A stretch of DNA of 64,000 nt from SAR202 cluster bacterium (GTDB taxonomy: Bacteria; Chloroflexota; Dehalococcoidia; UBA6926; VFHL01). The notes under the pieces are model-generated. The model was not told the origin of the DNA and did not search any database. It saw nothing but the letters and a program-made list of their open reading frames with translations. The translations under genes were made by a program, and so were the position numbers. Positions 1-64,000 of this stretch are shown here, in pieces (the first letter of the stretch is position 1; each line of letters starts with the position of its first letter). The stretch covers positions 124,001 through 188,000 of the forward strand of contig VFHL01000002.1 in assembly GCA_009392005.1 (NCBI GenBank). The letters run 5' to 3'.

Positions 1-324
1 GGCTGCACCCACATCCTCTTCTTGCAATGCCCTTTGGAACTTAATTAGGAGCCAATTGGCCTGAATGACTGGAATACTTGATATCAACAGCCATGGACAA
101 ACGAACAGACGAGCAAACAAACCGCCCTTCCGCATCATCCACAGGAATAGAGAAGTAACCGAGCCCGCCAAAATTGGTATGGCAACTCCTACAAATGAGC
201 CATAGACCAAACGATCCAACTTGCCTGTTGAAGGCGCTTCTTCTTTCGTGGTCTCAATCGCTCCCTCGATCCAAAGAAACGGGTCCACTTTTTTAAAGGA
301 AGAATCCATAGAATCTTTGACCAT
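1..324 (-). CDS. Partial hypothetical membrane protein (5' end of gene, runs off window)
   Basis: An open frame of 108 codons starts at ATG 324 and continues past the left edge without a stop. A GGAG ribosome site lies five bases before the start. The N-terminal ~40 residues are hydrophilic (begins MVKDSMDSSFKK). Two hydrophobic stretches follow, around residues 42-63 and 72-90, separated by a basic loop (MMRKGG), so it is probably an inner-membrane protein with two or more segments. I recognise no family. It points away from the MFS gene that follows and nothing in the context assigns a role. Confidence 0.6.
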   Translation of the reverse strand, partial: MVKDSMDSSFKKVDPFLWIEGAIETTKEEAPSTGKLDRLVYGSFVGVAIPILAGSVTSLFLWMMRKGGLFARLFVCPWLLISSIPVIQANWLLIKFQRALQEEDVGAA

Positions 325-461
325 AGGTACTCCGCCTTCCAAACTTCGAGCCCATCAATGATTCTTGTCTCAAGATGTGAACTACGGGCAGTCTACAGCG
401 AAAAAGTGACACCCACAATCCTCGCCAAGACATGGAAACCACTACTCATCAAAACTTTGAT

Positions 462-1745
462 TTAAATAATTTTGCGTGGTGGTAACGCGAGCAAAGCCGC
501 AACAACGCAACTCAATGGCAACAACAGAAACAAGAGGATTGCTGTCGTATATGAACCTGTAATATCAAAAGTATATGCAAATGGTAGCGGCCCGATAGCA
601 GCAAAACCGACCATGCTCGTAGTTGCTGCACCACGAATGCTCCCTATATAACGACGACCAAAGTAATTTGGCCAAATGACTGCACTTGTGGTCATGATTA
701 CCCCCTGAGCAAAACCCATTATCGCTCCGTAAAGAAATGCATGCCAGACAGATGAAATACCAAATATTAATAACATCCCTATCACCATAAGCACTTGACC
801 AGCCGCCAATACGAAACGATTGGGCACCTTGTCAGCGAGAAAACCTGCGACCAAACTGGCCGCGATCGCACAGGGCGCCATCACAGTAAAAACAGAAGCC
901 GCTACCGATGCATCCAAACCTTTCCCAGTGAAAATAGAAACCTGATGAAACACTAAAGCTGTACCGATCAATGCTTGAGACGACCCAGCGAGCAACAACA
1001 GCCAAAGGGCTCTTGTCTTGGCAGCTTCACGAAGGGTCCAGTCTACTTCCTGTTCGATGTCTGAATCTTGATCTCCATCCGTCACGTCTGCAGAAACATC
1101 ATCTCCATCAGGATGCAATCCAACTGATTCTGGGCTCCGCCGAACAAAGGCTATTGTCGGAATCAGTAAAAGACTCCAAATGATAACTGCCAACGCAACC
1201 CACGCTCCTCGCCAGCCGAATTCAGCAATCAGAAAATGAATAACCGGAGGAAAAGTCGCTTGACTTATTGAGGTTCCCAGAAATGATATCGCAGTCGCAC
1301 GACCCCGTAACCGAATAAACCAAACAGCGATCAGTGACGTAGGGATCATGGTAAGAGAGCCTTGGCCCAATGTTCGTATTGCTGCAAACCCGAGGTACAG
1401 TTCAAAGGGACTGCCAATCCTACTCATCCACAAAGCCGCCAACCCAAAAAGAATAACGATTATTGAAATTAGGATTCGCGCGCCCCACCGATCAAATAAG
1501 CGCCCAATAAAAATCATCGCGCAGGCTGCCGTCAACGAACCTGCTGCATATAACGCGGCGATATCAGTCCGGGTCCAACCTGTTTCCCTAATCAGAGGAT
1601 CAACAAAAATAGATACCGAATAGGTTTGGCCTGGGCCTGAAGTGAACATCGCGAGACTTGCAATAGCAAGGACTGTCCAGCCGTGAAAGAAAGGGGAGCG
1701 ACTGGTCCAACTGCCAATCTCTGATGGCGATTTCGTCGAACGCAT
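462..1745 (-). CDS. MFS transporter, about 12 membrane segments
   Basis: A 427-residue protein of major facilitator superfamily length with about twelve hydrophobic segments and a charged central loop (residues ~212-235, rich in Asp/Glu) between the two six-helix halves. The cytoplasmic loop-2 signature is visible as GRLFDRWGAR. The N-terminus reads SPFFHGWTVLAIASLAMF, a pattern common in the MFS_1 branch that includes oxalate/formate and monocarboxylate carriers. It probably moves a small organic anion by proton symport or antiport, but the substrate cannot be told from sequence. The start is ATG 1745. It is transcribed divergently from the ABC permease at 1940, and the 194-base gap between them carries promoters. 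Confidence 0.85.
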   Translation of the reverse strand: MRSTKSPSEIGSWTSRSPFFHGWTVLAIASLAMFTSGPGQTYSVSIFVDPLIRETGWTRTDIAALYAAGSLTAACAMIFIGRLFDRWGARILISIIVILFGLAALWMSRIGSPFELYLGFAAIRTLGQGSLTMIPTSLIAVWFIRLRGRATAISFLGTSISQATFPPVIHFLIAEFGWRGAWVALAVIIWSLLLIPTIAFVRRSPESVGLHPDGDDVSADVTDGDQDSDIEQEVDWTLREAAKTRALWLLLLAGSSQALIGTALVFHQVSIFTGKGLDASVAASVFTVMAPCAIAASLVAGFLADKVPNRFVLAAGQVLMVIGMLLIFGISSVWHAFLYGAIMGFAQGVIMTTSAVIWPNYFGRRYIGSIRGAATTSMVGFAAIGPLPFAYTFDITGSYTTAILLFLLLPLSCVVAALLALPPRKII

Positions 1746-1810
1746 TAACTGATTATATCCATTATATCGGTCAGACGCTCAAACATTTGTGATAATCATC
1801 ACTTTTCCCA

Positions 1811-1839
1811 TTGACCAATATAATTTATACTTTTAAAAT
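1811..1839 (+). promoter_or_regulatory. Candidate sigma-70 promoter P1 upstream of the ABC permease
   Basis: TTGACC at 1811-1816, a 17-base spacer, and TAAAAT at 1834-1839. The match and spacing fit a housekeeping-sigma promoter reading towards the permease at 1940. Assigned by pattern only. Confidence 0.4.
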
Positions 1840-1844
1840 GTGGC

Positions 1845-1873
1845 TTGACAGTTTCAGTTCACGGCTCTAACAT
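1845..1873 (+). promoter_or_regulatory. Candidate sigma-70 promoter P2 upstream of the ABC permease
   Basis: A perfect TTGACA at 1845-1850, a 17-base spacer, and TAACAT at 1868-1873. It lies directly downstream of P1, giving tandem promoters and a leader of about 60 bases before the permease start. Confidence 0.45.
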
Positions 1874-1939
1874 CTCATGACTTGAATTTGAATTTCTTAC
1901 GTCACGTGTATCCTGGCCGAAAATTAGAAAGGTTCAGTT

Positions 1940-2836
1940 ATGGCTGAACAGCAATCGGTAGAGTTAGACGAAACAACCTGGGTTCGCCCACAACGAAGTG
2001 TGTGGCGGCGCGCCTATGACACATGGAGAAAAAAACCTCTCGGCCTGGTCGGATTGCTTATGGTAATCATACTGTTCTTAGCCGCAATATTCGCAGAGGG
2101 TATTGCACCATTCACAGCCCTCGAAATGGATGCTCCGAATCGCTTGTCAGGCTCAAACTCTAAATTCATTTTGGGATCAGATCAATTTGGACGAGATATG
2201 TTTAGCCGGCTAATATTCGGATCTCGCATATCTCTCACAATGGGATTCACGGTGGTGATTATCGGCGGAGTTACGGGCCTCATTTGGGGAATTGCTAGTG
2301 CCTATATCGGAGGCTACTTCGACCTTATTTCTCAGCGCGTAGCTGATACGCTGCAAGCCTTTCCGTCTCTCATCTTAGCCATGGCAGTTGTTGCTGCGTT
2401 GGGATTCGGCATTATGACCACAGCCGTTGCCATCTCAATTCCACGAATCGATTCATTTAATCGAATTGTCCGATCCCAAGCTTTATCAATCGCAAGTAGG
2501 GAATACATCATGGCTGCGGAATCAACAGGCGCGTCCACCTTTCACATCCTTCGTCAGCACATGCTACCTAATGTCATGCCACCCTGGCTTATCATTGCAA
2601 CAGCCGGTTTCGGTGCGGCAATTGTTGCCGAGGCTTCGTTAAGTTTCCTTGGTTTAGGCGTACCACCTCCTCACCCATCATGGGGTGGAATGCTCAGTGG
2701 TAACGTCCAGCAATATGCGGAATCAGCTCCACATATGATCATATGGCCGGGAGTATTTCTTAGCTTCGCAGTATTTGGATTTAATCTCTTCGGAGATGCG
2801 GTACGAGACGTGATGGATCCCCGTTTGCGTCGGTAG
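1940..2836 (+). CDS. Peptide/nickel-type ABC transporter permease (DppC/OppC family)
   Basis: A 298-residue inner-membrane permease of the DppC/OppC type. An N-terminal cytoplasmic stretch (WRRAYDTWRKKPLGLVGLLM) leads into the first membrane helix. The domain GSDQFGRDMFSRLIFGSRIS at about residues 79-98 is typical of the family, and the ATPase-contact EAA loop is visible as AAESTGAS followed by LRQHMLPN (~residues 192-210). It would import or export peptides or similar solutes with a DppB-type partner, a binding protein and DppD/DppF ATPases. None of these is adjacent: the gene has its own promoters and is followed 52 bases later by a flavin reductase. An orphan subunit is unusual, because dppC normally follows dppB. 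Confidence 0.9.
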   Translation: MAEQQSVELDETTWVRPQRSVWRRAYDTWRKKPLGLVGLLMVIILFLAAIFAEGIAPFTALEMDAPNRLSGSNSKFILGSDQFGRDMFSRLIFGSRISLTMGFTVVIIGGVTGLIWGIASAYIGGYFDLISQRVADTLQAFPSLILAMAVVAALGFGIMTTAVAISIPRIDSFNRIVRSQALSIASREYIMAAESTGASTFHILRQHMLPNVMPPWLIIATAGFGAAIVAEASLSFLGLGVPPPHPSWGGMLSGNVQQYAESAPHMIIWPGVFLSFAVFGFNLFGDAVRDVMDPRLRR

Positions 2837-2888
2837 GGCTTTCACACGGATCCGAAGGGATCTAAAGCAAACGGTTAAGGATAAGTAA

Positions 2889-3959
2889 ATGCCGCACCTC
2901 TTCGACCCCCTAGAGATACGCGGAGTCGCATTACGTAACAGAATTGGCGTCTCGCCAATGTGCATGTACAGCTCATCCGATGGCTTTGCAAATGAATGGC
3001 ATATGGTACACCTTGGTGCGCGTGCAATCGGTGGTGCCGCTTTGGTGCTTACAGAAGCGACAGCGGTTGAGCCTCGGGGGCGAATCTCACCTCAAGATCT
3101 CGGTATATGGTCCGATAACCATATTCAGCCACTTAAAGAAATCACACAGTTCATATCAGGTCATGGCGCAATTCCGGGCATGCAATTGGCACATGCGGGA
3201 CGCAAAGCGGGAACCTCACCTCCTTGGGAAGGAAACCAACCGTTAAACGATAATAATGGCGGATGGACGCCTGTAGGACCAAGTAATATTCCCTTCAACA
3301 AAAATCACCGAGAGCCGAACGAGCTGAATCTTGAAGAAATTAGCGAAATTACAAGCTCGTTCAGTGATGCAGCGATTCGTGCTAAAGAATCGGGGATGCA
3401 ATGGCTCGAGCTACATGCCGCTCACGGCTATTTACTCCACCAATTCCTCTCACCAATATCAAACACACGGGACGATCAATATGGCGGCACATTTGAAAAC
3501 CGCATTCGCCTAACGATTGAAACCGTACAATCGATCAGAAATGTATGGCCTGATAACTACCCACTCGCAATTCGCTTATCGACAACTGATTGGATTGAAG
3601 GTGGATGGACCGTTGAAGACACAATCAAACTTGTCCACATCCTGAAAGAATTGGGAGTTGATCTCATCGATTGTAGTTCTGGTGGATCATCACCCAACGC
3701 ATCAATTCCACGCGGTGCAGGGTTTCAGGTACCCTTCGCAGAAAGGATCCGACGAGAAACAGAGATGACGACGGCTGCTGTTGGTTTCATTACAGAACCA
3801 ATGCAAGCAGATGAAATCATTCGCAACCAGCGCGCGGACCTCGTCTTACTTGGAAGAGAAATGTTGCGCGACCCCTATTGGCCACAGCGTGCATCACGCG
3901 AACTAGATCAACGCGATAATATAGCCATCCCTTCGCAATACAACCAAGCTGAGAAATGA
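2889..3959 (+). CDS. namA: NADPH-dependent old-yellow-enzyme family flavin reductase (NamA/YqjM-like)
   Basis: A 356-residue FMN TIM-barrel oxidoreductase closely patterned on Bacillus YqjM/NamA. Visible landmarks are the N-terminal redox-tuning Cys in SPMCMYSS (~residue 25), QLAHAGRKA, the substrate-binding His pair in HAAHGYLLHQFLSP, the RDDQYGG turn, DLIDCSSGG, and the C-terminal phosphate-binding AVGFITEP and LGREMLRDPYW. Known homologues reduce activated C=C double bonds of enones and related electrophiles with NADPH. Here it could reduce unsaturated intermediates of organic-matter breakdown or detoxify electrophiles. It probably shares a transcript with the upstream permease. The ATG start at 2889 follows a weak AAGG-like site. 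Confidence 0.9.
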   Translation: MPHLFDPLEIRGVALRNRIGVSPMCMYSSSDGFANEWHMVHLGARAIGGAALVLTEATAVEPRGRISPQDLGIWSDNHIQPLKEITQFISGHGAIPGMQLAHAGRKAGTSPPWEGNQPLNDNNGGWTPVGPSNIPFNKNHREPNELNLEEISEITSSFSDAAIRAKESGMQWLELHAAHGYLLHQFLSPISNTRDDQYGGTFENRIRLTIETVQSIRNVWPDNYPLAIRLSTTDWIEGGWTVEDTIKLVHILKELGVDLIDCSSGGSSPNASIPRGAGFQVPFAERIRRETEMTTAAVGFITEPMQADEIIRNQRADLVLLGREMLRDPYWPQRASRELDQRDNIAIPSQYNQAEK

Positions 3960-3999
3960 ACAACTCAAATCAAAACATTTAAAGCTATATTGTTGCTCA

Positions 4000-4563
4000 T
4001 TACATAAAAAACGAATTTGTCGCCAGCCCAATGAGCGCCACCGGTGGCAGTGTAGCGAACCCCCCAGCTTTCACGCGATCTATAACCTCCTCTTGATTCA
4101 TTAAGAGGATTTCCATTTCCTCGAGATCACCCGAATTCGGTTCTTGCACGAATTGCGCTTCTCGCGCAACAAAAAGATGCGCTCTGCCACATCCATTATT
4201 GCTGTTAACAACAAAATTTCCATAGCTTTCCCAGCCGTCTGCGACAAAACCTGTTTCTTCTAACAACTCTCTTTTGGCAGCTACCAGCGGTTCCTCACCA
4301 ACTTCAATTTGGCCAGCTGGCAGCGTGAAAGTCATATGACGAACCCCATGTTTATATTGACGTTCCACAATAATTTGTCCAGAATCTGTAAATACAAGCA
4401 TGACAACATAATCAGGAATCCATACTTGGTAGTAATCATCAACGATTCGTTGATTTGGTAATTGAACATTTTGCACTGAAACTTCCAACCAAGGGCGTGC
4501 AGAGAACACATTTTGTTCTTCTAAAATCGTCCAATTCTGCGACGAATCTTTATCATCAATCAT
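4000..4563 (-). CDS. NUDIX hydrolase, ADP-ribose pyrophosphatase-like
   Basis: The Nudix box is complete: GQIEVGEE, then seven residues later RELLEETGF, matching G-x5-E-x7-REUxEExGU. The surrounding fold (PDYVVMLVFTDSGQIIVERQ, RHMTFTLPAG) resembles ADP-ribose pyrophosphatases that hydrolyse ADP-ribose or related nucleoside diphosphates. I chose ATG 4563 (187 residues, usual family length) because an AAGG site lies ten bases before it. The frame stays open upstream to ATG 4617 and a TTG at 4626 that overlaps the clpC stop, so translational coupling from those starts is possible. It is the last gene of the dnaJ-hspR-clpC operon. The role in that context is unknown, perhaps clearing damaged nucleotides under stress. 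Confidence 0.85.
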   Translation of the reverse strand: MIDDKDSSQNWTILEEQNVFSARPWLEVSVQNVQLPNQRIVDDYYQVWIPDYVVMLVFTDSGQIIVERQYKHGVRHMTFTLPAGQIEVGEEPLVAAKRELLEETGFVADGWESYGNFVVNSNNGCGRAHLFVAREAQFVQEPNSGDLEEMEILLMNQEEVIDRVKAGGFATLPPVALIGLATNSFFM

Positions 4564-4622
4564 TCTGAAAAAACCTTTCAAATCGACTGCTCTTGTCACT
4601 AAACCCATGCACATCATATTCT

Positions 4623-7070
4623 TCAAACCAACTGTAATTCACGCGCCTTCCGGGAAAAAATCAAAGTGAGCTCTTCGACATCAATTAGAATATGGTCACC
4701 TTCATCAAATTCGCCCTCAAGAAGACTCCTAGACAATGGGTTCTCGATATGTCGTTGAACCGTACGCCGCAAATGCCGTGCACCAAAAACTGCGGAATAT
4801 CCTTCTTTCGCAAGCCAATGTCGCGCCGTATCTGTTAATTCAGCCGAAATACCTCGATCTGATAATCGTTTGGATACCTCATGAAATTGCAAATCAACAA
4901 TACTCAGAATATCCTCATCAGTGAGAGGTTCAAAGACAATAATCTCGTCCAAACGATTAAGGAATTCCGGACGGAACGCTCGTTTCAGTGACGTTTCAAC
5001 TGCGGCATGTAATCGCTGCAAATCGTCTTTGGCTGTACCATCGACCTGAAATCCAATCGTTTCTTGATTTAACTGTTCTGTACCAAGATTACTAGTCATG
5101 ATAATGACTGTATTCCGAAAATCGACTGTTCGACCATGACCATCCGTAAGGCGACCATCCTCGAGTATCTGTAGAAGGATATTAAACACATCTGGGTGTG
5201 CTTTTTCTATCTCATCAAACAAAACAACCTGGAAAGGTCGGCGACGCACCAATTCAGTCAACTGTCCTCCATCATCATAACCGACAAAACCCGGAGGTGC
5301 CCCGATCATGCGGGAAATCGTGTGCTTATCCATATACTCGGACATATCGATCCGCACAAGAGCCTCATCTTCATCGAAAAGAAATTCAGATAATGCCTTT
5401 GCAAGTTCCGTTTTCCCAACCCCGGTCGGACCAAGAAAAATGAAACTGCCAATAGGCCGATGCGGATCTTTCAGGCCAGAACGGGCTCGTCGCAACGCAT
5501 CTGCGATCGCAACAACAGCGCGATCTTGCCCAATGATCCTCTCATGGAGCGCGTTTTCCATTTTCATAAGACGCTCGGATTCCTCCTCAAGCATCCTCGT
5601 GCTAGGAATACCCGTTGCATCAGCCACGATTGATGTTATATCTTCTACCGTCACAGAATCTTTAATGTTCTTCTCTTTTTTCCATTGATCTAATTCTCTC
5701 TGATAATCTTTCTCCAAACCAAGCCTAATTGACCTCGCTTGAGCCGCTTCTTCATAATCCGATCTTTGATTTGCCGCAGTCTCTTCATTCTCCAAATGAT
5801 TCAACCGTTCTTCTAAATTCTTCAGATGTTCAGGAAGGCTTTCTGCATCAATACGAATCTTACTGCCTGCTTCATCAATCAAATCGATAGCTTTGTCAGG
5901 TAAATGTCGATCAGTAATGTACCGTTGACTCAATCTTGCCGCAGCAACTAAAGCATCATGTTCGTACCGTACACGATGATGCGCTTCATACCGTGGTGCT
6001 AATGCCTCCAACATCTTGATGGTATCGTCAAGTGATGGTTCATCAAGGTAAACGGGTTGGAATCGTCTCTCCAATGCAGCATCTTTTTCAATACGTTGGC
6101 GATATTCATCTAAAGTTGTCGCGCCAACAGCCTGCAATTCGCCTCGTGCAAGAGCAGGTTTCAACATATTTGATGCATCCAACGCACCTTCTGATGCTCC
6201 CGCACCGACAACAGTATGTATCTCGTCAATGAATAAAACGATTTCGCCCTTGGCATCTCGTATTTCACTTAGCACAGACTTAAGCCGTTCCTCAAATTCA
6301 CCCCTGAATTTGGATCCTGCTACTAACGCTCCCATATCTAACGCAAGGACACGACGATCTTGTAAAGACTCGGGAACGTTTCCCGATTGGATCAGTTGAG
6401 CCAACCCCTCTGCGATCGCAGTCTTACCAACTCCAGCCTCTCCAATAACAACAGGATTATTCTTTGAACGTCTCGTAAGAATTTGCATGACTCGACGAAT
6501 TTCGACATCACGGCCTATGACAGGATCTAGTTTCCCTTCCCCCGCTAAAGCGGTCAGATCAACGCTGTATTTCTCCAACGCACGGTATTGACTCTCTGCT
6601 GTCGGGCTCTCAATGCGAGACGAGCCGCGTACCTCCTGAAGGGCAGCATAGAGACGTTCCTTATCAATACCAAAATCTTTGAGGATATTAGGAATTTCGC
6701 CCTGTTGATCTTGGACAAGCGCAATAAGCAGATGCTCCGCACCGATATACTCATCTAGCAATCGTTCCGCCTCTGCTTTTGCTTGCTGAATCAAAGTCTG
6801 GACTCTAGGAGTCGCAAAAATCTGATCCCCTGTCGGTTGAACTGATAGTTTCGGTATTTGATTCAAAGTGAACACAATACGGCTTTCAACAGATTGAATT
6901 TCAATGCCCATTTTGGTCAAAACATCTGACGCCAATCCACCTTTGTGGCGTAGAAGCGCCAAGAAAATGTGTTCAACATCCCATTGACTACTCTGAAATT
7001 CGGCCACAACCTGTTGAGATTCAGCCAAGATATCCCAGGCTTGTTCAGTAAAATTTTCTTCACGCATCAT
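4623..7070 (-). CDS. clpC: ATP-dependent Clp protease ATPase subunit ClpC
   Basis: An 815-residue Hsp100 unfoldase. Order: N-terminal double Clp repeat (~1-145), first AAA+ module with Walker [14 protein letters not shown] and Walker B LFIDEIHT, a linker with a UVR-like motif ([20 protein letters not shown], about residues 443-462), then the second AAA+ module with [13 protein letters not shown] and [14 protein letters not shown]. The tripeptide IGF in [10 protein letters not shown] sits where ClpP-binding loops occur, and the short UVR linker replaces the long coiled-coil middle domain of ClpB. It is therefore a ClpC feeding ClpP rather than the disaggregase ClpB. Its start overlaps the hspR end by 11 bases, indicating coupled translation and heat-shock control. 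Confidence 0.93.
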
Positions 7071-7437
7071 TTTTCTTCATTCCTCTCTTCTCATCACCCG
7101 CTGGTTGAGATAACAGAAACTGTTGCCTCCCCCGCCGTAATCGATACACTTCATCCTCCAAACTCTGGATCTGCTCTTGCAATTTAGCGATACGTTCGGT
7201 CGCCTTCATCACCATCTCAACTCCCGCAAGATTCACCCCAGCGTCAAGCAGGCTCTTCACATGCCGAAGTTGCTCAATATCTTCTCGCGAATAGAACCGT
7301 CTATTTCCTCGCGAACGCTCTGGTGTGACTAATCCCAAACGTTCATAAGAACGTAACGTTTGGGCATGGAGACCAACCATCCGCGCCGCCACGCTAATTA
7401 CAAATGCTGGTTCCTGATCTTGATTTTCATAAGTCAT
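7060..7437 (-). CDS. hspR: HspR, MerR-family heat-shock repressor
   Basis: A 125-residue MerR-family protein. The N-terminal winged helix-turn-helix reads PAFVISVAARMVGLHAQTLR, then SYERLGLVTPERSRGNRRFY, the standard MerR recognition region. A C-terminal coiled coil (residues ~80-110, KLQEQIQSLEDEVYRL) provides dimerisation. In actinobacteria HspR represses dnaK and clpB operons by binding HAIR sites and uses DnaK as a co-repressor. Here it sits between a DnaJ-family gene and clpC on one transcript, so it probably autoregulates this operon. Start ATG 7437 is eight bases beyond the dnaJ stop. No effector-binding cysteines of the metal-sensing MerR branch are seen. Confidence 0.9.
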   Translation of the reverse strand: MTYENQDQEPAFVISVAARMVGLHAQTLRSYERLGLVTPERSRGNRRFYSREDIEQLRHVKSLLDAGVNLAGVEMVMKATERIAKLQEQIQSLEDEVYRLRRGRQQFLLSQPAGDEKRGMKKNDA

Positions 7438-7444
7438 GTATCAC

Positions 7445-8347
7445 TCAATCCGCGCGTAAATCGCGCATTTCTTGAAATAATTTTTCTTCACGTTCCGACA
7501 GGTTCATCGGAAGAGTAACGTTTAAATGAGCGTAAAGATCACCATATTCATCATTACCATGCGGCATGCCCTGACCAACCAAACGGAAAACTTGTCCATT
7601 TTGGCTTTCCGGTGGGATTTTCAATGCCAAATCAACTCCTTTAATTGTTGGAATGACGACTTCACCTCCAAGGACTGCATCAACCATTTCAACAGCGATC
7701 TGTGCATGCAAATCATCGCCTTTACGTTCGAAACGTGAATGCTTTACAATCGCGACAATTACGAACATGTCTCCCGGACCGGCCCCAGACGTCCCTCCTC
7801 TACCTGCTCCTGATATGCGAATTCGTGCCCCATCACGAACGCCTGTCGGGATAACCACCTCAATACGACGTGATTGTCCATCGGATTCTTGTTCATTCCT
7901 CTTTTGTACAGTCCGAACAGTGCCTGTATATGATTCTTCCAACGTTATAGACGTCTTTACTTCAATATCTTCACCCTTACGTGGTTGTCGACGTCCGCCC
8001 CCAAACAACCCTCCAAAAATATCGTCAGAACCCAGACCTCCTAAATCAAACTCAAAGTTGTTTCCCATCCTCCCATGCGGGTTGAATCCCCCACCTCGCC
8101 GGCGTGCTCCGAATTGATCAGCATTTTTCCATTGATCGCCATATCGATCATATTTTTGCCGACTGTCAGGGTCAGACAGCACTTCATATGCCTCGTTAAT
8201 CTCTTTGAATTTTTGTTCAGCGCGAGTATCACCTGGGTTCACATCTGGATGATACTCACGGGCAAGACGTCGATACGCTTGGCGAATCACCTTTTGACCG
8301 GCTCCTCGCTGTACCCCCAATAGTTGATAGTAATCCCGACTGGTCAT
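7445..8347 (-). CDS. DnaJ-family co-chaperone without zinc finger (CbpA type)
   Basis: A 300-residue J-domain protein. The J domain occupies residues ~1-70 with the DnaK-activating HPD in REYHPDVNPGD. A Gly/Phe-rich linker follows (GGLGSDDIFGGLFGGG), then the two beta-sandwich substrate-binding domains (from ~residue 105), ending in the dimerisation region LSEREEKLFQEMRDLR. The four CxxCxGxG zinc repeats of canonical DnaJ are absent, which makes it CbpA/DnaJ type II. It would stimulate DnaK and deliver unfolded proteins. It is the first gene of the operon, with GAGG five bases before ATG 8347 and a promoter about 50 bases upstream. Confidence 0.93.
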   Translation of the reverse strand: MTSRDYYQLLGVQRGAGQKVIRQAYRRLAREYHPDVNPGDTRAEQKFKEINEAYEVLSDPDSRQKYDRYGDQWKNADQFGARRRGGGFNPHGRMGNNFEFDLGGLGSDDIFGGLFGGGRRQPRKGEDIEVKTSITLEESYTGTVRTVQKRNEQESDGQSRRIEVVIPTGVRDGARIRISGAGRGGTSGAGPGDMFVIVAIVKHSRFERKGDDLHAQIAVEMVDAVLGGEVVIPTIKGVDLALKIPPESQNGQVFRLVGQGMPHGNDEYGDLYAHLNVTLPMNLSEREEKLFQEMRDLRAD

Positions 8348-8396
8348 CTGATCCTCTTTAGTTCATTCATATTTGCCATACTCAATTCGGATAGGG

Positions 8397-8425
8397 AGTG
8401 TATAACATATAATTATCATTGTCAA
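8397..8425 (-). promoter_or_regulatory. Candidate promoter of the dnaJ-hspR-clpC operon
   Basis: Read on the minus strand: TTGACA at 8425-8420, a 17-base spacer, and TACACT at 8402-8397. The start of transcription would fall near 8390, about 43 bases before the dnaJ ATG. A TTGAGT half-site of the kind found in HspR-binding HAIR elements lies just downstream at 8385-8380, and another copy in the same orientation at 8497-8492. The opposing ACTCAA arm expected for a full HAIR palindrome was not found. Confidence 0.5.
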
Positions 8426-8549
8426 TGTTAATACATTATATCAAATCATAATACATGATATATTTTCTATCACTATTATTGATATCATATGACTCAACTT
8501 ATACCACAAACAAACATCCATGGAAGAAACGCGCGCATAGGACAGGTCC

Positions 8550-8578
8550 TTGACTTAGTTTGATCCATACATTAAAAT
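8550..8578 (+). promoter_or_regulatory. Candidate promoter of the marR-MFS operon
   Basis: TTGACT at 8550-8555, a 17-base spacer, and TAAAAT at 8573-8578. It is the best plus-strand match in the gap and would start transcription near 8585, leaving a leader of roughly 215 bases. Confidence 0.5.
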
Positions 8579-8756
8579 AGTTCGCCTGGGTGAAGTTTTT
8601 TGTAATGGAAACTTTCCGCCCATAACAATGTTTCTGTCATGAGAAGTAATTGCCTTAAAGTGAGCTTCTGTGGAAGCATAATCGCAAGGCGATTGACGAC
8701 CCACTTCATCGCCCATAATCAGGCGACTATGCAATGACTGCTAAAGGCAACAATCA

Positions 8757-8778
8757 GTTGTCTGCAATAATGGACAAC
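8757..8778. promoter_or_regulatory. Inverted repeat just upstream of marR (possible operator or leader hairpin)
   Basis: GTTGTC at 8757-8762 and GACAAC at 8773-8778 are perfect complements separated by ten bases. The 22-base element ends 12 bases before the marR ribosome site. It could be the autoregulatory MarR site or a hairpin in the leader. Position and symmetry are the only evidence. Confidence 0.35.
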
Positions 8779-8800
8779 CGCTCTTGTATTGGAGGAAACG

Positions 8801-9334
8801 GTGACAAAGAAACAGTCGCCACAATCTCGTCCCGACCTGTTAGCGCGTGTTGCAAACATAATCGAGGAAGTGACGCGAACAGGATCATCTGTCATTGCGA
8901 AAGACGCGTTCACAGTTGATCTCACGATGCCACAATTACGAGCATTATTCGTTGTGAAGGAGGAAGAAACGCCACGAATGAGTAGCCTTTCGTCTACTCT
9001 TGGAATTTCTCTTTCAACCACAACCGGATTAATGGATCGACTAATCGAGAAAAACCTCGTTGAACGCTGGACCGACCCCGATGATCGACGATCCGTACGC
9101 TGCAAGTTGACCGAAGAAGGACAAGACTTATCGGAAAAGCTGCTAGCAGATCGAAGATCGCGATGGGAAGACCGTTTGACACCACTAAGTAAGGAAGAGC
9201 TGAAGACTGTGTTTCACGCAATGGAGATCGTACTGGAAGGAGCTCGCAATGCTGCGACCGCGGTCAACAGTAATAACTCCCCAGGCAATACAGAATCAAA
9301 TGATAAACAAAAGATTGGCATACAAGAAAACTAG
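8801..9334 (+). CDS. MarR-family transcriptional regulator
   Basis: A 177-residue winged-helix regulator. The DNA-binding part reads TPRMSSLSSTLGISLSTTTG followed by MDRLIEKNLVERW, and the beta-wing carries the family's DPDDRRSVRCKLTEEG. Flanking helices would form the dimer. The C-terminal ~25 residues are polar and probably disordered. I chose GTG 8801 because a perfect GGAGG lies five bases before it. A TTG at 8789 would start inside that ribosome site. It leads two MFS genes on the same strand and most likely represses them until an aromatic or toxic ligand binds, the usual MarR arrangement. Confidence 0.88.
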   Translation: MTKKQSPQSRPDLLARVANIIEEVTRTGSSVIAKDAFTVDLTMPQLRALFVVKEEETPRMSSLSSTLGISLSTTTGLMDRLIEKNLVERWTDPDDRRSVRCKLTEEGQDLSEKLLADRRSRWEDRLTPLSKEELKTVFHAMEIVLEGARNAATAVNSNNSPGNTESNDKQKIGIQEN

Positions 9335-9375
9335 AGAAGAAATACAGCAAGTAAATGTATAGAGGCAGTTAATTA

Positions 9376-10776
9376 ATGGCAAATCCAGAAGATGACAATA
9401 GCGAGGTAACGACAGGGTCTGCAAGCAGCCCAGAAGAATCTACCACCACTGAGAATTCACTAACAGAAGGTAATGGGGCGAGGCCACCCGCCGCACCCCC
9501 CCGCATGGCTGGTATGGGAATGGGTGGCGGCATGGGCGGTGGTGGACTCTCTCTGAGAGATCTGCGAACGTTTACATCGTTTAAGAACTCCGTTTTCCGC
9601 CTTTATTACGTTGCAATGCTTGGGCAAATGGGTGCCATGAACATGCAAATGATGGCGAGATCTTTTCTGGTTTACTATTTAACCGGATCCTACATCGCGC
9701 TGGGTGTCATGGCTCTCGCGAATTCTGTGCCAATGCTTCTTTTCTCATTATTTGGCGGTGTTATCGCTGACCGCGTCGAAAAGAAAACCGTCCTACTCTG
9801 GGGTCAAGCAGCATCTGCAGTTGTCTCAGTTGTAATCGCATTCTTGCTCGCGGTAGATATCATGACTCCAGACATCCCGAATTCCTGGTGGATCCTCATC
9901 GCTGCTTCATTAGTTCAAGGCATCATAATGGGCTTGATGATGCCAGCGCGGCAAGCAATCATCCCGGAGATTGTCGGTGAAGAACAGCTCATGAATGCCC
10001 TGTCCTTGAACACCATGGGGATGAACGGTCTACGACTGTTTGCCCCCGCAATAGCTGGATTTATGATCGCTGGTTTCGGGTATGAAGCTGTTTATTACAC
10101 CATGACCGGACTATACGTAGTTGCCGTTATATTCATCGCCTTGATGCCCAAAACAGGGACGATGCGGCTCGAAAGCCGCGGTGCGCTTGGAGATGTTATT
10201 GAAGGCTTAAAATATGTTCGAAACCAACATATCATCCTTATGATTCTAGCGCTTACCCTCGTAATGGTATTACTATCGATGCCTTACATGTTCCTTATGC
10301 CCGTATTCGCCATCGACATCCTTGACGTTGGGGAAAGTGGAGGCGGACTGTTAATGAGTATTTCGGGTATTGGCGCGATAGCAGGATCCCTGGTGTTGGC
10401 GTCTTTGCCGAATAAGAAACGTGGTTTGATGTTTTTGTGCAGTGGTATCGTGCTCGGTATTGCATTAACTGGCTTCTCTTTTTCATCACTATGGTGGTCT
10501 TCAGTCGCAATGATCATCTTCGTCGGTGTGGGGCAAACTGGACGCATGACCTTGGCAAACACATTGCTTCAATACTATGTGAAAGATGCATATCGCGGGC
10601 GTGTAATGAGTCTTTACATGATGGAATTTGGTTTGACAAGTTTTGGCGTCTTCTTTACAACAATTATAGCCGAACAAGTTGGTGTACAAATGGCGGTGGG
10701 TAGCCTGGCGATAGCCTTGGTGATCTGCTCGGTTTTATTCCTGATATTTGTTCCAAGCATCAGGAAGCTTGATTGA
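9376..10776 (+). CDS. MFS efflux-type transporter with Met/Gly-rich N-terminal tail
   Basis: A 466-residue, 12-segment MFS protein of the MFS_3/EntS-like branch. The loop-2 signature GGVIADRVEKKTVLL and PARQAIIPEIVGEEQLMNAL in the fourth-helix region are typical of that branch. Residues 1-~65 are unusual: an acidic, Ser/Thr-rich stretch, then Pro/Ala-rich sequence, then MAGMGMGGGMGGGG, before the first helix. That low-complexity Met/Gly run is not part of the transport fold. The gene follows marR by 41 bases and its stop overlaps the start of a second MFS gene, so the two are probably co-translated. Drug or metabolite export is likely but the substrate is unknown. Confidence 0.88.
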   Translation: MANPEDDNSEVTTGSASSPEESTTTENSLTEGNGARPPAAPPRMAGMGMGGGMGGGGLSLRDLRTFTSFKNSVFRLYYVAMLGQMGAMNMQMMARSFLVYYLTGSYIALGVMALANSVPMLLFSLFGGVIADRVEKKTVLLWGQAASAVVSVVIAFLLAVDIMTPDIPNSWWILIAASLVQGIIMGLMMPARQAIIPEIVGEEQLMNALSLNTMGMNGLRLFAPAIAGFMIAGFGYEAVYYTMTGLYVVAVIFIALMPKTGTMRLESRGALGDVIEGLKYVRNQHIILMILALTLVMVLLSMPYMFLMPVFAIDILDVGESGGGLLMSISGIGAIAGSLVLASLPNKKRGLMFLCSGIVLGIALTGFSFSSLWWSSVAMIIFVGVGQTGRMTLANTLLQYYVKDAYRGRVMSLYMMEFGLTSFGVFFTTIIAEQVGVQMAVGSLAIALVICSVLFLIFVPSIRKLD

Positions 10777-12101
10777 TGCCAGAAGAGACGACATCTGACA
10801 CCCAAACGCAATCCAAACCTGAAAGTGCTAGTGCATACACAGGGCATCGTGGAGGATTGAATTTCAAAGGAGCGACCCTTCAAGGTACCTTCGCTTCGCT
10901 GAAATATCGTGATTTTACTCTTCTATGGCTTGGACAAATCACGCATGCTGCCGCTTTATGGCTGGAACAAACGGCGAGACCACTACTCATCTTGGCTCTC
11001 ACAGATTCCGCCATACATCTAGGTATGGTCATCCTCGCCCGTACAATTCCTGCCGTCTTTCTTGGTGTCCTTGCAGGTGTACTCGCAGATAATTTTAATC
11101 GACGAACGATTCTCGTTGCAACTAAGGTGATGGTCTTTGTCCTAAGCATCATATTTGCCTTAATAGTTGCGACAGGTATAGTAGAAATTTGGCACATTTA
11201 CGTGTTCAGTTTCCTCCGAGGCGCTGCAATGGCTTTCGATCAACCTGCCAGACGCGCGATCATACCATCGATAGTGCCTGAAAACTTGGTGGTGAACGCC
11301 ATGGCGCTAAGCACTGGCAGTATGACGGCCATGCGCATCATCGGAGCTTCAGGTGCAGGACTACTGATGGGCTTTTACGGTTTAGCCGCTCCATTTATCG
11401 TAATCGTCTTTGTATACATTTTTGCTCTGATCTTTACATGGATGCTGAATCCTCCTGATCACGAGCGATCCGGTTACCAAGGTGCCCGCCGCATGGGTAG
11501 CGACTTGGCAGATGGATTCAGGTACTCAGCAGCAGACCCAACAATCCGCGGTGTTTTGATCATCGGATTAGGCTATTTCCTATTTGGGATGGCATTTATG
11601 CAGGTATTCGCACCATTGTTCGCAAAACAAGTTCTAGGAATTGGAGAAACCGGTTTTGGCTTCATGGTCTCCGTAATGGGCATCGGCGGCCTCATTGGTG
11701 CCCTCGGTCTTGCGACGTTTAGCCCAACCCGTAACAGGGGAACTCTTATGCTTGGATTCCTTGCAGCTTTTGGTGCCCTACTTATCCTGTTCTCAGGAGT
11801 CACATATCTCAACTCTGTAGTACTTGCTTTCATTGTCGTAATTTTCCTAGGCGCTGGGCAATCACTTTTTTTCCCACTTATGAATGCAATTCTCGTAGAA
11901 TCAGCTCCTGAAGCTATGCGTGGACGAGTAATGGGGGTTTTGAGCCTTGATCGTGCAATGACTGCACTTGGGGGAGCACTTGCCGGTATCGCAGCGGGTG
12001 CAATGGGTGTTCAGATTACCCAGATCATATTTGGCGTGGGTTGCCTGGTCACAGCAATATTGATGTATACACTATATCCTGCTTTAAGACGGGTACAATG
12101 A
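10776..12101 (+). CDS. MFS efflux-type transporter, second of tandem pair
   Basis: A 441-residue, 12-segment MFS protein related to the preceding one. Shared features include GVLADNFNRRTILV, DQPARRAIIPSIVPENLVVNAM and GRVMGVLSLDRAMTALGG. A hydrophilic N-terminus of about 45 residues precedes the first helix (LKYRDFTLLWLGQ). Its ATG at 10776 shares one base with the TGA of the upstream gene, a tight coupling that often goes with stoichiometric production. Full-length MFS proteins usually work alone, so a tandem pair may reflect two substrates or a heteromeric pump. Both probably depend on the upstream MarR regulator. Confidence 0.88.
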   Translation: MPEETTSDTQTQSKPESASAYTGHRGGLNFKGATLQGTFASLKYRDFTLLWLGQITHAAALWLEQTARPLLILALTDSAIHLGMVILARTIPAVFLGVLAGVLADNFNRRTILVATKVMVFVLSIIFALIVATGIVEIWHIYVFSFLRGAAMAFDQPARRAIIPSIVPENLVVNAMALSTGSMTAMRIIGASGAGLLMGFYGLAAPFIVIVFVYIFALIFTWMLNPPDHERSGYQGARRMGSDLADGFRYSAADPTIRGVLIIGLGYFLFGMAFMQVFAPLFAKQVLGIGETGFGFMVSVMGIGGLIGALGLATFSPTRNRGTLMLGFLAAFGALLILFSGVTYLNSVVLAFIVVIFLGAGQSLFFPLMNAILVESAPEAMRGRVMGVLSLDRAMTALGGALAGIAAGAMGVQITQIIFGVGCLVTAILMYTLYPALRRVQ

Positions 12102-12175
12102 TCAATTTCCAAGTTTGAAACCGTAGCCCACTTTGGGCCCAGATTACTGTTTGTACAACAGGTGTCTGCGCACGA

Positions 12176-12955
12176 TTAGAGGGCGTTTTCGGGCGCCGCA
12201 TCTTCTGCAATATCGACATTCTCAGCAATTTGAGAGGTTAACGAAGATACAGGTGATCGATCCTTCTGCCGATCACGTCTCCTAGCAGGAAGATTTTTTA
12301 TCGCTTCATTCAATCGTTTAATGTCGTCCGCACCGTCCATTTCGTTAAACGAAACAACAACACCTGTCACACCATTGTCATACAATTCTTCCAAAACGCT
12401 ATCTGTCCATGTATGCGGCAAGTCTACAAGAAAATAATCCCCTGCAAGTGAGCCAATAAAGGTATAGGTTAGCAGGTTCTCCAAAGTAACCTCAGCTTGC
12501 ACATCCACTTTTGCAAGGACTGCATCAACTACAAGAGTGCCAACTGCCCGTACGGTTCGATCATCAATGTCGGAATCGATTATGAGAACTTTTCCTAAAT
12601 CTTCATCACGCAGAATAGATACCGATGTCCCCGATAATGGAAAGATAAAGAAATCACACCCTTTTTCTTTTAAAACAGCCACCTTTTCATCAGTTGCTGC
12701 ATCCAAAAATGCTCCCCACGTCACTTTCTTCAATCCAGCTGGCAATTTCTTCGAACCAATCACGTCATTACCAGGCAATATAAAAAATGTACCACCCGCA
12801 TCAACTGCTTCTTTTAACGCTTTTGCCGTAACATTCGCGAGGTGAACCAAAGGCAAAACTTTCAGTTCACTATCTTCCAATGCTCTCCCAAATCCCATCG
12901 GTGGCTGCCCGCCACCTTCTGAAATATTTTTCAATTTGTTAACGAATTGACTCAT
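12176..12955 (-). CDS. Conserved-looking hypothetical protein with alternating beta/alpha pattern
   Basis: A 259-residue soluble protein with no signal peptide and no membrane segment. Hydrophobic strands alternate with amphipathic helices (GGTFFILPGND, CDFFIFPLSG, KVLIIDSDID, YFLVDLP, VTGVVVSFNEM), which suggests a TIM-barrel-like or other beta/alpha fold. The last ~45 residues are charged and probably flexible (PARRRDRQKDRSP, then an acidic tail). I do not recognise the family and see no catalytic motif. AAGG precedes ATG 12955. It stands alone, convergent with the MFS pair, with 168 bases separating it from the redoxin gene downstream. Confidence 0.75.
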   Translation of the reverse strand: MSQFVNKLKNISEGGGQPPMGFGRALEDSELKVLPLVHLANVTAKALKEAVDAGGTFFILPGNDVIGSKKLPAGLKKVTWGAFLDAATDEKVAVLKEKGCDFFIFPLSGTSVSILRDEDLGKVLIIDSDIDDRTVRAVGTLVVDAVLAKVDVQAEVTLENLLTYTFIGSLAGDYFLVDLPHTWTDSVLEELYDNGVTGVVVSFNEMDGADDIKRLNEAIKNLPARRRDRQKDRSPVSSLTSQIAENVDIAEDAAPENAL

Positions 12956-13123
12956 TTTTACACTACCTTACGTCGTTATAATAATAGGAAGCTTCATAGC
13001 AAAGAATATGGTCCCGCGATGGATGCAAAAACCAGCCTCTTATCCCGTTCAGCGTACCATTCTGTTGAATGCCAAACAACCAAAATGAATAGGTAGTTCC
13101 TAGAAAAACATCAGCACCGCAAT

Positions 13124-14248
13124 TTACGGCCCAAAAGTAAATGTGTGTAGCGCGAAATTTTCCGATTCTGGAGCAAGGAGTAATTCATGGGATCCTGGTT
13201 TGTCTGAATCTATGATTTGATACATTCGATCATCTTTGACCATCACATAGGTTTTTTGTTTCTCGGCATCCCACAAAACATCTGACCCACGATACTCGCG
13301 GGGTATTGGAGATCCATCCAACATGACTTGCACTTTAAAAGTATCGGTGCCTAGGTTTTGCAGAACACTATTTACTTCGCCTGCCAGATATGAAACCAAA
13401 ATATGATCTTCGAAATCTGGCGATGGCCGAGAATGCACAATACTTTCATCCGTTTGACGCCAGATTCCCTGAAGGTAGAACGACCCTCTTACACGTTTAT
13501 CAGGAACAACAAATTCTGTGGCATCCACGTTACTTGCTTTGCCGTTTCCCAAGTATGGTGGGAAATTATACGCTGCCCAAAGAGCACCTCCATAAATCTC
13601 ACGTGTAATCCCTCGATATTCACTGAAATTCGGTTCAATTGGCGCTTCAGCATACAATCGGTCTAAAACATATCCATCTTCTTCAAGTAATGCTCGAATC
13701 AGTTTTTCGGTATCGCTATACGCTCCTTCTCCCGCATATCGATGCCGAATCCTCCCATTTTTCCCGATCAGAATCTTAGTTGGCCATGCATGAATCCCAT
13801 ATTCACGCCAAGTGCTTCTCGCATTATCTAATGCGATCGGCCATGGAACATTGAGGCGTCGCACTTCTCTCTTAACATTCGGTAAAGATTTTTCAAAATC
13901 AAATTCAGGACTATGTATACCAATAATCATTAACCCATCATCACCGTATCGTTCATACCATGAACGAAGATATGGCAAAGTACGGATACAATTCACACAA
14001 CTATACGTCCAAAAATCTAGAAGGATCACATTGCCACGTAACTCCTTTAGAGTCATCGGCTGCTCATTCACCCAATCCTCTATATCGCTCAGATTAGACG
14101 CAAAAAACTCATTGGAAATCGATTCCAAAGAGCTTTGAGAGGATTGCGATTCAACATCATTGATCATCAGACGAATACCGAAACCAACAGGAATCAGTCC
14201 AATCGCCAAAAGAAGAAGAAAAGGGACACCACGTCGCAAATTTAACAA
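13124..14248 (-). CDS. Membrane-anchored DipZ-like thioredoxin-fold protein
   Basis: A 374-residue protein. Residues ~8-28 form an N-terminal anchor (FLLLLAIGLIPVGFGI), placing the rest outside the membrane. A TlpA/AhpC-like redoxin domain follows (~55-190) with the active-site CxxC in FWTYSCVNCIRTLPYL and the cis-Pro region HAWPTKILI. The C-terminal ~150 residues (GSFYLQGIWRQTDES, LLLAPESENFALHTFTFG) resemble the carbohydrate-binding-like domain found after the redoxin domain in DipZ proteins. The CcdA-like membrane domain of full DipZ is missing here. It probably reduces extracytoplasmic disulfides or cytochrome c precursors. Start is TTG 14248 with GAGG five bases upstream. It follows moaD-moaE by 30 bases. 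Confidence 0.8.
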   Translation of the reverse strand: MLNLRRGVPFLLLLAIGLIPVGFGIRLMINDVESQSSQSSLESISNEFFASNLSDIEDWVNEQPMTLKELRGNVILLDFWTYSCVNCIRTLPYLRSWYERYGDDGLMIIGIHSPEFDFEKSLPNVKREVRRLNVPWPIALDNARSTWREYGIHAWPTKILIGKNGRIRHRYAGEGAYSDTEKLIRALLEEDGYVLDRLYAEAPIEPNFSEYRGITREIYGGALWAAYNFPPYLGNGKASNVDATEFVVPDKRVRGSFYLQGIWRQTDESIVHSRPSPDFEDHILVSYLAGEVNSVLQNLGTDTFKVQVMLDGSPIPREYRGSDVLWDAEKQKTYVMVKDDRMYQIIDSDKPGSHELLLAPESENFALHTFTFGP

Positions 14249-14278
14249 ATGAACCTCTAAAACACCGTACGAAGAAAT

Positions 14279-14950
14279 TTACTCAGCACTACTACCCGAA
14301 GTGCCAATCCATTCCTCCCCATCTTCCCAAATCTCTTTTTTCCATATGGGAACGCGCGTCTTGATTTGATCAACAATATAACGACATGCTTCAAATGACT
14401 CTTTCCTGTGGCCGCTCGCCACAGCAACAACAATACTTACTTCACCTATCTCGAGTCGGCCGGTCCGATGCGACATTGACACTCCCATAGATCCCCATTT
14501 CTCCTCTGCTTCGATCGCAATACGCTCCATCTCCGCTTCCGCCATAGGAATGTAAGCATCATAAACAAGATATGCGACTGTTCGTCCCAAATTTTGTTGA
14601 CGAACAACGCCTTCAAATGTAGTTACAGCACCATATTCTGGTTTGTGTACTGATTGAGTAATGGCCTTTGTATCAAGGATATCTGGGGTGATATGCGCGC
14701 GCTGCATTCCACCGCTGACAGGCGGGATAAGAGCTAATTCATCGTTTTCTGTCAAAAAGTAGTTCGCATCAACGTACTCAGTATTCACAGCAAATAACGC
14801 GATATCAGCCATTGGACGAAGTGCCGGATATTTCTTCATAAGAATTTGGGCCACTTCAGCCGCCGTCGATCCCTCCTCTACATCCAAAGGAATCTCGTCA
14901 AACCCTGCCTTTTCTCTCAACACTGCAAATAAGCGAATTTTTATACGCAT
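14279..14950 (-). CDS. moaDE: Fused molybdopterin synthase, MoaD-MoaE
   Basis: Residues 1-81 are a MoaD ubiquitin-fold domain ending in LALIPPVSGG. Residues 82-223 are MoaE, with FEGVVRQQN, SHRTGRLEIGE, VVAVASGHR and the lysine pair in IKTRVPIWKKE that lines the MoaE active site. Together they convert precursor Z (cPMP) to molybdopterin using a MoaD C-terminal thiocarboxylate. In the fusion the Gly80-Gly81 tail is followed directly by Met82, so it is not free. Known mycobacterial MoaX fusions are cleaved after Gly-Gly for activity, and the same is inferred here. Molybdopterin is needed by the molybdenum hydroxylase at 21.8-25.5 kb. The MoeB activator is at 61.2 kb. Confidence 0.93.
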   Translation of the reverse strand: MRIKIRLFAVLREKAGFDEIPLDVEEGSTAAEVAQILMKKYPALRPMADIALFAVNTEYVDANYFLTENDELALIPPVSGGMQRAHITPDILDTKAITQSVHKPEYGAVTTFEGVVRQQNLGRTVAYLVYDAYIPMAEAEMERIAIEAEEKWGSMGVSMSHRTGRLEIGEVSIVVAVASGHRKESFEACRYIVDQIKTRVPIWKKEIWEDGEEWIGTSGSSAE

Positions 14951-15216
14951 AACAAGCCCGTCTTTTTATCCATAGGTTACACTAAGGCCAGATAAGTTTG
15001 ACTCATGATTTTTCATTTAGCGCATTTTATGCGCTAACCTTCTCATATCAATTAGGCATGCAAAAATACCAACAATAACTACTCCGCGAAACAAAATCAT
15101 CTCTTGCAAAAGATCGGTCAAAGATCAGATAATCACCAGAGCGTCCTGATTTCTGGACGTTTATAGTTTGCGGAGACTATACTTTATGACAACTTGTGGA
15201 TGAGAAGGAGTCTGCA

Positions 15217-16431
15217 ATGACAACAGAAATGGCTTTAGAAGGCGTTCGTGTACTTGATCTCACGCACCACTATTCTGGTCCGTTTTGCACAAAACTGCTC
15301 GCTGATTATGGTGCTGATGTGATCAAGGTTGAAAAACCAGGGACAGGAGATCCAACTCGATCTATCGGCCCATTCCTTGATGATGACCCTCATCCGGAAA
15401 AAAGTGGCCTTTTTTTTCACTTAAACACAAACAAGCGCAGCATCACCCTAAATTTGAAATCGGAGGGTGGAAAACGAATTTTTAAAGACCTCGTGGCTAC
15501 GGCTGATGTGGTCGTCGAAAGCTTCAGACCACATGTCATGGCTGGCCTCGGGCTCGGCTACGATGAGCTAAAAACAATACGCCCTAATCTGGTCATGACG
15601 TCAATAAGTAGTTTCGGCCAAACTGGCCCATACGCCGAATTCAAGGCAACCGAATTGATCATCTATGGTATGGGCGGTGCAATGTACAACGCCGGAGTTC
15701 CCGATCGAGAACCCGTAAGCTATGGTATTCCCACCGCCGTTTTCCAAGGCGGTGGTGCAGCAGCAGCCGGAACCATGGGAGCATTATACGGGGCAACATT
15801 CAATGATGTCGGGCAACACGTAGATGTTTCAATCATGGAAACGCTTTTGGGAAGCGTAGACCGCCGAATTGCCGCTCTTCTTTCATATGAATATTCAGGA
15901 GAAGTCGGAGGGCGCGAATCAATGGGTGGAGGCTTCGCGACAGGATATTTCCCCTGCCAAGATGGATACTTTGTTATGGCGGGAAGTGGGAACATCATGT
16001 TCCCACGATTAGTCAAAATGATGGGAGACCCAGAGCCACTTCAGGATCCTGCATTTCTAACACCCGCAGGGGCAAGCGACCCCGACTTACGCGATCTTTT
16101 TGAAGCTGTACTGATTGGATGGTCGATGGATCACACTAAACAAGAAATCATTCAACTCGGTGAGGAGAATGGGCTGATTTGTGCAGCAGTCAACGATATG
16201 GAGGGCGTGTTTAACGACCGTCATCTGAATGAACGAGGCGTTTTCACCGACATTGATCATCCCGTCATGGGATCCATACGGTCTCTTGGAAGGCCTTTCG
16301 TCATGGAACAAACACCGTGGAAGCTTCGGCGACCCGCACCCCTCATCGGACAGCACAATGTAGAGATTTTGAAAGATCTTGGTCACACATCAGAAGCAAT
16401 CGTTCAATTCAAGCAAAACGGCGTTATTTAA
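15217..16431 (+). CDS. CaiB/BaiF family CoA transferase, subunit lacking the catalytic Asp (module 1, first gene)
   Basis: A 404-residue type III CoA transferase. The N-terminal Rossmann-like start reads VRVLDLTHHYSGPFCTKLLA, then YGADVIKVEKP, and SSFGQTGPYAEFK marks the CoA pocket. Counting back 25 residues from the conserved GQ of VGQHVDVS, where formyl-CoA transferase has its nucleophile Asp169 and most homologues keep Asp, this protein has Val in the stretch IPTAVFQGGG. It may therefore be a structural or substrate-binding partner of the next gene. The start is ATG 15217 with AAGGAG six bases upstream, in preference to GTG 15196 before that site. The gene is a paralogue of 19191..20405, which has exactly the same length. 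Confidence 0.9.
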   Translation: MTTEMALEGVRVLDLTHHYSGPFCTKLLADYGADVIKVEKPGTGDPTRSIGPFLDDDPHPEKSGLFFHLNTNKRSITLNLKSEGGKRIFKDLVATADVVVESFRPHVMAGLGLGYDELKTIRPNLVMTSISSFGQTGPYAEFKATELIIYGMGGAMYNAGVPDREPVSYGIPTAVFQGGGAAAAGTMGALYGATFNDVGQHVDVSIMETLLGSVDRRIAALLSYEYSGEVGGRESMGGGFATGYFPCQDGYFVMAGSGNIMFPRLVKMMGDPEPLQDPAFLTPAGASDPDLRDLFEAVLIGWSMDHTKQEIIQLGEENGLICAAVNDMEGVFNDRHLNERGVFTDIDHPVMGSIRSLGRPFVMEQTPWKLRRPAPLIGQHNVEILKDLGHTSEAIVQFKQNGVI

Positions 16432-16487
16432 TCGGGGAATCCCATGATCCAATTGATCAAACATACGCATAGAAATGAGGCCGAGAC

Positions 16488-17789
16488 ATGCCAAAGCTAC
16501 CACTAGATGGAATCCGTATTATCGATTTCACTGTTGTTATAGCAGGACCAGCCGCAACAGCAAAGCTAGGGGACATGGGAGCTGAAGTCATCAGAATCGA
16601 ATCTATCCAAGAAATAGGGACAGGTGCGCGAACAACCCGCGCGAAAATAACGAAGGAACAAATGGAAACCTCCCCAATACAAAGGAGAGCCTACCCTGAT
16701 GGTGACCCTGGAGAAAGGCCATGGAACCGTGGTGCTGGTTTCAATGCACATAGCCGCAACAAACTTTGTATGACAGTAGATCTTAAAAAACCAGAGGGCC
16801 TAGAGATTCTAGAAAAGCTGGTCGCACAAAGTGATGTTCTGATTGAAAACCATGCAACAGACTACATGGAACGCAAAGGGATTACATATGATTGGCTAAA
16901 GAAGATCAAACCAGACATTATCATGGTGCGGATGCCCGGTTGGGGGACACATGGTCCATACGCATATTGGAGGACTTTTGGATCGACTGCAGAAGGACAC
17001 ATTGGTCGGTCAGCACTTTCCGGATACCAAGACATGGATTCTTCACACATCCCATGGGTCTTCCCGGCAGATGCAAATGCAGGAACAATAGCTGCATTCG
17101 CCACAACAGCAGCCCTATATCACCGAAAGAAAACCGGTAAAGGTCAAATGATCGACCTCGCGCTCGCGGAGAATATCCTCAACATCCTTGGAGCCCCATT
17201 CCTCGACTACACCATGAACGGGCGCATAACAGAAAATCCAGGCAACCGTCATCCGTCAGCAGCTCCTCACGGAACATATCCGACGAAGGGAGAGGATCGC
17301 TGGATTAATATTACGGTCACAAATGATGCTGAATGGAATGGATTTTGCGAAGCAATTGGAAATCCTACTTGGACGCAAAACGAAAACTATGCATCAACTG
17401 GATCGCGATGGGAAAATCAGGATTCCTTAGACGAACACATCCAATCATGGACGAAAGAGCAAGATCATTTCGATGCAATGCACTTGCTACAAAGCCATGG
17501 AGTACCAGCTGGCCCAGTGATGGACGCAGGAGATGCCGTAAGAGACCCTCACCTTGAAGCAAGAGGATATTTCGAGGCAGTGAACCACTCAGAAATTGGT
17601 GTGCATCGATACCCAGGTATGTTCTTCAAATTCTCAGAAACTCCACTCAAAATACGGCGACCTGCGCCTCGCCTCGGCGAAGACAATGAATACGTTTATA
17701 AAGAATTGCTCAAATACTCTGATGAGGAATACAGCCAATTCGAGCAAGATGGGCACATTGGTATGGACTATGCTCCTCATGTTCCATGA
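16488..17789 (+). CDS. CaiB/BaiF family CoA transferase, catalytic-type subunit (module 1, second gene)
   Basis: A 433-residue type III CoA transferase beginning LDGIRIIDFTVVIAGPAATA. It contains an insert of about 40 residues (~45-85) between the first strand pair and FNAHSRNKLCMTVDLKKPEG that its partner lacks. The predicted nucleophile is Asp195 in WVFPADANAGT, exactly 25 residues before the GQ of TGKGQMIDLA, as in formyl-CoA transferase. The enzyme would exchange CoA between acyl-CoA donor and carboxylate acceptor through a mixed anhydride. The substrate is unknown. It follows the first gene of the module by 56 bases. It is the paralogue of 20409..21701. Confidence 0.9.
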   Translation: MPKLPLDGIRIIDFTVVIAGPAATAKLGDMGAEVIRIESIQEIGTGARTTRAKITKEQMETSPIQRRAYPDGDPGERPWNRGAGFNAHSRNKLCMTVDLKKPEGLEILEKLVAQSDVLIENHATDYMERKGITYDWLKKIKPDIIMVRMPGWGTHGPYAYWRTFGSTAEGHIGRSALSGYQDMDSSHIPWVFPADANAGTIAAFATTAALYHRKKTGKGQMIDLALAENILNILGAPFLDYTMNGRITENPGNRHPSAAPHGTYPTKGEDRWINITVTNDAEWNGFCEAIGNPTWTQNENYASTGSRWENQDSLDEHIQSWTKEQDHFDAMHLLQSHGVPAGPVMDAGDAVRDPHLEARGYFEAVNHSEIGVHRYPGMFFKFSETPLKIRRPAPRLGEDNEYVYKELLKYSDEEYSQFEQDGHIGMDYAPHVP

Positions 17790-18052
17790 TTTCCAATTCA
17801 ACTGAAATAACTGTCTGATTTTTTCAGATAAAGGCTAGACTAGTTTCAACAATAGCGCGCATAATGAGTTGCGCGTGGGCCAGAGTGGACGTCGAGAAAT
17901 GTTCTTACGACACCTTTGGATTCGCCTGTGGATGTAAAACAGGGGCTAAATGATCTTTCAAACCAGCTTCGTAAGATAAAACACTCTCAACGAGAGGAGC
18001 CAAGTTTTCTGTACCGCCTTAACACGCTATAAGAGAGGATAAGACACCTGTA

Positions 18053-19066
18053 ATGAAAATCCTGGGAATAGAGTCATCTTGTGATGAAAGTGCCGCCTCC
18101 GTAGTTGAGGATGGGCACATTTTACGTTCGAATGTGATCGCCTCGCAGGTCGAAATTCATGCACGATTTGGCGGGATCGTTCCAGAAGTCGCGTCACGCC
18201 AACATCTTTTACAATTTCTCCCCGTCATCGAGCAAGCGCTTAGTGAGGCAGACATAGGATGGGACGACCTTGATGCAATCGCAGTAACCCAAGGACCTGG
18301 TTTAGCGGGCTCTCTTCTCGTCGGAGTCAATCTAGCAAAATCTATCGCTTTCGCACGTGAGTTACCAATCCTGGGAATTAATCATCTTGAAGGACACATA
18401 TATGCAAACTGGCTTGCTGAGGGGCAATGGGATGGAGAGAAACGGGAGGACCCGCCGTTCCCGCTTTTAGCACTAATCGCATCCGGCGGGCATACAGATT
18501 TGGTGCTAATGAACGATTTTGGCTCGTACCAACTTCTTGGACGCACACGTGACGATGCCGCGGGGGAAGCTTTTGACAAGAGCGCCAGAGTGTTGGGGCT
18601 TGGCTTCCCTGGTGGCCCGATTATCGAAAAAACTGCCCGTGAGACGACAAATCCAGCAAAATTGCCACGACCATGGCTCCGGGGAAGCCACGATTTCAGT
18701 TTCAGCGGACTGAAAACCGCGGTGCTCAGGATGGCAGAAGCAGAAGGTGAAATTATTCCCGAGCATCGAATAGCAGAAATTGCCGCAGGCTTCCAAGAAT
18801 CTGTTGTAGAGGTTCTAGTCGGAAAAACGGTTGCAGCTGCACGGGAGGTGCGCGCAAAAGCAATTCTCATTTCAGGCGGTGTTGCCGCTAATGGAGTATT
18901 GCGCGAGGAAATGATCCGGCAAGCACCAGTTCCTGTCTATTGCCCCCGTCCTGTCCTGTGTACGGACAATGGTGCAATGATCGCAGCGTGTGCATTCTTT
19001 CAATCGAAAGCTGGCGCACCATCGAACATGAGCATGGATGTCAGGCCGAACTTATCTCTTGTCTAA
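18053..19066 (+). CDS. tsaD: tRNA N6-adenosine threonylcarbamoyltransferase TsaD
   Basis: A 337-residue member of the Kae1/TsaD/Gcp family. It opens with the nucleotide-binding [12 protein letters not shown]. The metal-binding His pair is in [12 protein letters not shown], and phosphate-binding ASGGHTDLV, the glycine-rich [10 protein letters not shown] and [10 protein letters not shown] follow. The C-terminal [12 protein letters not shown] and a Cys-containing [17 protein letters not shown] complete the ASKHA fold. TsaD transfers the threonylcarbamoyl group to A37 of ANN-decoding tRNAs, with TsaB, TsaC and TsaE, none of which lies in this window. It separates the two CoA transferase modules, and nothing links it to them functionally. 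Confidence 0.95.
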
Positions 19067-19190
19067 ATCCAGCGCCATTATTCGTCCCTAGATTAGGCAA
19101 TTCTTAACCAGATTCCTTTTCAGTCTAAGGAACAATATGGCATAATCCAATCGTTCCTGACAATCAATCTCAACTGGTTAGGAGATGCCC

Positions 19191-20405
19191 ATGGCAGATA
19201 TACCACTGACGGGATACCGTGCGCTAGACCTGACAAGTTTATATATGGGACCTTTTTGCACACGAATGCTCGCAGATTATGGTGCCGATGTTATTAAAAT
19301 CGAGCCGGTTTCAGGTGATCCAGCCCGCGACGAAGGACCTTTTTTTCACGATGAGAATCACCCTGAAAAAAGCGGTCTTTTCCTGCACCTCAATGTCAAC
19401 AAACGCTCCATGACCACCAATATCGAAACAGCGCAGGGACAAAACATCATACGTGAACTCGCAAAAAGTAGTGACATCGTTGTCGAAAGTTTCAAGCCTG
19501 GCTATCTCGAAAATCTGGGCCTTGGCTATGAAGATCTTGTGAAAATTAACCCGAAAATCATCGTCACGTCTGTCACAAATTTCGGCCAAACAGGACCTTA
19601 TAAAAACTGGGAAGGCACAGACTTAACCTTATACGCAATGGGTGCTTCAATGAAAACGAGCGGCCAAGAGCATAAATATCCATTGAAAATCGCCGGGCGC
19701 ATCGCGAGCTTCCAAACAGGTAATTTAGCTGCAACGGCAACCGCACTCGCAATTTGGAATCGCGAATTAACTGGTGCACCCGAACATGTGGATGTTTCTT
19801 TCTTTGAAACGTGGAAAGGTGCAATCGATCGTAGCACGAACGATCTCGTAGCGTATTCGTACACCAATGAGAGTTCGAAACGTCAATGGAATCCCGGAAT
19901 GGGTATTGCGAATGGGGTTTTCCGCTGCAAAGATGGCTATTTCCACATCTCCGCCGCAGGAGCCATTCGATTTCCACGATTGATGAAAATGATTGGAAAA
20001 GGAAAAGACCTGATTCACCCACCATGGAACAATCCAAATGCTTTGAATCGACCCGAAACGCTTGAACTGTTTGATAGTTTCTTCATTCCTTGGATGTTGG
20101 AGCATACAAAAACAGATTTGCGAAACATGTGTCAAGAGCAAGGAGTGCTTGGCGCTCCTATCAACACCATTGAAGATCTGTTAAATGATCCACATTACAT
20201 CCAAAGAGGTTATTGGCAAGAGATCGAGCACCCTGAAACAGGGTCTGTCAAATATCCTGGTTTTCCTTTCAAACTCCACGCCACACCCAACCCTGAAAGA
20301 GTCCGTGCTCCGCTGCTCGGAGAACACACAAATGACATCCTGCAAAATGAACTCAAATATTCAAACGATGAGATCCAAGCACTACAAGCGCAAGGAGTCA
20401 TTTAG
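19191..20405 (+). CDS. CaiB/BaiF family CoA transferase, subunit lacking the catalytic Asp (module 2, first gene)
   Basis: A 404-residue paralogue of 15217..16431, sharing YRALDLTSLYMGPFCTRMLA, then YGADVIKIEPV, HPEKSGLFLHLNVNKRSM and NFGQTGPYKNWEGT. At the position of the formyl-CoA transferase nucleophile (25 residues before the GQ equivalent, here PE of GAPEHVDVS) it has Ser in GRIASFQTGN, so it is probably not catalytic on its own. ATG 19191 is preferred: AGGAG sits six bases upstream, whereas ATG 19185 abuts that site directly. Three bases separate its stop from the next gene, so the two are almost certainly co-translated as a pair. Confidence 0.9.
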   Translation: MADIPLTGYRALDLTSLYMGPFCTRMLADYGADVIKIEPVSGDPARDEGPFFHDENHPEKSGLFLHLNVNKRSMTTNIETAQGQNIIRELAKSSDIVVESFKPGYLENLGLGYEDLVKINPKIIVTSVTNFGQTGPYKNWEGTDLTLYAMGASMKTSGQEHKYPLKIAGRIASFQTGNLAATATALAIWNRELTGAPEHVDVSFFETWKGAIDRSTNDLVAYSYTNESSKRQWNPGMGIANGVFRCKDGYFHISAAGAIRFPRLMKMIGKGKDLIHPPWNNPNALNRPETLELFDSFFIPWMLEHTKTDLRNMCQEQGVLGAPINTIEDLLNDPHYIQRGYWQEIEHPETGSVKYPGFPFKLHATPNPERVRAPLLGEHTNDILQNELKYSNDEIQALQAQGVI

Positions 20406-20408
20406 AAA

Positions 20409-21701
20409 ATGAACTCTTTACCGTTGGACGGAATTCGCGTTGTCGCTATAACGAATGCATGGGCTGGCCCATACGCGACACAGCTTTTGGGCGACTGGGG
20501 AGCGGAAGTTATTCGGATTGAGAGTATCTTCCGTTCAACTCGATACGTCGCACGCGCTGATGAATCCACTCTTTCAAGAAACAGATCACAAAGAATTTTT
20601 TCATGGCCGAACATGGAACCTGGTGAACGTCCATTCAACCGATTAGCTCGAACCAACGCTCATATGCGCAACAAATTAGCGATAACACTGGACATGACTA
20701 AACCTGAAGGAATCGAGATCTTTCACAAGCTTATCAAGAAAAGCGATGTATTCATTGAGAACAATGTTCCCATTACCATGGATAAATTTGGGATTTCCTG
20801 GGAAACACTTTCACAGACCAATCCAGCCCTGATCATGCTACGCATGCCCGGATATGGTCTAACTGGACCATATCGGGATTTTCGTGGGCTTGGCAGCCAC
20901 ATGGAAGCAATTGCCGGTCATACACTCATCAGATCGTATCCAGATACTGAACCCGGTCAACAACCAGATGTTTTCCCTGCTGATGCGGCAGGGGGCGCTG
21001 CGGCTGTTTTCGCAACCATCATGGCATTAATGCATCGGAGAAAGACGGGAGAAGGCCAACTTATCGAATTCGCCACCGCAGAAAATTTTATGCCCCTGAT
21101 TGGTGATTTTATTTTGGATTACACTATGAATGATCGCCTATGGGCGCAAATGGGAAACACAGATCGATATATGTCTCCACACAACATTTACCCTTGCGAT
21201 GGAATTGATCGATGGATTGCCATCGCATGTCGAAACGACAAAGATTGGGCGCTCCTATGCAACACAATGCAACGCCAAGATTTAATTCATGACGATCGCT
21301 TTAACGACAGCACAAATCGATATAAAAACCGTGACAAATTAGATACGCTAATCACCGAATGGACAAAAACCAAGGTAGACGAAAAACTGATGCATGAATT
21401 GCAAGCAGTCGGTGTTCCCGCCGGAATGCTGTTCGATGATCAAAATTCGCTGGAAGATCCACATCTAGCATCCCGGGATTTTTTTCAAGAACTCACACAC
21501 GCTGAATCCGGAACCCACTTGTATCCCGGAATCCAGTTCAAAATGCAGAATACACCTAACGAGATTCATCGAGCGCCTGCCATGTTTGGTGAACATAACG
21601 AATATGTTTATAAGGAACTCCTTGGATACGATGACAAAGAATATGCGCGCTTGGAGCGCGAAGGTCATATCGGCAATGATTTTGACCCATCGGTACCCTA
21701 A
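20409..21701 (+). CDS. CaiB/BaiF family CoA transferase, catalytic-type subunit (module 2, second gene)
   Basis: A 430-residue paralogue of 16488..17789, with LDGIRVVAITNAWAGPYATQ, the same ~40-residue insert, and RTNAHMRNKLAITLDMTKPE. The predicted nucleophile Asp192 lies in VFPADAAGGAA, 25 residues before the GQ of TGEGQLIEFA, matching Asp169 of formyl-CoA transferase. MLRMPGYGLTGPYRDFRG marks the CoA-binding loop. The C-terminal segment NEYVYKELLGYDDKEYARLE closely matches the module 1 partner (NEYVYKELLKYSDEEY). The natural acceptor acid is unknown. The molybdenum hydroxylase genes begin 117 bases downstream. Confidence 0.9.
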   Translation: MNSLPLDGIRVVAITNAWAGPYATQLLGDWGAEVIRIESIFRSTRYVARADESTLSRNRSQRIFSWPNMEPGERPFNRLARTNAHMRNKLAITLDMTKPEGIEIFHKLIKKSDVFIENNVPITMDKFGISWETLSQTNPALIMLRMPGYGLTGPYRDFRGLGSHMEAIAGHTLIRSYPDTEPGQQPDVFPADAAGGAAAVFATIMALMHRRKTGEGQLIEFATAENFMPLIGDFILDYTMNDRLWAQMGNTDRYMSPHNIYPCDGIDRWIAIACRNDKDWALLCNTMQRQDLIHDDRFNDSTNRYKNRDKLDTLITEWTKTKVDEKLMHELQAVGVPAGMLFDDQNSLEDPHLASRDFFQELTHAESGTHLYPGIQFKMQNTPNEIHRAPAMFGEHNEYVYKELLGYDDKEYARLEREGHIGNDFDPSVP

Positions 21702-21818
21702 GAAATACCCGAATAGGCACTATACAACTCTGATTTAAGACCAGGACAGATTCCATAGCGAGATTCCAGAGCGAGGGGTATAATATAAATTGAGATCTAG
21801 CATTAGAAAGAGATACAT

Positions 21819-22694
21819 ATGAAGCCGTTTGAATATGTAAAACCAAACACGTTGGCAGAGGCAATATCCGCGCTTGACGCTGGAGGGGAAGACGCACGTG
21901 CGCTCAGCGGTGGAACTGATTTGATTGTTCAAATGCGAGCAGGGCGAAATGTTGTTGGAAATGTGATTGACGTTAAAGGAGTGACTGAAACGAACGTAAT
22001 TTCCCATTCCAAGAAAGACGGCCTCACAATTGGATCCTCAGTTCCATGCTACAGAATTTACAACGATGAGGGTATCAAGAAAACGTATGCTGGGCTTGTT
22101 GACTCTGTATCGATTATTGGAGGAACCGGCATCCAGGGTCGCGCCTCATTGGGAGGAAATCTTTGCAACGCCGCCCCGAGTGGAGATGGGATTCAGTCCC
22201 TCATAATACTGGGAGCCGTCGCAAATGTAGAAGGCCCGAATGGAGCACGACAAATAGCAACAGAGGATTTCTGCACTGCACCTGGGCAAAATGCACTAAA
22301 TCCTGGTGAATTGCTTGTATCGCTTAGCGTCCCTGAACCAGAATCTAACGCAGGTGCTCATTACCTTCGATTTATTCCCCGTAACGAAATGGACATCGCG
22401 GTTGTAGGTGTTGGAGCATCCGTTGTCCTAGATGCAGAGAAAAAATCTATTGTATCCGCTCGTATATCACTTGCATCAGTCGCACCAACACCACTCTTCG
22501 TCGAAGCAGCGGGAGATGCACTGAAAGGAACAGAGATCGCATCTGATTCAGTCGAAAAAGCTGCCATTTTTGCACAAGAAGCTGCACGACCAATTGATGA
22601 TATGCGTGGAACGGCTGATTATCGACTTCATCTCGTCGGAGTATTAACTAAAAGAGCACTCAAAGTCGCGATTGAACGCGCAGAAAACCAATAG
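21819..22694 (+). CDS. Molybdenum hydroxylase FAD-binding medium subunit (CoxM/xanthine dehydrogenase type)
   Basis: A 291-residue FAD subunit starting MKPFEYVKPNTLAEAISALD. The two FAD contacts are ALSGGTDLIVQMRAG (~residues 28-42) and IGGTGIQGRASLGGNLCNAAPSGD region (~104-128). The C-terminal domain (residues ~175-285) has the CoxM fold, with DDMRGTADYRLHLVGVLTKRA near the end. It would pass electrons from the 2Fe-2S clusters of the next gene to FAD and then to an acceptor. It is the first of three genes in the order FAD, iron-sulfur, molybdenum subunit. A TATAAT-like sequence lies about 35 bases upstream, without a clear -35 element. Confidence 0.92.
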   Translation: MKPFEYVKPNTLAEAISALDAGGEDARALSGGTDLIVQMRAGRNVVGNVIDVKGVTETNVISHSKKDGLTIGSSVPCYRIYNDEGIKKTYAGLVDSVSIIGGTGIQGRASLGGNLCNAAPSGDGIQSLIILGAVANVEGPNGARQIATEDFCTAPGQNALNPGELLVSLSVPEPESNAGAHYLRFIPRNEMDIAVVGVGASVVLDAEKKSIVSARISLASVAPTPLFVEAAGDALKGTEIASDSVEKAAIFAQEAARPIDDMRGTADYRLHLVGVLTKRALKVAIERAENQ

Positions 22695-22702
22695 GGGCAA
22701 AC

Positions 22703-23182
22703 ATGGCAAAACTACATGTTGAAACAACGATTAACGGCGAATCCACAGAAATTCTGGTCGACCCTCAACAAAGTCTCCTTGAAACTCTTCGTGATGGATT
22801 GATGCTGACAGGCGCAAAAGAGGGCTGTAATGACGGTAATTGTGGAGCGTGCACCGTCATCATGGACGGCAGGACAGTCAACTCATGTTTGGTGCTAGGT
22901 GCCGAAGCTCAAGATGCAGATATCACTACAATCGAAGGACTCGCAACACCGAGAGGATTACACCCACTGCAACAAGCATTCCTTGAAAACGCAGCCTTGC
23001 AGTGTGGGATATGTACACCAGGATTCCTCATATCGTCCAAATCATTGCTTGATAGCAATCCGAACCCAAGTGAAGAAGAAGTCCGATTCTGGCTAGCAGG
23101 GAACCTGTGTCGATGCACGGGATACGACAAAATTGTTCGTGCGGTCCTCGATGCAGCGAAAGAGATGAAAGCAGGGAACTGA
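22703..23182 (+). CDS. Molybdenum hydroxylase 2Fe-2S small subunit (CoxS type)
   Basis: A 159-residue protein with two 2Fe-2S domains. The N-terminal plant-ferredoxin-like cluster uses Cys in GCNDGNCGACTVIMDG and a later NSC. The C-terminal four-helix domain binds the second cluster through QCGICTPGF and NLCRCTGYDKIV. Both sets are complete. The subunit carries electrons from the molybdenum centre to FAD. It starts eight bases after the FAD subunit stop and its TGA shares one base with the ATG of the large subunit, so the three proteins are translated together. Confidence 0.94.
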   Translation: MAKLHVETTINGESTEILVDPQQSLLETLRDGLMLTGAKEGCNDGNCGACTVIMDGRTVNSCLVLGAEAQDADITTIEGLATPRGLHPLQQAFLENAALQCGICTPGFLISSKSLLDSNPNPSEEEVRFWLAGNLCRCTGYDKIVRAVLDAAKEMKAGN

Positions 23183-25461
23183 TGGCGACAACTACGACAG
23201 TCGAACAAAAAACAACAGAGAAAGTCATTGGAACGCGTCCGATCCGCCATGATGGCGTAGATAAAGTGACGGGACGGGCGATATATGGTGCAGACATTAA
23301 TCTGCCAAAAATGTTACACGTCAAAATTCTGCGAAGCCCTCATGCGCATGCCCGGATCGTCTCGATTGACACGAAACAAGCTCTTGATATACCTGGAGTG
23401 AAGGCAGTCATAACAGGGGAAGATTTGCCAGAACCACCGTCACAGATGCAAAATCTTGGCGAGGGTGCTGCCAACCTACGCTTTCTAAGCGATAATGCGA
23501 TGGCACGAACGAAAGCGCTCTATAAAGGACATGCTGTAGCAGCTGTTGCAGCAACTGAGCTATATATTGCTGAAGAAGCACTATCAGCCATTAAGGTTAC
23601 ATGGGAAATTTTGCCAGCGGTTTTGGACACAGAATCTGCAATGGCAGAAGGCGCTCCCCTCGTACACGACGATCTCCCACAAAGACCAATGGAGGGTGAT
23701 CAAGCCCCACCACCGAATGTAGCTCGATACTTCCGGTTCAATATCGGAGATACCCAGCAAGCCTTTGAGGAATCAGACACCGTTGTAGAACGTGAATTCA
23801 GAACCCAAATGGTGCATCAGGGCTATATTGAACCGCAAACCGCGACAGCACTATGGAAAGAAGATGAGAGCCTTACCATTTGGTGTAGCTCTCAGGGCCA
23901 TTTCAATGTTCGAGACCAGACATCAAACATTCTGCAAATACCTGTTTCTTCGATCAAAGTGATACCACTCGAAATTGGTGGTGGGTTCGGAGGAAAGATT
24001 GGATCAACGATTTATCCCGTGATCTCTTTATTGTCGAAAAAGGCTGGGGTACCAGTCAAATATTCAATGACCCGTGCAGAAGTTTTTGAAGGCACCGGAC
24101 CTGGATCTGGCACTCATATGCGAGTGAAAATAGGAGCCATGAAAACAGGCAAGATAACTGCTGTCGATGTGTCATTATCCTATGAGGCCGGAGCATATCC
24201 CGGTTCTTCAGTTGCATCGGGATGCCAAAATATGTTTTCGCCATATGTCATAGAAAACGCGTTTATCGAAGGCTTTGACGTCATTGTGAACAAACCAAAA
24301 ACTGCAGCGTATCGTGCTCCGGGCACACCACAGGCAGCATATGCCGGGGAAAGCATAATTGATGAAGTTGCCGAGAGCATAGGAATGGACCCCATAGATT
24401 TTCGGCTACTAAATGTCGCCGAGGAAGATGACAGTCGAGTTGACGGAACAAAACATCGAGTCATCGGTGCGAAGGAAACTCTGGAAGCGATTAAGAATCA
24501 CCCTCACTACAAATCACCTCTCAACGGACCGAATCAAGGCCGCGGCGTTGCGATCGGTTATTGGGGAAATGCAGGGATGACTTCAAGCTGTTCATTAATC
24601 GTTAATGGAGATGGAACTGTAAACCTTGTTGAAGGATCCGTCGATATCGGTGGGACACGGACAGCAATTGCAATGCACGCCGCAGAGGTCCTTGGCATCC
24701 CGGCAGAAGACATTCATCCTGTCGTAGCTGATACTGAATCAGTTGGAATGACCAGCATCACTGCTGGTAGTCGGACTGCATTCGCATCTGGTTGGGCAGC
24801 GTATGAGGCAGCCCAGGGCGTATTGAAAGAATTGATCGAACGTGCGGCAACTGTCTTTGAAACTACGCCTGACCAAGTTGTGCATGAAGATGGAACCTTT
24901 CGCAGCGTATCCGACAACGATAAAAAATTAACGTTCAAAGAACTTGCAGGGAGACTCCAACGTGTTGGTGGCCCTGTAATTGGGCAAGCAACTATCACAC
25001 CGCGTGGTGTCGGAACCGCTTTCGGAGCTGATATCGTCGATGTTGAGGTCGATCCTGAGACCGGAAAGGTTCAGGTCCTTCGAGTCACCGCAGCGCAAGA
25101 TGTAGGCCGAGCGATTCATCCAAGTTATGTTGAAGGGCAAATTCAAGGTGGTGTCGCCCAAGGTATTGGTTGGGCTCTGAACGAAGAATATGTGTTTAAT
25201 GACGAAGGTGTGATGCAGAATCCCGGTTTTCTTGACTATAGGATGCCCACCTCACTCGATTTGCCCATGATCGAAGCTGTTCTTGTTGAAAAACGAAATC
25301 CAGGTCATCCCTATGGTGCTCGCGGTGTTGGTGAAGTCCCAATTGTCCCCGTAATGGCATCTGTCGCGAACGCAGTGTATCGAGCTACCGGCGTCCGCTA
25401 CCAAGCACTCCCGATGTCACCAGGAAATATAATTGCAGGCCTGACCCAAAAAGATCACTAA
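23182..25461 (+). CDS. Molybdenum hydroxylase catalytic large subunit (xanthine dehydrogenase/aldehyde oxidase family)
   Basis: A 759-residue molybdopterin-binding subunit. IRHDGVDKVTGRAIYGADI opens the alpha/beta-hammerhead domain. Cofactor loops include GGGFGGKIG, the active-site segment KTAAYRAPGTPQ, and the C-terminal GARGVGEVPIVP, whose Glu is the catalytic base of the family. CO dehydrogenase would have AYxCSFR at the active-site loop, so this is not a CO dehydrogenase. It probably hydroxylates an aldehyde, N-heterocycle or aromatic acyl-CoA. The start is ATG 23182, overlapping the upstream TGA by one base with AGGG before it. The frame is open further upstream but only inside the small-subunit gene. 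Confidence 0.93.
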   Translation: MATTTTVEQKTTEKVIGTRPIRHDGVDKVTGRAIYGADINLPKMLHVKILRSPHAHARIVSIDTKQALDIPGVKAVITGEDLPEPPSQMQNLGEGAANLRFLSDNAMARTKALYKGHAVAAVAATELYIAEEALSAIKVTWEILPAVLDTESAMAEGAPLVHDDLPQRPMEGDQAPPPNVARYFRFNIGDTQQAFEESDTVVEREFRTQMVHQGYIEPQTATALWKEDESLTIWCSSQGHFNVRDQTSNILQIPVSSIKVIPLEIGGGFGGKIGSTIYPVISLLSKKAGVPVKYSMTRAEVFEGTGPGSGTHMRVKIGAMKTGKITAVDVSLSYEAGAYPGSSVASGCQNMFSPYVIENAFIEGFDVIVNKPKTAAYRAPGTPQAAYAGESIIDEVAESIGMDPIDFRLLNVAEEDDSRVDGTKHRVIGAKETLEAIKNHPHYKSPLNGPNQGRGVAIGYWGNAGMTSSCSLIVNGDGTVNLVEGSVDIGGTRTAIAMHAAEVLGIPAEDIHPVVADTESVGMTSITAGSRTAFASGWAAYEAAQGVLKELIERAATVFETTPDQVVHEDGTFRSVSDNDKKLTFKELAGRLQRVGGPVIGQATITPRGVGTAFGADIVDVEVDPETGKVQVLRVTAAQDVGRAIHPSYVEGQIQGGVAQGIGWALNEEYVFNDEGVMQNPGFLDYRMPTSLDLPMIEAVLVEKRNPGHPYGARGVGEVPIVPVMASVANAVYRATGVRYQALPMSPGNIIAGLTQKDH

Positions 25462-25494
25462 GATCTATTACTCAATTTTTAACTACGAGATCTT
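25460..25494. repeat. Inverted repeat between the molybdenum hydroxylase and the MoaD-like gene
   Basis: AAGATCT at 25460-25466 pairs with AGATCTT at 25488-25494 across a 21-base AT-rich loop. It begins at the end of the large-subunit stop codon. No T-run follows the right arm, so it is not a standard terminator. It might stabilise or separate the upstream message. Confidence 0.3.
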
Positions 25495-25533
25495 CAGCAA
25501 GAACAAGACACATTACTGCAAAATGGAGACTTC

Positions 25534-25839
25534 ATGGCCACTGTATATATACCAACCCTTTTACGCCATTTAACAGATGGGATCGACCAGATCCAAATCT
25601 CTGGGCAAAATATCGGACAAGTGATTGATGGGTTAGATTCCAGATACCCTGGTTTCAAAAAAAGACTGATCGATGGGGATGAAATTCATGCAGAAATCGC
25701 TGTCATCATAGACCAAGAAGTTGTCGACAGAGATCTTCTCGAAGTTGTGCATCAAGATTCCGACGTTCATTTTGTTCCATCAGTCAGTGGTGGTAGTGCC
25801 AAGAATCAAGAAAGTTTTCGTGTAAATCCCTTGACTTAG
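25534..25839 (+). CDS. MoaD/ThiS/CysO-like ubiquitin-fold sulfur-carrier candidate with tail after Gly-Gly
   Basis: A 101-residue protein whose first 87 residues match the MoaD/ThiS beta-grasp fold: TVYIPTLLRHLTDG, then GQVIDGLDSRYPGFKKRL, EIAVIIDQEVV, and the terminal strand DVHFVPSVSGG. In working carriers Gly-Gly is the C-terminus, where adenylation and thiocarboxylation occur. Here Gly86-Gly87 is followed by 14 more residues (SAKNQESFRVNPLT), so activation would require proteolysis. Precursors of this sort are known (QbsE, trimmed by a JAMM protease). It follows the molybdenum hydroxylase by 72 bases with a GGAG site. Candidate roles are molybdopterin synthesis for that enzyme or sulfur delivery to CysM. 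Confidence 0.85.
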   Translation: MATVYIPTLLRHLTDGIDQIQISGQNIGQVIDGLDSRYPGFKKRLIDGDEIHAEIAVIIDQEVVDRDLLEVVHQDSDVHFVPSVSGGSAKNQESFRVNPLT

Positions 25840-25895
25840 ATACAACCACACACGTAGCATATTTGTACGAACTTACACGCATGTTCATTAAACGC

Positions 25896-25972
25896 GGCCC
25901 CGTGGTGTAGCGGTTTAACATATTGCCCTGTCACGGCAAAGATCGCCGGTTCAAATCCGGTCGGGGTCGCCA
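25896..25972 (+). tRNA. tRNA-Asp (anticodon GTC)
   Basis: A complete cloverleaf. Acceptor GGCCCCG (25896-25902) pairs with CGGGGTC (25962-25968) with one G-U. A D arm GTGT/ACAT, anticodon stem TTGCC/GGCAA with loop CTGTCAC and anticodon GTC at 25930-25932, and T arm GCCGG/CCGGT with loop TTCAAAT follow. The discriminator is G25969 and CCA is encoded at 25970-25972. Confidence 0.97.
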
Positions 25973-26019
25973 CAAAATCAGGCCACGATTTTCGGTTGCC
26001 CGCTGAACATTCAATCAAC

Positions 26020-26604
26020 ATGTTATCCATTAATAGATTCCTTCTTCAAAAACAGGTAATCCTTTTTACCATTAGCATTCTATTGATTTGCCTGCTTCTC
26101 TCCTGTCGTTTTTCAGACACAGAAACCTCAAGCAAGAATCCAACTTTTAATGCACCAGATAAGTCTGATTTAGTTGCAGGATATGTCTCTAACGTAATCA
26201 ATGGCGACACGATCGAAGTCAAAATCGATAACAAAACCTACCTTGTAAAATACATTGGGATTCAGGCCCCGAAGATTGATAAATATGGGGCACAACCAGA
26301 ATCTTATAGCTTACAAGCATGGATTGCGAATCAGGAGCTTGTTGACCAAGAAACAATCTACCTCGAGCGGGACAAAGCCAACTTAGATCCTGACGGGACT
26401 CTTCTACGTTATGCTTGGACCGAAAATGGAACGCTAATCAATGCTTCGATGGTATCCCTAGGCTTAGCATATGCAACCCCCAACACACCAAATCTAAAAT
26501 ATGCTGCAGGGCTAGATCTTCTACAAAACCATGCTAGGAATACGGGGCAAGGTTTGTGGAAACCCTTCGCGACAGAAACTGCTATTGCAAAAGAAAACCC
26601 CTAA
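26020..26604 (+). CDS. Lipoprotein with degenerate staphylococcal-nuclease-like (TNase) domain
   Basis: A 194-residue protein. The N-terminal signal (ILFTISILLICLLLSC) ends in a lipobox with lipidation Cys29. Residues ~51-190 align with staphylococcal nuclease: VINGDTIEVKIDNKTYLVKY, IGIQAPK, DPDGTLLRYAW and GQGLWKP. Ungapped alignment to the nuclease puts Lys77 at catalytic Arg35, Lys85 at Glu43 and Thr127 at Arg87, with Asn61 at calcium ligand Asp19 and Gln82 at Asp40. Only Asp63 (Asp21) is kept. It probably does not cut nucleic acid and may bind instead. Start ATG 26020 is preferred to TTG 25996. It lies just beyond tRNA-Asp. Confidence 0.82.
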   Translation: MLSINRFLLQKQVILFTISILLICLLLSCRFSDTETSSKNPTFNAPDKSDLVAGYVSNVINGDTIEVKIDNKTYLVKYIGIQAPKIDKYGAQPESYSLQAWIANQELVDQETIYLERDKANLDPDGTLLRYAWTENGTLINASMVSLGLAYATPNTPNLKYAAGLDLLQNHARNTGQGLWKPFATETAIAKENP

Positions 26605-26641
26605 CAAACATCTTTGAATCTATGGCACACCATGTGAGCCG

Positions 26642-27415
26642 TTATTGCAGTGAATCCAAAAACGCTCCAGATTGTACTTCGCGCTCAAGAATAGTTTGAA
26701 TATACCATCGCAACAAACCAGAAAGTGCAGTGCGCGCTTCTTTCGTCATATCTATCTCTTCAACCACTTCCATCTTTCCTCGCTGCAATATTTTCAGAAT
26801 CATCACTCCTCGCGAAGAAATTTTGCGTGCAGTTCCATCACGACTAGCACAGCTTTCGCACAGCACCCCCCCCCAAACAACACTAAAAGATAATGGAACA
26901 TTTTGCGGTAATGACTCACCATTCACTGCGCATGTATCCAACTGTGGTCGATACCCCATTAATCCCAACATTTGTATCTCGAAGCGATGGATAATGAGGT
27001 GCAGAAGTTCAACGTCCACCCTAGACAACATGTCTAGCGTATCCAATAACAATTGGAACAGTATTGCATTCGGTTCTTCGTCTTCTGTAAATAGATCTAC
27101 TATTTCAGCAATGTAAAGGCCGTTTGCGATTCGCCCTAAATCATCTCGTATTTGATTGAAGCTCTTGAGGGTTTGTGCTTGACTTACAATGTCCAGGCTG
27201 GACCCTCGCGCAAGCAAAAGCGATGAATGTGTAAGAGGCTCCAAATGACCCGCAATTCTACTTGTTGTCTTACGAGTCCCTCGAGCTGAAGCGCGGATTT
27301 TTCCAAAATCCTTCGAATAGAGGACAAGTAATCGATCTGCTTCTCCCAACGACATATATCGCAGTACTACAACCTCTGCTTGATATAACGTCGATTTTGG
27401 AAGTGATCCTGGCAT
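26642..27415 (-). CDS. recO: DNA repair protein RecO
   Basis: A 257-residue RecO: an N-terminal OB fold (LYQAEVVVLRYMSLGEADRL, then FGKIRASARGTRKTTSRIAG, LEPLTHSSLLLARG) followed by a helical domain with FEIQMLGLMGYRPQLDTCAV and GGVLCESC. The Cys residues after position ~170 partly keep the zinc-binding pattern. RecO anneals SSB-coated single strands and with RecR loads RecA at gaps. It lies 49 bases downstream of recR on the same strand, completing a dnaX-ybaB-recR-recO recombination and replication cluster. Confidence 0.92.
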   Translation of the reverse strand: MPGSLPKSTLYQAEVVVLRYMSLGEADRLLVLYSKDFGKIRASARGTRKTTSRIAGHLEPLTHSSLLLARGSSLDIVSQAQTLKSFNQIRDDLGRIANGLYIAEIVDLFTEDEEPNAILFQLLLDTLDMLSRVDVELLHLIIHRFEIQMLGLMGYRPQLDTCAVNGESLPQNVPLSFSVVWGGVLCESCASRDGTARKISSRGVMILKILQRGKMEVVEEIDMTKEARTALSGLLRWYIQTILEREVQSGAFLDSLQ

Positions 27416-27464
27416 AATAAAAGCTCACTGCTTCAAACGCTTTTAGGACAAAATCTCTTTCATC

Positions 27465-28076
27465 TCACAACTCACGACGCCCTTCCAAAGCACGTGAGAG
27501 AGTAACTTCATCGGCATACTCTAAGTCACCTCCAGAAGGCAAGCCTCCTGCCAAGCGTGTCGTGCGAACCCCAAGTGGATCGATCGCATCATGCAGGTAC
27601 ATTGCAGTCGCGTCACCTTCAAGAGACAAATTTGTTGCAACCAAAACTTCTGAAATTTTTCCGTCCTTCACACGATCTATCAACTCTTGAATCTTGAGAT
27701 CCTCAGGACCAACACCATTCATAGGTGAAATGACTCCATGTAATACGTGATAAAGACCTTGATAAACTGACGCACGTTCAATTACAAATAAATCGAGTGG
27801 CTCTTCAACCACACACAACAACCCTTGATCGCGATTGGTATTCGCACAAATAGGACAGATCGTGGATTCCGAAATGTTATGGCAGAGAGAACAAAACTGA
27901 AGACGGTCCCGCATTTCCAGCAAAGATTTGGCCAACAACTCGGACTCTTCACTCGACGCTCGAATTAGGTGATAGGTTAAGCGTTGTGCGGTCTTAGGAC
28001 CAATACCAGGGAGTCTACTAAAAGCATCAATTAACCGCGCAACTGATCCGCCTGCAGGCATGAAATTACTTGTCAT
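27465..28076 (-). CDS. recR: Recombination mediator RecR
   Basis: A 203-residue RecR. The helix-hairpin-helix at the N-terminus reads SRLPGIGPKTAQRLTYHLI, the C4 zinc finger is CSLCHNISESTICPIC (~residues 57-72), and the Toprim domain contains LLCVVEEPLDLFVIE, LVATNLSLEGDATAMYL and the C-terminal RTTRLAGGLPSGGDLEYADE. All expected parts are present at normal length. RecR forms rings that work with RecO in RecA loading. A 131-base gap separates it from ybaB upstream, in which I see no RNA gene. Confidence 0.95.
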   Translation of the reverse strand: MTSNFMPAGGSVARLIDAFSRLPGIGPKTAQRLTYHLIRASSEESELLAKSLLEMRDRLQFCSLCHNISESTICPICANTNRDQGLLCVVEEPLDLFVIERASVYQGLYHVLHGVISPMNGVGPEDLKIQELIDRVKDGKISEVLVATNLSLEGDATAMYLHDAIDPLGVRTTRLAGGLPSGGDLEYADEVTLSRALEGRREL

Positions 28077-28207
28077 TGTGCAAACATGATTCGTATATTT
28101 TTTGGTTTCTCATAAAGTTGCTTTCTGCCTCAATAATTCAGGTAAACAACAATTGATGATTCTCACCATTTCAAAATGATCGGTCCCGACTCACCGAATC
28201 TTGCCGC

Positions 28208-28510
28208 CTATAGGCCCGGTAGGTTTAGACCACCCGTTATCGATGCCATTTTATCTTCTGCAAGTTTCTTTGATTTCTCGACGGCATCGTTAATCGCACT
28301 CAAAACGATATCTTGAAGCATTTCAACTTGCTCCGGATCAACAATTTCTGGCGAAATCTCAATGTCACGAACGTTTTGATGACCATCAATCGTTATCTTG
28401 ACAACGCTTCCACCCGCGGTGCCCTGGACCGTCAATTCTCCAAGTTCCTCTTGAAGCTTCGCCATGCGGCTTTGCATTTGCTGCATCTGACGCATCATAT
28501 TCTTATTCAT
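28208..28510 (-). CDS. ybaB: YbaB/EbfC nucleoid-associated protein
   Basis: A 100-residue YbaB: Met/Gln-rich N-terminal helix (MMRQMQQMQSRMAKLQEELG), central strands (GGSVVKITIDGHQNVRDIEI), and a C-terminal helix ending in ITGGLNLPGL, the family's typical finish. It binds DNA as a dimer and is usually encoded between dnaX and recR, as here. ATG 28510 overlaps the dnaX stop by eight bases and has GGAG nine bases upstream. A second ATG at 28525 in the same frame lies before that site and is less likely. Confidence 0.92.
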   Translation of the reverse strand: MNKNMMRQMQQMQSRMAKLQEELGELTVQGTAGGSVVKITIDGHQNVRDIEISPEIVDPEQVEMLQDIVLSAINDAVEKSKKLAEDKMASITGGLNLPGL

Positions 28511-30245
28511 CGTTAGGTTCTCCATTCTCTACAATCGCGTTGTCAGGCGCTTGTTCAACGCGTGCCCCGCGTTCCACAGCTGCTCGCACAGCATGTCCGC
28601 TCGAGCTGGGCTTGTCGACAAGAACGCATTCCACTGTATAGTGCGTGCCCATGAATTCGGTAATCCGCCGCTCGACTAAGTATCGATACTTTGGATCCTC
28701 TACTTTTTCTTTATGATACTTGTAATAGAAACCGATCACCAACGCATCACCTTTAATTTCCATCGGCATCGATGAGCTCCGCAAGATCGCATCAAGATTT
28801 TTATTGGAACCAAAACCCTTCAATGAATTGATGACTTCATTCCAGCGTGCGCGCAACTCTTCTATATCACCAGGATTAATTGGTGCAGTGTCCACATCAG
28901 AAACATCCGTGTCCTCACTGGCATCACTCGATTGTCGTGCCGGTGTTGCCGCTACCGGCTCATCCGCGGGGGCAACATCACGTTGTTCAACAGGTCGCTC
29001 GTTGTCGCTAGCCAAATCATTTTCGCCTTTGACTGGCTTTGAAATACTAGGTTTTTCTGCCATGTCTTCGGCAGCAGACACATTAGGAAAACCTTTAGGA
29101 GTTGGATTTTCCTGTCTCTTACTTGGAACAGAAACTGCGTCAGCTACTGTGCTTACCACCTCCACTTTTTGGCGTTCAAGACAGGCCGCTACAATAGCCA
29201 TTTCCAGTGGTAGTGGTGGACTACCAGACGGAACGGAAAGCGACGCGAATTTCTCCAACAAGATACGAAGAGACGCGATATCCGTTCCTACCAACATTTC
29301 ATTCCGCTGCGCTATCTCATGTTCCTGAAGATCAACGACTTGGGGAACACCTGCTTTGATCAATAAACAAATACGCAATTCTTCAACGATCTCTTTTTGC
29401 AACTGCCCCAAATCGACGCCTTCTTGATCTAGTTGATTCAAGCTTTGTATCGCCGCGACCATATCGTTGTGTAACAGGCCTTGGATCACCGTCTGGCCGC
29501 GTCCAGATCCCGCAAGTCCAAAAAATTCCTGTGTTTCTTGCACTGTTGCAGACGAACCGACGGCCAAGACAAGTTGTTCCAATAGATTCTCTGCGTCACG
29601 CAAGCTCCCTGATGCGGCACGCGCTACAACATGTAATGTTTCTGCACTCAACTGAAATCCTTCAGCGTCACCAATTTGTGTCAACTGTTTTGTCATCGCC
29701 TCAAGATTAATACGACGAAAATCGAACCGCTGACAGCGTGACATGATCGTCAATGGAATATCTTGTGGCTCGGTCGTTGCAAGGATAAAAACAACATTGC
29801 CTGGCGGCTCTTCAAGTGTCTTCAACAAGGCATTAAATGCTGGTTTTGTCAGTTGATGTACTTCATCAATGATGTATGTTTTCCTCCGCGCTTGTGCGGG
29901 TGCAAATCCAGCCTTTTCACGCAGCCCCTTGATATCGTCGATACCTCGATTGGAAGCGCCGTCAATTTCCACCAAATCCAAAAATGATCCCTGATCAATT
30001 TCTTCACAAACAGCACACGAGTTATCTGGTTCACCACGACCATCGGTTCCCAGGCAATTAATCGCTTTCGCCAAAATCCGTGCCGTACTTGTCTTCCCTG
30101 TCCCACGGGGACCCGTAAATAAATACGCATGGGCAACACGGTCCTGCTCCAAAGCTGTAAGCAAAGTCTGGGTAATCGGCTCTTGTCCCATAACTTCAGT
30201 GAGCTTTTTCGGCCGCCATTTACGATATAGAACTTGAGAAACCAT
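28503..30245 (-). CDS. dnaX: DNA polymerase III subunits gamma/tau
   Basis: A 580-residue clamp-loader ATPase. VLYRKWRPKKLTEVMGQEPI starts the AAA+ domain, with Walker A GPRGTGKTSTARIL, a zinc module (CLGTDGRGEPDNSCAVC), Walker B YIIDEVHQL and sensor 1 ATTEPQDIPLTI. Residues ~370-450 are a low-complexity linker. A C-terminal DnaX domain (ARWNEVINSLKGFGSNKN) resembles tau. I see no obvious A-run followed by a hairpin for programmed frameshifting. DnaX loads the beta clamp with HolA, encoded at 35.7 kb. It is the first gene of the ybaB-recR-recO cluster. Confidence 0.95.
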   Translation of the reverse strand: MVSQVLYRKWRPKKLTEVMGQEPITQTLLTALEQDRVAHAYLFTGPRGTGKTSTARILAKAINCLGTDGRGEPDNSCAVCEEIDQGSFLDLVEIDGASNRGIDDIKGLREKAGFAPAQARRKTYIIDEVHQLTKPAFNALLKTLEEPPGNVVFILATTEPQDIPLTIMSRCQRFDFRRINLEAMTKQLTQIGDAEGFQLSAETLHVVARAASGSLRDAENLLEQLVLAVGSSATVQETQEFFGLAGSGRGQTVIQGLLHNDMVAAIQSLNQLDQEGVDLGQLQKEIVEELRICLLIKAGVPQVVDLQEHEIAQRNEMLVGTDIASLRILLEKFASLSVPSGSPPLPLEMAIVAACLERQKVEVVSTVADAVSVPSKRQENPTPKGFPNVSAAEDMAEKPSISKPVKGENDLASDNERPVEQRDVAPADEPVAATPARQSSDASEDTDVSDVDTAPINPGDIEELRARWNEVINSLKGFGSNKNLDAILRSSSMPMEIKGDALVIGFYYKYHKEKVEDPKYRYLVERRITEFMGTHYTVECVLVDKPSSSGHAVRAAVERGARVEQAPDNAIVENGEPNDE

Positions 30246-30434
30246 AACGTTAATAGTTTACTCCAAACTGCTCAAAGAATCACAAAAACAATGCACAAAT
30301 ATTTCGTTACTTTCTCAGAAACCAGTCGTGCACGAAAACGATCTAATCAACCAAAAAGTATTTATGATAGAGTGCCCGCATACATGATCAATTCGTAGTA
30401 CCAAATTGGACGACAAGAAGGGCAAAGCGCATAC

Positions 30435-31532
30435 ATGGCTGTCAAACATACAGATGAGAAATCTCCATCGAACGTTTATTTGTGGGGAGATAGCGACAGA
30501 ATAGCGCCAAAAGACCTCATCGCTCGCCTCGCCGAATACGAGAACGCCAAAGGGATCAATCAGGATACCTACTCTCTAGGCGGAATTATAGATACACTCG
30601 AACATGAAATGGCTTCATTATTGGGAAAAGAAGCCGCAATGTTCATGCCCACAGGCACTCTTGCTAATCATCTTGTCCTCCGCCACCTCTGCACAACTCA
30701 ACAACGGGTCGTTCTCCCAGAACAAAGCCACATCTACAACGATACGGGAGACGGCTTGGAAAAACTCAGTGGCATCAAACTCATACCACTTGGAAAGAAT
30801 AAAGCAGGATTTTCATTGAACGAATTCAAAAGCGCCGTTAAACAGAGTCAAGAGGGCAGAGTCCCAACTCCGATTGGGGCTATGGTCATTGAAAGCCCAG
30901 TCCGGCGAAAACAAGGAGAGGTAATCGAATTCGAAGACATGAAGAAGATTACCGAATATGCAAAAAGCCAAGGTATAGCGAGTCACTTAGATGGCGCTCG
31001 AATATTCATGATGTCAGCGGCAACCGGTATTCCGATAAAAAACTACACTGCACTCTTTGACACCGTCTATGTATCCTTATACAAATATCTCAACGCTCCA
31101 GCGGGTGCGATCGTTGCGGGTTCATCCGATCTTATGGAATCAATGGTTGGAACCCGACGGATGTTTGGTGGAGCTCTTGCAGGTGCATACTTATATGGCG
31201 CTCTCACTTTGGAAGCATTACAAGACTTCCCAGAGAATTATGCTAAAGCCTTCCAAAAAGCAACCGATTTATTCACTCAATTGAATCCACTGAATGGCAT
31301 TGATATTCACGCTTTGGAGAAGGGCTCGAACATTTTTTCTCTCCGTTTATCAGACAACATCAATTACGACATGTTCCATCGCCAATTGAATGAGGCAGGA
31401 GTTTTCCTCAATCCAAATCATGTTCCTCCAAGTGGTCTCACAATCGCAGTCAATACATCGATCCTCAGACAGACAAATGATCAGATAACAGTGACGTTTG
31501 AGAACGCTTTAAAGAAAGCTGTTTCTACCTGA
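30435..31532 (+). CDS. Threonine aldolase/beta-eliminating lyase family PLP enzyme
   Basis: A 365-residue fold-type I PLP enzyme. EAAMFMPTGTLANHLVLRHL binds the cofactor phosphate, ARIFMMSAATGIP includes the HLDGAR motif with its Asp, and the predicted Schiff-base Lys lies in VSLYKYLNAPAGAIVAG. Low-specificity threonine aldolases cleave threonine to glycine and acetaldehyde. The Lys context (LYKYLNAP rather than LSKGLGAP) places it in a divergent branch, so other beta-hydroxy amino acids or eliminations are possible. It stands alone between divergent dnaX and convergent ybeY. Confidence 0.87.
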   Translation: MAVKHTDEKSPSNVYLWGDSDRIAPKDLIARLAEYENAKGINQDTYSLGGIIDTLEHEMASLLGKEAAMFMPTGTLANHLVLRHLCTTQQRVVLPEQSHIYNDTGDGLEKLSGIKLIPLGKNKAGFSLNEFKSAVKQSQEGRVPTPIGAMVIESPVRRKQGEVIEFEDMKKITEYAKSQGIASHLDGARIFMMSAATGIPIKNYTALFDTVYVSLYKYLNAPAGAIVAGSSDLMESMVGTRRMFGGALAGAYLYGALTLEALQDFPENYAKAFQKATDLFTQLNPLNGIDIHALEKGSNIFSLRLSDNINYDMFHRQLNEAGVFLNPNHVPPSGLTIAVNTSILRQTNDQITVTFENALKKAVST

Positions 31533-31607
31533 GCAAGGCTCGCTGAGACCAAAGATATCAGTAGGGCAGCGAATACAACCTAGGACAAGCAAGTTAAAGC
31601 CAGTCAA

Positions 31608-32090
31608 TCAAGCTGAAGTCATAATCCGTTCCATAAGGTCTTGCTCTTGATTTTGCATTGTTGATCGTTCCGCCTGAACAATATGATCATGACCGAGTAA
31701 ATGTAAAACGCCATGGACAAGAAGAAAGGCCACTTCTTCCTCAGTTGTACGATCATTCTCCCGTTTTTGCCGTTCCGCTTGCGGAAGAGACACAACAATC
31801 TCCCCCAAGGGTATCTGCATCTCTGGTGGCCAAACAAAAGAGTCTTCAATGTTTTCACGTGCCGAAAACGACAAAACATCGGTCGTGCCTTGCTGTCCAT
31901 GATATAACTCATTTAACTGCGCAATGGTTTGATCATCAGTCACAACGATCTCTAAAACGCCTGGATCATTGAGTTCACGTAATAGATGCAGCGCTAATTC
32001 ACGCAGCCATACTTCATCAATCTGTTCTTCAAATGGTTCATGCAGTGTGATATAAACAAGTTCCTCTTGTGCAGCGTTATCAACAGGCAT
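31608..32090 (-). CDS. ybeY: Endoribonuclease YbeY
   Basis: A 160-residue YbeY (UPF0054). The zinc-binding HGVLHLLGHDH, matching H-G-x-L-H-L-x-G-x-D-H, is intact near residue 125, preceded by TDVLSFSARE and IPLGEIVVSL. It matures 16S rRNA 3' ends and takes part in late ribosome quality control. I chose ATG 32090, which has AAGG nine bases upstream and gives normal length. A longer TTG-started frame from 32138 adds 16 residues with no family support. It follows leuS by 68 bases on the same strand. Confidence 0.93.
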   Translation of the reverse strand: MPVDNAAQEELVYITLHEPFEEQIDEVWLRELALHLLRELNDPGVLEIVVTDDQTIAQLNELYHGQQGTTDVLSFSARENIEDSFVWPPEMQIPLGEIVVSLPQAERQKRENDRTTEEEVAFLLVHGVLHLLGHDHIVQAERSTMQNQEQDLMERIMTSA

Positions 32091-32158
32091 CAACGCGGAC
32101 CTTAGGAATTTGATTGTCCGACCCAACGCGAGATTCAAACACGATGCTTTCTAATCTC

Positions 32159-34630
32159 CTATGCCTTCCCCTTCGTTACGACATTCAAAAGGAATCGATC
32201 TGCAACATAGCGGATATTCGCGACATCCCGATCCTTGATATGCGTTGACACACGATCACTCGCAAATGCCAATTCCCGCACTTCGTCCTCGCTGATGGAT
32301 GTAGAAACAGCGATCCGATCTCGCACTTTTCCATCAACTTGAATGATCAGCGTCGTATCGGCATCTTGAATCATCTCTTCATTCCAGCTTGGCCACGTCT
32401 GATTATGAACGCTATACATACGTCCTGTATTATCCCATAGCTCCTCGGCAAGATGCGGAACGATGGGTGCCAACAACAAAATCAACGTATCGACAGTATC
32501 ACGCCAGGCAGACGCTGAGATGCCACCCTTGTCCCACAAGCGTGCCATCTCATTCGTAAACTCCATCAGGCCGGCAATCATCGTATTGAATCGCATACGC
32601 TCCATATCTTCGGACACGCGCTTAATCGTCTTGTGTGTCACCCGCTCCAACGCTTCCACGTCAGACTCATCACCAGATTCCAAATCTGTGAGATCACGAT
32701 CCACGACCAAATCCCAGACCCGGTCAAGCCAGCGTGAAATGCCCTGAATGCCTTGATCGCTCCACGAACCGCCTTGATCCCATGGACCGACAAACATGAG
32801 AAAAGCGCGGACGGCATCTGCGCCTTGTGTCAAAACATGATCATCAGGATTGACGACATTGCCACGGCTCTTGCTCATTCGTAAATGATCAGGTCCAAGA
32901 ATCACACCTTGGTTGAAAAGGCGCGTAAAGGGCTCATCAAACGACACCAATCCAGCGTCACGTAGAGCTTTTGTAAAAAATCGTGCATAAAGAAGGTGCA
33001 TCACCGCATGCTCGGCACCACCCGTATACAAATCGATCGGACACCAACTCTCGATCTCTCCAGAATCGAAAGGCTGGTCAGATTGATTATCAGGACTCGC
33101 GTACCGCAAGAAATACCAGGATGAATCGACAAATGTATCCATCGTATCGGTCTCACGTTCCGCTGGCCCACCACACGTGGGGCACGTCGTATGCAAAAAT
33201 CCTTGATGGTATTTGAGAGGGGATTCGCCAGTCGGGCGAAACTCCGCGTCTTCGGGTAGTACAACGGGCAGTTGATCCTCTGGAACAGGAACGATCCCAT
33301 CCTTCGGACAGTACACAATTGGAATTGGTGTGCCCCAATATCGCTGACGCGAAATCAACCAATCACGAATTCTGTAGTTGATCGTTGAACTTCCCCAATC
33401 ATTTTTTGCAAGGTGTTCGACAATTTTCTCTTTCCCCGCATCATTCCTCATGCCATCGAATTCTCCGGAGTTCACCATGGTTCCAGAGCCGGTCCATGCT
33501 TCTTCTAATGGCACACCATCCCAATCCGGCGGGGAAACAACAACACGAATCGGAATCCCTTGATCTTGAGCAAATGTAAAATCTCGATCATCGTGCGCAG
33601 GAACGCCCATAACAATGCCTGTCCCATAACCCATCAGCACATAATCCGCAATATACAGCGGAATTTTTTCTCCATTCAAATTATTGATACAGTACGTGCC
33701 AAGAGGAACACCAGTTTTTTCTCTATCTGCTGACAACCGCTCAATCTCCGTGGAGCGTCTGGATTGCGCCACATACTCCTCGACACGCACCTTGTTCTCC
33801 GCAGTCGTGAGTGATGATACAAGCGGATGCTCCGGTGCGAGAACCATAAACGTAATGCCATAGGATGTATCGGGGCGTGTCGTAAACACACGCAGTTCTT
33901 TCTCGTCAATGCCAGCAATATCAAGTCCGAAAACAAGTTCAGCCCCCTGGCTCCGTCCAATCCAATTTGTTTGCATGGCCAGAATCTTCTCTGGCCAATC
34001 AATTTGGGAATAATCTAATAATTCATCTACATAATCTGTGATCCGAAAAAACCATTGCTCGAGATCTTTCTGATAAACAAGAGTGTCACATCTCTCACAG
34101 GTGCCTGCATTGGTCACTTGCTCACGTGCCAACGTTGTCTGGCATGCATCGCACCAATTAACAGGTGCGCGATCGCGATACGCCAGTCCTTTTTCAAAAA
34201 ACTTTAGGAAAAAATATTGGTTCCAGCGATAGTAATCCGGAAGACAAGTAATAACTTCTCGATCCCAGTCATAAATCGTGCCCATTGATCGCAATTGCGT
34301 CCGCATTCGTTCGACATTCTCCATCGTCCGCGTATGTGGATGAATACCCTCTTTAATAGCAGCATTTTCTGCAGGTAAACCAAACGCATCAAAACCCATC
34401 GGATGAAGTACATCGTAACCTTGCATACGACGGTATCGCGCATGTGCATCAGCAGGTGCCATCGCATACCAATGCCCAATGTGCAGATCTCCAGATGTAT
34501 ACGGGAACATGGTCAACTCGTACCATTTCTCACGATCAGAATCTCCACCAACCTTGTAGAGTTGATCGTTTTCCCAACGTGTTTGCCATTTTGTGGCAAT
34601 CTCTTGACCATCAAAATTACGCGGTGTCAT
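32159..34630 (-). CDS. leuS: Leucyl-tRNA synthetase
   Basis: An 823-residue class I synthetase of bacterial LeuRS type. Class signatures are YTSGDLHIGHWYAMAP (HIGH box) and LRMSKSRGNVVNPDD (KMSKS box, ~residue 583). A zinc-finger-like module (CDACQTTLAREQVTNAGTC), the editing domain (VFTTRPDTSYGITFMVLA; GIVMGVPAHDDRDF with its catalytic Asp), DSSWYFLRY and the C-terminal domain (TLIIQVDGKVRDRI) are all recognisable. AAGGAA precedes ATG 34630. It charges tRNA-Leu and hydrolyses mischarged products. No T-box leader was seen in the 84 bases upstream. Confidence 0.97.
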   Translation of the reverse strand: MTPRNFDGQEIATKWQTRWENDQLYKVGGDSDREKWYELTMFPYTSGDLHIGHWYAMAPADAHARYRRMQGYDVLHPMGFDAFGLPAENAAIKEGIHPHTRTMENVERMRTQLRSMGTIYDWDREVITCLPDYYRWNQYFFLKFFEKGLAYRDRAPVNWCDACQTTLAREQVTNAGTCERCDTLVYQKDLEQWFFRITDYVDELLDYSQIDWPEKILAMQTNWIGRSQGAELVFGLDIAGIDEKELRVFTTRPDTSYGITFMVLAPEHPLVSSLTTAENKVRVEEYVAQSRRSTEIERLSADREKTGVPLGTYCINNLNGEKIPLYIADYVLMGYGTGIVMGVPAHDDRDFTFAQDQGIPIRVVVSPPDWDGVPLEEAWTGSGTMVNSGEFDGMRNDAGKEKIVEHLAKNDWGSSTINYRIRDWLISRQRYWGTPIPIVYCPKDGIVPVPEDQLPVVLPEDAEFRPTGESPLKYHQGFLHTTCPTCGGPAERETDTMDTFVDSSWYFLRYASPDNQSDQPFDSGEIESWCPIDLYTGGAEHAVMHLLYARFFTKALRDAGLVSFDEPFTRLFNQGVILGPDHLRMSKSRGNVVNPDDHVLTQGADAVRAFLMFVGPWDQGGSWSDQGIQGISRWLDRVWDLVVDRDLTDLESGDESDVEALERVTHKTIKRVSEDMERMRFNTMIAGLMEFTNEMARLWDKGGISASAWRDTVDTLILLLAPIVPHLAEELWDNTGRMYSVHNQTWPSWNEEMIQDADTTLIIQVDGKVRDRIAVSTSISEDEVRELAFASDRVSTHIKDRDVANIRYVADRFLLNVVTKGKA

Positions 34631-34714
34631 TTATTTCCTTTGCTTCTAAGCCACGCGAAACCAGGATTGTATAAAACCAAGTGTAAATAATTCCTTACAG
34701 ACTTCAACTTCCAA

Positions 34715-35140
34715 CTAAGAAACAGGTGTTGTTTTTCGCGAGTTTAATTTTACCGTGACGGCGATCTCGGGGGTAAACCGCAACGTATTGCCAATTGGGC
34801 AGTTATCGGCAATCCGTTCTAATGTATCCTCACGACCCTGAAGAGATTCTTCACCCACCTCGAGTTCGATATCGATATTGACGGCAGACATCCTGCTGGG
34901 ATTCGTTTCACTGGTCGATTCAAGTGTCGCCGTAACCTTACTCGGAGATATGTCCTCAAAAAGTTCATGCTTCAATAATGTCCCCAAACTGCAATTCCCG
35001 AGCGCCATTAATAAAAGCTCACCAGAAGAAAATCCGATTGGACCATCACCACGCGTCTCGCGTACGTTCACAAATGAGCGATCCCGTGACGTAAAGATAA
35101 TACGCCTCTTATCTTGAAATTCTGCTGCTATCTGCGCCAT
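34715..35140 (-). CDS. OsmC/Ohr-family peroxiredoxin-like protein
   Basis: A 141-residue OsmC-fold protein. GPIGFSSGELLLMALGNCSL holds the first conserved Cys, and RIADNCPIGNTLRFTPEI the second, the pair that reduces organic hydroperoxides in Ohr/OsmC enzymes. The order and spacing resemble the YhfA/OsmC branch rather than Ohr itself. ATG 35140 is chosen because a strong AGGAGGAGA lies just upstream. The open frame continues 15 codons further, only with a poor start. It sits between the DUF1232 gene and leuS on the minus strand. Confidence 0.88.
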   Translation of the reverse strand: MAQIAAEFQDKRRIIFTSRDRSFVNVRETRGDGPIGFSSGELLLMALGNCSLGTLLKHELFEDISPSKVTATLESTSETNPSRMSAVNIDIELEVGEESLQGREDTLERIADNCPIGNTLRFTPEIAVTVKLNSRKTTPVS

Positions 35141-35193
35141 CTGTCTCCTCCTATACCCACTTAATTGTCGCTCGATGCGCGACAACTATCGTA

Positions 35194-35559
35194 TTACTCT
35201 TGTTCTTCTGAACTATTTTTATCATCCTCATCAATAACTTCATACTCACCATCGATTGTTTTGCGATTAGATTTACGCCCACTGCTTGATTGAGATGAAC
35301 CCATGCGAGGTAACAAGCGAGTCACAAATATAAACATGATCACGCCACCAATCAATAGATCGTCCATGAAGCCAACAGGAAGTGGCAGGCCAAAATCTGG
35401 CAGGATATCGCGTGGCATTAAAAAGTAAATCAACGCAGCTGGCATTGCCAAGAAACGAAGCCATCTCGGAATAATCGAAGAACCACCAGAGCGCATGAAC
35501 ATACGCAACGCCGAAACACGTACCATATAAAGAATGATGCGAAGTAAAAAACTGCCCAT
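35194..35559 (-). CDS. DUF1232 (YkvA-like) small membrane protein
   Basis: A 121-residue protein. The DUF1232 core reads YFLMPRDILPDFGLPLPVGF followed by MDDLLIGGVIMFIFV, with two to three hydrophobic segments. The C-terminal ~35 residues are polar and acidic (SSSGRKSNRKTIDG, ending DEDDKNSSEEQE). Family members are widespread and of unknown function. It lies 53 bases upstream of the OsmC gene, on the same strand, and diverges from holA across a 103-base gap. Confidence 0.85.
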   Translation of the reverse strand: MGSFLLRIILYMVRVSALRMFMRSGGSSIIPRWLRFLAMPAALIYFLMPRDILPDFGLPLPVGFMDDLLIGGVIMFIFVTRLLPRMGSSQSSSGRKSNRKTIDGEYEVIDEDDKNSSEEQE

Positions 35560-35662
35560 GAATTCCTCTTTTAGACTATACGACTTCCTCAGAATGCCGA
35601 TATTATAGTTTTGTGGAGTGAACGTAAACTGTTGGTGGCATCAATAGCAGGATAAAACTCTC

Positions 35663-36655
35663 ATGTTGCACATTTTTCACGGCGAAGACGACTACTCCTT
35701 GGAGCAGGCAGTATTAAATCTCAGGTCCACTCTGGGGCCAGAAGATATGGCGTCATTAAACACGACATCGATTGCCGATGAGGACCTCAGGCCAATGAAT
35801 ATCATCACCGCGTGCGATACCGTCCCATTCATGACATCCGCACGACTTGTGATCGTGACGAACCTAATGGGGAAGTGGCAGACTCCACGTGGTCAGCGTA
35901 AACAATCGCCTCAAAAAGACACTCCATCAACAGCTGACACATGGAAACCGTTAATCGAATACCTCCCACAAATGCCAGAATCAACAGAACTCGTACTTAA
36001 AGAGTCGTCCCTCGCAAAAAACAATCCGCTCTTCAAAGCCCTGCAACCGATGGCAAAAGTACAAGAGTTTCGTCCTCTGACACGTGAGAAAACAGAAGCG
36101 TGGATTCGTGCTCGCGCAAAAACTTACAATGCCGACATCGATCCACGCGCCGTTCGTCATCTCGCTGATTCGTTGGGAAGTGACTTAAGGTCACTTGAAA
36201 ATGAAATCGAAAAGTTGATTCTATTTTCGATTGGACGATTAATTACTGAAGAAGATATTAATTTGCTCGTCAGTTCGGTTAAAGAAGCAAACATCTTTGC
36301 CTTCGTTGACAATTTCATTGAGGGGAAATATCCCGCAGCACGAATGCAATTACAACAATTACAAAATGATGGAGTTGGTATCGAACGTATTTTGGCAATG
36401 ATTTACCGGGGCGTTCGAATGCTTGTACAGGCACGGGATTTGGTCGATCGCCGAGAACCCAAAGACCAAATGAAGCGCCTGTTAGGCACAAATTCAGAGT
36501 TCGTCATTAACAAGGTAACCCAGCAGACACGGCGGTATACGAAAGAAGACCTTATGGCGATACACGAAAACCTCGTGGCATATGACCTCGCAATTAAAAC
36601 AGGGCGCTTATCTGCCGAAGCTGCTATTGAATTATTGATCTCGAGATCACGCTAA
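35663..36655 (+). CDS. holA: DNA polymerase III subunit delta
   Basis: A 330-residue HolA. It opens LHIFHGEDDYSLEQAVLNLR, the degenerate ATPase start common in the family, followed by VIVTNLMGKW, ELVLKESSLAKNNPLFKALQ, and the helical lid KLILFSIGRLITEEDINLLV. The collar domain contains LQQLQNDGVGIERILAMIYR and ends with IKTGRLSAEAAIELLISR. Delta opens the beta clamp in the clamp loader with DnaX. The homology is diffuse, as usual for this subunit, but all blocks are in order. It diverges from the DUF1232 gene. Confidence 0.92.
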   Translation: MLHIFHGEDDYSLEQAVLNLRSTLGPEDMASLNTTSIADEDLRPMNIITACDTVPFMTSARLVIVTNLMGKWQTPRGQRKQSPQKDTPSTADTWKPLIEYLPQMPESTELVLKESSLAKNNPLFKALQPMAKVQEFRPLTREKTEAWIRARAKTYNADIDPRAVRHLADSLGSDLRSLENEIEKLILFSIGRLITEEDINLLVSSVKEANIFAFVDNFIEGKYPAARMQLQQLQNDGVGIERILAMIYRGVRMLVQARDLVDRREPKDQMKRLLGTNSEFVINKVTQQTRRYTKEDLMAIHENLVAYDLAIKTGRLSAEAAIELLISRSR

Positions 36656-36682
36656 ACGTAACAATCTGCGAAGTGATCACAC

Positions 36683-37672
36683 TTACTGATCAAGAGGTTC
36701 CAACGGATGGTAACATGCCGCGACCTGATCTGCGCCCACCTGTTTTAAAGCAGGGCGTGGAGATGTCCGACACGTCATTGACGGACGATGGCAACGCGAA
36801 ATGAACGGGCATTCATCTGGCAAATCTGTCAAATCTGGAGGAGATCCAGGTAACGGCCGCAACGGTCCTTCGTCGCTATCAAGTCGTGGTACAGATTGAA
36901 GCAAAGCCCACGTATATGGATGTGCAGGGCGACGGAAGATTGTGTCGACATCGCCGCTCTCCACAACCGATCCGGCATACATAACAAGCACGTGATCAGC
37001 CATCTGTGCCACGAGACCCATATCATGTGTAATGAGCAGGACAGCAGTATCATGCAACTCTTTTAATGAACGTAAATGCTCCATGATCTCAGCCTGCAAT
37101 GTCACATCCAAAGCGGACGTTGGTTCATCCGCAATGAGAACTGCTGGTTCCATCATCAAACCAATTGCTAGCATGATGCGCTGAGCCATACCACCACTAA
37201 GTTGGAATGGAAAACTCGTCAAAATGCGTTCCGGATCAGACAGTCCAACCTTCTTTATGGCTTCACTGGCCATCTCCCACTTTTCTTCGTTGGAAAGATG
37301 TCCACGATGAGCACCAATGACCTCTAGAATCTGATCTCCCACATTCATGACAGGGTTCAACGCGGCAAGAGGGTCTTGAAAAATCATTGCAATTTCTTCA
37401 CCGCGAATGTATCGCAACTTTTCTTCATCGACCCCAACGAGGTCTTCTCCGCGATACTTGATGGAACCTTGAAAAATACGCCCGGGAAAGGGAACGATAT
37501 TCAATATTGACAATGCAGTTACAGTCTTGCCACTACCACTTTCGCCAACCAGCGCGACAATCTCACCTGCATTCAAGGAAAACGAGACGCCATTAATGGC
37601 TTTAACTACACCTCGCTCACGGGTAAAAAAATGGGTGTAAAGATCGTCTACCTCTAACACCGGGTTTGTCAT
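36683..37672 (-). CDS. Oligopeptide/dipeptide ABC transporter ATP-binding protein (DppD/OppD)
   Basis: A 329-residue ATPase. Walker A is VGESGSGKTVTALSIL, the Q-loop lies in AMIFQDPLAALNPVMNVGDQ, the ABC signature is LSGGMAQRIMLAIGLM, Walker B is VLIADEPTSALDVTLQ and the switch His lies in LLITHDMGLVAQMADHVLVMYAG. The C-terminal oligo_HPY domain has PYTWALLQSVPRLD and the Cys cluster CPFISRCHRPSMTC of this subfamily. It would power a peptide-type importer. No permease, binding protein or DppF lies beside it, although an orphan DppC is encoded at 1940. A PHP-domain gene precedes it by only four bases. Confidence 0.93.
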   Translation of the reverse strand: MTNPVLEVDDLYTHFFTRERGVVKAINGVSFSLNAGEIVALVGESGSGKTVTALSILNIVPFPGRIFQGSIKYRGEDLVGVDEEKLRYIRGEEIAMIFQDPLAALNPVMNVGDQILEVIGAHRGHLSNEEKWEMASEAIKKVGLSDPERILTSFPFQLSGGMAQRIMLAIGLMMEPAVLIADEPTSALDVTLQAEIMEHLRSLKELHDTAVLLITHDMGLVAQMADHVLVMYAGSVVESGDVDTIFRRPAHPYTWALLQSVPRLDSDEGPLRPLPGSPPDLTDLPDECPFISRCHRPSMTCRTSPRPALKQVGADQVAACYHPLEPLDQ

Positions 37673-37676
37673 GACC

Positions 37677-38447
37677 TTATTCGATGATGAAGTCAGACCA
37701 CGTTAACGGAATATAGCGCTTGTCATGAGCGAGTGTGAACTTATTGCTGTTAATCGCTTTCTTTATTTCAGGCGGAACCTGCTTACCCACATCAACCGGC
37801 CTAAAATTCCCAGCTTTCATCGCATTAATCAAATCACGCTGATCCTTGATTGTGTCAAAGAAAAGTGTCGCACAAACCGCCACATCATTCGGTGCATGTG
37901 CATCACTGTTCGCAAGACCCCGGAGTCCAAGATCTTTTGCCAACGCCTGAGCAAACGAATTCTGATCGGGAAAACCACGACCATTCATAACCTCAACAGC
38001 ATCAGGCAAATTCCAAATAGGCTTATCTCGAATGCGTTCTAATGAACGGACCCATCCTTGTTCCTCAGAATCATCTAGAAGAACTTGTCTCCGATACGGA
38101 TGAGCCAAAAGCATAGCGCCATCTGCTTCATCAATATATTTCTTCACGCGTGACGTGTGGTGCATCCCAAAAATATATTCCTTCAAACCGAAGCAAATTA
38201 GGTGTCCATCATCTGTGTTGATTTCCACACCAGGGACCACAAGAATCCCATTATCATCTCCTAAGCGAACAAGGTCACCTTCATCCAGTGGCGTCAATTT
38301 CTTTGTGTTCCAGAAATAATCGTGGTCTGAAACAACAACCCCATCTAATCCCCGCTCGGCTGCCAAGCGCACAAGTTCTTCTACCTTGAGTGTGCTATCG
38401 TCCGAACTTGGATCAGTATGGTTATGTAAGTCAATCAGCATAGCCAT
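37677..38447 (-). CDS. PHP-domain phosphoesterase-like protein
   Basis: A 256-residue PHP-domain protein. Metal-binding motifs are LIDLHNHTDPSSDD at the N-terminus, VVSDHDYFW, a Glu/His pair in PGVEINTDDGHLICFG, LLAHPYRRQVL and the late GLANSDAHAPNDV. PHP proteins hydrolyse phosphate esters, including histidinol phosphate and 3',5'-nucleotides, and many remain unassigned. The substrate is unknown here. The gene precedes the ABC ATPase by four bases and the two are probably co-transcribed. ATG 38447 is the chosen start. GTG 38462 and ATG 38441 in the same frame are possible. Confidence 0.87.
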   Translation of the reverse strand: MAMLIDLHNHTDPSSDDSTLKVEELVRLAAERGLDGVVVSDHDYFWNTKKLTPLDEGDLVRLGDDNGILVVPGVEINTDDGHLICFGLKEYIFGMHHTSRVKKYIDEADGAMLLAHPYRRQVLLDDSEEQGWVRSLERIRDKPIWNLPDAVEVMNGRGFPDQNSFAQALAKDLGLRGLANSDAHAPNDVAVCATLFFDTIKDQRDLINAMKAGNFRPVDVGKQVPPEIKKAINSNKFTLAHDKRYIPLTWSDFIIE

Positions 38448-38775
38448 ATTGTTGGTTCTCACTAAGTAGAATATTTGATCCAGTACGATCTACGATTATA
38501 TCAGGCTGTGCATAAATCTTAAACGGATCTATATCAATACACCCTAACGACCTAAATGACCGATGAAACAGCTGAAATGAGCTTCAGACGTATCCCTTTC
38601 ATTTGTTATATTTCGCTGATTGGCCTCAAAATTCCACTGAGCGGGCAAAATCGGCTGCGGTCGTACCGTTGACAGTCTGATTATAGCTCTTTAGAGTAGT
38701 CTCAAAGGACCGAAGATTCAGCTATGAATCCTTGAGTTCTCCATGCAACGACCTTAAAAGAAGGCAGGTAGCACG
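38448..38775. other. Intergenic region upstream of the nuo operon
   Basis: About 330 bases between divergent PHP and nuoA genes. I see no reading frame or RNA gene here. It holds the candidate nuo promoter at 38669-38697. The minus-strand promoter for the PHP-ABC ATPase pair should lie in the left part, but no clear match was found. Confidence 0.5.
38669..38697 (+). promoter_or_regulatory. Candidate promoter of the nuo operon
   Basis: A perfect TTGACA at 38669-38674, a 17-base spacer and TAGAGT at 38692-38697. Transcription would begin near 38704, about 70 bases before nuoA. Confidence 0.5.
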
Positions 38776-39162
38776 GTGGCCGAGATTGAAAAGTATTCTT
38801 CAGTTGCTGTGTTTATCCTTGTGGCAGTTGGGCTACCAGCTGCACTGCTCCTTGGTTCATACTTGTTCTCGTTCATACGTATTCGACCTGTTGGCACCGA
38901 AGAAGACGGATCAGCAAAGCGCGAATCCTACGAATCCGGTTCAGATCCAATTGGACAGGCGTGGGGCCGCTTCAATATTCGTTATTATTTCTTTGCGCTT
39001 TTATACTTGCTCTTCGCGGTAGAAGCAATTTTTCTTTTCCCGTGGGCAATCCGGCTAAAGCATCTTGGATATGAAGCTTTAATTGCAATGTTTGTGTTTC
39101 TTGGAATCCAAATTGCTGGATTCATTTATGAATGGAGACGAGGAGGATTAGAGTGGGAATGA
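38776..39162 (+). CDS. nuoA: NADH-quinone oxidoreductase subunit A
   Basis: A 128-residue membrane subunit with three hydrophobic helices ([19 protein letters not shown], then [19 protein letters not shown], and [20 protein letters not shown]). The loop after helix 1 carries the conserved YESG(S)[15 protein letters not shown], and Glu in helix 2 ([11 protein letters not shown]) is the usual one. It belongs to the proton-pumping membrane arm. The start is GTG 38776 with an AGG seven bases upstream. Its stop overlaps the nuoB start region. First gene of the operon. Confidence 0.95.
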
Positions 39163-39836
39163 AACCGGAAGAGACGTTTCAATATGAAAAAGAAATCCCT
39201 CTTTACAACCAAACCCGGCCCATCGACCACGACGAGGGAGTTACGATCGAGACCCTACGGAGTTCGGCAACCGCTCCATATCAGGACGATGCGATTGTCG
39301 TCCCAGAGGATCTTCAACGTAACGTTCTCGTTACATCAGTAGATGCACTGGTCAATTGGGGACGGAAATCATCTGTGTGGCCATTAACATTTGGGCTGGC
39401 CTGCTGTGCATTTGAAATGATCGCAAGCGCTATGTCACGATTTGACGTCGCCCGATTTGGGATGGAAGTTTTCCGACCAACTCCACGACAAGCGGATTTG
39501 ATGATTGTCGCGGGAACAGTAACATGGAAAATGGCACCCACAATTCGCAGGATCTACGAACAAATGCCCGAACCCAAATGGGTAGTTTCAATGGGTGTTT
39601 GTGCAACAAGCGGTGGCCCCTATTATTACAGTTACAGTGTCGTCCCCGGCGTCAATAGAATTGTCCCGGTGGATGTGTATGTGCCGGGTTGCCCTCCAAG
39701 ACCCGATGCATTGGTGTACGGCCTTATGCAACTGCAAGAAAAGATAAAAAATGCCTCGATCAGCCAGGAGCCACGCTCGCGAGAGCCAATTCGCCAAGGT
39801 GGAGAACAAACCCGTGAAGATCGGAGCGCGCAATGA
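39153..39836 (+). CDS. nuoB: NADH-quinone oxidoreductase subunit B
   Basis: A 227-residue subunit that binds cluster N2. The four ligand cysteines are the pair in [12 protein letters not shown], one in [15 protein letters not shown] and one in [34 protein letters not shown] is also well conserved. N- and C-terminal extensions are longer than usual (about 45 and 20 residues). The start is GTG 39153, six bases after a perfect AGGAGG. ATG 39159, which overlaps the nuoA stop, is a close alternative. Confidence 0.95.
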
Positions 39837-40273
39837 CCACAGCGCTCCAAGGGAATGATGCTGCGCAACATATCTCAGAAGCAGTCCCACAATCCATCTT
39901 ATCTGTTGAAGAGAACCTGATTTTTGTATCAGCAGATGCAATAGTATCCATTTGTGAATTTCTTAAATCAGACAGCCGCTATGCATTTGATTTTCTTGAA
40001 GCGATCAGCGCAGTAGATATGATTGATCATTTTCAAGTGGTCTATCACTTACTTTCACTCTCATTAAATCAAACGTTGGTATTAAAAATTCAACTTTATG
40101 GACGCGATGATCTGTCACTCCCATCAATATCAGGTGTTTGGAAGGCGGCAGATTTTCAGGAACGTGAAATATACGACTTGAATGGAATCACTTTTGTGGA
40201 TCATCCAAACATGAAACGCATCCTCACATGGGACGGTTTTGATGGTCACCCACTTCGGAAAGATTTCCTCTAG
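39833..40273 (+). CDS. nuoC: NADH-quinone oxidoreductase subunit C (30 kDa)
   Basis: A 146-residue peripheral-arm subunit of the 30-kDa family. The core begins with [20 protein letters not shown] and continues with [20 protein letters not shown] and [20 protein letters not shown], finishing LRKDFL. Its ATG overlaps the nuoB stop by four bases (ATGA). It is short but complete and separate from NuoD, not fused as in some enterobacteria. Confidence 0.94.
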
Positions 40274-40283
40274 GAGCGTCTCT

Positions 40284-41387
40284 GTGCCACTTAACACTGA
40301 ACCAATATTGCTCAACTTGGGACCGCACCACCCAAGTACCCACGGCGTGTTTCGGCTGCGCCTTATCATGGATGGCGAAATTATTGAAGATGCCGAACCC
40401 GTGATGGGATACATGCACAGAGGCTCTGAAAAGCTCGCAGAAGAAAGAACATACACGCAAATTATTACGCTAACCGACCGGCTCGATTGGTTGTCGGGAA
40501 TGTCCAATAATCTTGCGTACGTACGAACCGTCGAGAAACTATCTGATGTTGAAGTGCCTGAAAGAGCCCAATACATAAGGGTCATTTCAGTGGAACTGAT
40601 GCGGATCGCAAGCCATTGCATGGCTTTAGGGTTTTTGATTAACGATCTGGGCGCCTTCGCAACTCCTCTCATGTATATGTTCAGAGAACGTGAAAAAATC
40701 CTTGATCTCCTCGAAATGCTTTGCGGAGCAAGAATCACATTTAGCTACATGCGCATTGGTGGCATCAGTCATGATCTCCCCGAGGAATTCCTCCCGGCAT
40801 TACGTGATTTTGTTGACCAAATGCCCAAACATATCGATGAATATGATGAGTTGCTGACAAAAAATGAAATCATCCAGACGCGCGCGAAAGGTCAAGGGCT
40901 CTTGAGTGCACAGAATGCCGTAGACTTTGGTGTCACAGGACCCAATCTACGCGCAAGTGGCGTCAAATGGGATTTACGAAAATCTGATCCATATGAAGTA
41001 TATGACCGTTTTGAATTCGACATTCCCGTCGGAGACCATGGAGACAACTACGACCGTTATTGGGTCCGACTCCAGGAAATGCGAGAAAGTTTAAAAATCA
41101 TTTCACAAGCGATGGAGCAAATACCTGGTGGATTAACCCGTGCAAATGTACCGTTTTTCGTTCATCCACCTGCCGGAGAAGCATATTCTCATATTGAGGC
41201 ACCAAAGGGGCATCTTGGCTTTTATATTGTTAGCGATGGCACGATCTCACCATGGCGCTGCAAAATACGATCGCCGTCGTTCATCAATCTGGGAGCACTG
41301 GCCAGTATGATCATTGGATCCAAGTTAGCTGACGTCGTCGTAACGTTTGGCAGCCTTGACACAATCCTAGGAGAGGTAGACCGATAA
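40284..41387 (+). CDS. nuoD: NADH-quinone oxidoreductase subunit D (49 kDa)
   Basis: A 367-residue subunit lining the quinone-binding cavity with NuoB. The N-terminal LNLGPHHPSTHGVFRL (with the His loop that contacts quinone), EPVMGYMHRGSEKLAE, and the C-terminal PWRCKIRSPSFINLGAL and GSLDTILGEVDR are diagnostic. GTG 40284 is preferred: TAGGAG ends seven bases upstream. The frame extends further upstream only within nuoC. Confidence 0.95.
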   Translation: MPLNTEPILLNLGPHHPSTHGVFRLRLIMDGEIIEDAEPVMGYMHRGSEKLAEERTYTQIITLTDRLDWLSGMSNNLAYVRTVEKLSDVEVPERAQYIRVISVELMRIASHCMALGFLINDLGAFATPLMYMFREREKILDLLEMLCGARITFSYMRIGGISHDLPEEFLPALRDFVDQMPKHIDEYDELLTKNEIIQTRAKGQGLLSAQNAVDFGVTGPNLRASGVKWDLRKSDPYEVYDRFEFDIPVGDHGDNYDRYWVRLQEMRESLKIISQAMEQIPGGLTRANVPFFVHPPAGEAYSHIEAPKGHLGFYIVSDGTISPWRCKIRSPSFINLGALASMIIGSKLADVVVTFGSLDTILGEVDR

Positions 41388-41399
41388 AGAAACAGGGAA

Positions 41400-42590
41400 A
41401 TGTCTAACGAGATAATATCCTTTTTTAACACCTTTTTATCCACATCACAATCTGAAGCGATGGCAACTTTTGTTGGCATATTCTTCCTGATTAATTTTGT
41501 GATTATCATTGTCGCCTTTATGACATTATTAGAGCGACGGCTTTTGGGACGCCTCCAAAATCGTATCGGCCCAAACCGGACAGGGCCAAATGGATTACTC
41601 CAGCCATTTGCAGATGTAATCAAACTTCTAACCAAGGAAGATATCGTAATCCCTGCAGCAGACAGGTGGCCCTTCAATATCGCACCCTTGCTCGCTCTCA
41701 TGCCGGCATTATCTGTCTGGATCGTCATTCCCTTTGCGCCAACCTGGATTTTGGCGGATCTGGATATAGGAATCTTGTTCGTTATCGCAATCACTGGCGT
41801 GAGCGTCATTGGGGTTTTCATGTCAGGTTGGGCTTCCGCTAATAAGTTTGCCCTTCTCGGATCGATGCGATCCGTCGCATCAATCATCAGCTACGAAGTA
41901 CCAATGATTCTTGCAATCATTGCGGTTGTCCTGCTCGTGGGATCGATGAGCATGCAGCAAATCGTGCTGTTCCAAAGTATTCCTCTGGTCCTGGTTCAAC
42001 CAGCGAGTTTCGTTATTTTCTTGCTCGCAATCGTCGCTGAGTTAAACCGATCTCCCTTTGATATCGTCGAAGCTGAATCTGAAATTATCGCGGGGTACCA
42101 CACGGAATACACTGGAATGAAGTTTGCAACCTTTTTCCTCGCAGAATACACCGCAGCTTTAGCATGGTCAGCAGTCGTCGTCACGCTGTTTTTAAGTGGG
42201 TGGCGCATCCCATTCGTCCAAGCAGATATTCACCCATTTATTGATGGGCTTGTCTTTTTGATCAAGACCATTTTTGTTTTTTGTATCTTCGTTTGGTTCC
42301 GTGGAACATGGCCACGTTTACGGATCGATCAAATTCTAGGGTTTTCATGGAAAGTGTTGTTCCCCATCGCAACGTTGAACTTAGTTATCACAGCGATTGA
42401 AGTCTTGGTGTTTAACGATGTCTTCGCGGTCGCTGAAGGTGAAACGCTTCCTACTATCGCTCTTGTTGCCATGGGCCTCATCAATATAGCGATTTTCATA
42501 GTTGTTGGAATCGCCCTAAACAAATTTATAAAACCCATTGACCAAGAACCCCAAAGCTATCCCGTAACGAGGGAAGGTATGACGTTATGA
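41400..42590 (+). CDS. nuoH: NADH-quinone oxidoreductase subunit H
   Basis: A 396-residue integral membrane subunit with about eight or nine helices. RRLLGRLQNRIGPNRTGPNG, FADVIKLLTKEDIVIPAADR and the acidic quinone-channel loop AELNRSPFDIVEAESEIIAG with YTGMKFATFFLAEY are characteristic. It couples the quinone site to the proton-pumping arm. Both ends run a little longer than the enterobacterial homologue. ATG 41400 follows AGGGAA at very short spacing, and ATG 41460 is an in-frame alternative. Confidence 0.94.
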   Translation: MSNEIISFFNTFLSTSQSEAMATFVGIFFLINFVIIIVAFMTLLERRLLGRLQNRIGPNRTGPNGLLQPFADVIKLLTKEDIVIPAADRWPFNIAPLLALMPALSVWIVIPFAPTWILADLDIGILFVIAITGVSVIGVFMSGWASANKFALLGSMRSVASIISYEVPMILAIIAVVLLVGSMSMQQIVLFQSIPLVLVQPASFVIFLLAIVAELNRSPFDIVEAESEIIAGYHTEYTGMKFATFFLAEYTAALAWSAVVVTLFLSGWRIPFVQADIHPFIDGLVFLIKTIFVFCIFVWFRGTWPRLRIDQILGFSWKVLFPIATLNLVITAIEVLVFNDVFAVAEGETLPTIALVAMGLINIAIFIVVGIALNKFIKPIDQEPQSYPVTREGMTL

Positions 42591-43096
42591 CATCTTTTTA
42601 TGGATTGGGCGCTCTGAAAGGCTTAATCGTCACTTTGCGATATCTCTTCCGCAAACCATTTACGGTTGAATACCCAGATGAAAAGCTTGTCCCGAACCCA
42701 CGGTTCCGGGGCAATTCGTTTGTGTGGTATGAGGATAGATGCACAGGGAATGGTGCCTGCGCGAAAGCATGCCCACTTGGCATCATACGTATAGTGACAC
42801 ATCCAACATCTCGACCTGACATTGGGAACCTGTATGCAATTGACCGCTTCGACATTGACACTGGTCGATGTATGTTTTGCGCTCTTTGTATTGAAGCCTG
42901 TCCCTACGATGCAGTTTTCATGGGAAATGACTTCGAACGCGCAACAAAGACACGAGACGGTCTAGTCATCCACAAAGAGGATTTAGTCACTGGTGCCAAA
43001 CTTCCGACACAACAGTTCAGACCCCAATTGGAAGCGATGGAATACAAGGGTGAAGAAGAGTTAGATCAACACGAGGCTGGCCGATGGAGTCTGTAA
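42587..43096 (+). CDS. nuoI: NADH-quinone oxidoreductase subunit I (2 x 4Fe-4S)
   Basis: A 169-residue ferredoxin-like subunit. The two cluster motifs are CTGNGACAKACPLGII and CMFCALCIEACPYDAVFMG, each Cx2-3Cx2Cx3CP. The first has an extra residue, reading C-TGNGA-C-AKA-CP, so the second Cys position is one to inspect. RFRGNSFVWYEDRCTG precedes it. It carries electrons to N2 in NuoB. Its ATG overlaps the nuoH stop by four bases, and its end overlaps nuoJ by 13. Confidence 0.93.
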   Translation: MTSFYGLGALKGLIVTLRYLFRKPFTVEYPDEKLVPNPRFRGNSFVWYEDRCTGNGACAKACPLGIIRIVTHPTSRPDIGNLYAIDRFDIDTGRCMFCALCIEACPYDAVFMGNDFERATKTRDGLVIHKEDLVTGAKLPTQQFRPQLEAMEYKGEEELDQHEAGRWSL

Positions 43097-43572
43097 CGGG
43101 CGCAATAGCATTCTGGATTCTTGCCGTAGCCATTATAGGCTGCGCTGTTCTCGTATTGACTGTACCGAACATATTCCATTCCGCTCTGTTTCTAGTCGGA
43201 TGCCTCGGCGGCATAGCAGGAATCTATATTTTACTCAACGCTGATTTCCTCGCCGCAGTGCAAATCTTGATTTATATCGGGGCAGTGGCAGTCATGCTTA
43301 TATTCGGCATCATGCTTACGCAAGATGTCGTCAAAAGTAATGTGAGCAACCACTATCGCATCCCAGCCCTTGGGCTCAGCGGCGCTTTTTTGGTTATCCT
43401 CTTGACCGCAATTTTTGGTACAAACTGGCAAACACAATCACCCTCCACAGAGGCAAGTACGGGCAGCATTGCAGACGCCCTCTTCAGCAACTACATATTA
43501 CCGTTTGAACTCTCGTCTGTTGTGTTATTAACTGCAATTATCGGCGCAATCGTGATTGCGAAGGAACGTTGA
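43084..43572 (+). CDS. nuoJ: NADH-quinone oxidoreductase subunit J
   Basis: A 162-residue membrane subunit with five hydrophobic helices. The conserved NIFHSALFLVGCLGGIAGIY, LNADFLAAVQILIYIGAVAV and MLIFGIMLT (helix 3 with its pi-bulge region) are all clear, and the last helix ends VVLLTAIIGAIVIAKER. The start overlaps nuoI by 13 bases. Confidence 0.93.
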   Translation: MESVTGAIAFWILAVAIIGCAVLVLTVPNIFHSALFLVGCLGGIAGIYILLNADFLAAVQILIYIGAVAVMLIFGIMLTQDVVKSNVSNHYRIPALGLSGAFLVILLTAIFGTNWQTQSPSTEASTGSIADALFSNYILPFELSSVVLLTAIIGAIVIAKER

Positions 43573-43576
43573 TCAC

Positions 43577-43894
43577 ATGATAGATTTCATGCCAAACCTA
43601 AACCATTTCCTCACCCTATCAGCTATTCTCTTCACGATTGGCTTATTTGGTGCTCTTACCAAACGAAATCTAATCGTGATCTTAATGTCGGTCGAGATCA
43701 TGTTAAACGGCATCAACATTGCGTTGGTCGCGTTTGCGAACTACACCATCGTCGCAATTAGCGGGCATGTCTTCGCCTTATTTGTGATTACCGTAGCTGC
43801 AGCAGAAGTCGCGATCGGATTAGCACTCATCATCGCAGTGTTCAGAACGCGAGACACAATAGATTTACGAAACATCAACTTACTGAAGTGGTGA
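43577..43894 (+). CDS. nuoK: NADH-quinone oxidoreductase subunit K
   Basis: A 105-residue, three-helix subunit related to MrpC antiporter subunits. The two membrane glutamates are present in LIVILMSVEIMLNGINIALV and in AAAEVAIGLALIIAVFR. ATG 43577 follows AAGGAA ten bases upstream. The open frame extends seven codons further into nuoJ without a good start. Confidence 0.93.
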   Translation: MIDFMPNLNHFLTLSAILFTIGLFGALTKRNLIVILMSVEIMLNGINIALVAFANYTIVAISGHVFALFVITVAAAEVAIGLALIIAVFRTRDTIDLRNINLLKW

Positions 43895-43897
43895 TAT

Positions 43898-44092
43898 ATG
43901 TGGACAGAATATAAACGGGTAGAAGGTCGAATCGTCGCAGAAATGTGGAAATCGCTTTATGAAGGCGAGGGGCTTCCATGCCGTTTGTTACCAGATAAAA
44001 TCGAAGATTGGGACAATGAGTTCGCGGAGTTCCGTGTCTGCGTACCCGTGGGACGAGAACACGTTGCCGAAGAGATTGAGAGAAAGGTTTGA
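43898..44092 (+). CDS. Small DUF2007-like protein inserted in the nuo operon
   Basis: A 64-residue soluble protein: MWTEYKRVEGRIVAEMWKSL, then YEGEGLPCRLLPDKIEDWDN, and EFRVCVPVGREHVAEEIER. The pattern of an opening strand, a helix bearing AEMWKSLYEGEGLPC and a closing V-x-V-P strand with a helix resembles DUF2007, a family of putative signal-transducing domains. The match is by eye and moderate. It starts three bases after the nuoK stop and is followed 54 bases later by nuoL, so it is made with complex I. It may be an assembly or regulatory factor. Confidence 0.65.
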   Translation: MWTEYKRVEGRIVAEMWKSLYEGEGLPCRLLPDKIEDWDNEFAEFRVCVPVGREHVAEEIERKV

Positions 44093-44146
44093 CCCCCTTT
44101 ATGAAGGGAATTTTCATAACCAATACCCCGAGAATTGCGAGAAACA

Positions 44147-46072
44147 ATGAGTGAACACATGATCTGGCTCATACCAGGATTGCCACTCATAGCATTCCTC
44201 GTAAATGGCCTAGTAATTCGTCCATTCGTCAAATCTGACATTCCACGTATCTCTGGGTACATCGGCATTGCCGCCATCATGGGCTCATTAATCCTGTCCA
44301 TTTTGGCGGGATTAGACGTGTTCGACGCACCGGACCACCGAATTGAATTTGTTGGCTACTCGTTAATCAACATCACGAATTTTTCTCTCACACTGAATAT
44401 GGGCATCCTACTGGATCCACTAACAGCATTAATGCTCATCGTTGTATCGAGCGTCAGCTTGATGGTTCTCATTTACTCGCAAGGTTATATGTCCGGTGAC
44501 GCGAATTACACAAGGTATTTTGCATTCATTTCGTTGTTCGCCTCATCAATGCTTGGACTAGTGATAGCGAACAACCTGCTGATTCTTTTCGTGTTCTGGG
44601 AACTCGTGGGAATCAGTTCATATTTGTTAATCGGATTTTGGTACAACCGACCCGCCGCCGCCGCAGCGGCAAAAAAGGCGTTCATCGTCACGCGTATTGG
44701 CGATTTAGGTTTCTTGATCGCAATTCTTTTCATTTTCAATCAAATCGGTACCTTGGATATCGCAGCGATACATGAAAACGTCAACACTCATGTTCTTTCT
44801 GGCGCGGCCCTAACATGGGCTGCTTTGGGCATTTTCGCAGGCGCTGCTGGAAAAAGTGCGCAATTCCCATTACACGTTTGGCTGCCGGATGCAATGGAAG
44901 GCCCTACACCCGTTAGCGCCTTGATCCACGCTGCAACGATGGTCGCAGCTGGTGTGTTCTTAGTCGCTCGATTCTTTTTTATGTTTGAAGAATCAGCTGA
45001 TGCCTTACGAGTCGTTGCCATCATTGGCGCAATAACTGCTGTTGCCGCAGCTCTGCTTGGTGTCGTTATGTTTGATATTAAACGCGTATTGGCGTATTCA
45101 ACGATCAGTCAATTAGGGTATATGATGATGGCGTTAGGCGTTGGAGCCTATGGAGCGGCAATATTCCACCTGTTTAACCACGCATTTTTCAAGGCGTTAT
45201 TGTTCCTCGGATCTGGTAGCGTGAACCATGCGACGGGAACCTTTGACATGCGTCAAATGGGCGGCTTGCGGCGATATATGCCATGGACAACGGCCACATT
45301 CATTATTGGCACCTTAAGTCTTTCCGGCATTCCTCCATTCGCAGGTTTTTGGAGCAAAGACGAAATTCTCAGCGATGCATTTCACGTAGGAACAAGCATC
45401 GGTGACATCGTCTTTTGGTGTGGTTTGATTGGAGCTGGATTGACAGCTTTTTACATGATGCGAGCAACACTCTTAACATTCTTTGGTGACTACAAAGGTG
45501 GCGCAAAGGATGAGCATGGATCCCATGAACATCCTCATGAGTCCCCTTGGGTCATGGTCTTCCCCATGATTTTACTGGCGATACCATCGACGTTGTCCTG
45601 GTTGGTGAACACCCCATGGTCCCATGACCTGTCCCATTTCCTTGGTGCACATAGCATCAAATTCAACCCAACCGTCGCAGCGCTATCAATTGGCGTCGCA
45701 TCACTTGGTTTCATAGCAGCCTATGGAGGATACCGTGCAAGTTGGTACTCCCCAGAACGTATATCCAAATCTATCGGCCCCATTTACACGTTTATTTCGC
45801 GCAAATATTACATGGATGAACTCTACGAATCTATTTTCGTTAAGAACGTTCTCTATCGCGGAATCGTAACCGGATTAGCTTATTTAGATACCCGGTTTGT
45901 TGACCGCATCATCAACAATATTGGTTGGTTCGGTCGAAATATTGGTGAAGCATTCAAACTTGCACAAACAGGTCATACCCAAGCGGCAGCAGCGGTTTTG
46001 TCCCTTGGCCTACTTACCATCTATTTAGCATTCTTCGCTTACCGTGACTTCATCATGGGAGGCAATTCATAA
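44147..46072 (+). CDS. nuoL: NADH-quinone oxidoreductase subunit L
   Basis: A 641-residue antiporter-like subunit. The proton-channel residues lie in LLILFVFWELVGISSYLLIG (Glu), PTPVSALIHAATMVAAGVFL (Lys/His region), KRVLAYSTISQLGYMMMALG, FNHAFFKALLFLGSGSV and PPFAGFWSKDEILSDAF. A His-rich loop (DEHGSHEHPHESPW) at ~residues 460-475 and the C-terminal lateral helix region follow. ATG 44147 has GAGAA before it. A TTG 12 bases upstream is in frame but weaker. Its stop shares its last base with the nuoM start. Confidence 0.95.
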   Translation: MSEHMIWLIPGLPLIAFLVNGLVIRPFVKSDIPRISGYIGIAAIMGSLILSILAGLDVFDAPDHRIEFVGYSLINITNFSLTLNMGILLDPLTALMLIVVSSVSLMVLIYSQGYMSGDANYTRYFAFISLFASSMLGLVIANNLLILFVFWELVGISSYLLIGFWYNRPAAAAAAKKAFIVTRIGDLGFLIAILFIFNQIGTLDIAAIHENVNTHVLSGAALTWAALGIFAGAAGKSAQFPLHVWLPDAMEGPTPVSALIHAATMVAAGVFLVARFFFMFEESADALRVVAIIGAITAVAAALLGVVMFDIKRVLAYSTISQLGYMMMALGVGAYGAAIFHLFNHAFFKALLFLGSGSVNHATGTFDMRQMGGLRRYMPWTTATFIIGTLSLSGIPPFAGFWSKDEILSDAFHVGTSIGDIVFWCGLIGAGLTAFYMMRATLLTFFGDYKGGAKDEHGSHEHPHESPWVMVFPMILLAIPSTLSWLVNTPWSHDLSHFLGAHSIKFNPTVAALSIGVASLGFIAAYGGYRASWYSPERISKSIGPIYTFISRKYYMDELYESIFVKNVLYRGIVTGLAYLDTRFVDRIINNIGWFGRNIGEAFKLAQTGHTQAAAAVLSLGLLTIYLAFFAYRDFIMGGNS

Positions 46073-47577
46073 TGACTGATATTCCGATACTGACCATCTT
46101 AGTTTTCCTTCCTGCGGTTGGAGCACTCGCAATTCTTTTGATGGGCAGAACCAATTCAAGTGTACGTTCAATTGCTGCGACGACGGTGTTATTAAACTTC
46201 GCACTCTCGATTGGCCTTTGGATCGCCTTTGATGGTTCTGCAAACCATGCAGGCGCCATCGATGGCGTGACATATCAAGCAGATGGTCTGAATTTTGTTG
46301 AAAGATTTTCGTGGATTTCAAGAATTGGAGCAGAATATTTTCTTGGCGTAGATGGATTGAGCATGCCACTCGTGGTTCTTACAAACCTCTTAAGCGTGGC
46401 GGCGATATTTGCCTCCTGGCGTGTTGAAAATCGTGCACGGGAATACTTTATCTGGCTCTTAATCCTCCAAACTTCTGTTCTTGGAGTCTTTACGTCACTC
46501 GATTTCCTCTTGTTCTTCCTTTTCTGGGAACTGGAATTGATTCCTATGTACATGCTTATTTCTGTATGGGGAACTGGGCGGCATGAATATTCTGCGATGA
46601 AATTCTTACTCTTCACACTGGGAGCGGGCGCAGCGCTTCTCATCGCCCTACTGGTCCTTTTCTTCTCAAATGGCTCATTCGATATGGTCGGTTTATCGCA
46701 CTTAGGCGCAAGTGGCGCCCTTGAGTCCTCCATTCTTGCGGGACCTGCGATCTGCGGTCTTCTCTTGTTCGCTTTCGCGATAAAATTACCCATTGTTCCA
46801 CTGCACACCTGGCTCCCAGATGCACATACAGACGCACCGACCGCGGTGAGCATCATGCTGGCAGGAGTGCTCCTGAAAATGGGAGGTTACGGCCTTCTTC
46901 GCTTAAATATTGGATTGTTCCCTGATGTCATGGAATCGTGGGGCTTTGCCCTAAGTATCCTCGCAGCAATCAGTGTCATATATGGGGCGTTGATTACCCT
47001 GAAGCAAACGGATCTGAAGCGTTTGGTTGCTTTTAGCTCTGTGAGCCACATGGGATTGGTCACGCTTGGTGTTGCATCCATGAATCAACTTGGGGTAGCG
47101 GGTGCATCACTTCAAATGTTTACCCACGGCACAATTACGGGCCTACTATTCCTTTTGGTCGGAATCGTCTACGACAAAGCGCACACACGCCACATACCAG
47201 ACTTAGGTGGCATTGCCCAGCGAATGCCGTTTACAGCTGCGGTTTTCGTCATCGCAGGCGCAGCATCACTGGGATTACCCGCAACGAGCGGATTCGTCGC
47301 TGAAATTACTGTATTCCTTGGCGGCTTTGAAGCATGGAAGATTGCGACCATAGTATCGGCAATCGGAATTGTTTTGGCAGCAGGATATATCCTATGGACA
47401 TTAGAGCGCGTCCTATTCGGACCACCCAATCAACACTTCGCAAACCTGACCGATGTGAAAGCAATTGATGCTTTCCCGATGATTCTACTGACCGTAGCAA
47501 TTATAGGCATCGGGATTTACCCGACAATTATTCTGAACATTTTAAATCCAAGCATTGCTAGTTTGTTAGGAAGTTAA
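46072..47577 (+). CDS. nuoM: NADH-quinone oxidoreductase subunit M
   Basis: A 501-residue antiporter-like subunit of 14 helices. LFFLFWELELIPMYMLISVW contains the conserved Glu, and KLPIVPLHTWLPDAHTDAPT, VSIMLAGVLLKMGGYGLLRL (Lys), KRLVAFSSVSHMGLVTLGVA and LPATSGFVAEITVFLGGF complete the proton path. Overlap of one base (TAATG) with nuoL indicates coupled translation. Confidence 0.95.
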   Translation: MTDIPILTILVFLPAVGALAILLMGRTNSSVRSIAATTVLLNFALSIGLWIAFDGSANHAGAIDGVTYQADGLNFVERFSWISRIGAEYFLGVDGLSMPLVVLTNLLSVAAIFASWRVENRAREYFIWLLILQTSVLGVFTSLDFLLFFLFWELELIPMYMLISVWGTGRHEYSAMKFLLFTLGAGAALLIALLVLFFSNGSFDMVGLSHLGASGALESSILAGPAICGLLLFAFAIKLPIVPLHTWLPDAHTDAPTAVSIMLAGVLLKMGGYGLLRLNIGLFPDVMESWGFALSILAAISVIYGALITLKQTDLKRLVAFSSVSHMGLVTLGVASMNQLGVAGASLQMFTHGTITGLLFLLVGIVYDKAHTRHIPDLGGIAQRMPFTAAVFVIAGAASLGLPATSGFVAEITVFLGGFEAWKIATIVSAIGIVLAAGYILWTLERVLFGPPNQHFANLTDVKAIDAFPMILLTVAIIGIGIYPTIILNILNPSIASLLGS

Positions 47578-47586
47578 ACAGCCACC

Positions 47587-49089
47587 ATGATTAATGACGT
47601 TAACCTCAATTACTTATCTCCCGAGATAGCGATGGTTGCACTCGCAATCATTATTATCCTTGGAGATCTCGTAATTAAAAACAGGCAACTATTAACGCTC
47701 ATTACATTTGCTGGCCTCTTGGTTCCCGTGATGCTTACCATTAATCTCTGGGGGACTACAGGCGAAAGTTTTAATGGTGCCCTTGTTGTCGATCAATTTG
47801 CTCTGTTCTTTAAGTTTCTTGTTATGTTTGCGGTCTTCATAGTGATTCTTTCTTCGCAAGACTATCTCCACCGTTTCACACGCTACACAGGCGAATATTA
47901 TGGGCTTATTCTTCTCTCCGCTGCAGGGATGATGCTCGTCGCGGGAACCCGTGAACTAATCTCTATGTATCTCGCATTAGAATTAACGACATTTTCGATC
48001 GTCGCGTTAGCAGCGTTCCTCAAGACCAAGGAATCAACAGAATCCGCGATCAAATACCTTGTCCTTAGTGCAGTGACATCAGCCGTCATGCTGTATGGAA
48101 TCGTATTAGTGTTTGGGTTAACCGGTTCGACCCATTTCCACGGCATCGCCGAATGGATTGGGAATTCCAACGTGTCTTCGACAAGTTTAATCCTCGACTC
48201 GGGAACACTCGGAGATGGGGCAATTGGCTTTATCGGTTTTCTTTTCATCCTAGCAGGGTTTGGCTTTAAGGTCGCAACTGTCCCCTTTCATATGTGGGTT
48301 CCCGACGTATATGAAGGAGCACCGACCCCAATCACCGCATACCTATCCGTCGCAAGTAAAGCAGCGGGATTTGCCATCCTCTTACGCGTCCTCTATGAAG
48401 TATTTCAACCCATTCAGCCAGACTGGCAACTTCTTATTGCAGTTCTTGCGGTTATTTCAATGTTCACTGGAAATCTTCTTGCTATCGTGCAGAGCAACAT
48501 CAAGCGACTCCTCGGTTACAGCACGATTGCACACGCTGGCTACATCCTCATTGGTGTCACCGTCGGTAACACCCTTGGACAAAGTGGCGTGTTGTTCTAT
48601 CTCGCCGTCTACACGATTACAAATCTTGGTGCATTTGCCAGTGTTATCGTAATCAGTAACCTAACCAACAGTGAAAAGACCAGTGATTTTATTGGGATTG
48701 GGCGCGTTGCTATATTCCCCGCAATCGTATTAACGATCGCACTCATATCCCTGACAGGCGCTCCACCAACAGCCGGATTTATTGGTAAGGTCTATCTTTT
48801 CAATGCCGCGGTCCAAAGTGATTACACATGGCTCGCAATCGTCGGTGTTGTGAATAGTGTCATTTCCGCATACTACTACTGGAAAGTCATCCGAATCATG
48901 TACCAGTCTTCAGGCGCATCCACTGACACCTCTGGCGACCCCAACGGGAACAGAGTGTCTGCAAGCATGAACATTTCGTTGGGAATCGCTCTTGTAGGAA
49001 TCCTCATTCTTGGTATCGCCCCAGATTGGATTCTCGGCTTTGTCGAAAATGCTGTCGCGATCGTTCAGACAACGTATCCAACAGCGTAG
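47587..49089 (+). CDS. nuoN: NADH-quinone oxidoreductase subunit N
   Basis: A 500-residue antiporter-like subunit, last of the operon. ISMYLALELTTFSIVALAAF contains the conserved Glu, TESAIKYLVLSAVTSAVMLY the Lys, and FKVATVPFHMWVPDVYEGAP, KRLLGYSTIAHAGYILIGVT and GAPPTAGFIGKVYLFNAAV follow. No nuoE, nuoF or nuoG gene appears on either side, so the complex encoded here lacks the NADH-oxidising module unless it is encoded elsewhere. Confidence 0.95.
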   Translation: MINDVNLNYLSPEIAMVALAIIIILGDLVIKNRQLLTLITFAGLLVPVMLTINLWGTTGESFNGALVVDQFALFFKFLVMFAVFIVILSSQDYLHRFTRYTGEYYGLILLSAAGMMLVAGTRELISMYLALELTTFSIVALAAFLKTKESTESAIKYLVLSAVTSAVMLYGIVLVFGLTGSTHFHGIAEWIGNSNVSSTSLILDSGTLGDGAIGFIGFLFILAGFGFKVATVPFHMWVPDVYEGAPTPITAYLSVASKAAGFAILLRVLYEVFQPIQPDWQLLIAVLAVISMFTGNLLAIVQSNIKRLLGYSTIAHAGYILIGVTVGNTLGQSGVLFYLAVYTITNLGAFASVIVISNLTNSEKTSDFIGIGRVAIFPAIVLTIALISLTGAPPTAGFIGKVYLFNAAVQSDYTWLAIVGVVNSVISAYYYWKVIRIMYQSSGASTDTSGDPNGNRVSASMNISLGIALVGILILGIAPDWILGFVENAVAIVQTTYPTA

Positions 49090-49212
49090 ATACAAAAGAT
49101 CTCATTGGCTAGGCGCCTCTCAAAGACAATCAACCCACAAAATCGCTGTATAATGCACACAGATTAAAAGACCCACTGATTAATAGGACTTAGTCTTTGA
49201 AGGAGAACAACC

Positions 49213-49464
49213 ATGGCATATACAACAAACCGGATTAAAATTGAATACTGCGTACCCTGTGGATACCTTCCACAAGCAAGTGAATTAGCAACCGAATTAC
49301 TTCAACATTTGCGTCATGATGTTGAAGCGATAGAACTCGTGACAGGGGATAGTGGAGTTTTTGATGTGAAGCTAAACGATGACCTCATTTATTCACATTT
49401 TGACACCGGTACATTCCCAACGACTAAAGAAATCTTGACAACCGTGAAAGACAAAGGACAGTAA
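49213..49464 (+). CDS. SelT/SelW/SelH-family selenoprotein-like redox protein (Cys form)
   Basis: An 83-residue Rdx-family protein with a thioredoxin-like beta-alpha-beta start: RIKIEYCVPCGYLPQASELA, with CxxC (residues ~13-16) after the first strand, and GTFPTTKEILTTVKDKG at the end, matching the family's C-terminal helix. Both active-site positions are Cys, and no selenocysteine codon is used. Probably a small thiol redox partner. A strong AAGGAG precedes ATG 49213, and a TATAAT (49149-49154) lies upstream without a clear -35 box. Confidence 0.85.
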   Translation: MAYTTNRIKIEYCVPCGYLPQASELATELLQHLRHDVEAIELVTGDSGVFDVKLNDDLIYSHFDTGTFPTTKEILTTVKDKGQ

Positions 49465-49536
49465 AACAGTGCCTTAGCTAATCGCCTAGTGGTCATCCTT
49501 ACTGTACAGAACTGCTAAAACGGTTCTGAAACGATT

Positions 49537-51408
49537 TTATAGATTGTTGGATGGTAGACTCGCCACAATTTCAGCGATCGCGTCATACCGCCCGAAAGCA
49601 GGAACTAGATACGTTCCAGCTATCTTTTCATACGATGCTTGCAAAAGCTCTTGGGCAAGAATCACACCCATCGCAGCGCCCTCGTCTTGAGCATCTTTCA
49701 TGCGCTTCCGCATCTGTTCAGGAATGACAATCCCAGGAACTTCGTTATGCAAGAATTCTGCATGTCTAAAGCTCCGGAGCGGCAAGACCCCCAACACCAG
49801 TGGCAAGGGGAAACCACCCAATTCTTTGTAGGATCGCTCTACTGCTTCCGGATCGAAAACCGATTGCGTCCAAATAAAATCGGCTCCTGCTGCCACTTTA
49901 CGCTCTAAACTCTCAAATTCCTTACCCATGTCAGGCGCTTCCAAATTTAATGCACATCCCACAAAGAACGATGTTGGTTGATCAATTGGGCGATCAGAAA
50001 GATCCAATCCAGTGTTTGCTTGTTTGATCAACTTGATCAGCCCTGACGAGGTCACATCAGAGATACTGGTACTCATGGGATAATCGCCCATCGAAGGTGG
50101 ATCTCCCATAAAAACAGCCACATTTCTCACGCCAAGTGCGTGGGCACCGAGCAAATCCGATTGAATGGCAAGCAAACTGCGATACCGCGTCCCCATGTGA
50201 AAAATCGCCTCAACTCCAAGACGCGTCTGAATCAACGTACTCATTGCCAAAGCACTCAAACGAGCTTGTGCCAACGGAACATCTGTCGCATTAAACGCAT
50301 CGATCGGCGTCGTTGAAAGAAGTTTGCGGAGATCTTGCATATTCGCCCCAACATCAAATCCGCGGGGAGGATGCACTTCCATCGTCACAACAAACTCGTT
50401 CCCCATTTTCTTGGCCAAGTTGGTCGGTTCCACTATGGCTTGTGGCGCCGCCCTTCGCTTACGACTCGCTCGCGTCGATGAACGGGCTGATTGCAATTTT
50501 GTCCCACCAGAATGCTGATTCAGAACGCTCCGCATGGCTGCCAGATGATCAGGAGTGGTCCCACAACAACCACCAACGATAATTGCTCCATGATCTAGCA
50601 TTTGCCCTGTATATTCCGCCATATACGCCGGCGATGACGCATACGCGACACGATCATCAACAGACGATGGAAACCCCGCGTTTGGCATCACTGATAACGG
50701 AACTCCTAGATTGGGTCCCAATGCCTCGACAATTCGAAGCATCGACTCTGACCCACCACTGCAATTTGCTCCCAAAGCTGCAAGGTCATACGATTGCAAT
50801 GCCTCCAAGACGTCCTCTGGCGAATCGCCAGACGGCGTGTGGTCATCCTCAGTAAATGTCAGTTGCGCAACAATCGGTATGTCACTAATACTTTGAACGG
50901 CTGTAATCGCTTCGTGTATCTCTTGTAAGGATGGAAATGTTTCAAGGAGAATGAGATCGACTCCACCTTCAAGAAGTGCTTGAACCTGTTCTCGAAACAC
51001 CTCTTGCGCTTGTTCAGGTTCAATCGTCCCCAGAGGTGAAAGAGGCTTGCCCAACGGCCCAATCGCACCGGCAATCCATACCTCTTGACCAGTCAGATTC
51101 CGCGCTTCATGCGCCAAAGCAACTGCTCTCTGGTTAATTTCCTGTACATTTTCAATGCCGTTTTGCTCTAGCTTTATGCGGTTCGCACCAAACGTGTTGG
51201 TCTCTATGATCTCGGCTCCTGCCTCGATATATTCCAAGTGCACCTGGCGAACTATGTCAGGATTCGTAACGCTCAGCTCTTCAAAACATATACCGCTCGG
51301 AAAATTTCCTCGCCGATATAGTTCGGTCCCAATTGCTCCATCAGCAAGAATCGGGCCATCTTGTAATCTTTGAAGGAAAGTATTTTTTTGATCTGTTTCC
51401 TGTGCCAT
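49537..51408 (-). CDS. Bifunctional homocysteine S-methyltransferase / 5,10-methylenetetrahydrofolate reductase
   Basis: A 623-residue fusion. Residues ~10-300 are a cobalamin-independent-type homocysteine methyltransferase barrel with ADGAIGTELYRRG at the start and zinc-binding cysteines in LGANCSGG and VGGCCGTTPDH. Residues ~325-620 are a MTHFR barrel with VTMEVHPPRGFDVGANMQDL and FIWTQSVFDPEAV. The arrangement matches Bacillus YitJ. The fusion could reduce methylene-THF and pass the methyl group to homocysteine, or regenerate folate. It stands alone. No SAM riboswitch was seen upstream. Confidence 0.92.
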   Translation of the reverse strand: MAQETDQKNTFLQRLQDGPILADGAIGTELYRRGNFPSGICFEELSVTNPDIVRQVHLEYIEAGAEIIETNTFGANRIKLEQNGIENVQEINQRAVALAHEARNLTGQEVWIAGAIGPLGKPLSPLGTIEPEQAQEVFREQVQALLEGGVDLILLETFPSLQEIHEAITAVQSISDIPIVAQLTFTEDDHTPSGDSPEDVLEALQSYDLAALGANCSGGSESMLRIVEALGPNLGVPLSVMPNAGFPSSVDDRVAYASSPAYMAEYTGQMLDHGAIIVGGCCGTTPDHLAAMRSVLNQHSGGTKLQSARSSTRASRKRRAAPQAIVEPTNLAKKMGNEFVVTMEVHPPRGFDVGANMQDLRKLLSTTPIDAFNATDVPLAQARLSALAMSTLIQTRLGVEAIFHMGTRYRSLLAIQSDLLGAHALGVRNVAVFMGDPPSMGDYPMSTSISDVTSSGLIKLIKQANTGLDLSDRPIDQPTSFFVGCALNLEAPDMGKEFESLERKVAAGADFIWTQSVFDPEAVERSYKELGGFPLPLVLGVLPLRSFRHAEFLHNEVPGIVIPEQMRKRMKDAQDEGAAMGVILAQELLQASYEKIAGTYLVPAFGRYDAIAEIVASLPSNNL

Positions 51409-51576
51409 TTTTCTCTATCCCAACGATGCATTCCGTTCCTTTATGACAGCCATATTATGCACTAATCCCAAAAGTTACGACGCACAAGACCTACCTGCAT
51501 GGAATAATCATTTCATATTATCCTATAGAGATCGCTCCATCGGACGCAGGACTCAGTAATAGGATCAAACTGCTCA

Positions 51577-53628
51577 ATGCAAAACAAATGGGATGAGAAG
51601 CAGGTACGGAATGCTTCACTACTTGATCAGCTTGTCTATCAAAGCAAGCTCATCGGGAGCGAAGAAGACCTCGTCTTGTTTGGCGGAGGTAACACCTCAA
51701 TCAAACGCCACATCCCAGATTTTCGCGATATGGACGTATCTGCGTTGACCGTCAAGGGAAGCGGATCTGACATGCAATTCGCATCACCAGAAAATTTCTC
51801 TGACCTTCGCCTAGACGATATTACTCCGCTTTTGAAGCGCACACGTATGGCAGATGACGAAATGATCACATACCTGATGCATTGCCTTCTCAACATCGAG
51901 GCACCACGTCCTTCGATCGAAACCCTTTTACATGCGTTTATCCCATCTGCCAGCGTCGTGCATACCCATGCGGATGCAATACTCGCTTTAACAAATAATC
52001 GCCTTGGATCACAAGCAGTTTTGGACGCGCTGGAACCGAATACATTGTTCGTCCCTTACAAACGACCCGGTTTCTTGAACGCCAAAGAAGTCGCTTTGCT
52101 CGTCCAAAAACACCCAGACTCAAAAGGCCTCGTTCTAATGAATCACGGGTTGTTAACGTGGGCAGATTCAGTCCAAGAAGCCTATGAAAATCACATTGGC
52201 CTCGTCTCACAAGCGGAAGACTATCTTGCGTGGAAAAAGAAAGGGCAAACGATTACCGTCATCGAACAAATCAAACCCCTGTCAGAACAAGAACGACATG
52301 AAATAGCCCATGAAATAAGCCCTTTCCTACGCGGACTCGTTAGCACAAATGACCATTTCCTAATCCAATTCGATGATTCATCCAAGATCCTGGATTTTAC
52401 AAGCATGCCCGATGCACCAAAAATTTCGCAAAAAGGGCCCGCCACACCTGACCACATGCTACGCACACGCCGATTGCCCTTATGGGTACCGTTGAACAAC
52501 GGGAAAAAGCTCCAAAACACACTAAAAACTCGACTGGATACATACGCGGAGAAATATCAGAGGTGGTTTGATAAGTACAAAGATGAGAGCATAGCGCCAC
52601 TTGATCCTTATCCCCGTGTCGTGTTGATCCCTAGTGTCGGAATGTGGACATTGGGTACGACTCGCACAGGTACAGAGCGAACAAAAAAGATCTATCACCA
52701 CACCGTCGATATCATGCAAGGTGCCGAAACAATTGATCGATACAAATCTTTGAACGCGAAAGATGCATTTGAGATTGACCATTGGCCCCTTGAACTATAC
52801 AAACTCACGCTTGCCGGTCCTAAACAAGAACTGGAGGGTCGCGTCGCGTTCATTACCGGTGCTGCCAGTGGGATCGGGTTCGCAATTGCTCAACGCTTAG
52901 CACAAGAAGGAGCGACAGTCGCCATATCTGATCTCGATCTCTCCAACATCGAAGAAGCGGCAACGCGCATAAACAATAAAACAGGCACGCAAAACGCGAT
53001 CGGTTTTCCTTTAGATGTGACAAATGAAGTGCAAGTGAAAGACACGGTGGAAAAACTGGTTTTGATAACAGGTGGGATTGATATTTTAGTTTCCAACGCC
53101 GGTATCGCACCAAATGCACCCATTCATTCATTAGACTTAGCAGATTGGGAAAAAAGTTTTGCTGTGAACGCGACAGGGCATTTCCTTGCCGCGAGAGAAG
53201 TCGTGCGGGTGATGCAACGTCAAAACATCGGCGGTAGCCTGATTTTCATCGGGACAAAAAACATCCCCGCGCCAGGCCATTCGTTTGGCGCATACAGTGC
53301 AGCTAAATCCGCTGAAGCGCAACTCGCAAGGATTCTCGCCTTAGAGGGCGGTGCTTTTGGCATTCGATCGAACATCGTCAATCCAGATGCAATCTTCCAA
53401 GGATCACAACTCTGGTCGGCATCACTCAAACAGCAAAGAGCGGAAACGTACGGTATCAAAATTGACGAATTGGAACGGTACTATCATGAACGCAACATAT
53501 TGAAGAAAGAGATCACGGCTGAAGATGTTGCAGAAACGGCTCTTTTCCTCGCATCGGATCGTTCAAGCAAAACGACAGGGGCCATGTTCCCCGTTGATGG
53601 GGGCGTGGCTGAAGCATTTCCTCGATAA
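51577..53628 (+). CDS. Bifunctional aldolase/short-chain dehydrogenase (class II aldolase + SDR)
   Basis: A 683-residue fusion like the bifunctional rhamnulose-1-phosphate aldolase/lactaldehyde dehydrogenase family. The class II aldolase/adducin domain (~1-390) has FGGGNTSIKR, zinc-binding His in SVVHTHADAILAL and VLMNHGLLTW. The SDR domain (~415-683) has GRVAFITGAASGIGFAIAQR, SNAGIAPNAP and the catalytic Tyr573 and Lys577 in GAYSAAKSAE. Where SDRs keep Ser, 13 residues before Tyr, there is Thr560 (FIGTKN). The substrate may be a deoxysugar phosphate or another sugar acid. It is not part of a recognisable sugar operon. Confidence 0.88.
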   Translation: MQNKWDEKQVRNASLLDQLVYQSKLIGSEEDLVLFGGGNTSIKRHIPDFRDMDVSALTVKGSGSDMQFASPENFSDLRLDDITPLLKRTRMADDEMITYLMHCLLNIEAPRPSIETLLHAFIPSASVVHTHADAILALTNNRLGSQAVLDALEPNTLFVPYKRPGFLNAKEVALLVQKHPDSKGLVLMNHGLLTWADSVQEAYENHIGLVSQAEDYLAWKKKGQTITVIEQIKPLSEQERHEIAHEISPFLRGLVSTNDHFLIQFDDSSKILDFTSMPDAPKISQKGPATPDHMLRTRRLPLWVPLNNGKKLQNTLKTRLDTYAEKYQRWFDKYKDESIAPLDPYPRVVLIPSVGMWTLGTTRTGTERTKKIYHHTVDIMQGAETIDRYKSLNAKDAFEIDHWPLELYKLTLAGPKQELEGRVAFITGAASGIGFAIAQRLAQEGATVAISDLDLSNIEEAATRINNKTGTQNAIGFPLDVTNEVQVKDTVEKLVLITGGIDILVSNAGIAPNAPIHSLDLADWEKSFAVNATGHFLAAREVVRVMQRQNIGGSLIFIGTKNIPAPGHSFGAYSAAKSAEAQLARILALEGGAFGIRSNIVNPDAIFQGSQLWSASLKQQRAETYGIKIDELERYYHERNILKKEITAEDVAETALFLASDRSSKTTGAMFPVDGGVAEAFPR

Positions 53629-53630
53629 AA

Positions 53631-53644
53631 TGTGGCGAGCCACA
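53631..53644. repeat. Short perfect inverted repeat between convergent genes
   Basis: TGTGGC at 53631-53636 and GCCACA at 53639-53644 flank GA. It sits just past the stop of the aldolase/SDR gene and before the end of the convergent aldolase gene. The two-base loop means the outer pairs would have to form a four-pair stem. No T-run follows on either strand. Confidence 0.3.
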
Positions 53645-53665
53645 AGCTCAAGAAACGTAACCACA

Positions 53666-54670
53666 CTAAGAAACTAAATGGCCATCCCGAGCGGCACTTG
53701 TAACTTGCATGCGTTCCCTGAACGCATTTTGTGCCGCAGGCACATTCGCCGAATCCCCGTTCCAGATCGTAAGCGGAGTCGCCTGCAAACCACGTCCATA
53801 GGAAAAACTCCACTCCCATGGACCGTTATCTGGTACTACATTTATCGCCTGAAGATTCACGGTCGCTTCCTCATCACTTTGACCACCCGAGAGGAAAACA
53901 ATACCGGGAACGGTCTCTGGAACTGTTCTTTTAAAGCATTCAACCGTTGCCACTGCAACCGAACGCGCATCTGCTCGATCGTCTGCACTCGCTCCAGAAA
54001 TAACCATATTCGGCTTCAGCAGAATACCATCCAGCTCGACACCTTGATCCGTCAGTTCTTGAAAGACAACTTTGAGAGCCAATTCCGTCACTTCAAAACA
54101 TCGGTCGATGCCATGATCACCATCCATCAACACTTCTGGTTCCACGATAGGAACCAACCCGGCTTCTTGGCACAAAGCCGCATAACGCGCTAAGGCATGC
54201 GCATTCGTGCGCAAACAATATAGCGACGGCAATTCAGGCCCAATGGTGATAACACCTCGCCATTTTGCGAATTCCGCTCCGAGATCTCGATATTCATTCA
54301 AACGCTGGCGCAATCCATCAAGACCCTCCGTAATTAACTCGTCAGGTGAACCTGGTAGTCGCACCGTTCCAGCGTCAACCTTAATCCCTACACCGACACC
54401 AGCTTGTTTCAGAACATCGACGAATGTAGCTCCCGTACTTGCTTGCTGGCGAATCGTCTCATCATACAAAATGACGCCACTAATATACTGACCAATCTCT
54501 TCAGTCGTGAACAATAATTCGCGCCACGCACGTCGATTCTCTTCTGTCGAAGAAACATTAATACTTTCTAAACGCCGCCCCATTGTCCCAGTACTTTCGT
54601 CAGCAGCGAGAATGCCTTTCTTTTTTGCAACAAGACGCTTCGCTATCTGTTGTAGGGTTTCTTTAGCCAT
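53666..54670 (-). CDS. Class I fructose-bisphosphate aldolase
   Basis: A 334-residue Schiff-base aldolase of the animal/plant-like class I family. GILAADESTGTMGRRLESIN, TIGPELPSLYCLRTNAHALA, VPIVEPEVLMDGDHGID, the Schiff-base Lys in GILLKPNMVISG and LSGGQSDEEATVNLQAIN, WSFSYGRGLQ at the C-terminal half are all standard. It interconverts fructose 1,6-bisphosphate with triose phosphates. It starts at ATG 54670 and is divergent from glpX, with a 229-base gap, which suggests shared gluconeogenic control. The typical C-terminal Tyr is absent; the protein ends SAARDGHLVS. Confidence 0.93.
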   Translation of the reverse strand: MAKETLQQIAKRLVAKKKGILAADESTGTMGRRLESINVSSTEENRRAWRELLFTTEEIGQYISGVILYDETIRQQASTGATFVDVLKQAGVGVGIKVDAGTVRLPGSPDELITEGLDGLRQRLNEYRDLGAEFAKWRGVITIGPELPSLYCLRTNAHALARYAALCQEAGLVPIVEPEVLMDGDHGIDRCFEVTELALKVVFQELTDQGVELDGILLKPNMVISGASADDRADARSVAVATVECFKRTVPETVPGIVFLSGGQSDEEATVNLQAINVVPDNGPWEWSFSYGRGLQATPLTIWNGDSANVPAAQNAFRERMQVTSAARDGHLVS

Positions 54671-54899
54671 ATCTCTCCTCGATCAATTTCTATTTTGGAT
54701 ATAAACGAGTTGTTAACCACATATTCTCATGCAAATAGACATCGTACTCATTATAAAACTTTCTTGGGAGTTCCGTGACAAATTCACCCCTCCAAGCCTA
54801 ACGAAACCTCGAGCATACATAGAAACAAATTAAACAGAATCATATGCCCAAATGATATACTCAAAGGGAGAGTGAATGTATTTATTTGGAGGTTATTCT

Positions 54900-55880
54900 G
54901 TGGCCATTAAACCACAACAGACAATTGATCGAAACATAGCGATGGAACTCGTTCGCGTAACAGAAGCAGCAGCGTTAGCTTCTTCTCGTCACATGGGTTT
55001 GGGCGATAAAGAATTAGTTGATCAGGCGGCCGTTGACGCCATGCGATCGACATTAAATGCGATTCAAATGCATGGCGTCATCGTCATTGGTGAAGGCGAG
55101 AAAGATGAAGCACCAATGCTATTTAATGGCGAAAACATCGGAACCGGATCGCCACCTGAAGTTGACATCGCGGTTGATCCGATTGATGGCACAACACTGC
55201 TTTCTAAAGGCTTACCGGGCGCCATCGCAGTCATCGCTCTTTCCTCTCGCGATACCATGAATTGCCCACAAGAAACATTTTATATGAACAAAATAGCCGT
55301 TGGGCCAGAGGCAAAAGATGCAATTGATATCACTGCAACCGTAAAAGAGAATCTGAAGTCCGTTGCAAGTGCAAAAGACTGTAGCGTGAAAGATCTGGTT
55401 GTCATGGTTTTGGATCGGCCACGCCACGAAACATTGCTAAGGGACATTCGCGAAGCAGGTGCTCGCGTGCGACTGATATCAGACGGAGACGTTGCAGCTG
55501 GAATCCACGCGGCAATGCCGACCAGCGATGTAGATATATTGATGGGCATCGGAGGCACGCCAGAGGGGGTTTTAACCGCTGCAGCGATCCGTTGTATTGG
55601 GGGTGCGATTCAAGCCCAAGCGTGGCCAAACAATGTTAAGGAACGAGAGGCAGCTGAGACTGCAGGTGTTCTCAATAAAGTCTACGCAACAAATGATCTT
55701 GTAAGCGGTGAAGATGTATTTTTTTCCGCAACAGGAGTCAGTACAGGTGACTTGCTTCGAGGTGTAAATTTTTCATTAAAAGAAGCTGAAACACATTCCC
55801 TAGTTATGAGATCAAGATCAGGGACAGTACGATGGATTGATTCGATGCACGATTTAACACGCTTAAACAAGATCACTTAG
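54900..55880 (+). CDS. glpX: Class II fructose-1,6-bisphosphatase GlpX
   Basis: A 326-residue Glp[36 protein letters not shown] (metal ligands), [20 protein letters not shown], and [20 protein letters not shown] are all present. It hydrolyses fructose 1,6-bisphosphate to fructose 6-phosphate in gluconeogenesis. GTG 54900 is chosen: GGAGG lies seven bases upstream, and the ATG at 54876 would be upstream of that site. It faces the class I aldolase gene. Confidence 0.94.
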
Positions 55881-55912
55881 CATCTTAACCGAAATTCCGC
55901 CGTATCAAAACG

Positions 55913-57289
55913 TTAGACTCCTGGTGGTCGTGGTCGTGCTCCCATCGCAGCTTCTAACTGCTCACCAATCATCAGTAAATTCCCATCACTCCATCTCTTC
56001 CCAACCAATTGCATGCCAATCGGTAATCCCGTATCAGACAAAGCGAGTGGTAAAACTAAAGATGGGCTCCCCGTCACATTGAAAACAGTACAGTATGCAT
56101 TCATGAGGGCGTAATCAATCAGTTCTCCATCAATCGGAATCTGTGTCCCCGGTTCGCAATGAGGAAACGCGGGTCCAGGTGCCACTGGGCACAATAAAAT
56201 ATCCCAGTCCGTGAGGAAAGCATCCATGATCGCGATGAGATGTTCTCGTTCTGTCAACACGTCAATATATTCGGCGTACGTCGGTTCCACTGCATCCTGT
56301 TCGCGCCGATCAGGAACCATCATACTAACCAAGCGTTCCTGTATATCCCACGCGGCCTGAAAATCAAAATCCTGGGGTAAAACCCTGGTAACGGTCGCAC
56401 CATTTTGTGATAAGGCTGCGGCAAAGCGTTCAATTGCCTGCCGTGTCTCGCGCGATGCCGGAACACCTGGAAAAGAATCCGCCCAAGCGATCCGTAACTC
56501 GCTTAAGGGCTTTTCTTCCACTTGGTTGAGTGGCACTGGCACCGTTTCTGATGTCCGATAGTCCGGACCAGCGATAATGCTTAAAACCATCCGCAAATCG
56601 GTAACCGTCCGTGCCATTGGCCCAACAACAGACAAATGTCGAACCAACCGAGGTTGACCCGGAACTGGAGGAATGTGCCCGGCACGCGGAACCAAATGTT
56701 CAGTGGGTTTTAATGCGACGACGTTACAAAAATGCGCGGGGATACGTAAGGAGCCACCCAAATCACTACCAACGTCAAGCAGTGTCATCCCCGTTGCCAA
56801 AGCCGCTGCTGCCCCACCGGAAGATCCACCTGCGGTCATCTCCAAATTCCATGGGTTATTTGTTCGCCCAAATATCGGGTTATCCGTCTGGATACCGTTT
56901 GCCATCGGAGGGACATTGGTTTTCCCAAGAATGATCGCGCCAGCTTCTTTCAATCTGGCAACAACTGTCGCGTCCTGGGCGGGTATATGATCTGCCAGAT
57001 TTGGATTACCAGCAGTCGTGCGCATACCCTCTGTTTCAAATGTATCCTTGAAAGTTAACGGAATCCCGTGGATTGCGCCTGATCCTTCATCACGAATCAA
57101 TTTTGCATCTGCTTCACGCGCTTGTCGCCGAATATCATCAATATCCACACCGACAACAGCATTCACTTGTGAATTGTATGCATTGATTCGCTGCAATACG
57201 GATTCGACAACATCAGTGGAAGTAATCATCCGTTGCTGAATACCCTGAGCTAGTTCCCAGGCTGGAGAGAATGCCATATCATTTCTCAT
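55913..57289 (-). CDS. Amidase (amidase-signature family)
   Basis: A 458-residue amidase. The Ser-cisSer-Lys triad is visible: Lys in GAIILGKTNVPPMANG, cis-Ser in EMTAGGSSGGAAAALATG, nucleophile Ser in DVGSDLGGSLRIPAHFCN. FLTDWDILLCPVAPGPAFPH and PLALSDTGLPIGMQLVGKRW close the fold. It could hydrolyse a carboxamide or related ester or nitrile-derived amide. It is not GatA: no gatB or gatC is adjacent and the sequence is of the general amidase branch. Confidence 0.9.
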   Translation of the reverse strand: MRNDMAFSPAWELAQGIQQRMITSTDVVESVLQRINAYNSQVNAVVGVDIDDIRRQAREADAKLIRDEGSGAIHGIPLTFKDTFETEGMRTTAGNPNLADHIPAQDATVVARLKEAGAIILGKTNVPPMANGIQTDNPIFGRTNNPWNLEMTAGGSSGGAAAALATGMTLLDVGSDLGGSLRIPAHFCNVVALKPTEHLVPRAGHIPPVPGQPRLVRHLSVVGPMARTVTDLRMVLSIIAGPDYRTSETVPVPLNQVEEKPLSELRIAWADSFPGVPASRETRQAIERFAAALSQNGATVTRVLPQDFDFQAAWDIQERLVSMMVPDRREQDAVEPTYAEYIDVLTEREHLIAIMDAFLTDWDILLCPVAPGPAFPHCEPGTQIPIDGELIDYALMNAYCTVFNVTGSPSLVLPLALSDTGLPIGMQLVGKRWSDGNLLMIGEQLEAAMGARPRPPGV

Positions 57290-57391
57290 AGGTTCTGCCT
57301 CATATCTAGTTATGTGACTAAAAATTTAACTGGTGAGTACTTTAACTGCATTAGAGAGTACATGACATTATACATTTGAAAATGAAGCCTT

Positions 57392-57422
57392 TTGTTCAAA
57401 AAAACCTTTCTACCCCTATAAT
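57392..57422 (+). promoter_or_regulatory. Candidate promoter very close to the SpoU methyltransferase start
   Basis: TTGTTC at 57392-57397, 19-base spacer, TATAAT at 57417-57422. Transcription from here would begin only about seven bases before the chosen ATG 57436, giving a nearly leaderless message. The -35 match is weak. Confidence 0.35.
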
Positions 57423-57435
57423 GTCCAGATATACC

Positions 57436-58239
57436 ATGATCACATCGAGAAAAAACAAAAAAATCGTTGATATCACAAAACTTCTGCAACGAAAACACCG
57501 GCAACGCCAACAACGTTTCGTCGTACAGGGGCTAGATATCATCATGACGGCACTTAACAAAAATCTTGCCCCCATCAATGCTCTTTATTGTTATGAGGAA
57601 TTCAAGAACGACACATCAGAAGTTATATTACAAAGGCTACATAGTGCAGGCGCAGATCTAATTGAAGTGAGTGATCACGTCATGCAATCATTAAGTTGGC
57701 GTGATGAACCTGAAGGAATCATTGTCACTTTTCATTTATACGACACATCTCTCGGCACTCTATCCGACCGATTATCTAACCAAAAAGGACTAATATTTAT
57801 CCTCGATCATTTGCAAGACCCTGGCAACGTAGGCACATTAATACGGACGGCAGACGGAATTGGTGCAGAGGCAATAATCCTTATCGAACCGTCTGTTGAT
57901 CCCTTTGACCCCAAAACGCTCGCTGCCTCAGCGGGCTCTCTGTTCAATATTCCTCTCGCACGTACAGGAAATGTTGAAGAACTGTTCCAAAACATTTCTT
58001 CCGAGGTTTCAATCATTGGAACCGACGCCCAAAAAGGAACCATCATCTGGGAAAGCGAAAATTTAAGTGGCCCGACAGCTTTGGTATTGGGCAACGAAGC
58101 ACAAGGAATAAGCACTGAAACTGTTAAATACATAAACGATTGGATCCGTTTACCTATGCCTGGTAACACCGAAAGCTTGAACGTTGGGGTCGCAGGTGGA
58201 ACATTGGCATATTTCTGGCTAATGGCACAACACAAATAA
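57436..58239 (+). CDS. TrmH/SpoU-family RNA 2'-O-methyltransferase
   Basis: A 267-residue SpoU methyltransferase. MITSRKNKKIVDITKLLQRK and FVVQG open the substrate-binding domain. The knotted catalytic domain has LIFILDHLQDPGNVGTLIRT (motif 1), ALVLGNEAQGIS (motif 2) and IRLPMPGNTESLNVGVAGGT (motif 3). It methylates ribose 2'-OH of 23S rRNA or tRNA from SAM. ATG 57436 matches the family N-terminus. The frame extends upstream to 57376 without family support, across the candidate promoter. Confidence 0.9.
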   Translation: MITSRKNKKIVDITKLLQRKHRQRQQRFVVQGLDIIMTALNKNLAPINALYCYEEFKNDTSEVILQRLHSAGADLIEVSDHVMQSLSWRDEPEGIIVTFHLYDTSLGTLSDRLSNQKGLIFILDHLQDPGNVGTLIRTADGIGAEAIILIEPSVDPFDPKTLAASAGSLFNIPLARTGNVEELFQNISSEVSIIGTDAQKGTIIWESENLSGPTALVLGNEAQGISTETVKYINDWIRLPMPGNTESLNVGVAGGTLAYFWLMAQHK

Positions 58240-58265
58240 CCTTTTAAACGCCTAAATAGAGGTTT

Positions 58266-59228
58266 TCAGGATTGTCGTTTCGTTACATATCCGATCATCT
58301 CAACCAGGGATCTTTGATAAGTACTCTCGCCCAATTCTTTCAAGGAATGGCGTGCTTTTTCAAGAAATTCGTCTGCAACCGTATATGCATCAGCAATCGC
58401 TGAAGAATTCTGGATTTTTTCGGTTATCTCAGCCGCTGAGCCAGGTTCTCTTAAGTCCTTCTCCGATTTGATTATTTCTTGGATGCCGTGCTGCTCAATA
58501 AAAATGATCACTGGGAGTGTTAAAACGCCTTGCAACAAATCATTGCCAACAGGTTTGCCAATTTGTTCTTCACTTCCTTCAAAGTCTAAAATGTCATCGA
58601 CAATTTGAAAGGCCATACCAAGATTTGTGCCGAAATCTCTGCATGCCTCTATCTGACGAGGCGATGCATCTCCCAAAATTGCAGCGCTTTCCGCAGCCGT
58701 CGCAAATAATGAAGCCGTCTTGCCATAAATTCGTTTCCAGTACAAATCACGACTCGAGTCTCCGGTAAACGCGACTGACAGCTCTTGTAATTCTCCAGTT
58801 GCCAGCTCACGCAATGTATGAGCAAATAGTTCTGTAGCGGCAAGGCTACCGGTGGAGGTTACAAGCTCAGCTGAATTTGCAAACAAGTAATCACCTAACA
58901 AGACAGCAACTTTACTGCCCCACAAAGCGTTAATTGTTTCTTCCCCACGACGTGTATCGGCGTCGTCTACTATGTCATCATGAACCAATGTGGCTAAATG
59001 AAGCAATTCAACAGCCGCCGCCATTGGAACATGTCGCTCTTCAAAATAAGTGAAATTTTTCCCTACAAGAAGAGTGATTCCAGGGCGCATACGTTTGCCA
59101 CTTTTCCCTAAAACATGCCCTAGAAGATCCGTTAAATAGGGGAAATCACGCTCACCCGTTTGTTTGATTCTTGTCTCAACCTGTGCAATTTCGGATTCGA
59201 CAGGCTTAAGAAATGCGATATCCACCAC
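58266..59228 (-). CDS. All-trans polyprenyl diphosphate synthase
   Basis: A 320-residue isoprenyl synthase. The two Asp-rich motifs are LVHDDIVDDADTRRG and QIVDDILDFEG, and GKSGKRMRPGITLLVGK has the substrate Lys/Arg. The residues before the first Asp motif (ELLHLATLVHDD) are small, as in long-chain (hepta- to decaprenyl) synthases for quinone side chains. GTG 59228 is the start with AGGAG four bases upstream. GTG 59225 is possible. It lies eight bases from metG on the same strand. Confidence 0.9.
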   Translation of the reverse strand: MVDIAFLKPVESEIAQVETRIKQTGERDFPYLTDLLGHVLGKSGKRMRPGITLLVGKNFTYFEERHVPMAAAVELLHLATLVHDDIVDDADTRRGEETINALWGSKVAVLLGDYLFANSAELVTSTGSLAATELFAHTLRELATGELQELSVAFTGDSSRDLYWKRIYGKTASLFATAAESAAILGDASPRQIEACRDFGTNLGMAFQIVDDILDFEGSEEQIGKPVGNDLLQGVLTLPVIIFIEQHGIQEIIKSEKDLREPGSAAEITEKIQNSSAIADAYTVADEFLEKARHSLKELGESTYQRSLVEMIGYVTKRQS

Positions 59229-59235
59229 AATACTC

Positions 59236-60915
59236 CTAACCTTGCGAGGTCTGGTTTAAGCGAAGCGTTTCGCGTTCCACAACTCCTTGCTCATCCAATT
59301 TTTGAAAAAGAGGTGTCGGTGGCAACATTTGTTGATTGACTTGTACGGAATTTGGTTGCCAACCAATATCCTCCACCAAACCATCAAATCCCATCATTTC
59401 ATGTAGCCGTTGGGAGGTGAATGGTAAAAACGGGTACATTAATATCCTTAGGGAAGATATAACGACGAGAGCTGTATAAAGAGTTTTGCCTGTTTCTTTC
59501 AAATCTTCGCGTGCCGTTTTCCACGGAGCTTTCTCTTCAAGATATCGATTTACTTCACGTGCCAGTCCCATATTTTCGTTAAGCGCCATACGAAAATGGG
59601 CTTCACCAAGATATCCACCAGCACTATCAAAACAATTTTCCGCTAACTGGATCAAATCCTTGGACCTTGAATCTAATTCGTCCGCAGGATCAGGGCATTG
59701 ACCATCAAAGTGCCGCTGCGTTAAAGATAAAACTCGATGAACTAAATTACCGTAATTGCCCACCAATTCGTTATTGTTTCGTTCTACAAAACCACTCCAA
59801 GAAAATCCAGAATCGGAGGTTTCAGGCATCGTCGCAGAAAGATAATATCTGAGCGGATCAGGATCATAACTATCAAGATAATCTGGCAACCAAACCGCCC
59901 AGTTACGACTTGTGGAAATCTTTTGTCCTTCAAGATTCATATATTCATTGGCTGGAACATCATAAGGAAGGTTCAGGTTCTCGTACCCCATCAATATTGC
60001 GGGCCAAATAATTGTGTGAAAGGGAATATTGTCTTTGCCAATGAAATAATAGGATTTGCATGTTTCTGTCCAAAATTCCTTCCATTTATCTGGCATACCT
60101 TGCGTCTGTGCCCATTCTTTACTTGCAGAGAGGTAACCAATAACCGCCTCGAACCAAACATAAATGCGACGATCATCATAATCTTCAACAGGAACCGAAA
60201 TACCCCAAGATATATCCCGCGTAATTGCTCGATCTATCAATCCCTGTTCGACAAAATTGGTCGTGAAATTGCGCACGTTTTGACGCCAATACGACTTATC
60301 TTCATACCATTTTGAAAGCTGGTCTCCAAATGCGCTAAGTTTCAAAAAATGATGCTCACGCTCTCGAAAATCAGGGATTGTCCCGTCGAGGGAACAAAGT
60401 GGATCAATCAGATTAACTGGATCAAGTGGCCTGCTACAATTATCACATTGATCACCACGAGCCTGAGTGAAACCGCAATGAGGACACGTGCCATTCACAT
60501 ATCGATCTGGCAAATAACGTTCATCGGTACGGCAATACGGTAAAACCTGTTTTCCAGGATATATAAAGCCTTTTTCTAAAAGAGTGAGGAAGATATCCTG
60601 GACGGTATCTTTATGATTTTGAGTCCCTGTTGTCGTAAAAAGATCAAAGCTAATGCCCAGCCTCTCCCAGTTATCACAAAACTCACTATGGTATCGATCA
60701 ATGATCGTTTGTGGATCAACATTCTCCTGATCCGCTCGAACAGTGATTGGAGTGCCATGCTGATCGCTGCCAGACACCATGAGAACTTCGTTACCGTTCA
60801 TACGATGAAAGCGAGCAAAGATATCTGCAGGCATGTAAGCACCTGCTATCTGCCCAACATGGAGGGAACCATTAGCATATGGCCACGCGACACCTATTAA
60901 AATTCGTTCTGCCAT
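59236..60915 (-). CDS. metG: Methionyl-tRNA synthetase
   Basis: A 559-residue class I synthetase. WPYANGSLHVGQIAGAYMPA carries the HIGH-equivalent HVGQ. The zinc knuckle region has CPHCGFTQARGDQCDNC. The KMSKS-equivalent is KISTSR in LEGQKISTSRNWAVWLPD, a common variation in this branch. An anticodon-binding helical domain follows. The start is ATG 60915 in MAERILIGVAWPY. The frame is open further upstream only with a hydrophobic tail that lacks family support. It ends just before the polyprenyl synthase gene. Confidence 0.95.
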   Translation of the reverse strand: MAERILIGVAWPYANGSLHVGQIAGAYMPADIFARFHRMNGNEVLMVSGSDQHGTPITVRADQENVDPQTIIDRYHSEFCDNWERLGISFDLFTTTGTQNHKDTVQDIFLTLLEKGFIYPGKQVLPYCRTDERYLPDRYVNGTCPHCGFTQARGDQCDNCSRPLDPVNLIDPLCSLDGTIPDFREREHHFLKLSAFGDQLSKWYEDKSYWRQNVRNFTTNFVEQGLIDRAITRDISWGISVPVEDYDDRRIYVWFEAVIGYLSASKEWAQTQGMPDKWKEFWTETCKSYYFIGKDNIPFHTIIWPAILMGYENLNLPYDVPANEYMNLEGQKISTSRNWAVWLPDYLDSYDPDPLRYYLSATMPETSDSGFSWSGFVERNNNELVGNYGNLVHRVLSLTQRHFDGQCPDPADELDSRSKDLIQLAENCFDSAGGYLGEAHFRMALNENMGLAREVNRYLEEKAPWKTAREDLKETGKTLYTALVVISSLRILMYPFLPFTSQRLHEMMGFDGLVEDIGWQPNSVQVNQQMLPPTPLFQKLDEQGVVERETLRLNQTSQG

Positions 60916-61180
60916 AGTTACTCGGGCCCCATTGTAGCATAGGCATATCGACACCCGGATAAATCCTGACCAGAGAGTGCAGGAGAACAATTTTGAATAC
61001 CAGAGAAATAGTAAGAACTAACACTCGATTTACCAGAAACCAGCAATTATATAATCCTTCTAGTGTACGGATCCATGCAAGAAGTATCATGTCATGTGAA
61101 GTATCAGGGATTTTGATAGAATAAAGTACTGATTACATGTTATCCGTTAGATTCAGGGTTCAGGGGGGACTTTTCATACT

Positions 61181-62008
61181 ATGGTTGCTGAAATAAAGGC
61201 CTTTACGCCAGAACAAGTGCAACGCTACAGCCGACACATCATTATGGGACAAATCGGCGGAATAGGGCAACGTAAACTTCTAGATGCAAGCGTATTACTT
61301 ATTGGCGCAGGCGGATTAGGATCACCAACCGCTCTATACCTAGCAGCCGCTGGTGTTGGCACAATTGGAATCGTTGACTACGACGTTGTCGATATGACAA
61401 ACCTACAACGCCAGATTCTGCACCGCAACGCAGATGTGGGCAGGCTGAAGGTAGATTCGGCACGAGACACTATCAATGGGATCAACCCCGATATTAATGT
61501 CGTACAACATCCAGTCGCTCTTTCATCCGAGAATGTCATGGATATTATCAAAGATTACGACGTAATCGTTGACGGTAGTGATAATTTTCCTACAAGGTAT
61601 CTGGTAAACGATGCGACTTATTTTGCAGGCAAACCGAATGTCCACGGCAGTATTTTTCTTTTTGAGGGACAAGCGAGCACGTTTGTTCCAGGCAACGGTT
61701 GTTATCGATGCCTTTACCCAGCGCCTCCCCCACCAGGAATGGTCCCAAGTTGCTCAGAGGCAGGTGTGCTAGGAGTTCTGCCAGGTATTATTGGATCGAT
61801 CCAAGCAGTGGAAACTATCAAAATTATTCTGGACCTTGGCGACACATTGACACAAAGGCTTCTCATGTTTGATGCTGAAAGAATGGACTTCCGCACAGTC
61901 AAGTTACGACGTGATCCCGAATGCCCACTTTGTGGTGACAATCCGACAGTTTCAACATTGATTGACTATGAAGTTTTTTGTGGAGTAACCGTTGAGGCTG
62001 GTGGTTAA
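61181..62008 (+). CDS. moeB: MoeB/ThiF/HesA-family E1-like adenylyltransferase
   Basis: A 275-residue ubiquitin-activating-like enzyme. RYSRHIIMGQIGGIGQRKLL has the Arg finger, LIGAGGLGSPTALYLAAAGV the nucleotide loop, VDMTNLQRQILH the adenylate-binding loop, and DGSDNFPTRYLVNDA the active-site Asp. Zinc ligands are CYRCLYP and CPLCG. It adenylates the C-terminal Gly-Gly of MoaD/ThiS/CysO-like carriers. No rhodanese domain follows, so a separate sulfur donor is needed. The chain itself ends EAGG. It is 27 bases upstream of cysM, a pairing that suggests carrier-protein-dependent cysteine synthesis. Confidence 0.92.
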   Translation: MVAEIKAFTPEQVQRYSRHIIMGQIGGIGQRKLLDASVLLIGAGGLGSPTALYLAAAGVGTIGIVDYDVVDMTNLQRQILHRNADVGRLKVDSARDTINGINPDINVVQHPVALSSENVMDIIKDYDVIVDGSDNFPTRYLVNDATYFAGKPNVHGSIFLFEGQASTFVPGNGCYRCLYPAPPPPGMVPSCSEAGVLGVLPGIIGSIQAVETIKIILDLGDTLTQRLLMFDAERMDFRTVKLRRDPECPLCGDNPTVSTLIDYEVFCGVTVEAGG

Positions 62009-62035
62009 AAGAACACCACCACAACATACGAAATT

Positions 62036-62974
62036 ATGCGACATGCATCCCTAGTGGAAGCCATCGGGCACACACCCCTGGTGGAACTTAACCACATGAG
62101 TCCCAACCCAGATGTGCGTATCTTTGCCAAACTTGAAGGTCAAAATCCTACAGGGAGTGTTAAAGATCGCATAGCGCGTCATATGATCGAACAAGCAGAA
62201 AAGTCCGGTCATTTGACTAGTGCACACACGATTTTGGAGCCAACAAGTGGCAATACAGGCATTTCTCTTGCCATGGTCGGTCGAATCAAAGGATACAAGG
62301 TAAAAGTCGTTTTGCCTGACAATGTGACCGAAGAACGACGATCTCTACTAGAAGCCTATGGTGCAGAAATCATATTTAGTGATGGACGCGGCGGTACAAA
62401 CGGAGCAATCGAACTTGCGCAGGACATTGTCACCAAGGGTGAGGAGAATTACTTCATGCCCTACCAGTACGGCAACGAATCAAATCCAGACGCGCATTAT
62501 GAAACTACTGGCGCAGAAATCATCAAAGATCTTCCAGAAGTTGACACCTTTATTGCGGGGCTAGGAACCGGTGGTACTCTCATGGGTGTTGGGAAGAGAT
62601 TGAAAGAACAAAATCCTGATACCCGCATTATAGCAATTGCGCCACACCCAGAAGAAATCATCCAGGGCCTCCGAAGTCTAGAAGATGGATTCGTTCCTCC
62701 TATTCTTGACTTGAATCTTTTGTCCGGTCGACAAATGGTACGGAGCCGTGAATCCTTTTACGCAACGAAAGATCTAATGGAAAAAGAAGGTATCTTTGCT
62801 GGAATTTCTTCAGGTGCAGTTGTGAGTGGGGCTATCAAAGTTGCAGAAAACATGGATCATGGAAATATTGTGGCCCTTTTAGCAGATGGAGGATGGAAAT
62901 ACCTATCAACAAAACTCTGGACTGAAGACATCGAAGCGATCACTACTCAGATTGGCACAAAGATTTGGTGGTGA
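62036..62974 (+). CDS. cysM: Cysteine synthase CysM, CysO-dependent type candidate
   Basis: A 312-residue PLP enzyme. VEAIGHTPLVELNHMSPNPD begins the fold, the Schiff-base Lys is in GQNPTGSVKDRIARHMIEQA, and the phosphate loop GTGGTLMGVG and EPTSGNTGISLAM are clear. QGLRSLEDGFVP is very close to the mycobacterial CysM segment around Arg220, and the C-terminus ends in IWW like the mycobacterial C-terminal closing tail. Mycobacterial CysM uses O-phosphoserine and a CysO thiocarboxylate, and the same is inferred here. It is paired with moeB. Confidence 0.92.
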   Translation: MRHASLVEAIGHTPLVELNHMSPNPDVRIFAKLEGQNPTGSVKDRIARHMIEQAEKSGHLTSAHTILEPTSGNTGISLAMVGRIKGYKVKVVLPDNVTEERRSLLEAYGAEIIFSDGRGGTNGAIELAQDIVTKGEENYFMPYQYGNESNPDAHYETTGAEIIKDLPEVDTFIAGLGTGGTLMGVGKRLKEQNPDTRIIAIAPHPEEIIQGLRSLEDGFVPPILDLNLLSGRQMVRSRESFYATKDLMEKEGIFAGISSGAVVSGAIKVAENMDHGNIVALLADGGWKYLSTKLWTEDIEAITTQIGTKIWW

Positions 62975-63107
62975 CATATGAATAGAATTATTTTTTATTT
63001 CAAAAGATTTGTTGCGCGACATCCAAAATAAAGGATTTCGTAAATCATTTCATGAATTTGGTTCGTTGATATTGAAGTTGAATATTTTTCCCCTAAAGGA
63101 GAATTAA

Positions 63108-63656
63108 ATGCCCAAAGCAAAAAAAGTCACTAAAAAACGTCCTTCAAAAAAGGCGAGTGAAGTCACTCGGATAGCTGAAGAACGGGCGACCACAGTACTA
63201 ACTCCTGATGGACACAAACTGTTGGTTGAAGAGCTTGAAGAGCTTACAGCACAACGTCCTGAAATATCCGATGAAATTCAACGCGCTGCCGCCGACAAAG
63301 ATGTAAGAGAAAACGCACCCCTTGAAGCAGCACGTGAGCGCCAAGGAATGGTTGAGGCACGAATTCGTCAACTTGAAGCCATCCTGAGCGAAGCCACGGT
63401 CATGGACGAAACCGACAAATCATCAAACGACGCCACCACAATACGAATGGGAAGCAAAATTCAAATTAAAGAGCTTTCAAGTGAACGTGAATTTTCGTAT
63501 CAAGTCGTAAGTGCACCAGAGGCAAATCCACGGGAAGGAAAACTTTCTGTCGAATCACCAGTAGGGAAGTCTATCTTCGGAAAAGGAGAAGGGGAGGAAG
63601 TTGAGGTAGAAACTCCGCGCGGGCTGATGAAATACCTTATCGTCAAAATTGGATAA
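63108..63656 (+). CDS. greA: GreA-family transcription elongation factor with Lys-rich N-terminal extension
   Basis: A 182-residue GreA-like protein, about 25 residues longer than usual. The coiled coil (~33-100) starts LTPDGHKLLVEELEELTAQR. At its tip, where GreA has GDLSENAEY with the catalytic Asp and Glu, this protein has KDVRENAPLEAARERQ: Asp65 and Glu68 are kept but the surroundings differ. The C-terminal FKBP-like domain has MGSKIQIKEL and ESPVGKSIFGKGEGEEVEV. The N-terminal extension (residues 1-~25, KAKKVTKKRPSKK) is very basic. It rescues backtracked RNA polymerase. A strong AAAGGAG precedes ATG 63108. Confidence 0.9.
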   Translation: MPKAKKVTKKRPSKKASEVTRIAEERATTVLTPDGHKLLVEELEELTAQRPEISDEIQRAAADKDVRENAPLEAARERQGMVEARIRQLEAILSEATVMDETDKSSNDATTIRMGSKIQIKELSSEREFSYQVVSAPEANPREGKLSVESPVGKSIFGKGEGEEVEVETPRGLMKYLIVKIG

Positions 63657-63709
63657 CCTTAAACAGTGATTACGATTTGCTTCGCAAGAAAAGTTTAGAT
63701 TCGGCGCGA

Positions 63710-64000
63710 TTAACCTTCTTCAAGATCTTTTACTTTAATCCATATCTGTTCTTTTTCGTCCAATGATAAATTCGCAAAGCTCAGATTTGCCTCTTCCGCT
63801 ATCTTTTCCATCATCTGAAACCGTTGAACAAATTTCGTATTGGCCTGACGAAGCGAACGCTCAACGTCGAAGTTAAGATGGCGACCGAGATTTACGAGGG
63901 TAAACAAAACATCCCCAAATTCCAACTCTCGCTCTTTCATTGAAGATGCCTTGATAAATTCCTCAATCTCTTCCCGAATCTTTGTTTCAACGTCTTCAAT
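63710..64000 (-). CDS. mazG: Partial MazG-family nucleoside triphosphate pyrophosphohydrolase (3' end)
   Basis: The last 96 codons of a minus-strand gene that runs off the right edge. IREEIEEFIKASSMKEREL, FGDVLFTLVNLGRHLNFDVE, then SLRQANTKFVQRFQMMEKIA are the C-terminal MazG domain with its Glu/Asp metal-binding helices (EExxE and ExxD). MazG hydrolyses NTPs and dNTPs, and the C-terminal domain carries this activity. The upstream half of the gene is not visible. Confidence 0.88.
   Translation of the reverse strand: MEDVETKIREEIEEFIKASSMKERELEFGDVLFTLVNLGRHLNFDVERSLRQANTKFVQRFQMMEKIAEEANLSFANLSLDEKEQIWIKVKDLEEG

Follow-up and report, generated by a model that had tools for sequence, protein, structure and literature searches.

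The window, a stretch of 64,000 nucleotides from a SAR202 cluster bacterium, contains a three-subunit molybdenum hydroxylase (21819-25461) and, immediately downstream, a short gene for a sulfur carrier of the ThiS/MoaD family. The carrier gene starts 72 bases past the stop of the large hydroxylase subunit, and a tRNA-Asp gene comes next (Table 1). Upstream of the hydroxylase, two tandem CaiB-type CoA-transferase-like gene pairs, named by eye from their translations, flank a tsaD-like gene.

Table 1. Position and identification of the carrier gene, its parts and associated genes in the window
Feature	Position	Strand	Basis or remark
MoaD-MoaE fusion (MoaX-like), internal Gly-Gly	14279..14950	-	PF02597 + PF02391; PPVSGG followed by MQRAHITPD
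CaiB-type CoA-transferase-like gene pair	15196-17789	+	named by eye
CaiB-type CoA-transferase-like gene pair	19185-21701	+	named by eye
Molybdenum hydroxylase FAD subunit	21819..22694	+	PF00941, PF03450
Molybdenum hydroxylase 2Fe-2S subunit	22703..23182	+	PF01799, PF00111
Molybdenum hydroxylase large (Moco) subunit	23182..25461	+	PF02738, PF20256, PF01315
ThiS/MoaD-family sulfur carrier ORF	25534-25839	+	ATG start, 101 aa
Beta-grasp sulfur-carrier domain (CysO/MoaD type), residues 1-87	25534..25794	+	PF02597, PDB sequence matches, AlphaFold, Foldseek
Gly86-Gly87, predicted cleavage and thiocarboxylation site	25789..25794	+	invariant in 77/77 class homologues
C-terminal tail SAKNQESFRVNPLT, 14 residues, predicted coil, unconserved	codons 25795..25836	+	translation, model, class comparison
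tRNA-Asp	25896-25972		next after the carrier gene
MoeB/ThiF-type adenylating enzyme (E1-like), candidate activator	61181..62008	+	PF00899
CysM-like PLP enzyme beside MoeB	62036..62974	+	PF00291; homologue in the JAMM/carrier operon of the class (L215)

Translation of the carrier ORF gives the C-terminus SDVHFVPSVSGG, followed by the tail SAKNQESFRVNPLT and the stop; the last strand, DVHFVPSVSGG, directly precedes the tail. The Pfam ThiS model (PF02597) matches residues 10-87 with 28.4 bits against a cut-off of 22.5, and the match stops exactly at Gly87. The MoaD equivalog model TIGR01682 scores 14.3 bits, below its cut-off of 66.15, and the carrier is not an equivalog-level MoaD. Its first PDB sequence matches are the CysO proteins of Amycolatopsis (4n6e, E 9.8e-10) and M. 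tuberculosis (3dwg, E 1.3e-7), with the MoaD-related Thermus protein 1v8c, in which Gly-Gly is internal, in third place. An AlphaFold model built from 46 relatives has an overall pLDDT of 88; by blocks of ten residues, the values are 91-97 to about the Gly-Gly and 57-67 in the tail, which is predicted to be a low-confidence coil. A Foldseek search with this model ranked CysO first (TM about 0.78 by query) and also matched SAMP1, MoaD and Urm1, as would be expected for a ubiquitin-like beta-grasp fold. These results confirm the sequence-only reading of a ubiquitin-fold carrier in which Gly-Gly is followed by a 14-residue tail, and they indicate that the carrier is closest to CysO, both by sequence and by predicted fold.

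As encoded, the carrier does not end at Gly-Gly: 14 more codons follow, and it would have such an end only if processed. A C-terminal Gly-Gly as encoded is not strictly defining for ThiS/MoaD carriers, since the MoaD-MoaE fusions in the family also lack it. Nor is a 14-codon tail improbable in itself, because ordinary read-through past a lost stop would yield such a length. A search for promoter and terminator signals within the tail returned one promoter-like match, at chance level. Two Anaerolineae carriers (L013:5001 and L014:5001 onward) continue past Gly-Gly through a linker into a rhodanese-like domain. We considered whether the tail might be the leftover of such a fusion, as the ...RPLTREQ of these proteins resembles RVNPLT, and rejected the idea: the match covers 2-3 residues, and no rhodanese sequence comes after the tail.

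We then compared carriers across the class. Matches at an E value of 1e-10 or better were present in 178 of 393 genomes; 80 loci were taken with their flanks and, together with the window gene and a hydroxylase-linked paralogue, yielded 77 carriers that adjoin genes of the same hydroxylase type. This sample was picked by similarity to the query, most of the genomes look metagenome-assembled, and the comparison is one at class level, with relatives from outside the genus and family of the window genome. In 66 of the 77 relatives, the gene directly upstream of the carrier encodes a homologous large subunit. We found that Gly-Gly is present in all 77 carriers and that, apart from it, only Pro39 is invariant; the PxxxGG pattern of the C-terminal strand is likewise retained. 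Past the Gly run, 39 of the 77 stop and 38 continue for 1-19 residues of unrelated sequence, with an excess of tails of 1-2 residues. Conservation of the tail in orthologues, which the sequence-only reading had suggested checking, was thus not found. Orthologues lacking Gly-Gly, which would have counted against that reading, were absent from the sample; orthologues lacking the tail were common, and these speak against any tail-specific role.

The tails differ even between carriers whose bodies are nearly the same. Bodies that are 97% identical carry the tail VNKQNRSHRRMKP or none (L124/L135), a pair at 95% identity has AGSR in one member and the 19-mer ACVVIPKPVERRLRRSGAH in the other (L115/L117), and a pair at 92% has SGVIDNSRN or none (L100/L122). 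The dN/dS of the bodies in the compared pairs was 0.03-0.23 where dS was computable; because these values indicate strong purifying selection, the tailed relatives are not pseudogenes. On a tree built from only 87 columns, the tail state changed about 25 times, with at least 12 changes forced by well-supported branches, and tail presence was no more clustered than shuffled labels. The tails are also short, with a median length of 2, versus medians of 17-59 codons for read-through in relatives that lack a tail (p = 6e-13). We therefore rejected the idea that the tails arise purely from free drift, as they are much shorter than read-through would make them. A general origin by frameshift was rejected as well: for each shift, 1 of the 38 tailed genes has an out-of-frame stop immediately past Gly-Gly.

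Together, these comparisons suggest that the carrier can do without the tail but not without the Gly-Gly before it, which fits trimming of the protein after Gly87. Because the tail can be anything and Gly-Gly is never lost, the best explanation would be that the tail is removed and the glycine carboxylate put to use, and we consider trimming of the carrier likely on these sequence grounds. The invariant Gly-Gly and the coming and going of tails among the relatives suggest that a bacterial enzyme routinely carries out this step. Long tails are tolerated, not favored; they are probably mildly harmful, since tails are much shorter than drift would give, and such harm suggests that some relatives may trim incompletely or not at all.

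The genome, which its gene content and the nearest named records (Anaerolineae and Chloroflexi) place probably in Chloroflexota, encodes several proteins that bear on such a step. Four ThiS domains score over the cut-off: the window carrier, two paralogues and the MoaD-MoaE fusion, which also accounts for the single MoaE match that the genome gave and is expected to be a second protein that needs a cut after Gly-Gly. One paralogue, 43% identical to the window carrier, lies beside a second hydroxylase and has no residue past Gly-Gly; the other, near threonine synthase, likewise has Gly-Gly as its C-terminal end. XdhC is encoded as well. The sequence-only reading had noted that no JAMM protease lies in the window, which agrees with our reading of it; a search of the genome finds a single Prok-JAB/JAMM protein, on contig C5 and near no carrier (PF14464, 57.5 bits against 25). 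Its motif, E-x(n)-HxH-x7-S-x2-D, is intact (LECCG ... HSHPNGQAYFSDTD) and reads E...HSHP-x6-S-DTD. This JAMM gene is on a different contig from the window carrier and hence unlinked to it; the cysM-like gene is in the window, 36 kb off.

Across the class, strong Prok-JAB matches occur in 166 of 178 carrier-bearing genomes versus 65 of 215 others, in raw counts that ignore relatedness. Of the 100 class genomes that gave a MoaE match, 37 encode fused MoaD-MoaE, and JAMM is present in all 37 of these versus 54 of the 63 without the fusion (p = 0.02, again from raw counts that ignore relatedness). One operon of the class (L215:474-6733, minus strand) combines a MoaD-ThiF fusion, in which Gly-Gly is internal and the carrier is joined to its own E1-like enzyme, with a second carrier, CysM, a rhodanese and JAMM. 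JAMM-adjacent carriers of the class often have tails of 1-5 residues, and the five carriers that we read from four genomes with no strong Prok-JAB match (G024, G117, G138, G089) are all tail-less, also by raw count. The ThrC-linked carriers show the same preference for short tails: of 29 that were readable, 16 stop at Gly-Gly, and the other 13 go on for 1-2 residues at most. The carriers at L196, L197, L199 and L200, from class genomes without a strong Prok-JAB match, have Gly-Ala or Ala-Gly in place of the terminal Gly-Gly and are perhaps degenerate or otherwise functioning. From their sequences and occurrence, we consider the assignment of JAMM as the trimming protease plausible.

On balance, we favor the view that the carrier is a CysO/MoaD-type pro-protein that is cut after Gly87 and serves the upstream hydroxylase, with the C5 JAMM or the enzyme that cleaves the MoaD-MoaE fusion as its most likely protease. 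The ribosome would make residues 1-101, and the protease, most likely C5 JAMM or whatever cuts the fusion, would cut after Gly87, so that the 14-residue tail is discarded and its sequence is irrelevant. The exposed Gly87 would then be adenylated by the MoeB-like enzyme and converted to a thiocarboxylate. Its sulfur could then serve the hydroxylase's molybdenum cofactor, entering the pterin dithiolene by way of MoaE or else becoming the terminal sulfido ligand. The placement of the carrier gene after the large subunit, which is conserved in the class, argues for a role in the cofactor of this hydroxylase, by analogy with the MoaD genes at aldehyde ferredoxin oxidoreductase (PMC1779556). Of the two roles for a specialized carrier that the sequence-only reading suggested, the one at the molybdenum hydroxylase agrees with an association that holds across the class. 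The link to CysM is weak for the window carrier, since the CysM and JAMM of relatives go with another carrier paralogue, and CysM is less likely as its sulfur acceptor. Against our favored explanation, the JAMM gene is not near the window carrier and, in relatives, goes with that other carrier and CysM, where the known job of its counterpart Mec+ is to release cysteine from CysO.

It is also conceivable, though we consider it rather unlikely, that the carrier is trimmed by something other than JAMM: a general protease, a carboxypeptidase or the MoaX-cleaving enzyme might remove unstructured residues down to the rigid Gly-Gly, which would suit the predicted coil of the tail. In M. tuberculosis MoaX, whose Gly81-Gly82 is internal, a cut between Gly82 and Ser83 is needed for activity, and the identity of the protease is open (PMC4326299). 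Two genomes have tailed carriers and no detectable Prok-JAB protease. G346 (94% complete) has a tail of 13-14 residues (GSSVCSCVLTMSPD, with Gly as the first residue), and its only JAB match, considered as a carrier protease, was set aside as RadC-like on inspection; in G003 (86% complete), which has no JAB match, a related carrier bears a tail of one residue. Since G346 has a tailed carrier and only RadC, JAMM is argued against as indispensable for tailed carriers. However, several of these genomes are incomplete, JAMM is present in every genome with a MoaD-MoaE fusion, and tails of 1-5 residues are frequent in JAMM-adjacent carriers but missing from the five carriers in genomes without a strong Prok-JAB match.

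We think it improbable that no cleavage occurs and that the full-length carrier works as it is, its Gly-Gly having some other task such as docking at the molybdenum hydroxylase or at an assembly factor. In favor of this, selection maintains tailed and tail-less forms alike. Yet MoaD, ThiS and CysO are established to use the free carboxylate of a C-terminal glycine, as MoaX mutants also bear out (PMC4326299); two invariant glycines beside tails of any sequence are what carboxyl chemistry after trimming would predict, and the C-terminal strand keeps the PxxxGG pattern of a carrier.

We assign a slightly smaller chance to a single-base indel, whether genuine or introduced by the assembly, as the source of the tail in the window, in which case the true protein would end at Gly-Gly. 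A TAG lies in the -1 frame directly past Gly-Gly, such that loss of one base turns GGT GGT AGT into GGT GGN TAG; GGTGGTAG is a candidate site, relative L024 has GGTGGTTAG, and the window comes from an assembly of 13 contigs. However, chance would put a shifted-frame stop at this place about as often as was observed (1 in 38 tailed genes per shift), and tails are common in relatives, including the single-contig genome G297, whose carrier ends in TGTL. The family pattern is, moreover, independent of a possible indel in the window. Finally, we consider it very improbable that the tail controls sulfur delivery as a degron or a specific regulatory element: nothing more than its presence speaks for it, whereas the tails share no sequence or length, near-identical bodies lack them, and the paralogue at the second hydroxylase ends exactly at Gly-Gly. 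The sequence-only idea of regulated sulfur delivery is thus unsupported, and so is any view of the tail as conserved, since orthologues have unrelated tails or none; its idea of proteolytic exposure of Gly-Gly gains from the invariant Gly-Gly, the freely varying tails and the intact JAMM in the genome.

That JAB proteins free fused ThiS/MoaD domains was proposed by Iyer et al. 2006 (PMC1779556). The idea of release by JAB is therefore not new; the additions here are its scale, the family linked to hydroxylases and a stop codon that drifts. A search of the literature for MoaD in SAR202 or Dehalococcoidia gave no match. We tentatively propose, as an idea that could well be wrong, that the class has a general Gly-Gly maturation akin to the processing of ubiquitin precursors, in which one protease, probably JAMM, acts on several carriers (the tailed hydroxylase-linked carriers, the MoaD-MoaE and MoaD-ThiF fusions and the ThrC-linked carriers with 1-2 extra residues) and so frees the stop codon to drift behind an invariant Gly-Gly. 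If so, proteolytic carrier maturation would be routine across a bacterial class and not a rarity of a few siderophore and methionine pathways, it would extend to molybdenum enzymes, and the annotated C-termini of these carriers would be predicted not to be the functional ones. Identical bodies with different tails also offer a natural substrate series for finding a Gly-Gly-cutting protease such as the one that cleaves M. tuberculosis MoaX.

Several known systems resemble the window carrier in part. Like the eukaryotic precursors of ubiquitin, SUMO and NEDD8, it is a Gly-Gly carrier with a disposable C-terminal tail that would need removal; its relation to them is at the fold level only, and the likeness concerns the tail, not conjugation. 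QbsE and HcyS carriers have 1-2 residues past Gly-Gly that are removed by a dedicated JAMM enzyme. The window carrier likewise has residues past Gly-Gly, with a JAMM protein in the same genome, and extensions of exactly 1-2 residues are seen in many of the class relatives, but its tail is long and variable and it has no linked JAMM gene. When Thermus loses a JAMM homologue, its TtuB conjugates are altered and its thiouridine falls (PMC3980101). Thermus 1v8c shares a MoaD-like domain with Gly-Gly inside a longer chain, although its extension is about 80 residues, in contrast to the short tail here. In MoaX and other MoaD-MoaE fusions, too, the chain continues past the Gly-Gly of a MoaD-type domain, but there the extension is a functional enzyme subunit, whereas that of the window carrier is a short, unconserved tail. 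MoaD-like genes strictly adjoin aldehyde ferredoxin oxidoreductase (Iyer et al. 2006, PMC1779556), and the window carrier gene similarly adjoins the molybdenum/tungsten enzyme it presumably serves; here, however, the enzyme is a xanthine-dehydrogenase-type hydroxylase and the carriers have variable tails. CysO is the best match in both sequence and structure (3dwg/3dwm from M. tuberculosis, 4n6e from Amycolatopsis). In M. tuberculosis, Mec+ frees cysteine from CysO (PMC3227635). CysO ends at Gly-Gly, while the window carrier runs on for 14 residues and adjoins a molybdenum hydroxylase, not cysM and a Mec+ (JAMM) gene; nevertheless, the two share an ATVYIPTLLR-like start and a PxxxGG end, and MoeB, CysM and JAMM are all encoded in the window genome.
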